From Oscillospiraceae bacterium (GTDB taxonomy: Bacteria > Bacillota > Clostridia > UMGS1810), in the NCBI GenBank assembly GCA_015068825.1, contig SVJU01000017.1:1-42905 (forward strand): a stretch of DNA of 42,905 nucleotides, read 5' to 3'. Position numbers and translations under genes: made by a program. Under the pieces are notes generated by a model. That model was not told where the DNA came from. It did no database searches and saw only the letters and a list, made by a program, of their open reading frames with translations. Below are positions 1-42,905 of the stretch, in pieces; the first letter of the stretch is position 1; the number at the start of each line of letters is the position of its first letter.

Positions 1-533
1 AGATATTTTGAGAAAGTTTCAACATATCTTGTCCCAAAACTAACAGAAGTAATTTTAGTATATGGAACTTCATAAAATTCTTCTTCCCATATGCCATCTG
101 CATCAAAATGTTGCATAACAACTTTTGTTTTTGTAGCTTTAATAATTTTGCCTATTATAAATGAATCTTCATTCTCCTCGGCTTTCTCATTTTCAATTAT
201 TATGTTTATATTCTGCTCTTTTAAAGATGTAAAGATAGTCTGCCACTCTGTCATATCAACATCAGGCACTATGATTTTTGCATCAATTTCTTCTGTTTTA
301 ATCATTGAAAGGATTTTTCCGTCTTGATATTCTGTTTTTTCTACATCTTTAAAACGTCTGATTGAGTAGCCATTTAATATAAAATCATCTTCGTTCGCAC
401 ATAAAAACAATCTATCATTTGTAAGTAAAGGAAAGACAAACCACGTATTGTCATCATAGTCAAACTTTACTCTGCACAATTGTCTATGCTCTACTGATTT
501 ATTGATATATTCTTTAATTTCGCTTTTTTTCAT
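1..533 (-). CDS. Hypothetical protein, C-terminus cut by window edge
   Basis: An open frame starts with ATG at 533 and runs off the left edge (about 177 residues visible, no stop). A purine-rich GGAG/GGGAG ribosome site sits a few bases upstream. The protein looks like two copies of a beta-rich module of about 55-60 residues. The first lies around residues 20-75 and the second around residues 120-177, each with hydrophobic strands, a central Phe-Asp or Asp-Gly-x-Trp turn and an Ile-Thr/Val-Glu-Lys-Thr strand. They are separated by an acidic stretch (Glu-Asn-Glu-Lys-Ala-Glu-Glu-Asn-Glu). Such paired small barrels recall Sm-like/WYL-like folds, but I do not recognise the family and assign no function. 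It lies 71 bp downstream of the small gene at 605-868 in the same direction; I see no clear promoter between them, so they may be co-transcribed. Confidence 0.7.
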   Translation of the reverse strand, partial: MKKSEIKEYINKSVEHRQLCRVKFDYDDNTWFVFPLLTNDRLFLCANEDDFILNGYSIRRFKDVEKTEYQDGKILSMIKTEEIDAKIIVPDVDMTEWQTIFTSLKEQNINIIIENEKAEENEDSFIIGKIIKATKTKVVMQHFDADGIWEEEFYEVPYTKITSVSFGTRYVETFSKY

Positions 534-604
534 AGTTCTCCCTCTCCTTTTCCAACATTATTCGACATATTTATATAGTTCGTGTTAAATTATTCCTAAA
601 AAAA

Positions 605-868
605 TCACGAAAAGTTTTCGTATGAATATCCTGTTGCTTCCCATAGAACATGAGCCAAAATGGATGCATCCGTAAACAAGCTCCGTGTTTCATTGCTGAT
701 CTCATATTCAAGCAATTCCCTATATGGCGTTGCAGAAATTGAATAAACATATTCATAATTCTTTTTAAACGCCGAAACATCAAAACATAGATTTGAATCA
801 TATTCATCAAATTCTGTTAAACAAAGATCTTCGTCCTCATCGTCTTCGCTGCATAAAAAAGCATTCAC
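605..868 (-). CDS. Small acidic protein, DUF6557-like C-terminal region
   Basis: An 87-residue frame with a GTG start at 868. The N-terminal third is very acidic (runs of Asp and Glu). The C-terminal half carries a Thr-Pro-Tyr-x-Glu-Leu-Leu segment and a Leu-Ala-His-x-Leu-Trp-Glu-Ala-Thr motif near the end. This resembles the C-terminus of the DUF6557 family as I remember it (Ala-His-x-Leu-Trp-Glu-Met-Thr). Members of that family are usually longer, and the frame here is closed by a TGA just before the GTG, so the protein is either a short variant or an N-terminally truncated relic. A near-consensus promoter immediately upstream argues that it is expressed. The ribosome site is weak. No function is known to me. 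Confidence 0.55.
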   Translation of the reverse strand: MNAFLCSEDDEDEDLCLTEFDEYDSNLCFDVSAFKKNYEYVYSISATPYRELLEYEISNETRSLFTDASILAHVLWEATGYSYENFS

Positions 869-897
869 AAAGATAGTAAAATCTTTTTCTCAAATCA

Positions 898-926
898 ATT
901 ATACCAACACGCAAAAATAAAATCAA
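898..926 (-). promoter_or_regulatory. Sigma-A promoter for the gene at 605-868
   Basis: Read on the minus strand: -35 TTGATT (921-926), a 17-bp spacer, then -10 TATAAT (898-903) preceded by TGG, which makes an extended -10. Transcription would start near 890, leaving a leader of about 22 nt before the GTG. Confidence 0.7.
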
Positions 927-929
927 TAC

Positions 930-958
930 TTGTAATATTATTTATATAATGTTAAAAT
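930..958 (+). promoter_or_regulatory. Possible promoter for the DUF4432 gene
   Basis: TTGTAA (930-935), 17 bp, TAAAAT (953-958). A better-looking TATAAT at 945-950 has no matching -35, so the exact choice is uncertain. The site is back to back with the promoter of the divergent small gene. Confidence 0.4.
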
Positions 959-988
959 AAGTTATAAGATTTTAAGGAGTTGTTTATT

Positions 989-1954
989 ATGAATAAATAT
1001 ATAGGACATACAATGCAATTATATAGCATAGATGAATTTCGTCTTTGTGGTGGAAAAGCTGACGGAATGAGAATACTTAATGTAAAAAATGCAAGTGGTT
1101 TGGAATTTAGCATATCTTTAGACAGATGTGCCGATATAACAAAGCTTTCTTTAAAAGGAGTTAACTATTCTTTTATTGCGCCTTGCGGATATGTGTCACC
1201 AAAATATTACGACAACAAAGGTGCAGGTTTTTTGAAATCATTTACAGCAGGTTTTATGACAACCTGCGGACTTACACAAGTTGGCTCTCCGTGTGTTGAT
1301 GATGGTGAAGAATTGCCTTTACACGGCACAATTTCAAATACACCTTGCGAAAAAGTTAATTATTATGTTGAAGATGATAAAATATTTGTAAAAGCATACA
1401 TAAGAGATGCGTCACTTTTTTCATATCATCTTATTTTAGAAAGAGAATATATTGTACCAATTTATGAAAACGAAATTTATTTAAAAGATACAATCAAAAA
1501 TATTGGTCCAAAAGATGCTCCGCTTGAAGTTATGTACCATTGCAACATTGGTTATCCTGTACTTAGTAAAAATGCAATTGTTAACATTCCTTCAAAAAAA
1601 GTTGAAGCAAGAGATGAACATTCACTATCAGGCATCAAAAATTGCCTTACAATGGAAAAACCACAAAAAGGTTTTGAAGAAATGTGTTATTACCACACAC
1701 TTGAAGGCAACCCTTCTGTTTCGATCTATTCGCCTGATGTAAAAAAAGGTGTTGAAATCTCGTTTGACACAAATGAGTTAAAATGCTTTACAGAATGGAA
1801 AATGATGGGTGAACATGAATATGTTCTTGGTCTTGAACCGGGAAACTGCACTCCTGATGGAAGAGATGTAATGAGAAAAAAAGGAATGCTTGAAATTTTA
1901 AAATCAGGTGACAAAAAAGTTCATAATCTGAAATTCAAATTTACAGAAGAATAA
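989..1954 (+). CDS. DUF4432 family, aldose 1-epimerase-like protein
   Basis: 321 residues from the ATG at 989. AAGGAG at 974-979 fits this start (9-nt spacing), whereas the upstream in-frame TTG at 980 touches the ribosome site and cannot be used. The fold is the galactose-mutarotase-like beta-sandwich. Visible family features are Leu-Asp-Arg-Cys-Ala-Asp-Ile near residue 45, a Thr-Cys-Gly-Leu segment, a Leu-His-Gly-Thr-Ile motif near residue 110 (putative catalytic His), a second His in Tyr-His-Cys-Asn-Ile-Gly-Tyr, and a Leu-Glu-Pro-Gly-Asn motif near the end supplying the conserved Glu. These match DUF4432/YphB-type proteins that accompany sugar-utilisation genes. The natural substrate is not known. 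It is single and converges on the acetyl-xylan esterase, with which it shares a terminator. Confidence 0.85.
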   Translation: MNKYIGHTMQLYSIDEFRLCGGKADGMRILNVKNASGLEFSISLDRCADITKLSLKGVNYSFIAPCGYVSPKYYDNKGAGFLKSFTAGFMTTCGLTQVGSPCVDDGEELPLHGTISNTPCEKVNYYVEDDKIFVKAYIRDASLFSYHLILEREYIVPIYENEIYLKDTIKNIGPKDAPLEVMYHCNIGYPVLSKNAIVNIPSKKVEARDEHSLSGIKNCLTMEKPQKGFEEMCYYHTLEGNPSVSIYSPDVKKGVEISFDTNELKCFTEWKMMGEHEYVLGLEPGNCTPDGRDVMRKKGMLEILKSGDKKVHNLKFKFTEE

Positions 1955-1962
1955 AAATATAC

Positions 1963-1992
1963 AACCCCCGAATTAAATTTGGTTCGGGGGTT
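1963..1992. terminator. Bidirectional terminator
   Basis: Perfect 10-bp stem AACCCCCGAA (1963-1972) / TTCGGGGGTT (1983-1992) in the 49-bp gap between two convergent genes, with T-rich sequence beyond it on the plus strand and A-rich sequence on the other side. Confidence 0.85.
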
Positions 1993-2003
1993 TCTTTGTA
2001 TTT

Positions 2004-2972
2004 TTATTTTTTTAAATCCATTAAAAATTCATAAGTAATTTCACTGTGTACATCTACGCTTTCATGACCAAAATCAGGGAATATTTTCACATCTTTTTTG
2101 CAGGTCATTTTGTTAAATGCAGCAAACTGTGTTGAAGGTGGGCAGATATTATCAAGAAGACCTGTAAACATAATTAGATCTGCTTTTATACGCGGTGCTA
2201 AAAACTGAAGGTCTATGTATCCAAGCTTGGTAAAATAAAAATCTTCTTTTTCATGCATAGGGTCAAATTTTCTAAAGAAAGTTCTTAAATCAACATACGC
2301 ATCTTTATCAAGGTCCATATCCCATGTTCTTTTGTAATCTGTAAGGAACGGATAACAAGGTGCTGCCTTTTTAATTCTTGGTTCAAGTGCGGCACACGCA
2401 ATTGTAAGTGCTCCACCCTGGCTTCCGCCATAAGCACCAACTCTTTGTTCATCAACAAAATCCATATTCATTACAATTCTTGCAAGAAGTGCAGTATCTA
2501 AAAATGCATTAACATAATACATATCAGACACATCTTCATTCAAAAGCCCTCTTGTAATAAAACCATTTAATGTGTTACCAATAACCTTTCCACCATCTTC
2601 CGAAAGTCCACCCTGCCCTCTTGAATCAAGAGCTGCTACAACAAAACCAGAGCCTGCATAGCCTAAATAACTTGTCCATGCACCTGATTGTCCTGAATAA
2701 CCGTGAAAGTTTAAAACAGCAGGCATTTTGCCTTCTATATTTTTGGGAACAAGTAATTTAGCGTGTATTCTGCTGTCTTTTGTTCCGGTAAAATACATAT
2801 CATAGCAAGTAGCTACATCCGACTTAAAACTTGACTCAATAAGCTCTGTTTTTGGGTCTAATTTACTTAAATCTTCAAGTTGTTTATCCCAGAAAGCATC
2901 AAAATCGTCAGGACGAGGATTTCTTCCCTGATATACTTTTAGTTTTTCTAATGGCATATCAATAATTGGCAT
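2004..2972 (-). CDS. Acetyl-xylan esterase / cephalosporin-C deacetylase (CE7)
   Basis: 322 residues; removes acetyl groups from xylo-oligosaccharides and similar acetylated sugars, probably in the cytoplasm because no signal peptide is seen. GGAG directly abuts an upstream ATG at 2981, so the ATG at 2972 (9-nt spacing, protein starting Met-Pro-Ile-Ile-Asp-Met-Pro-Leu) is the better start and matches family N-termini. Counted from there, the alpha/beta-hydrolase triad is Ser184 in Gly-Gly-Ser-Gln-Gly-Gly, Asp274 in Gly-Leu-Leu-Asp-Asn and His303 in Phe-Gly-His-Glu; the CE7 motif Asp-Ser-Arg-Gly-Gln-Gly is also present. The length is typical of CE7. It is divergent from an AraC regulator at 3133, which is the natural candidate to control it. 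Confidence 0.93.
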   Translation of the reverse strand: MPIIDMPLEKLKVYQGRNPRPDDFDAFWDKQLEDLSKLDPKTELIESSFKSDVATCYDMYFTGTKDSRIHAKLLVPKNIEGKMPAVLNFHGYSGQSGAWTSYLGYAGSGFVVAALDSRGQGGLSEDGGKVIGNTLNGFITRGLLNEDVSDMYYVNAFLDTALLARIVMNMDFVDEQRVGAYGGSQGGALTIACAALEPRIKKAAPCYPFLTDYKRTWDMDLDKDAYVDLRTFFRKFDPMHEKEDFYFTKLGYIDLQFLAPRIKADLIMFTGLLDNICPPSTQFAAFNKMTCKKDVKIFPDFGHESVDVHSEITYEFLMDLKK

Positions 2973-3004
2973 ATTTAACATCTCCTAAAAACAAAATTAA
3001 AATT

Positions 3005-3032
3005 ATAATACCATATATTTGTAAAAAGTCAA
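3005..3032 (-). promoter_or_regulatory. Promoter of the acetyl-xylan esterase gene
   Basis: Minus strand: TTGACT (3027-3032), 16-bp spacer, TATTAT (3005-3010) preceded by TGG (extended -10). It lies 25 bp from the divergent AraC promoter. Confidence 0.65.
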
Positions 3033-3057
3033 TATGATTTTTTATAAGCATTTTGAA

Positions 3058-3086
3058 TTGACAATCAATATTTTTTGTTATATAAT
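3058..3086 (+). promoter_or_regulatory. Consensus promoter of the AraC-family gene
   Basis: TTGACA (3058-3063), exactly 17 bp, TATAAT (3081-3086). Transcription should start near 3093, downstream of the longest open frame's first ATG, which rules that ATG out as the start. Confidence 0.8.
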
Positions 3087-3132
3087 TTTTAAAAACAGAA
3101 CTATTCTATCGTTTTTCGAAAGGAAGATTACC

Positions 3133-3951
3133 TTGAATGATATTGTTTCTCTGTCAAAACTCAACTTTTTTAAAATCGAAAAAAATATACACACAAATAC
3201 TCACATTTTTGATATGAGCAATATTCCCCGCCCGCACTATTGTATGGGACTTTTAAAAAAAGGAACTGCTGTATTTAAAGATTATACTGACTCATCATCC
3301 AAAGAAGAAATTTTTCTTAGCGAAGGTGATATAATATTCGTTCCTGTTGCATCAAAATATATTTCCGAATGGAAAGGAAATCCCGATATAGAATACACAA
3401 GTTTTCATTTTACTTTTGACTTTCCGGGAATTTTTTCGCGCGAAGGAAATTTTAAACTTCAAAAAATTGACGCAGGATTTATTAAAAACGCAGAAGAAAT
3501 TTTTGAATTTGCACTTTTAAACTTTAATAAAGATTATTCTTCAATGCTATGTGTTTTAAGTGATTTTTATAAAATTTTAGGTGAGATCATTCAAGTTCTT
3601 AAAACCAGAACAAAAAAGAAAATTGATACAAGAATTATAAACTCAATAAAATACATTGAACAAAACTATTTTCAGGATATTTCAATAGAAACACTTGCAA
3701 ACGCAAGTAATATGAGCGTATCAAGATTTTTTCCATGCTTTAAAAAATCTATGGGTGTAACTCCGGTTGACTATTTAAACAGATACAGAGTTGACAGAGC
3801 AATACTTCTTTTAAAAAGTAACGAAAAAATATCAATAGAAAAAATAAGTGAACAGACTGGCTTTAATTCATCTACATATTTCAGACGCACATTTAAAAAG
3901 ATGACCGGCAAAACACCATTTGAATACAGAAAAACCGCTATGGAAATATAG
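3133..3951 (+). CDS. AraC-family transcriptional regulator
   Basis: 272 residues with a TTG start at 3133. AAAGGAAG ends 6 nt before it, and the promoter at 3058-3086 lies inside the longer frame that begins at 3034. The N-terminal half is a cupin-like effector domain (Glu-Gly-Asp-Ile-Ile-Phe-Val-Pro near residue 70). The C-terminal 100 residues are the double helix-turn-helix of AraC proteins: a first HTH with Ile-Glu-Thr-Leu-Ala-Asn-Ala-Ser-Asn-Met-Ser, a second with Ile-Ser-Glu-Gln-Thr-Gly-Phe, and the signature ending Phe-Lys-Lys-Met-Thr-Gly-Lys-Thr-Pro. Its position, divergent from the esterase, suggests it senses a sugar and controls the esterase and perhaps other carbohydrate genes here. 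The effector is unknown. Confidence 0.9.
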   Translation: MNDIVSLSKLNFFKIEKNIHTNTHIFDMSNIPRPHYCMGLLKKGTAVFKDYTDSSSKEEIFLSEGDIIFVPVASKYISEWKGNPDIEYTSFHFTFDFPGIFSREGNFKLQKIDAGFIKNAEEIFEFALLNFNKDYSSMLCVLSDFYKILGEIIQVLKTRTKKKIDTRIINSIKYIEQNYFQDISIETLANASNMSVSRFFPCFKKSMGVTPVDYLNRYRVDRAILLLKSNEKISIEKISEQTGFNSSTYFRRTFKKMTGKTPFEYRKTAMEI

Positions 3952-3958
3952 CGGTTTT
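3931..3958. terminator. Terminator overlapping the end of the AraC gene
   Basis: An 11-bp perfect stem AAAACCGCTAT / ATAGCGGTTTT with a 6-nt loop. It includes the last codons and stop of the AraC gene and precedes the end of the convergent epimerase gene, so it probably serves both. The U-tracts are short (4). Confidence 0.65.
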
Positions 3959-3961
3959 AAA

Positions 3962-4885
3962 TTACCTGAAATCCCCCTCTTTTATACTTACTAAAGATTT
4001 ATAAACTTTACTTTCATTTGGTAAAATAACATCAAAGCCAGATATATCATTTGGTTTTTCAGCCTTAAAAAAGTTTACAAAATTTGTCTGCGGTTCAAGG
4101 CATATAAATTCTTTCCCATCGCCATTATACAAAAGGCGATATTTAAATTTTTCGTCATTTTCATAAACCAAAGATAAGTTTTTTGATTTATCATACATTA
4201 CCATTTTACCACTATCTTTAGCGAAGCAATGCTTACTTACAGGATTTTTTGATGTGCTAAACTCACCCTTTTGAAACATTTTAACAAAATCATCTTTTGA
4301 TATTTTTCCCGTGGGCAGATAATTTATATTTCTTTCAATTTCAAAGTCAATATCAGCATAAATTAATACATCATCTTTATTTGAATCGTTTATAAACGGC
4401 ACATTGAAAGTTGTGTGAAAGCCCAACATAACAGGCATTGAAAATGGCGACAGATTACTAATTTTTGTATTTTGACTAAGACCATTATCAGAAAGCATGT
4501 ATTCAATTCTTATTTCAAATTCGTTTGCAAAGCCATAATAACGATTGTTTTTATTGGCAACATAAGAACATTCTATTGTGTTTCTGGTTTTTGATAAAAC
4601 ATTAAATTTTCTTTGACACAAATCGCCATGAATAAAACAGTTTGTTCTCTCTTCTGTAACAGGAAATTTATATTCTCTGCCATCAAATACAAAAACTCCT
4701 GTTTCTATTCTGTTTGCCGGAAAAAGTATTGGCATTCCGTAAAGATACGGTGTACTTTTTTCGCCTTCGCACTCTCTTAATAGTGAAGCATTATATTTTA
4801 CATTTTTTAAACTGATGCAGGTTGCACCGTTATCTACATCTATTTTTGCTTCATATTCATCATATTTTATAGTTTCAATGCTCAT
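3962..4885 (-). CDS. Aldose 1-epimerase (galactose mutarotase family)
   Basis: 307 residues; interconverts alpha and beta anomers of hexoses such as galactose or glucose in the cytoplasm. Family motifs are in order: Pro-Ile-Leu-Phe-Pro-Ala-Asn-Arg-Ile near residue 55, Ile-His-Gly near residue 85 (first His), Gly-Phe-His-Thr-Thr-Phe-Asn near residue 155 (catalytic His), and Cys-Leu-Glu-Pro-Gln-Thr-Asn near residue 270 (catalytic Glu). The length is normal for the family. The start ATG at 4885 has GAGGAGAG just upstream. It is a single gene with its own promoter at 4907-4935, lying between the SLH genes and the AraC/esterase pair. The exact sugar cannot be told from sequence. Confidence 0.88.
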   Translation of the reverse strand: MSIETIKYDEYEAKIDVDNGATCISLKNVKYNASLLRECEGEKSTPYLYGMPILFPANRIETGVFVFDGREYKFPVTEERTNCFIHGDLCQRKFNVLSKTRNTIECSYVANKNNRYYGFANEFEIRIEYMLSDNGLSQNTKISNLSPFSMPVMLGFHTTFNVPFINDSNKDDVLIYADIDFEIERNINYLPTGKISKDDFVKMFQKGEFSTSKNPVSKHCFAKDSGKMVMYDKSKNLSLVYENDEKFKYRLLYNGDGKEFICLEPQTNFVNFFKAEKPNDISGFDVILPNESKVYKSLVSIKEGDFR

Positions 4886-4906
4886 TTTTCACTCTCCTCA
4901 AATAAA

Positions 4907-4935
4907 ATAATAACTCAATCATCATTTTAAGTCAA
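4907..4935 (-). promoter_or_regulatory. Promoter of the aldose 1-epimerase gene
   Basis: Minus strand: TTGACT (4930-4935), 17-bp spacer, TATTAT (4907-4912). The leader is only about 15 nt. The -35 box abuts the terminator of the upstream SLH gene, isolating the two units. Confidence 0.65.
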
Positions 4936-4936
4936 G

Positions 4937-4966
4937 AAAAAAAGACGGCTTAAACCGTCTTTTTTC
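4937..4966. terminator. Terminator of the 1430-aa SLH gene
   Basis: Hairpin with core GACGG/CCGTC extended by A/T arms (stem 4937-4948 with 4955-4966, loop of 6), giving a U-run on the minus-strand transcript. Confidence 0.85.
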
Positions 4967-4980
4967 TTTTGTTATGAACA

Positions 4981-7900
4981 TTATTTTTCAACGATTACAA
5001 TATCGTCAAAACACACATTATAATTTGCAGGATTCCCACCGTCAATATTGGCTGTTATGCCACGCATATTAACCCTTGCATCAGATGGTGCAGAATCAAG
5101 TGTAAATTCAAATTCGATGTTTTTCCAGGAATCACCAATACCTGTGAATTTTTTGTACACCTTAAAATCTGCATTTGTTTTTGAAAGCATATAGAACTGA
5201 AGGTCTGCATCAGAATTAACAGCATTTTCGATTTTTACACGCATTCTTAAAATATAGTTCTTTCCTGTTTTTAATTTTGATGCAAAGCCGGTCTGTTCCA
5301 AACCAATCCAGTCAGCAGTTCTTCCGGATACTTTTAAAAAATTGTTTCCGTCAGATTCTTTTTCGTAAGAAATTTTAACCACTTTAGGAGTTTTTTCTGC
5401 AAGTGCCCATACTCCTTCGGTATCCATAGTTCCATTTGACAAAATATTTTTTGTTACTTCATCTTTTGATGCATTGGAAGGTTCACCTTGTTTTACTGAT
5501 GAAGAAGGTGTTGATGGTGTAGTTGCTACCGTCGAAGATGCAGGTTTTGTATCAACAGGAACCAATTTTATATCATCTATACAAAGTTTTGTTGATGCAT
5601 CAAATGCACCCGAGTGCTCTCTTATAGAAAATACTGTATCCGATGGCCATGTTGTAAATTCTAATTTAGACGAATCAAGCGTGATTGAAAAATCCTGCCA
5701 TTCACTTGTTATATTATTTATTTTGGAATACAGGTTATATTTTTCATACTGACCTTTATAGCTTCCTGCAATAACATAAACCTCGCATGTTGTTCCGCTT
5801 GTTCCATCTACCTTTATTTTACCTGTTACCTGATATTTTCCAACACCATATTTATTTAGTTTATCAGCAATACCTGTTTGTTCAATTCCTTCGTAAGAGC
5901 CTACTCTGTCTGACAAAGAAAGGTATTTGTTATCCCCTACTGTTTCAACAGTAATTTTACCTTTTGCTCCTATATTTTTCTTCCACACATTTGTATCATC
6001 GCAGTTAGAGTTTGCAAGTATATTTTCTCCCTCATCTGTTTTTGACGATACTGGTACAGTCGGTGCAGTTGGCACAGGTGCTACCGTTGTGCCAGATGGC
6101 ATATCTGTCCCCTTTTTCCATGGTCCAAATTTCGTATCAGTAATAATTAATTTTGCACCATATTCAATTTTATCCTTAACAAAATCATAGTTTGAGTTTA
6201 ATCCCGAATTATAATTAAACTGATTATATGCAATATATTTTCTACCAGCATTATTGATATAAGTATTGCTATCAAGCTTAATCAGATACTGTGGAAACTT
6301 ATTTTTAGATGCTACTGTATTCATTACTACATTTCTTGAATAGCTTGAAAAATCAACATTAAGAAGGTTAGCTCCTATAAAGATGTTATCCTTTACAACA
6401 AAGTTTTCTGTTCTGTTGATTGAATGCCAGCCTTTAATATCAGCCGCGGTTTCTTTGTTAGGTCTGTTATCCTGTCCCCAACCAAATCCTGAATAGCGCG
6501 AAATATTATTTGCAAAAGTAATATTTTTCATTATTGCACTGTTTGAGTTAGACTGATTCATAAAGAATTCGTAAGAATATGTTGCATATTCTATAAGATT
6601 GTTTGTATAAGTAACATTTTCTTCAACAACAATCTTATCGGATTCACCTTTCCACTGATTTGTAAGTGCAGCATCATAAATCTGATATACATAGCAATGG
6701 TCTACCAGAATATTCTTACAACTTTCCCAGAACTCAATACCATTACCCCATCTTGTTTTTGAAGATGTGGGACTTCCGCCTGTACCACCAATCCAGCCAA
6801 CTTCACAATTTGTAACGCTGATATTTTCTACATTTGCAAATTTAACACCATGCCAGCCTGTGTATTTCATACAAATGTTATCAATTCTTATATCATGTTT
6901 ATTATCTGCAATAAATATTGAATATTCTGGCGCGATTTCAATATTTTTAAAAGCAGAACCAGGATTTCCTTTGTCATAATATAAAAGAATTGGAACCCCA
7001 TTATATTTTTCCTGCATAAAGTTAAGGTTTTTGTTAAGTTCGTCTTTTGAGAATACTTTTTGAGACATTTTATCATAATCGAACTGCAAAAAACCTACAT
7101 TTGAAAAGCTTTCAGTAGTTGTCCATACATTTGGTGTTTCTGTTTCTATCCAAAGCGAGGCATCTGCATAGTTTTTAGCACTACCGTATAATTTTGGCTT
7201 TTCGCCTTCGCCGTAAGCTGCATAGGTTACACCGCTCTTACAAAGAACAGTAGCACCTCTCCAAAGTCCGCCTCTTTCAAACAAAACTGCATCGCCATTG
7301 TTATATTGCATACTGTTTACTTTATCAATTGTTTTCCATGCTTCTTCTGGCGACAAACCCGAGTTGTTATCATCGCCATTATTTGATACATAGTATTTTG
7401 TGCCTGTAATCACAAGATTGTCTTTTGTGTTTAAAATTTCATCTTTTAGTGCTTCTGCTTTTTTATTAGCTTCGTCTTCTGTTTTTTTAGCTAATTCTTT
7501 ATCGTAATTGTCGTTTGTGATTTTCCATGCCTCAACATAAGTATCACCTTTGTCAAAAACGGTTGAGGTATGTGAAGTTGATGCTTCAATTACCTGATTA
7601 TATGCCCAGTGACTTTCATCAATATCGTTAAATTTTGATGTTTTTGCACCATAGTAAGACACATTAACAGGATATCTTTTTGTTGCACGGTTAACCATTG
7701 TAACAGCCTCTGCTCTTGTGATGGAAGCATCCGGACGGAAAGTGCCATCTTCATACCCAGCAATAAGACCTGATCTTGCAGCTTTTACAATATCGTTGTA
7801 TAAAGGATGAGATTCATTCACATCAGCAAACGAAACTTCTTTTTCTTCAGGTAAAATCGAAATGTTTTTTACAAGATATACAAATTCTGCTCTTGTAATA

Positions 7901-9273
7901 GGTGTATTTGGATTAAAACTATTTTCAAAGTAAGACAGTGCACCAACACTTTCAAGGTATGCTACATTGTCATAATACCAGTCGCTTTTGTTTATATCAG
8001 GATAGTTAGATGTATATGCGTCTTTAAATGATGCTTCATCTGCCATAAGTCTTGAAACAATAGCGCAAGTTTCTGCTCTTGTAATATTCCCCTGAGGACT
8101 AAATGAGCCATCTGCCATACCTTTTATGTACGCATTATGTGATGCTTCTTCTTCATTGTAAAGACATTTTTTCATACTTACATTATCTACATAAAAATCA
8201 GCAGTATCTTCTTTATCAACTCCACAAACTCTTAGTGATGCATTTGAAAGTTCACCAGTCCACCCAATTCTGAATGAGCCATTAATTTTCTGCCAGTTTT
8301 CTGTAATATGAAAAGATGAATATGTATACTCATTGCCATTAATAACCAATGACAATTTATAGTCTTTATATTTACTTTGGCTATCCGCGTCATTTTTGAT
8401 GAATGCAAATACCCTGTAATCTCCGGGGCCATTTTTCAGAAGTATATCTTTTACATCCTGTGAAACACAAGATGCATTTGACTCCCTATTTGATATTTTT
8501 ACATATTTTTCGCCATCATTTGCTCCACCTGATACAAAGCTTAAAGTGCTGCCGCTTACTGCTTGCCAAGCATCACTTTCATTTTCAAAACTTGGATCAA
8601 CTATAAGTTCTTGTGTTTTATCCATTTTATCAAAGTCTTCAAAAACAGAAACATCTTCAACAATGCCTCTTAAAGCATCATTTGCTTTTTTTCTGTCTTC
8701 TTTGATTTTTTCATTAAGCGCAACATCTTCGGGTGTTGTAGGGTCATTTTTATGCACAGAAATAGATTTTACATAACATCTTTCCTCTGCAAGTGCATTT
8801 GCATCCTGCGCATTAAACGGCATAAAGTGGAACTGATTGAATCTTTTTGATTCGCCACTTTCAGGAGCAATTTTCCACGAAACCCTATGCCACACATCTG
8901 ATGCCGCATCTGCTAAAACATTTGTCATTTTGCCATCTAAAGAAGGTCTGAATTTAACCGATGTTCCATTATCGGTTTTATAATATTCAACCATTGCATA
9001 TTGATATTCAGATGCATCAATATATTCAGGAATTACATAGTCAAGTACAACTGTTGTACCTGATTGTCTGTTTGAATATCCTGGTTTAATAATAATAACA
9101 TTTTGTGAATCAAACTGACCATATTCCATTTGCCCTCTATGAACAGTTCCTTTATTGACAATAGTTTCAAGATCAAGCAAAATACTATCGCCCGAAGCAA
9201 AAACCACGCCGCAGTGAAAAGTTTGTAATAATAAAATTACTACAAGAAAAATTCCAAAAACTTTTCTTTTCAT
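4981..9273 (-). CDS. Secreted SLH-domain protein with parallel beta-helix and carbohydrate-binding-like modules
   Basis: 1430 residues; probably a cell-surface polysaccharide-acting protein. Residues 1-27 form a signal peptide (Lys/Arg, long Leu/Val/Ile core, Ala-Ser-Gly). Residues 28-175 are a beta-sandwich-like module. Residues 222-370 are a second, CBM4/9-like module opening Asp-Pro-Ser-Phe-Glu-Asn. Three SLH repeats follow at about 378-560, each with Thr-Arg-Ala-Glu, which normally bind pyruvylated secondary cell-wall polymer. A parallel beta-helix of the pectate-lyase/NosD type spans about 625-1045, beginning Tyr-Tyr-Val-Ser-Asn-Asn-Gly-Asp-Asp. Two further CBM-like modules sit at about 1080-1240 and 1272-1430, joined by Thr/Pro/Ser linkers. 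I cannot identify catalytic residues, so lyase or hydrolase activity is inferred. The ATG has GGGAGGAAAG upstream. It is the downstream paralogue of 9441-14285 but carries its own promoter and terminator. Confidence 0.88.
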   Translation of the reverse strand: MKRKVFGIFLVVILLLQTFHCGVVFASGDSILLDLETIVNKGTVHRGQMEYGQFDSQNVIIIKPGYSNRQSGTTVVLDYVIPEYIDASEYQYAMVEYYKTDNGTSVKFRPSLDGKMTNVLADAASDVWHRVSWKIAPESGESKRFNQFHFMPFNAQDANALAEERCYVKSISVHKNDPTTPEDVALNEKIKEDRKKANDALRGIVEDVSVFEDFDKMDKTQELIVDPSFENESDAWQAVSGSTLSFVSGGANDGEKYVKISNRESNASCVSQDVKDILLKNGPGDYRVFAFIKNDADSQSKYKDYKLSLVINGNEYTYSSFHITENWQKINGSFRIGWTGELSNASLRVCGVDKEDTADFYVDNVSMKKCLYNEEEASHNAYIKGMADGSFSPQGNITRAETCAIVSRLMADEASFKDAYTSNYPDINKSDWYYDNVAYLESVGALSYFENSFNPNTPITRAEFVYLVKNISILPEEKEVSFADVNESHPLYNDIVKAARSGLIAGYEDGTFRPDASITRAEAVTMVNRATKRYPVNVSYYGAKTSKFNDIDESHWAYNQVIEASTSHTSTVFDKGDTYVEAWKITNDNYDKELAKKTEDEANKKAEALKDEILNTKDNLVITGTKYYVSNNGDDNNSGLSPEEAWKTIDKVNSMQYNNGDAVLFERGGLWRGATVLCKSGVTYAAYGEGEKPKLYGSAKNYADASLWIETETPNVWTTTESFSNVGFLQFDYDKMSQKVFSKDELNKNLNFMQEKYNGVPILLYYDKGNPGSAFKNIEIAPEYSIFIADNKHDIRIDNICMKYTGWHGVKFANVENISVTNCEVGWIGGTGGSPTSSKTRWGNGIEFWESCKNILVDHCYVYQIYDAALTNQWKGESDKIVVEENVTYTNNLIEYATYSYEFFMNQSNSNSAIMKNITFANNISRYSGFGWGQDNRPNKETAADIKGWHSINRTENFVVKDNIFIGANLLNVDFSSYSRNVVMNTVASKNKFPQYLIKLDSNTYINNAGRKYIAYNQFNYNSGLNSNYDFVKDKIEYGAKLIITDTKFGPWKKGTDMPSGTTVAPVPTAPTVPVSSKTDEGENILANSNCDDTNVWKKNIGAKGKITVETVGDNKYLSLSDRVGSYEGIEQTGIADKLNKYGVGKYQVTGKIKVDGTSGTTCEVYVIAGSYKGQYEKYNLYSKINNITSEWQDFSITLDSSKLEFTTWPSDTVFSIREHSGAFDASTKLCIDDIKLVPVDTKPASSTVATTPSTPSSSVKQGEPSNASKDEVTKNILSNGTMDTEGVWALAEKTPKVVKISYEKESDGNNFLKVSGRTADWIGLEQTGFASKLKTGKNYILRMRVKIENAVNSDADLQFYMLSKTNADFKVYKKFTGIGDSWKNIEFEFTLDSAPSDARVNMRGITANIDGGNPANYNVCFDDIVIVEK

Positions 9274-9329
9274 TTATCTTTCCTCCCTGTTAATCTTAAT
9301 AATTGTAATTCTGACAACTATTTTATTCT

Positions 9330-9385
9330 ATTATATATAAACTTATATAATCTTTTCTTGGTAAAGTTTTTGATTTTGTGGTAAA
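9330..9385 (-). promoter_or_regulatory. Promoter and direct-repeat operator of the 1430-aa SLH gene
   Basis: Minus-strand -10 TATAAT at 9330-9335 with no recognisable -35. Upstream lie two copies of TTTACCA (9359-9365 and 9379-9385) exactly 20 bp apart, the nearer one 23 bp before the -10. The same arrangement precedes the paralogue at 14359-14413. Direct repeats about two helical turns apart next to a missing -35 suggest an activator site. Confidence 0.55.
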
Positions 9386-9395
9386 TTTAAAAAAC

Positions 9396-9428
9396 AAAAA
9401 AGAACGGTTTTGAAAACCGTTCTTTTTT
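9396..9428. terminator. Terminator of the 1614-aa SLH gene
   Basis: A near-perfect palindrome: AGAACGGTTTT pairs with AAAACCGTTCT around a one-base centre, flanked by A and T runs. It works for the minus-strand gene ending at 9441 and separates it from the next SLH gene. Confidence 0.85.
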
Positions 9429-9440
9429 TGTATCAACTTA

Positions 9441-12400
9441 TTATTTTTCAACAATTACAACATCATCGAAACAGATATTATAATTTGCAGTATTACCATT
9501 ATCAAACTTTGTAGTAGCTGCCCTGAAGTTTACCCTTACATCAGACGGAGCTGAATCCAAAGTAAATTCGTATTCGATGTTTTTCCAGGAATCACCGATA
9601 TTTGTAAACTTTTTATAAACTTTGAATTCTGCATTAGATTTTGCAAGCATATAAAATTGAAGTTCACCCTGAGAATTAACATCGTTTTCAATTTTAACAC
9701 GCATTTTTAAAACATAAGTTTTTCCAGCCTTAAGTTTTGATGCAAATCCTGTTTGCTCCATACCAATCCAATCAGCAGTTCTGCCAGCCATTTTTATATA
9801 GCTGTTACCGTCAGATTCTTTTTCTATTGTAAGCGATACAGCTTTTGGTGTTTTATCAGCTAATGTCCAGTTTCCATCTTTATCCATTGTACCATTTAAA
9901 AGAATGTTTTTTGCAATTTCATCTTTTGACACATTAGATGCTTCACCCTTATTTGAAGATGGATTAGATGTAGATGTTGAAGGTGCTGGTGCAGATGATA
10001 AAGATGCTGAATTTTTGGTGTTAACAGGAATTAATTTAATATCATCTATGCAAAGTTTGGTTGATGGATCAAATGATGATGAAGCTTCACCAATTGCAAG
10101 TGTTGTATCAGAAGGCCATGTTGTAAATTCTAATTTTGATGTATCTACTGTTATATTAAATTCGCTCCACTCACAAGATAACCCCTGAACTTTTGTATAT
10201 GTATTGTATTTTTCATAAGTGCCTTTGTAGCTTGGTGCAAGAATGTAAACTTCTGCAACAGTATCAGCTAATGCACCGTCCATTTTAATTCTGCCTGAAA
10301 CCTCATATGTTCCGGGTCCATACTGATTTAGTTTATCAGCGATTGCACCGATTTCAATTCTTTCATATGCTCCTACTCTGTTTGCAAGTGATAGATACTT
10401 GTTTCCACCCTCTTCTTCAACTGTAAGCTTACCTTTTGCGCCTGTGTTCTTCTTCCACAATTCTGTGTTATCACAGTCAGAGTTTGAAACTAAGTTTTCG
10501 CCTGTAGCATTAGAAGGCTTGGATGCCGGTGTAGAGGTTGAAGGTGTAGTTGTAGGTGTAGGTGTAGCCGAAGATGAAGGTGCAGGATTTTTTGTATTAA
10601 TTGGAATTAGCATTATATCATCTATACAAAGCTTAGTTGATGTAGCAAACGATGATGAGGCTTCACCAATTGCAAGCGTTGTATCAGAAGGCCATGTTGT
10701 AAATTCTAATTTTGATGTATCTACTGTTATACTAAATTCGCTCCACTCATCAGATAACCCCTGAACTTTTGTATATGTGTTATATTTTTCATAAGTACCT
10801 TTGTAGCTTGATGCAAGAATATAAATTTCTGCAGTACATGGTGCCATTGCACCTTCCATTTTTATTCTGCCCAAAACCTGATATGTTCCAGGTCCGTATT
10901 GATTTAGTTTATCAGCGATTGAACCAATTTCAATTCTTTCATATGCTCCTACTCTGTCTGCAAGTGTCAGATACTTGTTGCCGCCTTCTTCTTCAACTGT
11001 AAGCTTTCCTTTTGCGCCTGTATTCTTTTTCCATAATTCTGTGTTATCACAATCAGAATTTAGAATTAAATTTTCGCCTGAAGGTTTAGTTGCTTGCTCA
11101 TTTGAAGAAGTTGTTGCTTCTTCTTTTTTATCTGGTTCAAACTTAGAATCTGTAAGTATAAGTTTTGCATTAAGGTCTACATTATCTTTTATAAAATCAT
11201 AGTTTACACCCTGTTTAGATGAATATTTATTGAAGTTGTAATCAACAAATGCTTTACCACTATTATTTATATAAATGTTGTTATTAAGTTTAATCAAATG
11301 CTGTGGAAGCATATTTTTAAATGATTTTGTACCACCCGGAATATTATTTGAATAACTTGCATAATGAACATTTGTAAGTTTTGTACCAAGGAAGATATTG
11401 TTTTCAACAACAAAGTTTTCTGCTCTGTTTAACGAACTCCAGCCTTTAATATCGGCAGATGTATCTTTGTTAGGTCTGTTATCCTGTCCCCATCCATAAC
11501 CTGTATAACGGCAAATATTATCGTTAATTTTAACATTTTTCATTATTGCGCTGTTTGAGTTTGGTTGATTCATAAAGAATTCAAATGCATAAGTACAGTA
11601 ATCTACCAGGTTGTTTGTATATGTAACATCCTCTTCTACAACAACACCACCGGTTTCGCCTTTCCACTGATTTGTGAATGCTGTATCATATACCTGATAA
11701 ACATAACAATGGTCAACCAAAACATTTTTACAATTCTGCCAGAACTCAATACCATTACCCCATCTTGTCTGGCCTCCTGTAGGACTTCCGCCTGTTCCGC
11801 CAATCCAGCCAACTTCACAATTTGTAATTCTTACATTTTCTACATTCGCAAATTTTACGCCATGCCAGCCTGTATATTTTATACAAATATTATCAATTCT
11901 TATATCCGATTTGTTACTCGCAATAAAGATTGAATATTCGGGGGCAATTTCAATGTTTTTGAATTTTTCGCCCGGATTTCCGCCGTCATAATACAAAAGA
12001 AGAGGAGCTGAGCTGTATTTTTCCTGCATAAAATTGTAATTTTTATTAAGCTCCTCTTTTGAATATATTTTCTGCGACATTATTTCGCCGTCAAACTGTA
12101 TAAAGCCTACATTTGAGAATTTTTCTTTAGTTTTCCACACATTTGGTGTATCGGTTTCTAACCAGAAATCAGTATCAGCATAGTTTCTGTCAGAACCATA
12201 TAGCTTTGGTTTTTCACCTTCGCCATAAGCAGCATAAGTTACGCCACTCTGACAAAGAACAGTTGCGCCTCTCCAGAGTCCCCCTCTTTCAAAAAGAACC
12301 GCATCACCATTAGAGAATTTAAAGTTATTTACTTTATCTATTGATTTCCATGCGTCGTTTGGAGATAATCCTGAATTGTTATCATCACCGTTATTTGAAA

Positions 12401-14285
12401 TATAATATTTTGTACCTGCAATTTCAAGATTATCTTTTGCATTTAAAATAGTATCTTTTAATGCATTACCTTTTACTATTGCTTCACTTTCTACTTTTTT
12501 AGCAAGCTCTGCATCATAGTTTTCGGCTGTAATCTTCCACGCTTCCAACAACTTATCGCCTTTATCTATAATTGTTGCATCGTGGTTTGTTGTTGCCTCA
12601 ACAATCTGACTATATGCCCAGTGTGAATCATTAACATCGCTAAAAGGAGTAACTTTTGCGCCATAATAAGTTGCTGTAACAATATTTCTGCCAATTGCAC
12701 GGTTTACAATTGTACAAGCCTCTGCTCTTGTTATGCAAGCGTCAGGATGGAAAGTTCCATCTTCATATCCTGCAACAAGTCCTGTTTTTGCAGCATTTAC
12801 AACGTCATTATACAATGGATGTGATAAATTAACATCACTAAAGCTAACATTACCAGAACCTGTTAATTTAGAAATGTTTTTAGCAATGTATACAAATTCT
12901 GCTCTTGAAATTGGCGCATTAGGATTAAAGTTTCCTTTAAAATATGTAAGAAGTCCTAAAGCTTCAAGGTACGCTATATTATCATAATACCAGTCTGTTT
13001 GTTTTATATCAGGATAATTTGAAAGATAAACGCCCTTAAAAGCTGCTTCATCATTCATAAGTCTTGAAATAATTGCACACGTTTCAGCTCTTGTGATATT
13101 ACCCTGAGGAGCAAATGTTCCGTCAGAATTACCTTTCATATAAGGAGTATGCTTTTCTTCAACCTCATTATAAAGACATTTAACAAGGCTGATTTTATCA
13201 ACATAAAAATCAGAAAGGTCTGTTTTATCAACACTTGAAATTTTTATAAATCCGCCGGTAAGCTGACCATTCCAGGTAAGTCTTAATGCGCCGTTGATTT
13301 TTTGCCACTCATCCTTAATATGATAGGTTGAACAGCCAAATTCTCTTCCGTTTAAGGAAATCGCAAGCTTATAGTCTTTATATGTATTCGGTGCATCTTT
13401 ATCTGTTTTGATGTAAGCTGTTAATCTGTAATCGCCGGGGCCGTATTTATTAAGAACATCTTTTAAATTCTGCGTCATACCGGAATATTCGCCGTTTCTT
13501 CCGGTTATCTTAGCATATTTTTTGCCGTCATACGCATCGTCTGATGTAACAAATTCAACCGTTGAATTATAACCTGTCCATACTTCGCTTTCGTTTTCAA
13601 AGCTCGAATCAGCAACAAGCTCGCTTGTTTTGTCAAGCTTATCCAAATCTTCAAAAATTGCAAGTTCTTCATCAACACCGCGAAGCGACTCATAATTTTT
13701 AGAAATATCTGCAACAATCTGTTCGTTAAAAGCAATCTCTTCCTCTGTTAAAGGATTTTCTTTATAAAACTCGATTGATTTAATATAGCACACTGCATCA
13801 GAAACCGAATTTGCGTCCTGGTCGCCAAACGGGAAAAAGTGAAACTGATAAAGCGCAGTAGTTTCGCTTCCTTCGGGAATCATTTCCCAAACAGCTCTGT
13901 GCCATCTATTGCAAGTACCGTCAAATGTAATATATTTCATTTTACCATTTAAAGACGGTCTGAATTTCATAGTAGTATCATTATCTGTTTTGTAATATTC
14001 AATTACAGCATATCTGTAATCATTAATAATCGGTTTGTCAGGCAAAACATAATCAAGAACAGCAGTAGTCGATGCCTGTCTGTCTGTAAAACCGGGTTTA
14101 AAAATAAGAACCTTTTGTGAATCGAATTCCCCGTATTCCAAAGAACCTCTCATCACATTTCTTTTTTGTGCAAGTTTTTCCATGTCCAAAGAAATTTTTT
14201 CATTCTCGGCAAACACACTGCCAAACTGCACCATCTGTAATATAAAAATTACCAAAAGTGCAATGCTTATAAGTCTTTTGCGCAT
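9441..14285 (-). CDS. Secreted SLH-domain protein with parallel beta-helix and duplicated binding module
   Basis: 1614 residues, paralogue of the 1430-aa protein and colinear with it almost residue for residue through the first 650 positions. Order: signal peptide 1-26; beta-sandwich-like module to about 175; CBM-like module about 222-370; three SLH repeats about 378-560 (Thr-Arg-Ala-Glu, Ser-Arg-Ala-Glu, Thr-Arg-Ala-Glu); beta-helix about 625-1045; a CBM-like module from residue 1070 and a near copy from 1262; and a final CBM-like module about 1455-1614. Long Ser/Thr/Pro linkers join the C-terminal modules. The extra module is the main difference from the neighbour. It is probably exported and wall-anchored to bind, and perhaps cleave, plant polysaccharide; catalytic residues are not identifiable by eye. 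The start ATG follows AAGGAGG. Confidence 0.88.
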   Translation of the reverse strand: MRKRLISIALLVIFILQMVQFGSVFAENEKISLDMEKLAQKRNVMRGSLEYGEFDSQKVLIFKPGFTDRQASTTAVLDYVLPDKPIINDYRYAVIEYYKTDNDTTMKFRPSLNGKMKYITFDGTCNRWHRAVWEMIPEGSETTALYQFHFFPFGDQDANSVSDAVCYIKSIEFYKENPLTEEEIAFNEQIVADISKNYESLRGVDEELAIFEDLDKLDKTSELVADSSFENESEVWTGYNSTVEFVTSDDAYDGKKYAKITGRNGEYSGMTQNLKDVLNKYGPGDYRLTAYIKTDKDAPNTYKDYKLAISLNGREFGCSTYHIKDEWQKINGALRLTWNGQLTGGFIKISSVDKTDLSDFYVDKISLVKCLYNEVEEKHTPYMKGNSDGTFAPQGNITRAETCAIISRLMNDEAAFKGVYLSNYPDIKQTDWYYDNIAYLEALGLLTYFKGNFNPNAPISRAEFVYIAKNISKLTGSGNVSFSDVNLSHPLYNDVVNAAKTGLVAGYEDGTFHPDACITRAEACTIVNRAIGRNIVTATYYGAKVTPFSDVNDSHWAYSQIVEATTNHDATIIDKGDKLLEAWKITAENYDAELAKKVESEAIVKGNALKDTILNAKDNLEIAGTKYYISNNGDDNNSGLSPNDAWKSIDKVNNFKFSNGDAVLFERGGLWRGATVLCQSGVTYAAYGEGEKPKLYGSDRNYADTDFWLETDTPNVWKTKEKFSNVGFIQFDGEIMSQKIYSKEELNKNYNFMQEKYSSAPLLLYYDGGNPGEKFKNIEIAPEYSIFIASNKSDIRIDNICIKYTGWHGVKFANVENVRITNCEVGWIGGTGGSPTGGQTRWGNGIEFWQNCKNVLVDHCYVYQVYDTAFTNQWKGETGGVVVEEDVTYTNNLVDYCTYAFEFFMNQPNSNSAIMKNVKINDNICRYTGYGWGQDNRPNKDTSADIKGWSSLNRAENFVVENNIFLGTKLTNVHYASYSNNIPGGTKSFKNMLPQHLIKLNNNIYINNSGKAFVDYNFNKYSSKQGVNYDFIKDNVDLNAKLILTDSKFEPDKKEEATTSSNEQATKPSGENLILNSDCDNTELWKKNTGAKGKLTVEEEGGNKYLTLADRVGAYERIEIGSIADKLNQYGPGTYQVLGRIKMEGAMAPCTAEIYILASSYKGTYEKYNTYTKVQGLSDEWSEFSITVDTSKLEFTTWPSDTTLAIGEASSSFATSTKLCIDDIMLIPINTKNPAPSSSATPTPTTTPSTSTPASKPSNATGENLVSNSDCDNTELWKKNTGAKGKLTVEEEGGNKYLSLANRVGAYERIEIGAIADKLNQYGPGTYEVSGRIKMDGALADTVAEVYILAPSYKGTYEKYNTYTKVQGLSCEWSEFNITVDTSKLEFTTWPSDTTLAIGEASSSFDPSTKLCIDDIKLIPVNTKNSASLSSAPAPSTSTSNPSSNKGEASNVSKDEIAKNILLNGTMDKDGNWTLADKTPKAVSLTIEKESDGNSYIKMAGRTADWIGMEQTGFASKLKAGKTYVLKMRVKIENDVNSQGELQFYMLAKSNAEFKVYKKFTNIGDSWKNIEYEFTLDSAPSDVRVNFRAATTKFDNGNTANYNICFDDVVIVEK
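10014..10502 (-). repeat. Intragenic tandem repeat, unit 2
   Basis: 489-bp unit encoding the second copy of the CBM-like module (residues 1262 onward) in the 1614-aa protein. It lies at a 576-bp (192-codon) period from unit 1 and matches it along its whole length, with long identical DNA stretches. Confidence 0.85.
10590..11078 (-). repeat. Intragenic tandem repeat, unit 1
   Basis: 489-bp unit encoding the first copy of the module (residues 1070 onward). By eye the two copies differ at about 20 of 163 residues. The 1430-aa paralogue has only one, more divergent, version. Confidence 0.85.
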
Positions 14286-14358
14286 TTTAAATCCTCCTTA
14301 CAAAAATAAAAATGTTATTTGCGTATACGAATAATATCTAAATATTACTCCTGATTTT

Positions 14359-14413
14359 ATTATATAAAACCGCCCATATTTATTTGTGGTAAAGTTTTTG
14401 ATTTAATGGTAAT
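14359..14413 (-). promoter_or_regulatory. Promoter and direct-repeat operator of the 1614-aa SLH gene
   Basis: Minus-strand -10 TATAAT at 14359-14364, no consensus -35, and repeats TTTACCA (14387-14393) and ATTACCA (14407-14413) 20 bp apart, 22 bp upstream of the -10. The sequence between the repeats is also largely shared with the element at 9359-9385. Confidence 0.55.
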
Positions 14414-14433
14414 TTTATAAAAAAGATAACAAA

Positions 14434-14457
14434 AAAGAGCCGCTAAAGCGACTCTTT
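14434..14457 (-). terminator. Terminator after yqeY
   Basis: Stem AAAGAG-C-CGCT / AGCG-A-CTCTTT with one mismatch and a two-base loop (likely opened further), followed on the minus strand by a run of U. Confidence 0.8.
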
Positions 14458-14466
14458 ATTTATAAA

Positions 14467-14910
14467 TTAAGATAAAAGCTCTTTTACGATGGCATTTACT
14501 GCACCGCCGTCAGCTCTTCCTTTGATTTTAGGCATTACATTTGCCATAATTTTGCCCATATCTTTCATTGATGTGGCACCAACTTCAGATATAGCCTGTT
14601 TTACAATTTCGCCTAATTCCTCTTTTGAAAGTTGGGAAGGTAAATATCCCATTAAAACTTCGATTTCTTTTTTAAGCTCGTCTATCAAATCAGCTCTGCC
14701 ACTTTTTTCATATTCAGGCAAAACATCTTTTCTTTTTTTAGCTTCTTTGGCGATAACACCGATTATATCTTCATCAGAAAGTTCAACCCTGTTATCAACC
14801 TCAATTTGTTTTATTGCCGCTCTGACACTTTGAACAGCATTTTTTCTAACAGTATCTTTATCTTTCATGGAGAGTTTTAAATCTTCCATCAGTTTTTCTT
14901 TAATTGACAA
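14467..14910 (-). CDS. yqeY: GatB/YqeY domain protein
   Basis: 147 residues, TTG start at 14910 with AAGGAGGGG six bases upstream. The whole protein is the GatB/YqeY domain: charged helical N-terminus with Asp-Lys-Asp-Thr-Val-Arg-Lys-Asn-Ala, central Tyr-Leu-Pro-Ser-Gln-Leu-Ser near residue 93, and C-terminal Met-Gly-Lys-Ile-Met-Ala. The domain resembles the tRNA-binding tail of the amidotransferase subunit GatB; the role of the free protein is poorly known. It follows rpsU by 41 bp, the pairing seen across Firmicutes, and ends at a strong terminator, so the two form an operon driven by the promoter at 15206-15234. Confidence 0.92.
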   Translation of the reverse strand: MSIKEKLMEDLKLSMKDKDTVRKNAVQSVRAAIKQIEVDNRVELSDEDIIGVIAKEAKKRKDVLPEYEKSGRADLIDELKKEIEVLMGYLPSQLSKEELGEIVKQAISEVGATSMKDMGKIMANVMPKIKGRADGGAVNAIVKELLS

Positions 14911-14951
14911 CCTAAACCCCTCCTTATTTATAAAATTACCAGAAAAATAAC

Positions 14952-15128
14952 TTATCTGAATGATCTCTTTCTTGCTGCTTCAGATTTCTTTTTACGTTTT
15001 ACGCTTGGTTTTTCATAATGTTCTCTTTTACGAATTTCTGATAAAACACCTGCTTTAGCGCACTGACGTTTAAATCTGCGAAGAGCACTGTCCAAAGATT
15101 CATTTTCTTTTAATCTAATTTCCGACAC
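14952..15128 (-). CDS. rpsU: 30S ribosomal protein S21
   Basis: 58 residues, GTG start at 15128 preceded by GGAGGGAGGGG. The sequence is typical bS21: [15 protein letters not shown] near the start, a Gln-Cys-Ala-Lys-Ala-Gly core, Arg-Glu-His-Tyr-Glu-Lys-Pro, and a strongly basic Lys/Arg tail. S21 sits near the anti-Shine-Dalgarno end of 16S rRNA and assists initiation. It is short enough to be missed by automatic gene finding. It is the first gene of the rpsU-yqeY operon, with a consensus promoter and a leader of about 70 nt. Confidence 0.95.
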
Positions 15129-15205
15129 AAAATCCCCTCCCTCCGCTACTTCTCTAGTGACTTAACACTTCATTAGTGGGATTAGACAAAAATTATACAT
15201 TATTT

Positions 15206-15234
15206 ATTATACACATTTTAAACTTAGATGTCAA
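15206..15234 (-). promoter_or_regulatory. Consensus promoter of rpsU-yqeY
   Basis: Minus strand: TTGACA (15229-15234), 17-bp spacer, TATAAT (15206-15211), a perfect sigma-A promoter. It yields a leader of about 70 nt containing short inverted repeats (CACT/AGTG) and the ribosome site. Confidence 0.88.
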
Positions 15235-15258
15235 GATTTTTTTGAATTAATATTTTTA

Positions 15259-15603
15259 TCAGCCCGGAGGCCACATAAGATTTCTTCCGCCAAGCATATG
15301 AAAATGAAGATGACCAACAGTCTGACCGCCGTCAACGCCGCAGTTATTAACTATTCTGAAGCCTGTTTTATCAATACCTGAATCTTTTGCAATTTTGCCT
15401 GCAACAAGAAAAATATGTGAAATAACATTTGCATTTTCTTCATTTAGTTCCATCGCAGACAAAATATGTTCTTTAGGAATTATAAGAATATGCACCGGAG
15501 CCTGAGGTTCAATATCTTTAAATGCAAAAACAAGCTCATCTTCATATACGCACTGGGAAGGAATTTCTTTGTTTGCTATTTTGCAAAACAAGCAATCATT
15601 CAT
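15259..15603 (-). CDS. HIT-family (HINT-like) purine nucleoside phosphoramidase
   Basis: 114 residues. Begins with the HINT-type Cys-Leu-Phe-Cys-Lys-Ile segment and ends with the histidine triad His-Leu-His-Phe-His-Met-Leu near residue 100; Ile-Pro-Lys-Glu-His-Ile lies near residue 43. Such proteins hydrolyse AMP-linked phosphoramidates and, by family knowledge, can act on aminoacyl-AMP. It lies 21 bp downstream of alaS in the same direction with no terminator or promoter visible between them, so it is probably co-transcribed. AlaS makes alanyl-adenylate, so an adenylate-cleaning role is attractive but inferred. Start ATG with GGGAG upstream. Confidence 0.92.
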   Translation of the reverse strand: MNDCLFCKIANKEIPSQCVYEDELVFAFKDIEPQAPVHILIIPKEHILSAMELNEENANVISHIFLVAGKIAKDSGIDKTGFRIVNNCGVDGGQTVGHLHFHMLGGRNLMWPPG

Positions 15604-15624
15604 TTTAATTTCTCCCTTAACAAA

Positions 15625-18264
15625 TTATTTAATCTGAGATGCGATAATTTCCAAAGCTTTTTTGATTGCATTATCAATACCAGCTTTGTCTTTACCGCCT
15701 GCCTGTGCAAAATCAGGACGTCCGCCGCCTCTGCCACCAACTAAAACAGCTGCTTCTTTAACAATATTTCCACAGTGAACACCTTTTTCAACAACATCTT
15801 TTGTTGCAGTAACAAAAATTGTAACTTTATCGTCAGATGAAGAAACAAGAACTGCTACACCGCTTTGCAATTTATCTTTAATGCCGTCTCCCATTGTTCT
15901 TAAAGCATCAATTTCTGTATTTTCAAGTTTTGCAGTTGCAACTTTAACACCGTTTACTTCACTTGCATTATTTATTACATCATCAACACCGCTTTTTGCA
16001 GCTTCATTTTTAAGCTTTGTAAGCTCTCCTTTTACTGCCTTTAATTCCTCTGCAAGTGATTCCGCCTTCTGAGCAATATCATTTGCATTGGCTTTAAGAA
16101 CATTTGCAGTGTCATTTATTATTTTTTCTTTTTCATTTAATACTTTCAAAACTCCAAGGCCTGTTGTAGCCTCAATTCTTCTTGTACCTGCTGCAATACC
16201 TGATTCAGAAAGAATTTTAAATATTCCTACATTTGATGTATTTGATACATGAGTACCACCGCAAAATTCAACACTGAAATCGCCCATTGTAACTACACGT
16301 ACAACATCGCCGTATTTTTCGCCAAACAGAGCCATTGCACCAAGCTTTTTAGCTTCTTCAAGAGGCATTTCTTTACATTCAACAGTTAAAGCCTCAAATA
16401 TCTTTTCATTTACAATTTTTTCTACTTCTTCAAGCTGTGATGGTGTTACAGCTTCATAGTGAGAAAAGTCGAAACGAAGTCTTTCATCATTTACAAAAGA
16501 GCCTGCCTGTTCAACATGGTCACCAACAACCATTCTCAATGCTTTTTGTAAGATATGTGTTGCAGAGTGATTAGCCTGAATATTTTTTCTTCTTGATGCA
16601 TCAACTTTGCAGTGGCAAGCTTCATTTACTTCAATACTTCCGCTTTCAACAAAGCAAGCAAGAATAATTCTTCCGTCACGCATCTTCTTAGCATCTGCAA
16701 CAACTATTTTTGCATTGTCGGTAGTAATTACACCTGTATCTCCTACCTGACCGCCGCCTTCGCCATAGAAAGGTGTTTTTGATACAACAAGTGTAACATT
16801 CATTCCTTCTTCGGCGTTGTTATGAAAATCATTGTCATAGAAAATTCCTGTGATTTTGCTATCGCACTCTAATGTTTCATATCCAACAAATTCACCTTTT
16901 TCAACATTCTGGAATTTTTCGAGCATTTCGTCTTTCCAGCCTAAAACATCAGCATTTTTTATGGCATCACGAGAACGTGTTCTTTGAATTTCAACATTTT
17001 TTTCAAAGCCTTCAACATCAACACCGATACCTTTTTCTTCAAGAATTTCAACTGTCAAGTCAATCGGGAATCCATAAGTATCAGATAGTTTAAATGCGTT
17101 TTCTCCAGAAAGAATGTTTTTGCCTTCTTTTTTAAGTTCGTTGACATAACCATCAAGTATAGCCATACCTTCGTCAACTGTTCTGTTAAAGCTTATTTCT
17201 TCAAGTTCAATTGTTTTCTTTATATAATCTTTTTTAGCTACAAGTTCAGGATAAGCATTTTTGTTTTCTTCTATAACAGTTTCACAAACTTTATAAAGGA
17301 AAGGCTCATTTATTCCCAATAATTTTCCATGACGGGCTGCACGTCTTAAAAGTCTTTTTAAAACATAGCCTCTTCCTTCATTGGCAATTTTAACACCATC
17401 ACCAATCATAAAGGTTGTACTTCTTATATGGTCTGTTATAACACGAAGAGAAACGTCACTTTGTTCACCTTCGCCATATTTAACAGAAGCAAATTCAGAA
17501 ACCTTCGCCATAATATTTCTTACTGTGTCAACCTCAAAAAGATTCTGAACACCCTGCATTATGCACGCAATTCTTTCAAGTCCCATACCTGTATCAATGT
17601 TAGGATGAGCAAGACGGTTATAATTTCCATTTTCGTCTTTATCAAACTGTGTAAACACAAGATTCCAGAACTCTACAAATCTGTCACATTCGCAGCCAAC
17701 CTTACAATCAGGTTTTCCACATCCTGCTTCTTCTCCTCTGTCAAAATAAAGTTCTGAACAAGGACCGCAAGGACCCTGACCGATTTCCCAGAAGTTATCT
17801 TCTTTACCCATTCTTACTATTCTGTCAGGAGAAACACCAACTTTTTTTGTCCAGATTTCAAAAGCTTCATCATCTTCTTCGTAAATAGACACCCAAAGTC
17901 TGTCAACGGGAAGCTTTAACACTTCTGTACAAAATTCCCAAGCCCAGCTTGTAGCATCATTTTTGAAATAATCTCCAAAAGAAAAGTTTCCGAGCATTTC
18001 AAAATATGTACCATGACGAGCTGTTTTTCCAACTCTTTCAATATCAGGAGTTCTGATACATTTCTGGCAGGTTGTAACTCTTTTTCTTGGAGGTGTTTCC
18101 TGTCCTGTAAAATATGGCTTTAACGGTGCCATACCTGCATTTATCAAAAGCAAGCTTTTATCGTTCTGTGGAACTAAAGAAAAGCTTGGAAGTCTTAAAT
18201 GACCTTTGCTTTCAAAAAAAGATAAATACTTTTCTCTGATTTCATTTAAACCTAATTTTTCCAT
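15625..18264 (-). CDS. alaS: Alanine--tRNA ligase
   Basis: 879 residues; charges tRNA-Ala. I choose the ATG at 18264, which has GAGGG 8 nt upstream; an in-frame TTG at 18279 overlaps that site. The class II catalytic core fills the N-terminal half (Gly-Met-Ala-Pro-Leu-Lys-Pro-Tyr-Phe near residue 40, Cys-Gly-Pro-Cys-Ser-Glu near residue 165). The editing domain carries the zinc ligands His-Ser-Ala-Thr-His and Cys-Gly-Gly-Thr-His. The C-Ala domain ends with Gly-Gly-Arg-Gly-Gly-Gly-Arg-Pro-Asp-Phe-Ala-Gln-Ala-Gly. Length and order are standard. The leader is short, with no room for a T-box. First gene of an alaS-HIT operon. Confidence 0.97.
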   Translation of the reverse strand: MEKLGLNEIREKYLSFFESKGHLRLPSFSLVPQNDKSLLLINAGMAPLKPYFTGQETPPRKRVTTCQKCIRTPDIERVGKTARHGTYFEMLGNFSFGDYFKNDATSWAWEFCTEVLKLPVDRLWVSIYEEDDEAFEIWTKKVGVSPDRIVRMGKEDNFWEIGQGPCGPCSELYFDRGEEAGCGKPDCKVGCECDRFVEFWNLVFTQFDKDENGNYNRLAHPNIDTGMGLERIACIMQGVQNLFEVDTVRNIMAKVSEFASVKYGEGEQSDVSLRVITDHIRSTTFMIGDGVKIANEGRGYVLKRLLRRAARHGKLLGINEPFLYKVCETVIEENKNAYPELVAKKDYIKKTIELEEISFNRTVDEGMAILDGYVNELKKEGKNILSGENAFKLSDTYGFPIDLTVEILEEKGIGVDVEGFEKNVEIQRTRSRDAIKNADVLGWKDEMLEKFQNVEKGEFVGYETLECDSKITGIFYDNDFHNNAEEGMNVTLVVSKTPFYGEGGGQVGDTGVITTDNAKIVVADAKKMRDGRIILACFVESGSIEVNEACHCKVDASRRKNIQANHSATHILQKALRMVVGDHVEQAGSFVNDERLRFDFSHYEAVTPSQLEEVEKIVNEKIFEALTVECKEMPLEEAKKLGAMALFGEKYGDVVRVVTMGDFSVEFCGGTHVSNTSNVGIFKILSESGIAAGTRRIEATTGLGVLKVLNEKEKIINDTANVLKANANDIAQKAESLAEELKAVKGELTKLKNEAAKSGVDDVINNASEVNGVKVATAKLENTEIDALRTMGDGIKDKLQSGVAVLVSSSDDKVTIFVTATKDVVEKGVHCGNIVKEAAVLVGGRGGGRPDFAQAGGKDKAGIDNAIKKALEIIASQIK

Positions 18265-18301
18265 AAGTAAATCCCTCAAATCAAAAATAAACTATTCTAT
18301 T

Positions 18302-18331
18302 ATAATATAATAAAACAACCATTTTTGTCAA
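18302..18331 (-). promoter_or_regulatory. Promoter of alaS
   Basis: Minus strand: TTGACA (18326-18331) and, 18 bp on, TATTAT (18302-18307); overlapping AT hexamers one or two bases away could also serve as -10. Confidence 0.65.
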
Positions 18332-18380
18332 CCTTATAATTAACAAAACATTCAATATTTTCTTTATTTTGAGTTTTTCA

Positions 18381-18408
18381 TTGACAAGTAAGTTTAAAAT
18401 GTTATAAT
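18381..18408 (+). promoter_or_regulatory. Promoter of the substrate-binding lipoprotein gene
   Basis: TTGACA (18381-18386), 16-bp spacer, TATAAT (18403-18408), divergent from the alaS promoter. Confidence 0.75.
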
Positions 18409-18440
18409 ATATAGAAGATAAGAAAGGATTGATTAGACTT

Positions 18441-19595
18441 ATGAAAAAACTTTTAAGCATAATTTTGATATTTGTAATTTTGTTTTCTTTATCAGCTTGT
18501 TCAAAAACACCAACAAATACCGAAAATGTATTTCAGACAAAAAAAATTGATGTAGTTTTATATGATGAAAACGAATATGATGTAGCAATAAAGAATAAAT
18601 TTATAGAAACACTTGATTCGCTTTTTACAGAAGAAAAATTAACATACAATGTATTAAATGCCAAAGGAAATGACAAAACGCTTGAAAGCATTATCTCAAG
18701 CATAAAATTAGACGAAACAATCTTGGTTGCACCAATCGGCAAAGAGGCATCAAGTGCTGTAAACAAAGCATTTAACGGTCAAATCCCAATTTTCTTTGCA
18801 AATATAAACAATCCTGTTTTAATGGGGCTTATGTCAGACAAAACCACTCCTTCAACAACAACAGGTGTTATAAGCGAAGTTCCTGCCAACTACATTTTTA
18901 ATAATTTCACAAATTCAATCGGTGACAAACCTGTTGGTCATATAGGTGTTATTTTCAACACAAGTGAAATTGTTCCAATGGAAACCGTAAACGCTTTTAA
19001 ATCATATCTTGATTTAAACAATTATTATTATACTGAGTCAGTTGTTGCTACCCCTCTTGAAGCCCAGCAATCTGCATCAAAAATGCTTTATAAAGCCGCT
19101 TCAGGAAGCAGCGTTACCGGTGAACAAAATACAATAAGTAACATATCAAAAAAATACGAAAACCGCGCTGACGGTGTAAATTTACTTTTTCTTTCAAGTG
19201 ATAAAATCATTAAACAGGCCGCTGCCGGAATTGCAGAAGTTTTAGAAGATTCTGATTATTATGTTTATGCCGCATCGGAAGAAAGTGTTGTAGGTAAAAA
19301 TTTTATTTCATTAAAACCTACTGCTGATTCAATCGGTGAAACGCTTGCACAAATGGTTAACAAATATTTTACCGGCACCTCAATTTCTTCACTTCCGTGC
19401 CAGACTGCATCAGTTTTTGAGGAAATAAAATACGAAAAACAAAAATCAGACGACACATCTGACGATACTTTGGATGAGAAATCAAGCAACAGTGCTAATG
19501 AAGCAGAAACAGCACAAGAAAGCGAAGAAACTGATTCTTCAGAAACTTCCGAACAGACTTCAGATAATGAAGAAAATAATGATAGCGAAGAATAA
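18441..19595 (+). CDS. ABC transporter substrate-binding lipoprotein (ABC_sub_bind family)
   Basis: 384 residues from the ATG at 18441; the in-frame TTG at 18429 touches the AAAGGA site. The N-terminus is a lipoprotein signal with lipobox Leu-Ser-Ala-Cys, so the mature protein is membrane-anchored at about Cys20. The body has the two-lobed fold of the ABC_sub_bind (PF04392, TrpX-like) family: Val-Val-Leu-Tyr-Asp-Glu-Asn near residue 38, Ala-Pro-Ile-Gly-Lys-Glu-Ala, Ile-Pro-Ile-Phe-Phe-Ala-Asn, Thr-Gly-Val-Ile-Ser-Glu, Ile-Gly-Val-Ile-Phe-Asn. The last 55 residues are a low-complexity acidic Ser/Glu/Asp/Thr tail. Family members usually sit with a permease and ATPase gene; neither is nearby, so this is an orphan. 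Ligand unknown. Confidence 0.82.
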   Translation: MKKLLSIILIFVILFSLSACSKTPTNTENVFQTKKIDVVLYDENEYDVAIKNKFIETLDSLFTEEKLTYNVLNAKGNDKTLESIISSIKLDETILVAPIGKEASSAVNKAFNGQIPIFFANINNPVLMGLMSDKTTPSTTTGVISEVPANYIFNNFTNSIGDKPVGHIGVIFNTSEIVPMETVNAFKSYLDLNNYYYTESVVATPLEAQQSASKMLYKAASGSSVTGEQNTISNISKKYENRADGVNLLFLSSDKIIKQAAAGIAEVLEDSDYYVYAASEESVVGKNFISLKPTADSIGETLAQMVNKYFTGTSISSLPCQTASVFEEIKYEKQKSDDTSDDTLDEKSSNSANEAETAQESEETDSSETSEQTSDNEENNDSEE

Positions 19596-19604
19596 TAAAC
19601 CTTC

Positions 19605-19633
19605 AGGGCGATTGATTTAACACCTTTCGCCCT
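19605..19633 (+). terminator. Terminator after the lipoprotein gene
   Basis: Stem AGGGCGA (19605-19611) / TCGCCCT (19627-19633), loop of 15, followed by TATTTTATTT. It lies in the leader of uppP, which starts 30 bp later. Confidence 0.65.
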
Positions 19634-19662
19634 TATTTTATTTGAAAGGATTTTTAAAAATT

Positions 19663-20490
19663 ATGAATCTTTTAAATTTTATGATAGCAGTTATTTATGG
19701 AATAATACAAGGTATAACCGAATGGCTTCCAATAAGCAGTACAGGGCATCTTATTCTCGCAAATGAAATACCATTTTTAAACATTAACAATGTTAATGGC
19801 ATATCGGAAGGCTTTTTTGATATGTTTTTGGTAGTAATTCAGCTTGCATCAATTCTCGCAGTAATTTTAATCTATTTTAAAAAGTTAAATCCGCTATCAA
19901 AAGCGGGATTAAAAAAAGATACCCTCTCACTATGGTACAAGGTAATAGTCGGTGTTATTCCTGCGGCGGTTATTGGTCTTTTATTCGACGACTTTATCGA
20001 AGAGAAAATGAACAATGCCTATGTTGTTGCAACAACACTTATTATTTATGGAATATTCTTTATAATAATTGAAAGCAGAAACAAAAAATCAAGTATCAAC
20101 AACATTGATTCCCTTTCGTACAAAACTGCTTTTTTAATAGGTGTTTTTCAAATTCTTGCACTTATTCCTGGCACATCAAGATCAGGTTCGACAATTTTAG
20201 GCGCAACGCTACTTGGAACATCAAGAGTTGTTGCTGCAGAGTTTTCTTTCTTTCTTGCAATACCAGTCATGTTTGGCGCAAGCTTTTTAAAGCTTTTAAA
20301 ATACGGCTTTACATTTACTCAGGTTGAAATATTTATTCTTGCAGTTGGATTTATAACATCTTTTGTGGTATCACTCTTTGCAATAAAATTCCTTGTAAGT
20401 TACATTAAAAAACACAGTTTTAAATCATTTGGTTATTACAGGATTATTCTTGGTATAATAGTTCTGATATACTTTTTAACAGTTATTTAA
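19663..20490 (+). CDS. uppP: Undecaprenyl-diphosphate phosphatase
   Basis: 275 residues, polytopic membrane protein that recycles undecaprenyl diphosphate to the monophosphate carrier for peptidoglycan and wall-polymer synthesis; gives bacitracin tolerance in other species. The signature motifs are both present: Gly-Ile-Ile-Gln-Gly-Ile-Thr-Glu-Trp-Leu-Pro-Ile-Ser-Ser-Thr-Gly-His near residue 13, and Ile-Pro-Gly-Thr-Ser-Arg-Ser-Gly near residue 170. About seven or eight hydrophobic spans are visible. The start is the ATG at 19663 with AAAGGA upstream; an earlier in-frame TTG overlaps the ribosome site. No separate promoter is evident, so it may depend on read-through of the preceding hairpin. 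Confidence 0.93.
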   Translation: MNLLNFMIAVIYGIIQGITEWLPISSTGHLILANEIPFLNINNVNGISEGFFDMFLVVIQLASILAVILIYFKKLNPLSKAGLKKDTLSLWYKVIVGVIPAAVIGLLFDDFIEEKMNNAYVVATTLIIYGIFFIIIESRNKKSSINNIDSLSYKTAFLIGVFQILALIPGTSRSGSTILGATLLGTSRVVAAEFSFFLAIPVMFGASFLKLLKYGFTFTQVEIFILAVGFITSFVVSLFAIKFLVSYIKKHSFKSFGYYRIILGIIVLIYFLTVI

Positions 20491-20503
20491 ATTTTCAAAA
20501 AGT

Positions 20504-20536
20504 AAATCCCTGAAAGTTTTTAGCTTTCAGGGATTT
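20504..20536. terminator. Bidirectional terminator
   Basis: Perfect 13-bp stem AAATCCCTGAAAG / CTTTCAGGGATTT with a 7-nt loop, between the convergent uppP and lyase genes. Confidence 0.9.
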
Positions 20537-20538
20537 TT

Positions 20539-21429
20539 TTATATTCTTTCAATCATTCTGTTATAAAGAGTTTTAAGTTCAACCTTTTCTGATTCTGTAA
20601 GTGATGTGCACGGTTTTCTTATTGTATCACTCTTTATAATACCGAGCTCTTTTAACATATATTTTTCGCATGCTATATAAAATTCAAGCGACTGGTCTTC
20701 GTACCATGTAAGTGGTAATAATTTTTCGAACATATCTCTTGCTTTGTCTAATTCGTTATTGTTAAAATACTTGGTCATCTGATTAAATTCGCCACAAAGA
20801 AGAACTCCTGGCATAATACCGGTTGCGCCGTTTAAAAATGCATCTATGGCAAAAATTCCGCCGTTACCGCTATAACATTTTAATTTGCCATTAGTCTTTT
20901 CTACAATAGCTTTCATTTTTCTCATTGGAATTGGACATTCAACTTTGATATAATCAAACTGTTTAATATCGTTAAATGCCGAAATAAGCATATCAAGACT
21001 CATTGTAACACCTGTTGAACGAGGGTTGTCCTGAATCATTACAGGTAAATCAACTGCTTCTGCAATGGTTTTAAAATATTCAACCAATGCATCTCCCTGT
21101 GGTGTTGAAAGTGCAGGTGGATACAAAATAAGTCCATCAGCACCTGCTTTTTTTGCGCATTTTCCAAGTTCAATACAATCTGCAACAGAATTTTCAACAA
21201 TTCCTATAAGAGTTTCTACCCTTTTGTCGACATCTTTTAAAAATGCTTTTATTGTATCTAATTTTTCATAAAACGATAATTTATAAGGCTCACTGTTAAA
21301 AGCAAAAAGGCAAATACTTTCACAGCCCTTATCAATTATAAAATCAACTATATTTTTAAGACCATCAAAGTCTATTGAATAATCCTCATTAAAAGGAACA
21401 TTCACAACAGGACATACTCCGTTATACAT
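20539..21429 (-). CDS. Divergent DHDPS/NAL-family lyase-like protein
   Basis: 296 residues with the (beta/alpha)8 fold and length of the dihydrodipicolinate synthase/N-acetylneuraminate lyase superfamily. A lysine in Tyr-Ile-Lys-Val-Glu near residue 165 fits the Schiff-base position. Two signatures are altered: the Gly-Thr-Thr-Gly-Glu phosphate/carboxylate loop is replaced by Ala-Phe-Asn-Ser-Glu near residue 43, and the Tyr-Asn-x-Pro tyrosine is replaced by Gln in Ile-Gln-Asp-Asn-Pro near residue 135. So the chemistry may differ from a normal aldolase (dehydratase or other keto-acid lyase). Last gene of a five-gene operon; 21 bp after the SDR with AAGGAG upstream of the ATG. A second, canonical family member is the first gene. 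Confidence 0.82.
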   Translation of the reverse strand: MYNGVCPVVNVPFNEDYSIDFDGLKNIVDFIIDKGCESICLFAFNSEPYKLSFYEKLDTIKAFLKDVDKRVETLIGIVENSVADCIELGKCAKKAGADGLILYPPALSTPQGDALVEYFKTIAEAVDLPVMIQDNPRSTGVTMSLDMLISAFNDIKQFDYIKVECPIPMRKMKAIVEKTNGKLKCYSGNGGIFAIDAFLNGATGIMPGVLLCGEFNQMTKYFNNNELDKARDMFEKLLPLTWYEDQSLEFYIACEKYMLKELGIIKSDTIRKPCTSLTESEKVELKTLYNRMIERI

Positions 21430-21450
21430 TTTATTATCACTCCTTAAATT

Positions 21451-22209
21451 TTAGAAAACTGTTTTTCCACCGTCAATTACAATCTCTGCACCCGTTGTAT
21501 AAGATGCCTCATCAGATGCAAGCATTACTACCGCACCAGCAATATCATCGGCTTTACCTATTCTTCCAAGAGGAATACCATCTACACAGTTTTTATAATA
21601 ATCAGGATCGCTTAATACATCATCGTTAAAATCTGTATGTATGCTTCCGGGAAGAACAGTATTCGCTGTTATGCCATAAGGTGCAAGCTCAAGTGCAAGA
21701 CCTTTTGTAAGCATACCAATAGCTGCTTTTGATACACAGTAATGAACACGGTTAGGTGCTGTTTCAAGCTGTGATATGGAAGAAATATTTATAATTCTTC
21801 CCCATTTTTTATCCATCATAAGCTTAGCTGCATTCTGACTGCACAAAAAATATCCTCGTGCGTTTGTTTCCATAATTTTATCCCATTCATCTACTGATAT
21901 TTCCATAAATGGTGTACGGTAAAGAATAGCTGCATTATTAACCATAATATCAATATAACCAAACTTATCTTTGATTTGTTTGAACATATTTTCTATCTGA
22001 CTTACATCCGAAGTATCGCAAAAAACTGTATAAGCTTTTCTGCCAAGCTTTTCAATCTCCAAAGCAGTTTCCTTAAGCGCATCACTATTACTTCTTCCGT
22101 GAACAATAACATCACAGCCTGCCATTGCAAGTTTAATTGCAATAGCTTTGCCTATTCCTCTGCTTGAGCCTGTTACTAAAGCAAGTTTTCCGTTTAAATC
22201 AAACATCAT
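21451..22209 (-). CDS. Short-chain dehydrogenase/reductase (SDR)
   Basis: 252 residues, classical SDR. Cofactor motif Thr-Gly-Ser-Ser-Arg-Gly-Ile-Gly near residue 14, Asn-Asn-Ala-Ala near residue 90, catalytic Ser in Asn-Ile-Ser-Ser-Ile-Ser near residue 143 and Tyr-Cys-Val-Ser-Lys near residue 157; the C-terminal Ile-Asp-Gly-Gly is typical. The His-Gly-Arg-Ser after the second strand may favour NADP, but this is uncertain. The start ATG at 22209 overlaps the stop of the upstream gene (ATGA), implying translational coupling; GAGGTGAT is the ribosome site. In this operon it plausibly oxidises a sugar or reduces a keto-sugar acid. Confidence 0.9.
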   Translation of the reverse strand: MMFDLNGKLALVTGSSRGIGKAIAIKLAMAGCDVIVHGRSNSDALKETALEIEKLGRKAYTVFCDTSDVSQIENMFKQIKDKFGYIDIMVNNAAILYRTPFMEISVDEWDKIMETNARGYFLCSQNAAKLMMDKKWGRIINISSISQLETAPNRVHYCVSKAAIGMLTKGLALELAPYGITANTVLPGSIHTDFNDDVLSDPDYYKNCVDGIPLGRIGKADDIAGAVVMLASDEASYTTGAEIVIDGGKTVF

Positions 22210-22901
22210 ATCACCTCATTAAAATCGTGACTTGTAACTATTTTTCCTTTGTATTCAAGATATTCTTCCAAAAGCTTATCTGATACTTCTCTGTTTACAG
22301 TAAATCCTGCAGGAATTTTTTTGTTTAGATTATCGTGAACAAAAATTGTATCACCAACAAACAAAGTATCACCCACTTCGACAGACATACTGCCGTTTGT
22401 GTGACCGCCACGCTTTTTAAGTTTTATGTCACCAACCATTAATTCATCATCAAAAGTAACAACTTTTTTGTCTTTTAAAAATTCTTTTGATTCTGCAAGA
22501 AATTCTTTTAAATGATTTTCTTCACTATAAAACATATCATATTCCGTTTTTGTCATATAAAATACAGCATTTTTAAAATATTTTGCACCTGATATATGGT
22601 CGTAATGTGCATGAGTAATAAATACTTTTGTGATTTTATCACAATCAACACCAATTAAATCAAGATTTTCTTTTATAGCGTGTTCATCGTCATATCTTGC
22701 CCAGTCATCAACGCTTGATTTTGTTTTATTGGCAACATCAATATCTTCAATACCTGTATCTATTAAATAGTATTCATCGCCCTTGTTAAGAAGAAAAGCA
22801 TGACAGCCTATTTTTGTTACTTCTTCAAAAAGTCCATTTTTATAAATAACACTGTTCGCACACTCAATATGTGCTGTTTTTAAAAGTTTAATATTATACA
22901 T
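22206..22901 (-). CDS. Metallo-beta-lactamase-fold hydrolase (lactonase-like)
   Basis: 231 residues. The zinc motif is His-Ala-His-Tyr-Asp-His near residue 97, followed by Gly-Gly-His-Thr-Asn-Gly-Ser near residue 168 and a final His in Thr-Ser-His-Asp-Phe near residue 225; Asp in Val-Gly-Asp-Thr-Ile bridges the metals. The domain arrangement is closest to the AHL-lactonase/glyoxalase II branch of the superfamily. It overlaps the upstream dehydratase gene by 8 bp and the downstream SDR by 4 bp, so its product is made together with them. Sugar-lactone hydrolysis would fit the operon; that assignment is inference and other esters are possible. Confidence 0.82.
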   Translation of the reverse strand: MYNIKLLKTAHIECANSVIYKNGLFEEVTKIGCHAFLLNKGDEYYLIDTGIEDIDVANKTKSSVDDWARYDDEHAIKENLDLIGVDCDKITKVFITHAHYDHISGAKYFKNAVFYMTKTEYDMFYSEENHLKEFLAESKEFLKDKKVVTFDDELMVGDIKLKKRGGHTNGSMSVEVGDTLFVGDTIFVHDNLNKKIPAGFTVNREVSDKLLEEYLEYKGKIVTSHDFNEVI

Positions 22902-24057
22902 TTTCTACTTTAAACCTCTGTTCTGTACCCGGTTTGTATGGGTATTTTTCTATTATATCGTCTGTTAAGTGAATTCCAAGACCTGGTTCGTCAGGAACAA
23001 TAATTTCGCCGTTTACCATTTTAATTGGCTGATTTAAAAGTTCTTCACGAAGCGGATTTGCAATCTGCTGGAATTCACAGATAAGTGCATTTGGAATTGC
23101 AGATAGTAAATGAAGATGTGCTGCAAATGATGCACCTGAACGGAATACATGAGGAGCAACTGTAATACCGTTTAATGCAGCATATTCAGCTGCTTTTTTA
23201 ACTTCACCGATACCACCTGCATGAGTTACATCAGGCTGAATGATATCAAGACATTTTTTATCAATAAGCTGTTTATATTCAAATATTGAACATCCGTTTT
23301 CACCACCTGCAATAGGTGTAGTACCACTTGCTTCTCTAACTTGTGCATAAACATCAAGTTCATCTGTTCTGCAAGGTTCTTCTATGAACATAAGTTTATA
23401 TTCTTCAAGTGCTTTAACAACCTGAATAGATTCTTTTGCAGACCATGCAAAAGGAACATAACCCTGTCCGCAGTCGATTGCCAAATCAAAATCATATCCC
23501 AAAGCATCTCTTAAAGCTTTTACTTTATCAACATCTCTTTTTGCGTTATATCCGCCTCTGATTTTAACTGCTGTAAAACCTCTTTCAAGATAGCTGTTAA
23601 CCTCTCTTATTAAAGAATCGTTAGGTTGTTCCATACCACCACTTGCATAAGTTCTTATTGCTTTTCTGAATTTTCCGCCAAGTAGTGAATGAACCGGTAC
23701 GCCAAGTGCTTTTCCTTTTAAATCCCAAAGTGCGTTTTCGATACCGCTGATAACACCCATAGCAATACCACGACGACCCCAGTTTGCACCAAGCTTATAC
23801 ATTTTGTCAAATAATACATTGATTTCAAATGGATCCTGACCGATTAAGGTGTTTGCAAGGAAGTTACAAATAGATTTTGCAGCTTCTGGAATATAGTGAC
23901 CTGTGCCCATTTCGCCAAGGCCATACATGCCTTCATCTGTCCACACTCTTACAAGTGATGTATGCCATACCTTTACTTCACCGCCAGACCATCCCCACTG
24001 TTCGTCAGGCTTGTACTCATAAGATAATAAAATTGGTTCTACTTTTGTAATTTTCAT
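22894..24057 (-). CDS. Enolase-superfamily sugar-acid dehydratase (mandelate racemase type)
   Basis: 387 residues. The N-terminal capping domain is followed by the modified TIM barrel. Catalytic features: Lys165-x-Arg167 on strand 2, metal ligands Asp195 (Asp-Cys-Gly-Gln), Glu226 (Ile-Glu-Glu-Pro) and Glu253 (Gly-Gly-Glu-Asn), and the Asp276/His303 general-base dyad (Gln-Pro-Asp, Ala-Pro-His). This places it in the mandelate racemase subgroup, whose members mostly dehydrate acid sugars to 2-keto-3-deoxy acids. Which sugar acid it uses cannot be told by eye (galactonate, rhamnonate, fuconate and others are all possible). It starts 13 bp after the canonical lyase gene with AAAGGAG upstream. It provides the central chemical step of the operon. 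Confidence 0.9.
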   Translation of the reverse strand: MKITKVEPILLSYEYKPDEQWGWSGGEVKVWHTSLVRVWTDEGMYGLGEMGTGHYIPEAAKSICNFLANTLIGQDPFEINVLFDKMYKLGANWGRRGIAMGVISGIENALWDLKGKALGVPVHSLLGGKFRKAIRTYASGGMEQPNDSLIREVNSYLERGFTAVKIRGGYNAKRDVDKVKALRDALGYDFDLAIDCGQGYVPFAWSAKESIQVVKALEEYKLMFIEEPCRTDELDVYAQVREASGTTPIAGGENGCSIFEYKQLIDKKCLDIIQPDVTHAGGIGEVKKAAEYAALNGITVAPHVFRSGASFAAHLHLLSAIPNALICEFQQIANPLREELLNQPIKMVNGEIIVPDEPGLGIHLTDDIIEKYPYKPGTEQRFKVENV

Positions 24058-24070
24058 TTTCTTTTCTCCT

Positions 24071-25006
24071 TTACTTTATATATTCTTTTACTAAAGCATC
24101 ATAAATTGCTTTCATTTCTTTTTTTGCTTCTTCAGCTTTTATTTTAAGTGAAACAGGAATTGCTTCTCTCCCTTCTCCGAGAGGCATATTAAGTGCATCA
24201 CTTAAAACTCTGTATCCATAAGGGAAAGTAAATCTATTTACAACATTTATAAGTTTTATAAGGTCTGTCTGACATTTTAAACCTATTTCAGTTCCCTGAT
24301 TATTTTTAATAAAGCCAATAATTTCCGGCATTAAATATGTAATTGCTGAGAATACTCCATCACCGCCAAGTGAAAGTGTGCCGTAAAGACATGCATCAAG
24401 TCCTGTCAGCATAGCAACATCAGGTCTTTTTTCGTCTCTTAATCCTATTTCTGTTGTAATCTGCTGCAAATCATTCCAACTGTTTTTAAAGCCTTTGAAA
24501 TTATCAAATTCGAGTAATTTTTCAAAATTAGATACAGATACCGGATTTGTACACTGTGGAATGTTATATCCTACAACAGGTAAAGATGTGCTTGTAATTA
24601 CATCTTTGTAATATTCAAAGATTTCTTCATCGTTTAATGTAAAATAATAAGGTGGTGCAATAAGTATACCGTCTGCACCGATTTCTTCTGCGTATTTGGT
24701 ATATTTTTTTGCAGTATAGCTATCACCTGCTGTTGTACCACAGATAAACTGTTTTTCACCTTTCATTGCATCTTTAACAGTTTTCATAAGGTATGTGTTT
24801 TCTTCAAAGCTAAGTCTTGAAAACTCACCTGTTGAACCACATACAACAAGACCGGTCAAATCTTTAGATTTCATTGTTTTTTCCACTTGTTTTGCAAGTG
24901 TATCGTAATCAACTTCCCCATTTTCTTTAAACGGAGTTAATACAATACCATAAATACCTTTAAAAATTCTTTTTTCCATTTCCTTAAAATCGGATAAATC
25001 CGACAT
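24071..25006 (-). CDS. DHDPS/N-acetylneuraminate lyase-family aldolase
   Basis: 311 residues from the ATG at 25006, which has AAGGAG just upstream; in-frame Met codons up to 25036 lack a good ribosome site. Unlike its operon partner, it keeps the family signatures: Gly-Ser-Thr-Gly-Glu near residue 60, Tyr-Asn-Ile-Pro near residue 150 and the Schiff-base lysine in Gly-Phe-Lys-Asn-Ser near residue 175. Likely a 2-keto-3-deoxy sugar-acid aldolase that cleaves the dehydratase product to pyruvate and an aldehyde; a biosynthetic DapA role is unlikely in this context. First gene of the operon that continues to 20539 and divergent from the regulator at 25176. Confidence 0.88.
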   Translation of the reverse strand: MSDLSDFKEMEKRIFKGIYGIVLTPFKENGEVDYDTLAKQVEKTMKSKDLTGLVVCGSTGEFSRLSFEENTYLMKTVKDAMKGEKQFICGTTAGDSYTAKKYTKYAEEIGADGILIAPPYYFTLNDEEIFEYYKDVITSTSLPVVGYNIPQCTNPVSVSNFEKLLEFDNFKGFKNSWNDLQQITTEIGLRDEKRPDVAMLTGLDACLYGTLSLGGDGVFSAITYLMPEIIGFIKNNQGTEIGLKCQTDLIKLINVVNRFTFPYGYRVLSDALNMPLGEGREAIPVSLKIKAEEAKKEMKAIYDALVKEYIK

Positions 25007-25046
25007 TACACTCCTTTCATAGTGCATAAATTCCAACTTTTATTTC

Positions 25047-25052
25047 ATTATA
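25047..25052 (-). promoter_or_regulatory. Likely -10 box of the sugar-acid operon
   Basis: Minus-strand TATAAT about 40 bp before the first gene's start; the bases 17 bp upstream (around TTTTAA) are a poor -35. A weak core promoter would fit control by the divergent regulator. Confidence 0.4.
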
Positions 25053-25112
25053 TATTAATTAAAAAACAATTAAAATACTCAATATTAAAAGGTTTTTTAA
25101 AGAAAATTAGTC

Positions 25113-25141
25113 TTGACAAATAACACTAAAAGTTTTATAAT
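25113..25141 (+). promoter_or_regulatory. Consensus promoter of the sensor-HTH regulator
   Basis: TTGACA (25113-25118), 17 bp, TATAAT (25136-25141). Confidence 0.82.
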
Positions 25142-25175
25142 TATAGTTTAGCAAAGTTGATGTGGAGGTGACAAA

Positions 25176-26249
25176 ATGAACATAATTGTTCAAAAAGGAT
25201 ATAACTCGAACACAACATTAAAAAAGATGTTAACTGGTATTGGCGATAAAACTCCAAGCCCTATAAAAATTTATTCTTCTGAAACCGAAATAAACAACAA
25301 TGAAAGTATTGCTATTGTTATAGGAATTGATAAAGACTGGAAAAGAAAAGAGTGCTGCAACCTGTTTAACAGAGGTATACATCCTATTGTTGTATTTCCG
25401 TCTGATGATATAACTTCTCTCCCATTCAGCTATATTACAACAGATGATTTTTTTACATTTTATCATCTTACAAAACTTTTAATATCACATAGCAAAAAGA
25501 GAGTTGTAATTGCAGGTGTAAACCCCGCATCCGCAACCGACAATATAAAACTAAATGGCTTTAAGCAAGCACTTTCTGACTGTAAGATAGAATTTTGCGA
25601 CGACTATGTTTTTATGAGTAACGACAATATATCTGAATGTGTAAAAGGCATTATTGATGCAAAAGATTCTTTTGATTGTGTTATTTGTGTAAATGATATT
25701 ATTGCAATTCTTACTTCAACACTTATTAATAATTTGGATAATTATAATATAACGGGTTTTAGCGGTATGATGTGCACAAAATATACAAAACCTAAAATCA
25801 CCACAATAGGAATTGATTACTATCAGGTTGGATGTGCAATAGTTGAAGCTTACACTACACTTAAAAAGAATGATTTTTTGTTAAAGCAATCTTTCTTTAT
25901 AAAAAGCAATCTGATGCTTGGCGAAACAACTCCCGCATTAATTAACGAAAGTTTTAAAAGTGATAATCTTATCAATACAAATAGTTACAATAAGCAACTT
26001 AAGGTTTATGACGATATTGTGTTCAAGGAGCTTGATACAATAGAAATTCTGCTCCAGAAAGCTGATGAAATAGATTTTAAGATTATAAAAATGCTTGTAG
26101 AAGAAAAAACTTATGAAGAAATAAGCGCCGGGCTTTTTTTGTCGATTACACCTTTAAAATACAGAATAAATAAAATGCTAAAATTAACACAGTTTTCCTC
26201 AAAAAGCAAACTTGTATCAGTTTTGAAGAAATATAATATGTTTGTGTAA
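25176..26249 (+). CDS. Transcriptional regulator: LacI-type sensor domain with C-terminal LuxR-like HTH
   Basis: 357 residues, ATG with GGAGGTG upstream. Residues about 1-260 resemble the periplasmic-binding-protein-like effector domain of LacI/GalR regulators: a hydrophobic strand Ile-Ala-Ile-Val-Ile-Gly-Ile, Tyr-Ile-Thr-Thr-Asp-Asp, Lys-Arg-Val-Val-Ile-Ala-Gly, Leu-Asn-Gly-Phe-Lys-Gln-Ala, Val-Ile-Cys-Val-Asn-Asp-Ile, and Thr-Thr-Ile-Gly-Ile-Asp. There is no N-terminal HTH and no signal peptide. The last 60 residues fit a GerE/LuxR-like HTH: Ile-Lys-Met-Leu-Val-Glu-Glu-Lys-Thr-Tyr-Glu-Glu-Ile, then Thr-Pro-Leu-Lys-Tyr-Arg-Ile-Asn and Lys-Leu-Val-Ser-Val-Leu. Domain order is thus inverted relative to LacI. 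It is divergent from the sugar-acid operon, its probable target; effector unknown. Confidence 0.78.
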   Translation: MNIIVQKGYNSNTTLKKMLTGIGDKTPSPIKIYSSETEINNNESIAIVIGIDKDWKRKECCNLFNRGIHPIVVFPSDDITSLPFSYITTDDFFTFYHLTKLLISHSKKRVVIAGVNPASATDNIKLNGFKQALSDCKIEFCDDYVFMSNDNISECVKGIIDAKDSFDCVICVNDIIAILTSTLINNLDNYNITGFSGMMCTKYTKPKITTIGIDYYQVGCAIVEAYTTLKKNDFLLKQSFFIKSNLMLGETTPALINESFKSDNLINTNSYNKQLKVYDDIVFKELDTIEILLQKADEIDFKIIKMLVEEKTYEEISAGLFLSITPLKYRINKMLKLTQFSSKSKLVSVLKKYNMFV

Positions 26250-26274
26250 AAATGGATTTATTTTTTTAAACACC

Positions 26275-26303
26275 TTGACAAATGGTACGAAATATTATAT
26301 AAT
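26275..26303 (+). promoter_or_regulatory. Promoter of tRNA-Pro
   Basis: TTGACA (26275-26280), 17 bp, TATAAT (26298-26303), 12 bp before the tRNA. Confidence 0.88.
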
Positions 26304-26314
26304 ACCAAAAGTAT

Positions 26315-26390
<76 letters not shown>

Positions 26391-26395
26391 AGTTA

Positions 26396-26420
26396 ACTCA
26401 GTATCATATAGATACTGAGT
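26396..26420 (+). terminator. Terminator after tRNA-Pro
   Basis: Perfect 10-bp stem ACTCAGTATC / GATACTGAGT, 5-nt loop, then TTTTTATT. Confidence 0.9.
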
Positions 26421-26465
26421 TTTTTATTATTTAAAAACTTGTATGTTTTTACCTGACTATTAAAT

Positions 26466-26494
26466 TTGACTTTAGCATTACTCTGTGATATTAT
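26466..26494 (+). promoter_or_regulatory. Promoter of the DtxR/MntR-family gene
   Basis: TTGACT (26466-26471), 17 bp, TATTAT (26489-26494). I see no clear palindromic metal-regulator operator over it. Confidence 0.7.
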
Positions 26495-26529
26495 GTAAAT
26501 AAAGTAATTGATAATTGCGAGGACGCAAA

Positions 26530-26901
26530 ATGATAATAAAAGAATCTGCCGAGAACTATCTCGAAACAATTTTAATATTAAAAGAACAAAAAAGACATGT
26601 GCGAAGTATTGATATAGCAAACGAACTTGGTTTTTCTAAACCAAGCATCTCTGTTGCAATGAAAAATTTTAGAGAAGAAGGATATGTTACTATTGATGCA
26701 GATGGTGGCATATTACTTACTGATAAAGGTTTAAAAATTGCAAAACAAATGTACGAGCGCCATCAGATAATTGCCAAAGCACTCATAGAACTTGGCGTTA
26801 ATGAAAAAACTGCTTATGAAGATAGTTGCAAAATTGAGCATGTTATAAGCAGCGAAAGTTTTAACAAAATTAAAGAACATCTTGCAAAATACACCAGATA
26901 A
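26530..26901 (+). CDS. DtxR/MntR-family metal-dependent regulator
   Basis: 123 residues from the ATG at 26530 with GAGGA upstream; the upstream TTG at 26515 overlaps that region. Residues 1-65 form the winged HTH (Ala-Glu-Asn-Tyr-Leu-Glu-Thr-Ile near the start, Ser-Lys-Pro-Ser-Ile-Ser-Val-Ala as recognition helix). Residues about 65-123 are the dimerisation/metal domain with Glu-Arg-His-Gln-Ile-Ile, Glu-Asp-Ser-Cys-Lys-Ile-Glu-His-Val-Ile-Ser, which supply His, Cys/Glu and His ligands. No SH3-like third domain, so it is of the short MntR/IdeR-like class. Metal (Mn or Fe) is not decidable; no transporter gene is adjacent. It shares a terminator with the convergent PBP gene. Confidence 0.88.
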   Translation: MIIKESAENYLETILILKEQKRHVRSIDIANELGFSKPSISVAMKNFREEGYVTIDADGGILLTDKGLKIAKQMYERHQIIAKALIELGVNEKTAYEDSCKIEHVISSESFNKIKEHLAKYTR

Positions 26902-26906
26902 TTATA

Positions 26907-26934
26907 AAAGCGGAGAGCTATTGCTCTCCGCTTT
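26907..26934. terminator. Bidirectional terminator
   Basis: Perfect 12-bp stem AAAGCGGAGAGC / GCTCTCCGCTTT with loop TATT, between the convergent regulator and PBP genes. Confidence 0.92.
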
Positions 26935-26938
26935 GTTT

Positions 26939-29188
26939 TTAATCAAGATTAACTGTTGGAAGTTCATTTTCCGAAGGTTTATTCTGACCATCTTGTTCAT
27001 TTGACTGCGAGTTACCAGAATTCTGTTCCGGAGTATTTTCGGAAGAATTTGACTGATTATCATCTGGTATTGGATTTTGTCCATTATTTTCTTCACTAAC
27101 ACCTTCATCTGTTTCGCTGTTATTTTCTTCCGTTTCTTCTTCAGGGTCTATGTGATGGTCATTTTCAGGTTCACAATATACTTTTGGAGCTGTTCCCTTT
27201 GTAAAATACTCATAATATGCTTCGCATTGACTTGTTGCAAGTTTATTGCTTTGTGAACAAAGTGCAGTAGCAGACGCACCCGAAGGCTTATCAAAACTCT
27301 TTGAAGAAAGTCCTTCATGTGTTTTTGCCATTACTTTTTTCCACATTGTCAGTGCAGGATTTCCGGAAACACCCAATATAGGTTTTGGAACATCATAACC
27401 AAACCAGACAACACCACAATAATACGGTGTTATTCCCGCAAACCATCTGTCATTATTACTATCAGTTGTACCTGTTTTTCCACCAGTTTCCATACCACTA
27501 ATCTGGGCACCGCCACCAGTTCCATAGTCAACAGCATTTTTTAAAAGCTTTCTCATAGTATATGCCGCATTTTCAGAAAAAACAACATTCGAAGAATCTG
27601 TCGACTCCAATATAACCTTTCCTTTTGAATCAGTAACTTTTGTATAAGTTTTGGGCTTATTATAAACACCATTATTTACAAATGAAGAGTATGCCGCACA
27701 CATTTCGTATACCGAAACGCCTTTACTCATACCACCAAGCGACAAAGCAGCATAGTTTTTGTCATTACTTGTCAACGATGTAAAATGCATTTTCTGGGTT
27801 AAATATTCATAAGATTTATCTACACCGATTTTCATAAGAATATTTATCGCAGGAATATTCTGTGATTTGGTAATAGCAGTTTTAACAGTCATAGAACCAG
27901 TAAAATTGCCATCATAGTTTTTTGGCTGCCATCCATTTATATTTAAAGGTTCATCCTCTATTACTGTATACTGTGTAACGGCCCCGCGGTCAATTGCAGG
28001 ACCATAAACAGAAAGCGGTTTAATTGATGATCCGGGCTGACGATATGAATCTGTTGCGCGATTTAAAACAAGACTTTCTGTCTTTTTGCCGCGTCCGCCA
28101 TAAAGGCCCTTAACTTCGCCCGTATATGGATCTATAATAACCATTGCAGCCTGCGGCTTTTCGCTACCTGATGTTTTAGGAAAATTATCTTCATTTTCAA
28201 AAACATCATCCATAGCGTCCTGAACTTTTTTATCTACAGTAGAATAAATTTTAAGACCACCATTATAAACCAATTGTTTAGCAAGTGATTCGTTATACCC
28301 TTCCTTTTCTATTAAATCTTTTATAACATCACTAATTAGTTTTTCTACAAAATATGAATTTGAAATATTCACCTGACCAATAGCATTATCATTAAATTCA
28401 AGTTCAGCATCATATGCTTCGTCATGCTCTATATCAGTAATATAACCAAGTTCTAACATTTTATCTAAAATAGTTTTTCTTTTTTCCTCATTTTTATCCG
28501 GATTGACAAGCGGATCATAAAGACTTGGATATTGAGTAATTCCTACTATAGCAGCACTTTCTGCCAACGAAAGCTCCTGAACATTTTTCCCAAAGTACTT
28601 GTTTGAGGCAGTCTGAACACCATAGCATCCCTGTCCGAGATAAATAGTATTTAAATAAAGCTCTAAAATTTCTGATTTGGTAAGTTTCTTTTCGACCTCT
28701 ATAGCTCTGAATATTTCTCTTACCTTACGACCACGCGAATGTTCTCTGTCACCGGTAATGTTTTTTACAAGCTGTTGAGTTAAAGTACTTCCACCATAAG
28801 TCGAACCGCCGGTAAGTTCTCCCCAAACCGCGCCTAAAGTTCTCTTTACATCTACACCTTTATGTTTGAAAAATCGTTCATCTTCAATTGCTACAATAGC
28901 ATTTTGCATCTCCTGCGGAATTTTATCGATTTCAACCCAGATTCGGTTTTCGCTTGATACAATATGTTCAAATTCAGAAGTATTTCCTTCACTGTCGGTA
29001 TAATACACAGTAGTATTAAGTTTTAAAGACATATCTTTTACTGCATCAATGAACTCAAAGTCTACTCCTGTTGTCATCCATACAAAAAATATCGCGACAC
29101 AAATTATAAAAAGTTTAATGGCAACAATAGTAATGTTCTTTACCGATTTTTTGTTTTTAAGAGTCGATTTTTTAGTGCTATTTCCCAT
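26939..29188 (-). CDS. Class A penicillin-binding protein (PBP1A-type)
   Basis: 749 residues, bifunctional peptidoglycan synthase. A short Lys-rich cytoplasmic tail and one membrane anchor (about 20-42) are followed by the GT51 glycosyltransferase domain: catalytic Glu in Ile-Glu-Asp-Glu-Arg-Phe-Phe near residue 100, Gly-Gly-Ser-Thr-Leu-Thr-Gln-Gln near residue 135, and Ile-Tyr-Leu-Gly-Gln-Gly. The transpeptidase domain has Ser-Ser-Ile-Lys (SxxK), Ser-Gln-Asn and Lys-Thr-Gly-Thr-Thr. The last 75 residues are an acidic Asn/Gln/Glu/Ser-rich tail, probably disordered and outside the membrane. ATG at 29188 with GGAGGTG upstream. Single gene; the active sites look intact. Confidence 0.95.
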   Translation of the reverse strand: MGNSTKKSTLKNKKSVKNITIVAIKLFIICVAIFFVWMTTGVDFEFIDAVKDMSLKLNTTVYYTDSEGNTSEFEHIVSSENRIWVEIDKIPQEMQNAIVAIEDERFFKHKGVDVKRTLGAVWGELTGGSTYGGSTLTQQLVKNITGDREHSRGRKVREIFRAIEVEKKLTKSEILELYLNTIYLGQGCYGVQTASNKYFGKNVQELSLAESAAIVGITQYPSLYDPLVNPDKNEEKRKTILDKMLELGYITDIEHDEAYDAELEFNDNAIGQVNISNSYFVEKLISDVIKDLIEKEGYNESLAKQLVYNGGLKIYSTVDKKVQDAMDDVFENEDNFPKTSGSEKPQAAMVIIDPYTGEVKGLYGGRGKKTESLVLNRATDSYRQPGSSIKPLSVYGPAIDRGAVTQYTVIEDEPLNINGWQPKNYDGNFTGSMTVKTAITKSQNIPAINILMKIGVDKSYEYLTQKMHFTSLTSNDKNYAALSLGGMSKGVSVYEMCAAYSSFVNNGVYNKPKTYTKVTDSKGKVILESTDSSNVVFSENAAYTMRKLLKNAVDYGTGGGAQISGMETGGKTGTTDSNNDRWFAGITPYYCGVVWFGYDVPKPILGVSGNPALTMWKKVMAKTHEGLSSKSFDKPSGASATALCSQSNKLATSQCEAYYEYFTKGTAPKVYCEPENDHHIDPEEETEENNSETDEGVSEENNGQNPIPDDNQSNSSENTPEQNSGNSQSNEQDGQNKPSENELPTVNLD

Positions 29189-29269
29189 AAAAGCACCTCC
29201 ACATAACTTTTTTGTATATTTTTAACCTTTTTTAAGCAACATATTAAAAGCACACACTGTACTATTATA

Positions 29270-29278
29270 ATTATAGCA
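29270..29278 (-). promoter_or_regulatory. Extended -10 promoter of the PBP gene
   Basis: Minus strand TGC-TATAAT; no good -35 at the usual distance, so the extended -10 carries the call. Confidence 0.45.
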
Positions 29279-29321
29279 CATAAACATTAAAAAAAAGTTA
29301 CAAATAAATTAAATTTTATAC

Positions 29322-29350
29322 TTGACAATTAAATTGTTTTGTTATATAAT
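29322..29350 (+). promoter_or_regulatory. Promoter of tRNA-Gln
   Basis: TTGACA (29322-29327), 17 bp, TATAAT (29345-29350). Confidence 0.88.
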
Positions 29351-29365
29351 ACCAAGAGTAGTCAT

Positions 29366-29442
29366 TGGGATATAGCCAAGTTGGTAAGGCATCGGATTCT
29401 GATTCCGACATTCCGTAGGTTCGAGTCCTGCTATCCCAGCCA
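29366..29442 (+). tRNA. tRNA-Gln (anticodon CTG)
   Basis: 77-nt tRNA with CCA encoded. Acceptor TGGGATA/TATCCCA, D-arm GCC/GGC, anticodon stem TCGGA/TCCGA with loop TTCTGAT giving CTG, T-loop TTCGAGT. Its CCA end is followed at once by the terminator stem. Confidence 0.93.
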
Positions 29443-29473
29443 AGTCGAAGCAAAGTATAATTTGCTTCGACTT
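29442..29473 (+). terminator. Terminator after tRNA-Gln
   Basis: Perfect 13-bp stem AAGTCGAAGCAAA / TTTGCTTCGACTT, loop of 6, then a T-run. It begins on the last base of the tRNA CCA. Confidence 0.92.
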
Positions 29474-29552
29474 TTTTTGTATACACAACAAGCTTCGATG
29501 TACACAAACGCAATCTTTTATTGCATTATCAGGTCGGATTCTTATTAACTAA

Positions 29553-29581
29553 AAACGCACCTTAAAAATCAAGGTGCGTTT
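29553..29581. terminator. Terminator of the UPF0182 gene
   Basis: Perfect 11-bp stem AAACGCACCTT / AAGGTGCGTTT, loop of 7, A-rich on the far side as needed for the minus-strand transcript. I see nothing else in 29474-29552. Confidence 0.88.
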
Positions 29582-29586
29582 ATTTT

Positions 29587-32376
29587 TTACTCTTCTTTTT
29601 TGTCTGAACTTAATTCTTTATCACTAAAAGCTGAAACATCCTTATATTCTTCAAGTTGAGTAACCAAAGCTTGCAAATCAGCCATTTTTTCTCCAAACAA
29701 TACCCAGTCACCATTTTGATTTGCGTTTTTAACCCCATCATAGGTTTCAACGATATTATTTATAAGATTATTCAATTCATCATTTGTAAAATCATAAATG
29801 CGATTTTCTTCTTCAACTTTCAGATTTGTATTTGTATTGGTAATATCTTTTGGAATATCGAAAATCACCGAAAGGCAGTCAGCCAATGTATTCTCCATTA
29901 CAACCCGGTCATTAAAAGCAACAATTACTTTTTTTAATTCTGGTATACCGCTATCCTTGGAAGATGATGTTATATAAATTGGCTCAATATATAATAACGA
30001 TTTTTCTATTGGTACAACAAGAGTATTTCCTCTGATAACATCAGAACCTCCCTGACTCCACAATGTAAGTTCTTTCGAGATTACAGGGTCGTTATCAATT
30101 TTAGACTCTATCTGTTGCGTACCATAAATATTTTTACCCTTTGGAAAACGATAATTTACAAGTTGTCCGTAATTTTCGTAATCGCAGCTTGCAGCAAGAT
30201 AAGAAGTCATATTTTCTTTACCATTTAATGTATAAGGAATCATAACCACAAAATTATAATCACTATGGGTAAATTCATCAATTTTCAAAAGATTATAATA
30301 AGGTACAATGCTTTTTGTTTCGTTAAAATACTTTTCAGTTGAATAAACCCATTCATCAGAACGATTATAGAACGAATTTGCGCTATCAACATGATATTTA
30401 CCAAAAATATGCGACTGTATATTAAACAAATATTCAGGATATACAATGTGGTTTTTCAAATCATACGGAAATTCTTCATTTTTGATTACATCAGGATATA
30501 TATCCATATAACACTTTATTATCGGGTCTTTTTTATCAACACAATACACACTTACATCACCATTATAAGCATCCACAACAGCTTTAACAGAATTTCTTAT
30601 ATAATTAATGCCATTATATGATTGTGAATAAGGATAATATTGTGATGTTGTATAACCGTCAAGTATCCATTTTAATCCGCCCCTTGAATCCACAACAAGA
30701 TAAGGATCAGTATCGAATGTTAAAAACGGAACTGCCATTTTGACACGGTCTACAACATTTCGGTTAATAAGAATTTTACTGTCATTTTTAATGTAATTTG
30801 AAACAAGAATATGATAATCAAATTTATCTATCGCAAATAACAGTTTATTTATAAAATTAAGTTTAATTCCACCATCGCCGTTATAAGAAAATTCCTTATC
30901 TTTCGCTCCTTCCAGATAATCAATTTCTTTAATAGTTGTATTTACAATTGCATAATCATCTTTATTTGCTGTTTCGCCATAATATACACGAGGTTGATAT
31001 ATCTTCGGTGCATCATTACTGGATACAGGTGGAATATTACTTATCACAAATTCAGGTTGTCCTTCGATTGTTACTCTGTTTAATGGGCTCATAACAGCAC
31101 CAAAACCATGGGTATATCTAAAAATTCTGTTTGTATAATTTTGATCATTATCTTTTAATTTCTGATTATTTATCTCACGAGGAGAGGTCATTACAAGAGT
31201 CGGAGTTCCGTTTATATCATATTTGGTAATATCAATATCCGAAAATGTATAAAAATCTCTTATCCCCTGCAAAGCATTATATGCAGTAAGAGTTGAATTA
31301 AAATCGGTTATTCTGACATTGTTTAATACTTCTTTATTTTTTTCAATGTCTTTTGCTGTAAGTTTATTATCAACAGGAAATTCTGTTGTGATAACATTAT
31401 TTATATTGTATGCCTGTTTTGTAAATTCAAGATTATACGAAAGATATACCTCTTCTTTTGTAAATTCATTTGGGTCAACAATAAATTTTTGAACATAAAG
31501 TGCAGACAACGAAACTGCAACAATAGTTACAGGATATATGGCAACTGTAAAAATCATTGGTTTATATTTGGCTTTTGCCATAAATATAATCGAAACAAAT
31601 ACAATCGCAAGAAGAAGGTATGGAGCAACTTTATAAAAATTAAACCACACATAAATATCTGTAAAGCCAGCACCCGACACACCCGCAAATTCGGAATACA
31701 ATATCTCCTGTGACTTAAAACTATAAGTAAAAGCCTTAAGCACAAAATAAATTACTACATTAGCTGTAATATGCACAACCGTAGACTTGTCCTGTGCAAG
31801 GCATCTTATATCCATAGTTTCATTGACAGAAAAAACAATTGCATACATAATAACTGTATAAACAGCAACAATAAGCCATACCGAAAGTAAACTGTTTACC
31901 AAAGCATCGAGAAAAGGACGAGTAAATATGTAGTACCCTACATCTTTTCCAAAAAAAGGATCAAGAATTCCAAAATCTTTACTATTGGCAAAAAGCAAAT
32001 ATGTTTCATATATTGTTTCGCTAACATATGCACTTGAAAATACCGACAAAACAACACTCAAAATAATTTTAACCCATGCTTTTTTTATAAAAGACGACAA
32101 AAGTCCACCAATGGGCCTTGATACCCTGTCAATAATAATAGTTGTTATATAAAACAAAACAAATATTATAAGAAAACTTACAATACGGGAAACTACCCTT
32201 ACAGAAAGATCAGTATAAAAAACACCAACATATTGCCACCCTATTTCTTTGAGCGAAATGTATTTCATATAAACACCAATACATCCCGCTATCAAAGCGG
32301 CAAATAATAATGCTGATACAATTATTATTGAATTTCTTTTTGTAGTTTTGTCAATTTCAAACATACTTCTAAACAT
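29587..32376 (-). CDS. UPF0182 family integral membrane protein
   Basis: 929 residues, the usual length for UPF0182 (COG1615). The first 310 residues contain about seven hydrophobic membrane spans. The remaining 600 residues form a large extracytoplasmic domain with family features: Asn-Val-Arg-Ile-Thr-Asp-Phe near residue 350, Arg-Tyr-Thr-His-Gly-Phe-Gly-Ala-Val near residue 430, Tyr-Tyr-Gly-Glu near residue 480, and the C-terminal block Gly-Asn-Thr-Leu-Val-Val-Pro-Ile-Glu and Tyr-Ile-Glu-Pro-Ile-Tyr. The tail is Lys/Asp/Ser-rich. Function is unknown for the family; no partner gene is adjacent. ATG at 32376 with GGAGGG upstream; own promoter and terminator. Confidence 0.93.
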   Translation of the reverse strand: MFRSMFEIDKTTKRNSIIIVSALLFAALIAGCIGVYMKYISLKEIGWQYVGVFYTDLSVRVVSRIVSFLIIFVLFYITTIIIDRVSRPIGGLLSSFIKKAWVKIILSVVLSVFSSAYVSETIYETYLLFANSKDFGILDPFFGKDVGYYIFTRPFLDALVNSLLSVWLIVAVYTVIMYAIVFSVNETMDIRCLAQDKSTVVHITANVVIYFVLKAFTYSFKSQEILYSEFAGVSGAGFTDIYVWFNFYKVAPYLLLAIVFVSIIFMAKAKYKPMIFTVAIYPVTIVAVSLSALYVQKFIVDPNEFTKEEVYLSYNLEFTKQAYNINNVITTEFPVDNKLTAKDIEKNKEVLNNVRITDFNSTLTAYNALQGIRDFYTFSDIDITKYDINGTPTLVMTSPREINNQKLKDNDQNYTNRIFRYTHGFGAVMSPLNRVTIEGQPEFVISNIPPVSSNDAPKIYQPRVYYGETANKDDYAIVNTTIKEIDYLEGAKDKEFSYNGDGGIKLNFINKLLFAIDKFDYHILVSNYIKNDSKILINRNVVDRVKMAVPFLTFDTDPYLVVDSRGGLKWILDGYTTSQYYPYSQSYNGINYIRNSVKAVVDAYNGDVSVYCVDKKDPIIKCYMDIYPDVIKNEEFPYDLKNHIVYPEYLFNIQSHIFGKYHVDSANSFYNRSDEWVYSTEKYFNETKSIVPYYNLLKIDEFTHSDYNFVVMIPYTLNGKENMTSYLAASCDYENYGQLVNYRFPKGKNIYGTQQIESKIDNDPVISKELTLWSQGGSDVIRGNTLVVPIEKSLLYIEPIYITSSSKDSGIPELKKVIVAFNDRVVMENTLADCLSVIFDIPKDITNTNTNLKVEEENRIYDFTNDELNNLINNIVETYDGVKNANQNGDWVLFGEKMADLQALVTQLEEYKDVSAFSDKELSSDKKEE

Positions 32377-32409
32377 TATCTACCCTCCGAATGCAATCAT
32401 ACAGAATAT

Positions 32410-32438
32410 ATTATACCATATTTTTTTTGCTTATTCAA
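32410..32438 (-). promoter_or_regulatory. Promoter of the UPF0182 gene
   Basis: Minus strand: TTGAAT (32433-32438), 17 bp, TATAAT (32410-32415) with TGG before it (extended -10). Confidence 0.72.
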
Positions 32439-32524
32439 CTAAAATTTATTAAAAAATCCACTTCGGGTTATTATATTTACAAAACATGGACAGATTAAGG
32501 TTAATAACTTACACCAAAATAAAA

Positions 32525-32555
32525 ATCGGTACAATCCAATCAGGATTATACCGAT
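32525..32555 (-). terminator. Terminator of the GH42 gene
   Basis: 13-bp stem with one mismatch: ATCGGTA-C-AATCC / GGATT-A-TACCGAT, loop AATCA. It lies just past the gene's stop and is A-rich on its low-coordinate side (U-run on the minus-strand transcript). Confidence 0.8.
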
Positions 32556-32559
32556 AAAA

Positions 32560-34604
32560 TTATTTTTTAATAAAAACGCATGCGACATCACCCGCATTAA
32601 CCAAAAGTTTTTTATCATTTGTTTTTCCGCCAAATACAATCTTGTCAAATTCGCATGATATATTTATATCATATTCATTTGTATTAAATATGTATTTAAG
32701 TTCACCGTCAGGTGTTTTGTTTATTGTGGTGATAATTCCATCACCATAGTTATCCATAGCAGGAATCTCACAAAGTACATTTTTTATAAAACTTTTCCAC
32801 CCTTTTTCACCAAATAAGGCATAACTGTAACCAATACTTGAACCAAAAAGAATAATTTGACCTTTTCCCGATGCAACTTTTAAAATAGCAGGTACATTAT
32901 CGTCAAATGTTGCAATAACTTTTGCATTTTTAACCTCATATTCAGTTTTATAAGGCTTAATTGTAACCTTTTCACCATCTAATACAAATGTTTCGTTTTT
33001 ATCTTTATAGTCACGAACACGGCTATTCCATCTGGCATCAAAAAGCACATCAAAATCAATGTGATTTGTAGCAAGCCATGTGTTTTTTTGTCTTAATCCA
33101 AAGCCTTCATCCAAAAGAAGTATTCCACCATTATCAGCAAAAGATTTAAGAGTTTTTTGACTATTGTTATCGAGCATTGCTGCGTATGGAAAATATGCAA
33201 CTTTGTAATCGTTAATTTTTTCTATGTCGCGGCTATCAATAAAATCTATGCGATAGCCTTCTTCAATAAGAAGCTTATACATACCATATACTGCTTTATT
33301 ATAATAATTTACAGGATTTTTACATTTTCTTATTGCAAAAAGCTCTCTGTCGTGATCTTCAATATTAGACATCATAAGTGATGAATAATCATACACAAAA
33401 ACAATATCAGCTTTTTCAGGCTCGGCATTTGAAAAAATCTTTTTGTTATCAGCAAGAATTTTTCCAACTTCGCTTACAACTTTTGTAATTTGCTTATTGC
33501 TGCCATCCATATTTAAAAATCCGGCAAGATTATTTTCAAGTCCAAGTCTTTCAGCACGCATCTGCCAGTATAAAAGCCCTTTTGCACCATGTGATATAAT
33601 ACTCCATAGCATATATCTTAATCTTTCTGGTTTTTCAGGTTCATACCACGAACCCCAGTCTGAATACACCTCATGCACAAAATAGTTTTTGTCAATTCCC
33701 CTTAAATAGTCACATAGCATTGGTGACATAAATTTAATCTGTTCTTCCGAATGAAATGCACTTGCAAGCGGAAATGATGTACCATAAAAATCCACTGCTT
33801 TTGACACTTCATAATCATCGCTGTTATCATCAAAACTATCCTGAAAAACTGCGGCAATTCCAACATGGCTCATAATAGGTCTTTCTTTGTCAATTTTTCT
33901 TATTTCATCATATACAAATTTTAATTTATCATGTAATGCTTTTCCTGCACGCCATTTTCTGTAGTTATAAAAATCCCAATATCCGTGTGGGACTCCTGAA
34001 TAAGGAATAGATTCAAAACTTTCTTCCGCAAGCCCAAAGAATTCATTGAAATTTTCAATTGTTTTATATTCATCTTTCAGATATTCTCTCCATCTTTTTT
34101 ACAATGTTCACACGAACAATCCCCTACTGGACGGGTTCTTGGTTCATTCCATACATTCCATAATACAAGAGATGATTGCCTATGGTAGCGTTCCGTAAAA
34201 ACATTTACAAATTTTTTTGCTCTTTCTATGACCTTATCATTATCAAAGCACGGTAGCCATCCACCTACATAAAACGCGCCATGGCTACTTGGAACAATCG
34301 GTGTTCCATCAGCATTTCTTCGGGTGCCGTCATATTTGTCAAATATGTACTGAGGCGCATTTTCAATCAAAAATTTAAATATTACTTTTTTGTTATGCTT
34401 TTGCGCAAGTTCAAAGAGCTTATCTACATCATCAAAATAGTAATTATCTTCACCGCGCTCGTTTTGTCTCCACTGAACGCGTATCTGCATAGTATCAATT
34501 CCAAGTTCATCCATTTTCATAATGTCCTGCTCCCACTCAGAAGGTAGTGGTGTAGGCGCTCTGTAATACTGAGTGCCATATACAATATTTTCAAAATATT
34601 TCAT
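32560..34604 (-). pseudogene. GH42-type beta-galactosidase gene with a single frameshift
   Basis: Start ATG at 34604 (AAAGGAAG upstream). The first frame stops at 34077, and the -1 frame continues to 32560. The junction is the A6 run at 34095-34100 (minus strand). Adding one A gives Cys-Lys-Lys-Arg-Trp-Arg-Glu-Tyr-Leu and an unbroken protein of about 680 residues. The first part holds the TIM-barrel start (Tyr-Gly-Thr-Gln-Tyr-Tyr-Arg), the acid/base in Trp-Asn-Val-Trp-Asn-Glu-Pro and the GH42 Cys-x-Cys-x-x-Cys zinc segment. The second part holds a likely nucleophile in Phe-Val-His-Glu-Val, then a trimerisation-type glutamine-amidotransferase-like domain and a small beta domain. It would release galactose (or arabinose-like sugars) from oligosaccharides. 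Everything else is intact, so the break is recent, a sequencing indel, or bypassed by slippage. Confidence 0.82.
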
Positions 34605-34668
34605 ATTAATTACTTCCTTTACAATAATTAAAATTACCAAAATAAGTGAACTGTATTTGTTATAAATC

Positions 34669-34698
34669 ATTATATCATAAACTTTTTATAATTTTCAA
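34669..34698 (-). promoter_or_regulatory. Promoter of the GH42 gene
   Basis: Minus strand: TTGAAA (34693-34698), 18 bp, TATAAT (34669-34674) preceded by TGA (extended -10). Confidence 0.65.
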
Positions 34699-34774
34699 TG
34701 CATTTTAACCACAATGTATATTTTTTTAATATATGTCCAAAATATTACAAAGAATTAACTAAGGAGCTAATTTA

Positions 34775-35164
34775 ATGAACAAAAAACTGTATTATACAAT
34801 ATGTTCATCTGTTATAGGTGCATTTTTTATAGTATTAATAATATTATTTTTTGTTTTTTCAATAAATAATAAAGTAATACAAAACGAAAACGAAGCGACC
34901 GGTAATAAAAAAAGCCATGATAATATGCAAAACATGTCTTTTGATAATGCTACTAAAAGCATTGATGAACATTATCTTGTTTTATGCGAAAACGAAAATC
35001 TTATCGTATATCACATATCAGCAGATGGCAAAAAAACTTTTTACGACAGGCTTGATATAAATGTTTCTCACTTAAGAAAAACTGATAAAGAAGCTTTTTT
35101 GAGCGGCGTAGCAGTTAAAGACAAAATTGAACTTGCGCATATTATTGAAGACTATTCAAGTTGA
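34775..35164 (+). CDS. Small membrane-anchored protein with BofC-like C-terminal domain
   Basis: 129 residues, ATG with AAGGAG upstream. One hydrophobic span (about residues 7-31) anchors it, with the rest outside. Residues about 65-129 resemble the C-terminal domain of BofC-type proteins: Tyr-Leu-Val-Leu-Cys-Glu-Asn, Ile-Val-Tyr-His-Ile-Ser, a Leu-Arg-Lys-Thr-Asp-Lys-Glu-Ala-Phe-Leu-Ser-Gly helix and a final Ile-Ile-Glu-Asp-Tyr. In Bacillus, BofC affects sigma-K checkpoint signalling, but many clostridial proteins carry only this domain and have no known role. I see no convincing sigma-A promoter in 34705-34774. It precedes the phosphofructokinase gene, whose promoter overlaps its stop codon. 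Confidence 0.65.
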   Translation: MNKKLYYTICSSVIGAFFIVLIILFFVFSINNKVIQNENEATGNKKSHDNMQNMSFDNATKSIDEHYLVLCENENLIVYHISADGKKTFYDRLDINVSHLRKTDKEAFLSGVAVKDKIELAHIIEDYSS

Positions 35165-35189
35165 CATTAAATTACAATAATGGTATAAT
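35161..35189 (+). promoter_or_regulatory. Promoter of the phosphofructokinase gene
   Basis: TTGACA (35161-35166, overlapping the preceding stop codon), 17 bp, TATAAT (35184-35189) with TGG before it. Consensus and extended -10, so strong. Confidence 0.85.
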
Positions 35190-35222
35190 AAGTTATATTT
35201 TACTATGGAGGAAATAATTATT

Positions 35223-36446
35223 ATGCTAAAAAATGCAGTTGTTGGTCAATCTGGCGGTCCCACCTGTGCAATCAATGCAACTCTTGCAGGTGTTATAGAT
35301 TCACTTTTAAAAAGCAAAAAAATTGACAAAGTTTACGGAATGATAAATGGTATAGATGGTATTCTTAACGAAAATCTCAAAGAATTGAATAAAATCTTTT
35401 CCGATAAAGATAATTTGTCTTTATTAAAACTTACGCCTTCTTCATATCTTGGTTCCTGCAGAGTTAAATTACCAGAAGAAAACGAAGATAAAAAAATGTA
35501 TGAAAAAATATTTTCTACTTTAGAAAAATTTAATATAGAGTATTTTTTCTATATTGGCGGAAATGATTCTATGGATACTGTTATGAAGCTTAATAATTTT
35601 GCAAAATCTCATAACAAAAAGCTTACTGTTATTGGTGTTCCAAAAACTATTGACAATGACCTTTGGGGAACTGACCATTGCCCCGGTTTTGCATCTGCAG
35701 CAAAATATGTTGCAACTTCTATTGCAGAAATTGCGCGTGATGCATACTGCTATGACATTGAAAGTGTAACAATTGTTGAAATAATGGGAAGAAATGCCGG
35801 TTGGCTTGCAGCTTCGTCTGCCCTTGCAAGAAGTAATAACCAGAGTGCACCCGACCTTATATATTTGCCAGAACATCCTTTTGAAATAGAAAATTTTTAC
35901 AAGGATATTGAAGAAAAATTCAAAACAAAGAAAAATCTTATCATTGCCGTTTCTGAAGGTATAAAAGATTCAAACGGCTTATATATTGCTGCTTCAAATC
36001 AGATTTATAAAAATGATAAATTTGGCCATATGAAGCTTGGTGGTGCTGCAAAAAATTTAGAAAACGCAGTTAAAATTAAATTTGGCTGCAAATGCAGAAG
36101 TGTTGAACTTAATGTACTTCAACGCTGTGCGTCACACTTTTTATCAAAAACAGATATTTCTGAGTCTTTTAAAATTGGAAAAACTGCTGTTTCTTATGCT
36201 TTTAAAGGCGTCAGTGGCGAAATGATGATTTTCAAAAGAGAGAAAAGTGACGAATACAAAATGAGTATATCCTCTATGGATATTAACCTGATTGCAAACA
36301 AAGAAAAACAAATGCCAAAAAACTTTATAAACGCAAATGGTAACGATGTTACAAAAGCATTTATTAATTATGCAAGACCGCTTATTTTAGGCGAAGAGAA
36401 AATTTTAACAAAAGATGGTATTCCGGTACACATTTCTTTAAAATAA
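35223..36446 (+). CDS. pfp: 6-phosphofructokinase, pyrophosphate-dependent type
   Basis: 407 residues; phosphorylates fructose 6-phosphate in glycolysis, reversibly if PPi is used. The ATG at 35223 is preceded by GGAGG at 11 nt; the earlier in-frame ATG at 35205 sits on that ribosome site. Motifs: Gly-Gly-Pro-Thr near residue 12, Gly-Gly-Asn-Asp-Ser near residue 108 (Asp where ATP enzymes have Gly), Pro-Lys-Thr-Ile-Asp-Asn-Asp near residue 138 (Lys where ATP enzymes have Gly), and Met-Gly-Arg-Asn-Ala-Gly-Trp near residue 190. The Asp and Lys are the known markers of PPi specificity. Length fits the clostridial PPi-PFK group. Single gene with a strong promoter and terminator. Confidence 0.92.
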   Translation: MLKNAVVGQSGGPTCAINATLAGVIDSLLKSKKIDKVYGMINGIDGILNENLKELNKIFSDKDNLSLLKLTPSSYLGSCRVKLPEENEDKKMYEKIFSTLEKFNIEYFFYIGGNDSMDTVMKLNNFAKSHNKKLTVIGVPKTIDNDLWGTDHCPGFASAAKYVATSIAEIARDAYCYDIESVTIVEIMGRNAGWLAASSALARSNNQSAPDLIYLPEHPFEIENFYKDIEEKFKTKKNLIIAVSEGIKDSNGLYIAASNQIYKNDKFGHMKLGGAAKNLENAVKIKFGCKCRSVELNVLQRCASHFLSKTDISESFKIGKTAVSYAFKGVSGEMMIFKREKSDEYKMSISSMDINLIANKEKQMPKNFINANGNDVTKAFINYARPLILGEEKILTKDGIPVHISLK

Positions 36447-36464
36447 ATATTAATCTTTACATAA

Positions 36465-36493
36465 AAAACCATTCGCTATAAGCGAATGGTTTT
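36465..36493 (+). terminator. Terminator after pfp
   Basis: Perfect 13-bp stem AAAACCATTCGCT / AGCGAATGGTTTT with loop ATA. Confidence 0.9.
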
Positions 36494-36518
36494 TGTGTAA
36501 TAATTCATTAAAAAACAC

Positions 36519-36547
36519 TTGCATTTTATTTATGTATATGCTATAAT
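36519..36547 (+). promoter_or_regulatory. Promoter of tRNA-Glu
   Basis: TTGCAT (36519-36524), 17 bp, TATAAT (36542-36547) with TGC before it. Confidence 0.8.
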
Positions 36548-36565
36548 ACCACTTGTTGAATATAT

Positions 36566-36640
36566 GGCCCCTTGGTCAAGCGGTTAAGACGGAGCCCTCT
36601 CAAGGCTCAATCACGAGTTCGATTCTCGTAGGGGTCACCA
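36566..36640 (+). tRNA. tRNA-Glu (anticodon CTC)
   Basis: 75-nt tRNA with CCA encoded. Acceptor GGCCCCT/AGGGGTC, anticodon stem GAGCC/GGCTC with loop CTCTCAA giving CTC, T-arm ACGAG/CTCGT with TTCGATT. The body matches bacterial tRNA-Glu. Single-gene unit. Confidence 0.94.
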
Positions 36641-36680
36641 ACAAAAAAACAAGTATCAAATATGATACTTGTTTTTTTGT
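36641..36680. terminator. Bidirectional terminator of tRNA-Glu and the FAD oxidoreductase gene
   Basis: Perfect 18-bp stem (36641-36658 with 36663-36680), loop AATA; core CAAGTATCA / TGATACTTG with long A and T arms. It starts right after the tRNA and ends 3 bp before the convergent gene's stop. Confidence 0.92.
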
Positions 36681-36682
36681 TT

Positions 36683-37963
36683 TTATCTGTATTCTTCTAG
36701 TTTTCGTTTTATTTTATTTACATCAACATTATGAGTATCGCAATTCTCTTTTGAAATTATAGCAGCAGCTACACCCGCAGCTTCGCCTGTAACAAAACAT
36801 ACAGGAATAATACGAATGCTACTTTGAACTATTTTTTCACAGGATATTGACCTTCCTGCAACCAAAAGATTATTAACATCTTTAGGAACAAGACATCTGT
36901 ACGGAATAGCATGACTGTCCCCTTTTTTGTATTCCTTGTTATATGTACTGTTTTTAAGCTCCTCTTTTGAAATTGCAGGCAAAATTCCTTTATGAAGATC
37001 AAGATGATATGAATTTCTTGCAATTTCATCCTCAAACTCTCTTCTGTCTATGTAATCTTTAATTGTAAGAGTGTAATCGCCTTTAATTCTTCGCGATTCT
37101 CTTACACCAAGATTTGGCGCTGTAACTGTTAAATGTGAATTACCAAAAACTTCCGGAAGATATTTTTTTAACGCTTTATGATACTCAAAAGCTTTCTTCC
37201 TGCCATTAATCATACCTTTGGAAAGACTTAATACATTAAAATTGTCTACATTCTGAACATGTCCTACATTAAATCCGTAAACCTTATCTGAAAGTTGCAT
37301 TTTGCAGAAAAATCTATCGTCTATTTCAGGAAATTCGTCATCATTTATCATATCAATTATTGTATCAAACGGAATGCGGTTAATTTTGTCTTTATTCTCT
37401 TTGCTTTCATCATTTACATTACTAAGAACAAAACAGAGTGTTGGCAATTGTACTTTGTTATTTTCATCACCAATATCAAATTCGCATCCGCTCATTGCGG
37501 CAACATCAGCATCACCTGTAGCATCAACAAATACTTTTGCAAAAACCTTTGAAAATCCCTGCTTATTCGCTATGGTAAGCGATGTTATATTTTTATTATC
37601 ATCAACATCGCATCCTACTATTGTTGTAAAAAACATGACATCGACATTATTTTCACACACCAAATCATCAAGAAGAAATTTCAAATATTCTGCATCAATG
37701 GCACAATAGTCAAATTTATCTTTTTCGTCTTTAGTGTACTCTTTCATTTTTAATAGAATTTTTTTAGCAAGACCATTATGAATAATATTTTCACCATCAG
37801 TATACGGACAAAACTCTGGCACAAGACCGCCCGTTGCCATACCACCAAGAAAACCCGACTGTTCAATAAGAAGTACGCTTACACCTTCTCTTGCAGCAGC
37901 AATTGCTGCGCATGCGCCTGCAGGTCCGCCGCCAGCAATAATAACATCATATTTTCGTTCCAT
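36683..37963 (-). CDS. FAD-dependent oxidoreductase (FAD_oxidored family)
   Basis: 426 residues. The N-terminal dinucleotide fold is Ile-Ile-Ala-Gly-Gly-Gly-Pro-Ala-Gly (residues 8-16), followed by Leu-Ile-Glu-Gln near residue 33 and Gly-Gly-Met-Ala-Thr-Gly-Gly. The family motif Asp-Ala-Thr-Gly-Asp-Ala-Asp-Val-Ala lies near residue 148, and the FAD-closing Gly-Glu-Ala-Ala-Gly-Val-Ala-Ala-Ala near residue 395. These flavoproteins are common in polysaccharide-utilisation loci, but their substrates are largely unknown. The gene starts 13 bp after the GH2 beta-galactosidase with AAGGAG before the ATG, so the two form an operon and the substrate may be a sugar derivative. No signal peptide. Confidence 0.85.
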   Translation of the reverse strand: MERKYDVIIAGGGPAGACAAIAAAREGVSVLLIEQSGFLGGMATGGLVPEFCPYTDGENIIHNGLAKKILLKMKEYTKDEKDKFDYCAIDAEYLKFLLDDLVCENNVDVMFFTTIVGCDVDDNKNITSLTIANKQGFSKVFAKVFVDATGDADVAAMSGCEFDIGDENNKVQLPTLCFVLSNVNDESKENKDKINRIPFDTIIDMINDDEFPEIDDRFFCKMQLSDKVYGFNVGHVQNVDNFNVLSLSKGMINGRKKAFEYHKALKKYLPEVFGNSHLTVTAPNLGVRESRRIKGDYTLTIKDYIDRREFEDEIARNSYHLDLHKGILPAISKEELKNSTYNKEYKKGDSHAIPYRCLVPKDVNNLLVAGRSISCEKIVQSSIRIIPVCFVTGEAAGVAAAIISKENCDTHNVDVNKIKRKLEEYR

Positions 37964-37976
37964 ATATAACTCCTTT

Positions 37977-40979
<3,003 letters not shown>

Positions 40980-40995
40980 TCACTCTCCGATGATT

Positions 40996-41004
40996 ATTAT
41001 ATCA
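40996..41004 (-). promoter_or_regulatory. Extended -10 of the beta-galactosidase operon
   Basis: Minus strand TGA-TATAAT about 22 bp before the start codon; no good -35, which would fit activator control. Confidence 0.4.
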
Positions 41005-41074
41005 CAAAAAATAAAACATTCATAATAAAATTAGTTTATTTATAGTAAATTTATTGCTTAAAATCAAATTATAG

Positions 41075-41103
41075 TTGAAATTTTGGATAAGATTGTATAT
41101 AAT
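41075..41103 (+). promoter_or_regulatory. Promoter of the cyclophilin gene
   Basis: TTGAAA (41075-41080), 17 bp, TATAAT (41098-41103). It removes the ATG at 41106 as a plausible start. Confidence 0.75.
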
Positions 41104-41141
41104 ATATGATGTTGCTAAAAATACTAAAGGAGGGAATTTTA

Positions 41142-41642
41142 ATGGAAAACAAACCCGTAGCAAAAATCACTATGGAAGACGGTGGAATTATTGAAATCGA
41201 GCTTTCACCATCTGATGCTCCCATAACAGTTGAAAACTTTATCAATCTTGCAAAAGAAGGTTTTTATGACGGACTTACTTTCCACAGAATAGTACCTGGT
41301 TTTGTTATTCAGGGTGGTGACCCGCTTGGAAATGGTATGGGTGGATCTGAAAAACATATTAAAGGTGAATTTTTGGAAAATGGCGTTGTAAATAATTTAA
41401 AACACACAAAAGGTGTTATATCAATGGCAAGGGCTTTTGATCCTAACTCTGCAAGCAGTCAGTTCTTTATTGTTTTAGAAACATCTCCTATGGTAAGTCA
41501 CAGTCTTGACGGCAAATATGCAGGATTTGGAATTGTAACTTCAGGCATTGATGTTGTTGATAAAATCGCCCAGGTTGAAACCGATTTTAACGACAAACCT
41601 TTAAAAGATGTTAAAATCAAAACAATTGAAATTGTTGAATAA
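41142..41642 (+). CDS. Peptidyl-prolyl cis-trans isomerase (cyclophilin type)
   Basis: 166 residues from the ATG at 41142, which has AAAGGAGGG upstream; the frame's earlier ATG at 41106 is at the transcription start. Cytoplasmic single-domain cyclophilin: Phe-His-Arg-Ile-Val-Pro-Gly-Phe-Val-Ile-Gln-Gly-Gly-Asp near residue 45 with the catalytic Arg, Ser-Met-Ala-Arg near residue 92 and Ser-Gln-Phe-Phe-Ile near residue 105. The usual active-site tryptophan position is occupied by His in Ser-His-Ser-Leu-Asp-Gly, as in many bacterial members. No signal peptide. Single gene; no clear terminator follows, only AT-rich sequence with the palindrome AATTTTATATAAAATT. Confidence 0.93.
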   Translation: MENKPVAKITMEDGGIIEIELSPSDAPITVENFINLAKEGFYDGLTFHRIVPGFVIQGGDPLGNGMGGSEKHIKGEFLENGVVNNLKHTKGVISMARAFDPNSASSQFFIVLETSPMVSHSLDGKYAGFGIVTSGIDVVDKIAQVETDFNDKPLKDVKIKTIEIVE

Positions 41643-41716
41643 GTAAAAAAATGCACAAAAATATATGCAATTTTATATAAAATTATGATTATTTCGTTAT
41701 TTTTTTAACAACTACT

Positions 41717-41745
41717 TGCATATTTTAATATTTTGTAGTAAAATA
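41717..41745 (+). promoter_or_regulatory. Probable promoter of gap
   Basis: TTGCAT (41717-41722), 17 bp, TAAAAT (41740-41745). Confidence 0.55.
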
Positions 41746-41786
41746 TAACCAAATGTAAATTTTATATTTTTAGGAGGAAATTTATT

Positions 41787-42794
41787 ATGGCAGTAAAAGT
41801 TGCAATTAATGGTTTTGGTCGTATCGGACGTTTGGCTTTCCGTCAGATGTTTGGTGCAGAAGGTTATGAAATTGTAGCAATCAACGACTTGACAAGCCCA
41901 AAAATGCTTGCTCATTTGTTGAAATACGATTCAGCTCAGGGAAGATATAATAAACCCGTTGAAGCTAAAGAAAATTCTATCGTTGTTGATGGAAAAGAAA
42001 TCATCATCTATGCTGAAAAAGATGCTAAAGACCTTCCTTGGGGTAAATTAGATGTTGATGTTGTATTAGAATGTACAGGTTTCTATACATCTAAAGAAAA
42101 AAGTCAGGCTCACATTGATGCTGGTGCTAAAAAGGTTGTTATTTCTGCTCCTGCAGGTAAAGACCTTAAAACTATCGTTTACAGTGTTAACGAAAACACA
42201 CTTGACAAAAATGATACAATCATTTCTGCTGCTTCTTGTACAACAAACTGCTTAGCTCCTATGGCTAAAGCTCTTAATGATTATGCTCCAATTCAGTCTG
42301 GTATCATGGCTACAATCCATGCTTACACAGGTGACCAGATGATGCTTGATGGTCCTCATAGAAAAGGTGATTTAAGAAGAGCTCGTGCAGGTGCTGTTAA
42401 TATCGTTCCTAACTCTACTGGTGCTGCTAAAGCTATTGGTCTTGTTATTCCTGAACTTAACGGCAAACTAATCGGTGCTGCACAGAGAGTTCCAGTTCCA
42501 ACAGGTTCTACAACAATTCTTACAGCAGTTGTTAAAGGTAAAGATATCACAGTTGAAGGTATCAACGCTGCTATGAAAGCTCAGGCTTCTGATTCTTTTG
42601 GTTACAACGAAGATGAAATCGTATCTTCTGATATCGTTGGTATCACATATGGTTCACTATTTGATGCTACTCAGACAATGGTTATGCCTATCGCTGACGA
42701 TCTATATGAAGTACAGGTTATTTCTTGGTATGACAACGAAAACTCATACACAAGCCAGATGGTTAGAACAATCAAATATTTTGCTAACCTATAA
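41787..42794 (+). CDS. gap: Glyceraldehyde-3-phosphate dehydrogenase, type I
   Basis: 335 residues; oxidises glyceraldehyde 3-phosphate in glycolysis. Nucleotide motif Asn-Gly-Phe-Gly-Arg-Ile-Gly near residue 8, Asp34 after the second strand (NAD preference), catalytic Cys151 in Ala-Ser-Cys-Thr-Thr-Asn-Cys and His178 in Thr-Ile-His-Ala-Tyr. Start ATG with AGGAGG upstream. Codons such as GCT, GGT and GTT dominate more than in neighbouring genes, as expected for a highly expressed gene. It is monocistronic in this window, with a terminator directly after; no pgk or tpi gene follows before the window ends. Confidence 0.97.
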
Positions 42795-42813
42795 TATTAT
42801 ATAATATATATTT

Positions 42814-42840
42814 AAAAGCAGTCCAATTCGGACTGCTTTT
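42814..42840 (+). terminator. Terminator after gap
   Basis: Perfect 11-bp stem AAAAGCAGTCC / GGACTGCTTTT, loop AATTC, then ATTTTTT. A TATAAT near 42884 suggests the next gene's promoter, but no -35 is clear before the window ends. Confidence 0.92.
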
Positions 42841-42905
42841 ATTTTTTGCAAAAATTGTAGCAGTTTGTAGTTTTTGCCCATATAATACATTAAGCTTATA
42901 TACCA

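Follow-up and report, generated by a model that had tools for sequence, protein, structure and literature searches.

Does a compact gene cluster of an Oscillospiraceae bacterium encode a complete route from a free sugar to pyruvate that dispenses with a kinase? An earlier note on this DNA had proposed that an SDR, an MBL-fold hydrolase, an enolase-superfamily dehydratase and a DHDPS-type aldolase act one after the other in such a route. We analyzed the whole stretch of DNA concerned, hereafter the window, i.e., positions 1 to 42,905 on the forward strand of contig SVJU01000017.1 (assembly GCA_015068825.1; a 2.0-Mb genome in 62 contigs).

Organization of the operon

Five genes with uninterrupted reading frames, all of them on the minus strand, make up the operon, and each product exceeds the Pfam cutoff of its family. 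The first gene codes for DHDPS1 (24071-25006; Pfam DHDPS, 158 bits), a class I aldolase-type protein resembling KDG aldolases. It is followed by genes for an acid-sugar dehydratase of the MR group of the enolase superfamily (MR; 22894-24057; Pfam MR_MLE_N and MR_MLE_C), an MBL-fold hydrolase that is a candidate sugar lactonase (MBL; 22206-22901; Pfam Lactamase_B), a classical SDR of the adh_short type that probably prefers NADP (21451-22209; Pfam and NCBIfam PRK07231), and DHDPS2 (20539-21429; Pfam and PDB matches), a member of the class I aldolase family that lacks the catalytic Tyr and resembles L-2-keto-3-deoxyarabonate (L-KDA) dehydratases. The operon and the families that had been described thus stand, with the correction that there are five genes, two of which encode different DHDPS paralogues.

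The reported overlaps of 8 bp between the MR and MBL genes (22894-22901) and of 4 bp between the MBL and SDR genes (22206-22209) were confirmed. At the other two junctions the genes are separated by 13 and 21 bp, with an AGGAG-type ribosome site visible at each in the raw sequence. As stated before, none of the five operon genes codes for a kinase or a transporter. Downstream of the DHDPS2 gene, scoring of both strands revealed a terminator-like hairpin with a stem of 13 to 15 pairs and a T-rich tail (20504-20536, minus strand).

A candidate regulator gene is divergently oriented upstream of the operon (25176-26249, plus strand). Its product has a LacI/periplasmic-binding-like sensor domain, similar to the effector domain of CcpA, and a helix-turn-helix at the C terminus (Peripla_BP_4 and HTH_24, both weak matches), and it is devoid of the N-terminal helix-turn-helix of LacI. 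A 12/12 match to a sigma-70 promoter is located 5′ of this gene (25113-25141, plus strand). A search for operator-like palindromes upstream yielded only weak, AT-rich repeats.

Conservation in a second genome

By scanning genome contigs, we identified a second cassette through an MR protein with 91% identity, in a metagenome-assembled genome from roe-deer rectum, "Clostridia bacterium RGIG4552." One of its contigs (L007) harbors a divergent gene for an AraC-type regulator followed by the DHDPS1 and MR genes, and another one (L014) starts in the tail of the MR gene and continues with the MBL, SDR and DHDPS2 genes and a sixth gene. The gene order is thus identical in both genomes, with a single contig break, inside the MR gene, in RGIG4552. 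This recurrence excludes chance, and since the regulator differs there, the five genes represent a conserved unit. The sixth gene, at positions 2589-3098 of contig L014, codes for a divergent xylose-isomerase-like TIM barrel and is cut by the contig end; a search of the Oscillospiraceae source genome, run without a positive control, returned no match for it.

The two hosts belong to different orders, the source order being represented by 16 genomes and that of RGIG4552 by a separate set of 95, and their AlaRS proteins are 59% identical. Identities between the cassette proteins are 63% for DHDPS1, 91% for MR (over 267 residues), 61% for MBL, 72% for SDR and 73% for DHDPS2, and the third codon positions of the cassette genes are 39 to 60% identical. 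Recent transfer as the cause of the 91% identity of MR was ruled out, as third codon positions are 60% identical. The combination of a 91% identical protein with nearly saturated third codon positions argues for unusually strong constraint on this one catabolic enzyme, across orders whose AlaRS proteins have diverged this far, and for the absence of recent exchange.

Searches of 391 genomes of the class, 398 genomes of the phylum, 149 relatives of RGIG4552, its 95-genome order and viral contigs turned up no additional cassette. The absence of a third cassette from about 1,000 genomes indicates that it is rare or poorly sampled.

Active sites and closest relatives of the five enzymes

The SDR passed the NCBIfam model PRK07231, "glucose 1-dehydrogenase," with 236.8 bits for a cutoff of 215, and its RGIG4552 counterpart scored 234.9 bits. 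This is a broad model; those for FabG, KduD, gluconate 5-dehydrogenase and L-rhamnose dehydrogenase gave nearly equal scores. The assignment of the SDR to the first step rests on that model and could be wrong. Residues N116, S144, Y157, K161 and R39 are invariant in both copies, and the conservation of R39 suggests that the enzyme uses NADP(H).

For MBL, the three best NCBIfam families in both genomes are lactonases, namely, AiiA, YtnP and 4-pyridoxolactonase, with weak matches to glyoxalase II and RNase Z far behind. The seven metal ligands, H97, H99, D101, H102, H167, D184 and H225, which include the HxHxDH motif, are invariant in both copies. The protein is not recognized as AiiA itself: it scored 68 bits with the AiiA equivalog model, the cutoff of which is 375, and Phe (F187) occupies the position of the AiiA Tyr194. 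An AlphaFold model computed from the single sequence had a mean pLDDT of 50. No lactonase of the SMP-30 family was detected in the source genome, and the identical search was positive in 8 of 14 control genomes. The use of an MBL-fold protein as a sugar lactonase had been presented as unusual. The lactonase profiles and the metal site are in keeping with that role, and unusual it would be; nevertheless, the fold has a precedent in UlaG, the L-ascorbate-6-phosphate lactonase, which likewise opens a sugar-derived lactone (PMC3219644, PMC10340364). UlaG differs in that its substrate is phosphorylated, and UlaG-type models were absent among the matches of MBL.

The five best NCBIfam profiles of MR are all acid-sugar dehydratases (arabinonate, galactonate, mannonate and talarate; 236 to 184 bits, far below the cutoffs), and the first nonsugar profile is that of muconate cycloisomerase, at 112 bits. 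Alignment identified the active site of the MR group, with K165-x-R167, D195, E226/E227, E253, the D276-H303 pair and E328. In a tree of 15 sequences, the MR proteins of both cassettes formed an isolated pair, with a branch length of about one change per site, and had no supported join to a characterized enzyme. The expectation that the dehydratase would side with acid-sugar dehydratases rather than with nonsugar enzymes is thus borne out by the profiles, but the protein is close to no characterized member. We considered that MR might be a D-galactonate dehydratase (DgoD), and rejected this assignment because MR did not group with DgoD and reads DCG where DgoD has DFH after strand 3. The DgoD-like gene of the source genome is at a separate locus (L004). 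These results do not point to a particular sugar. Second among the PDB matches of MR, with 34% identity, is 4ggb/4hpn, the galactarolactone cycloisomerase of Agrobacterium.

The two DHDPS proteins are 24% identical over 163 aligned residues. We compared them with E. coli DapA and YagE and with segments of the KDG aldolase of Picrophilus and the L-KDA dehydratase of Azospirillum. DHDPS1 has the full class I aldolase set, i.e., S58-T59-G60-E61 of the GSTGE loop, Y121, Y147 and the Schiff-base residue K174. Its closest PDB relative is the KDG aldolase of Picrophilus torridus (4uxd, 109 bits), with which it shares the YNIPQ.TN motif, the GSTG loop and the catalytic Lys and Tyr. Judging from these residues, DHDPS1 is the canonical aldolase of the operon.

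DHDPS2 retains the Schiff-base residue K162 together with E164. However, Q133 takes the place of the catalytic Tyr, the next residue is Asp, and TGE is replaced by NSE (loop FNSE), so that of the class I aldolase features the Lys is present and the catalytic Tyr and the GxxGE loop are lost. Its top PDB matches include 3dz1 and the L-KDA dehydratase of Azospirillum (3fkk/7c0c). In L-KDA dehydratase, loss of the Tyr and of the loop accompanies loss of aldol cleavage, and the key residues of the Azospirillum enzyme are Lys171, Glu173, Gln143 and Glu200 (PMC9795676). The two proteins have in common the Schiff-base Lys, the KxE motif, the Tyr-to-Gln and Asn-to-Asp replacements and the lost GxxGE loop, and DHDPS2 thus matches the equivalents of Lys171, Glu173 and Gln143. 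In contrast, their overall similarity is low (87 bits), and the stretch taken to hold Glu200, GEEA in the Azospirillum enzyme, reads GNGG in DHDPS2, as it does in 3dz1. Because Glu200 is not evidently conserved, we call DHDPS2 Tyr-less and L-KDA-dehydratase-like rather than an L-KDA dehydratase. The loss of the aldolase Tyr suggests that its reaction on a keto-deoxy acid is probably not cleavage but dehydration or some other conversion. An assignment as 5-keto-4-deoxyglucarate dehydratase was not supported either, as the KdgD models scored 57 and 87 bits, with a cutoff of 374.

The nearest plasmid-borne relatives of DHDPS2 are about 30% identical to it. These proteobacterial proteins (L016, L018) are encoded in similar plasmid clusters with genes for an SDR, an Asp/Glu racemase, an amidohydrolase and amino-acid/peptide ABC transporters. 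The annotated plasmid neighborhoods of the MR and DHDPS2 relatives contained neither the cassette nor a clue to the substrate.

A putative nonphosphorylating pathway and its alternatives

Our leading reading, to which we give slightly less than an even chance, is that the operon encodes a nonphosphorylating oxidative route for an aldose in which SDR, MBL, MR and DHDPS1 act in sequence and DHDPS2 performs a noncleaving reaction. The aldose, probably released from the plant cell wall, would be oxidized to a lactone by the SDR, probably with NADP+, and the MBL-fold protein would open the lactone to the aldonate. MR would then dehydrate the aldonate to a 2-keto-3-deoxy acid, which DHDPS1 would cleave through a Schiff base (K174) to pyruvate and an aldehyde. 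DHDPS2 would probably catalyze an L-KDA-dehydratase-like side reaction or branch on a keto-deoxy acid, without cleavage. What the sequences establish are the genes, their families, the catalytic residues and the conserved unit, whereas the substrate, the cofactor, the sequence of steps and all activities are inferred. The families fit the stepwise route of the earlier note; the route had assumed one aldolase, however, and left out the second, Tyr-less and dehydratase-like DHDPS. Consistent with the leading reading, candidates for an aldose dehydrogenase, a lactonase, an acid-sugar dehydratase and an aldolase/dehydratase are encoded together, and we also counted in its favor the hemicellulose-type genes within the window, which code for an acetyl xylan esterase and pieces of a GH42 protein. 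Against it, none of the enzymes reached the cutoff of a substrate-specific (equivalog) pathway family, and MR sits on its long branch, the SDR model is broad, MBL has the Phe in place of the AiiA Tyr, and DHDPS2 has the GNGG stretch. The operon also lacks a transporter gene and a semialdehyde dehydrogenase gene to follow the dehydratase branch.

In the main rival explanation, which is rather less probable, a sugar acid or the corresponding lactone, rather than a free sugar, would be the starting compound. MBL would open the lactone, whether imported or made, MR would dehydrate the acid, and the SDR would act late, either as a keto-deoxy-acid dehydrogenase or reductase (similar to KduD or to an L-KDR/L-KDF 4-dehydrogenase) or by reducing the aldehyde that is formed, with DHDPS1 and DHDPS2 acting on different keto-deoxy intermediates. 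Two intermediates would make the presence of two DHDPS genes easier to explain, and the NADP(H) preference suggested by R39 would suit a reductase. SDR-type keto-deoxy-acid dehydrogenases have been published (PMC6336799), and the KduD, gluconate 5-dehydrogenase and FabG models come close to the top SDR model, with 213 bits for TIGR01832 kduD on contig L014. Nevertheless, that top model is glucose 1-dehydrogenase, above its cutoff, and the translational coupling of MBL and SDR suits consecutive dehydrogenase and lactonase steps.

Two other explanations appear improbable. The oxidative uronate pathway of the Agrobacterium type proceeds by uronate dehydrogenase, lactone handling, galactarolactone cycloisomerase and 5-keto-4-deoxyglucarate dehydratase, and the operon might have built such a pathway from equivalent folds. 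The composition of SDR, MR and DHDPS-type proteins is identical and the 4ggb/4hpn match of MR points the same way, but the tree leaves MR unjoined to 4ggb, the SDR is a classical adh_short protein and not an epimerase-like uronate dehydrogenase, and the KdgD scores are far too low; we rate this the least probable explanation. Only marginally better placed is a cassette for nonsugar compounds, in which MR would racemize, epimerize or cycloisomerize a different alpha-hydroxy acid and the DHDPS proteins would be lyases or hydratases of a nonsugar keto acid. The plasmid neighborhoods of the DHDPS2 relatives, with their amidohydrolase, Asp/Glu racemase and amino-acid/peptide transporter genes, would agree with it, whereas the acid-sugar dehydratase profiles of MR far outscore those of racemases and cycloisomerases, and DHDPS1 is KDG-aldolase-like.

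To return to the oxidative aldose route, aldose dehydrogenase, lactonase, acid-sugar dehydratase and aldolase/dehydratase make up the published composition of nonphosphorylative pathways, and this functional set, without a kinase, is common to the operon and to the pentose and deoxyhexose pathways known as Route I (Dahms) and Route II (Weimberg) (PMC6336799, PMC9795676). In contrast to those routes, the operon has an MBL-fold lactonase candidate, combines an intact aldolase with a Tyr-less DHDPS, lacks a semialdehyde dehydrogenase and occurs in gut Clostridia, which are presumed anaerobes. Another point of comparison is the L-fucose operon of Campylobacter jejuni, which differs in its amidohydrolase lactonase and UxaA-type dehydratase. 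In this bacterium, which also lives in the gut, the NADP+-linked FucX makes the sugar lactone first, but unlike the operon described here that of C. jejuni includes a permease gene, fucP (PMC10746189). As far as its sequences tell, the operon resembles published nonphosphorylative pathways, but its proteins fall into none of the specific families known from them. What is new is that one conserved operon brings together a lactonase candidate of the MBL fold, an aldolase and a Tyr-less DHDPS, a combination of which our literature search of open full texts found no published description.

We consider doubtful a stronger proposal, i.e., a branched pathway of gut Clostridia with an MBL-fold lactonase for free sugars, a Tyr-less DHDPS of new specificity beside a KDG-type aldolase, and an MR enzyme that founds a new, strongly conserved subfamily. 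If the proposed route is correct, an MBL-fold lactonase and a nonaldolase DHDPS enzyme would join the toolkit of kinase-less sugar breakdown, and such a route would operate in gut Clostridia, for which few have been described to our knowledge. Since small size and solubility are predicted for each of the five proteins, the idea lends itself to direct testing with libraries of sugar acids.

Two other features of the window were observed. A GH42 beta-galactosidase gene appears to be split (32560-33873 and 34077-34670, minus strand), which may reflect a pseudogene or an assembly error; Pfam identified the C-terminal part, and the other piece, a frame of its own, looked N-terminal by eye. The window also encodes two adjacent and very similar giant secreted proteins (4981-9273 and 9441-14285, minus strand), the first with S-layer homology and CBM_4_9 domains according to Pfam, and the second resembling, by eye, a paralogue of it.
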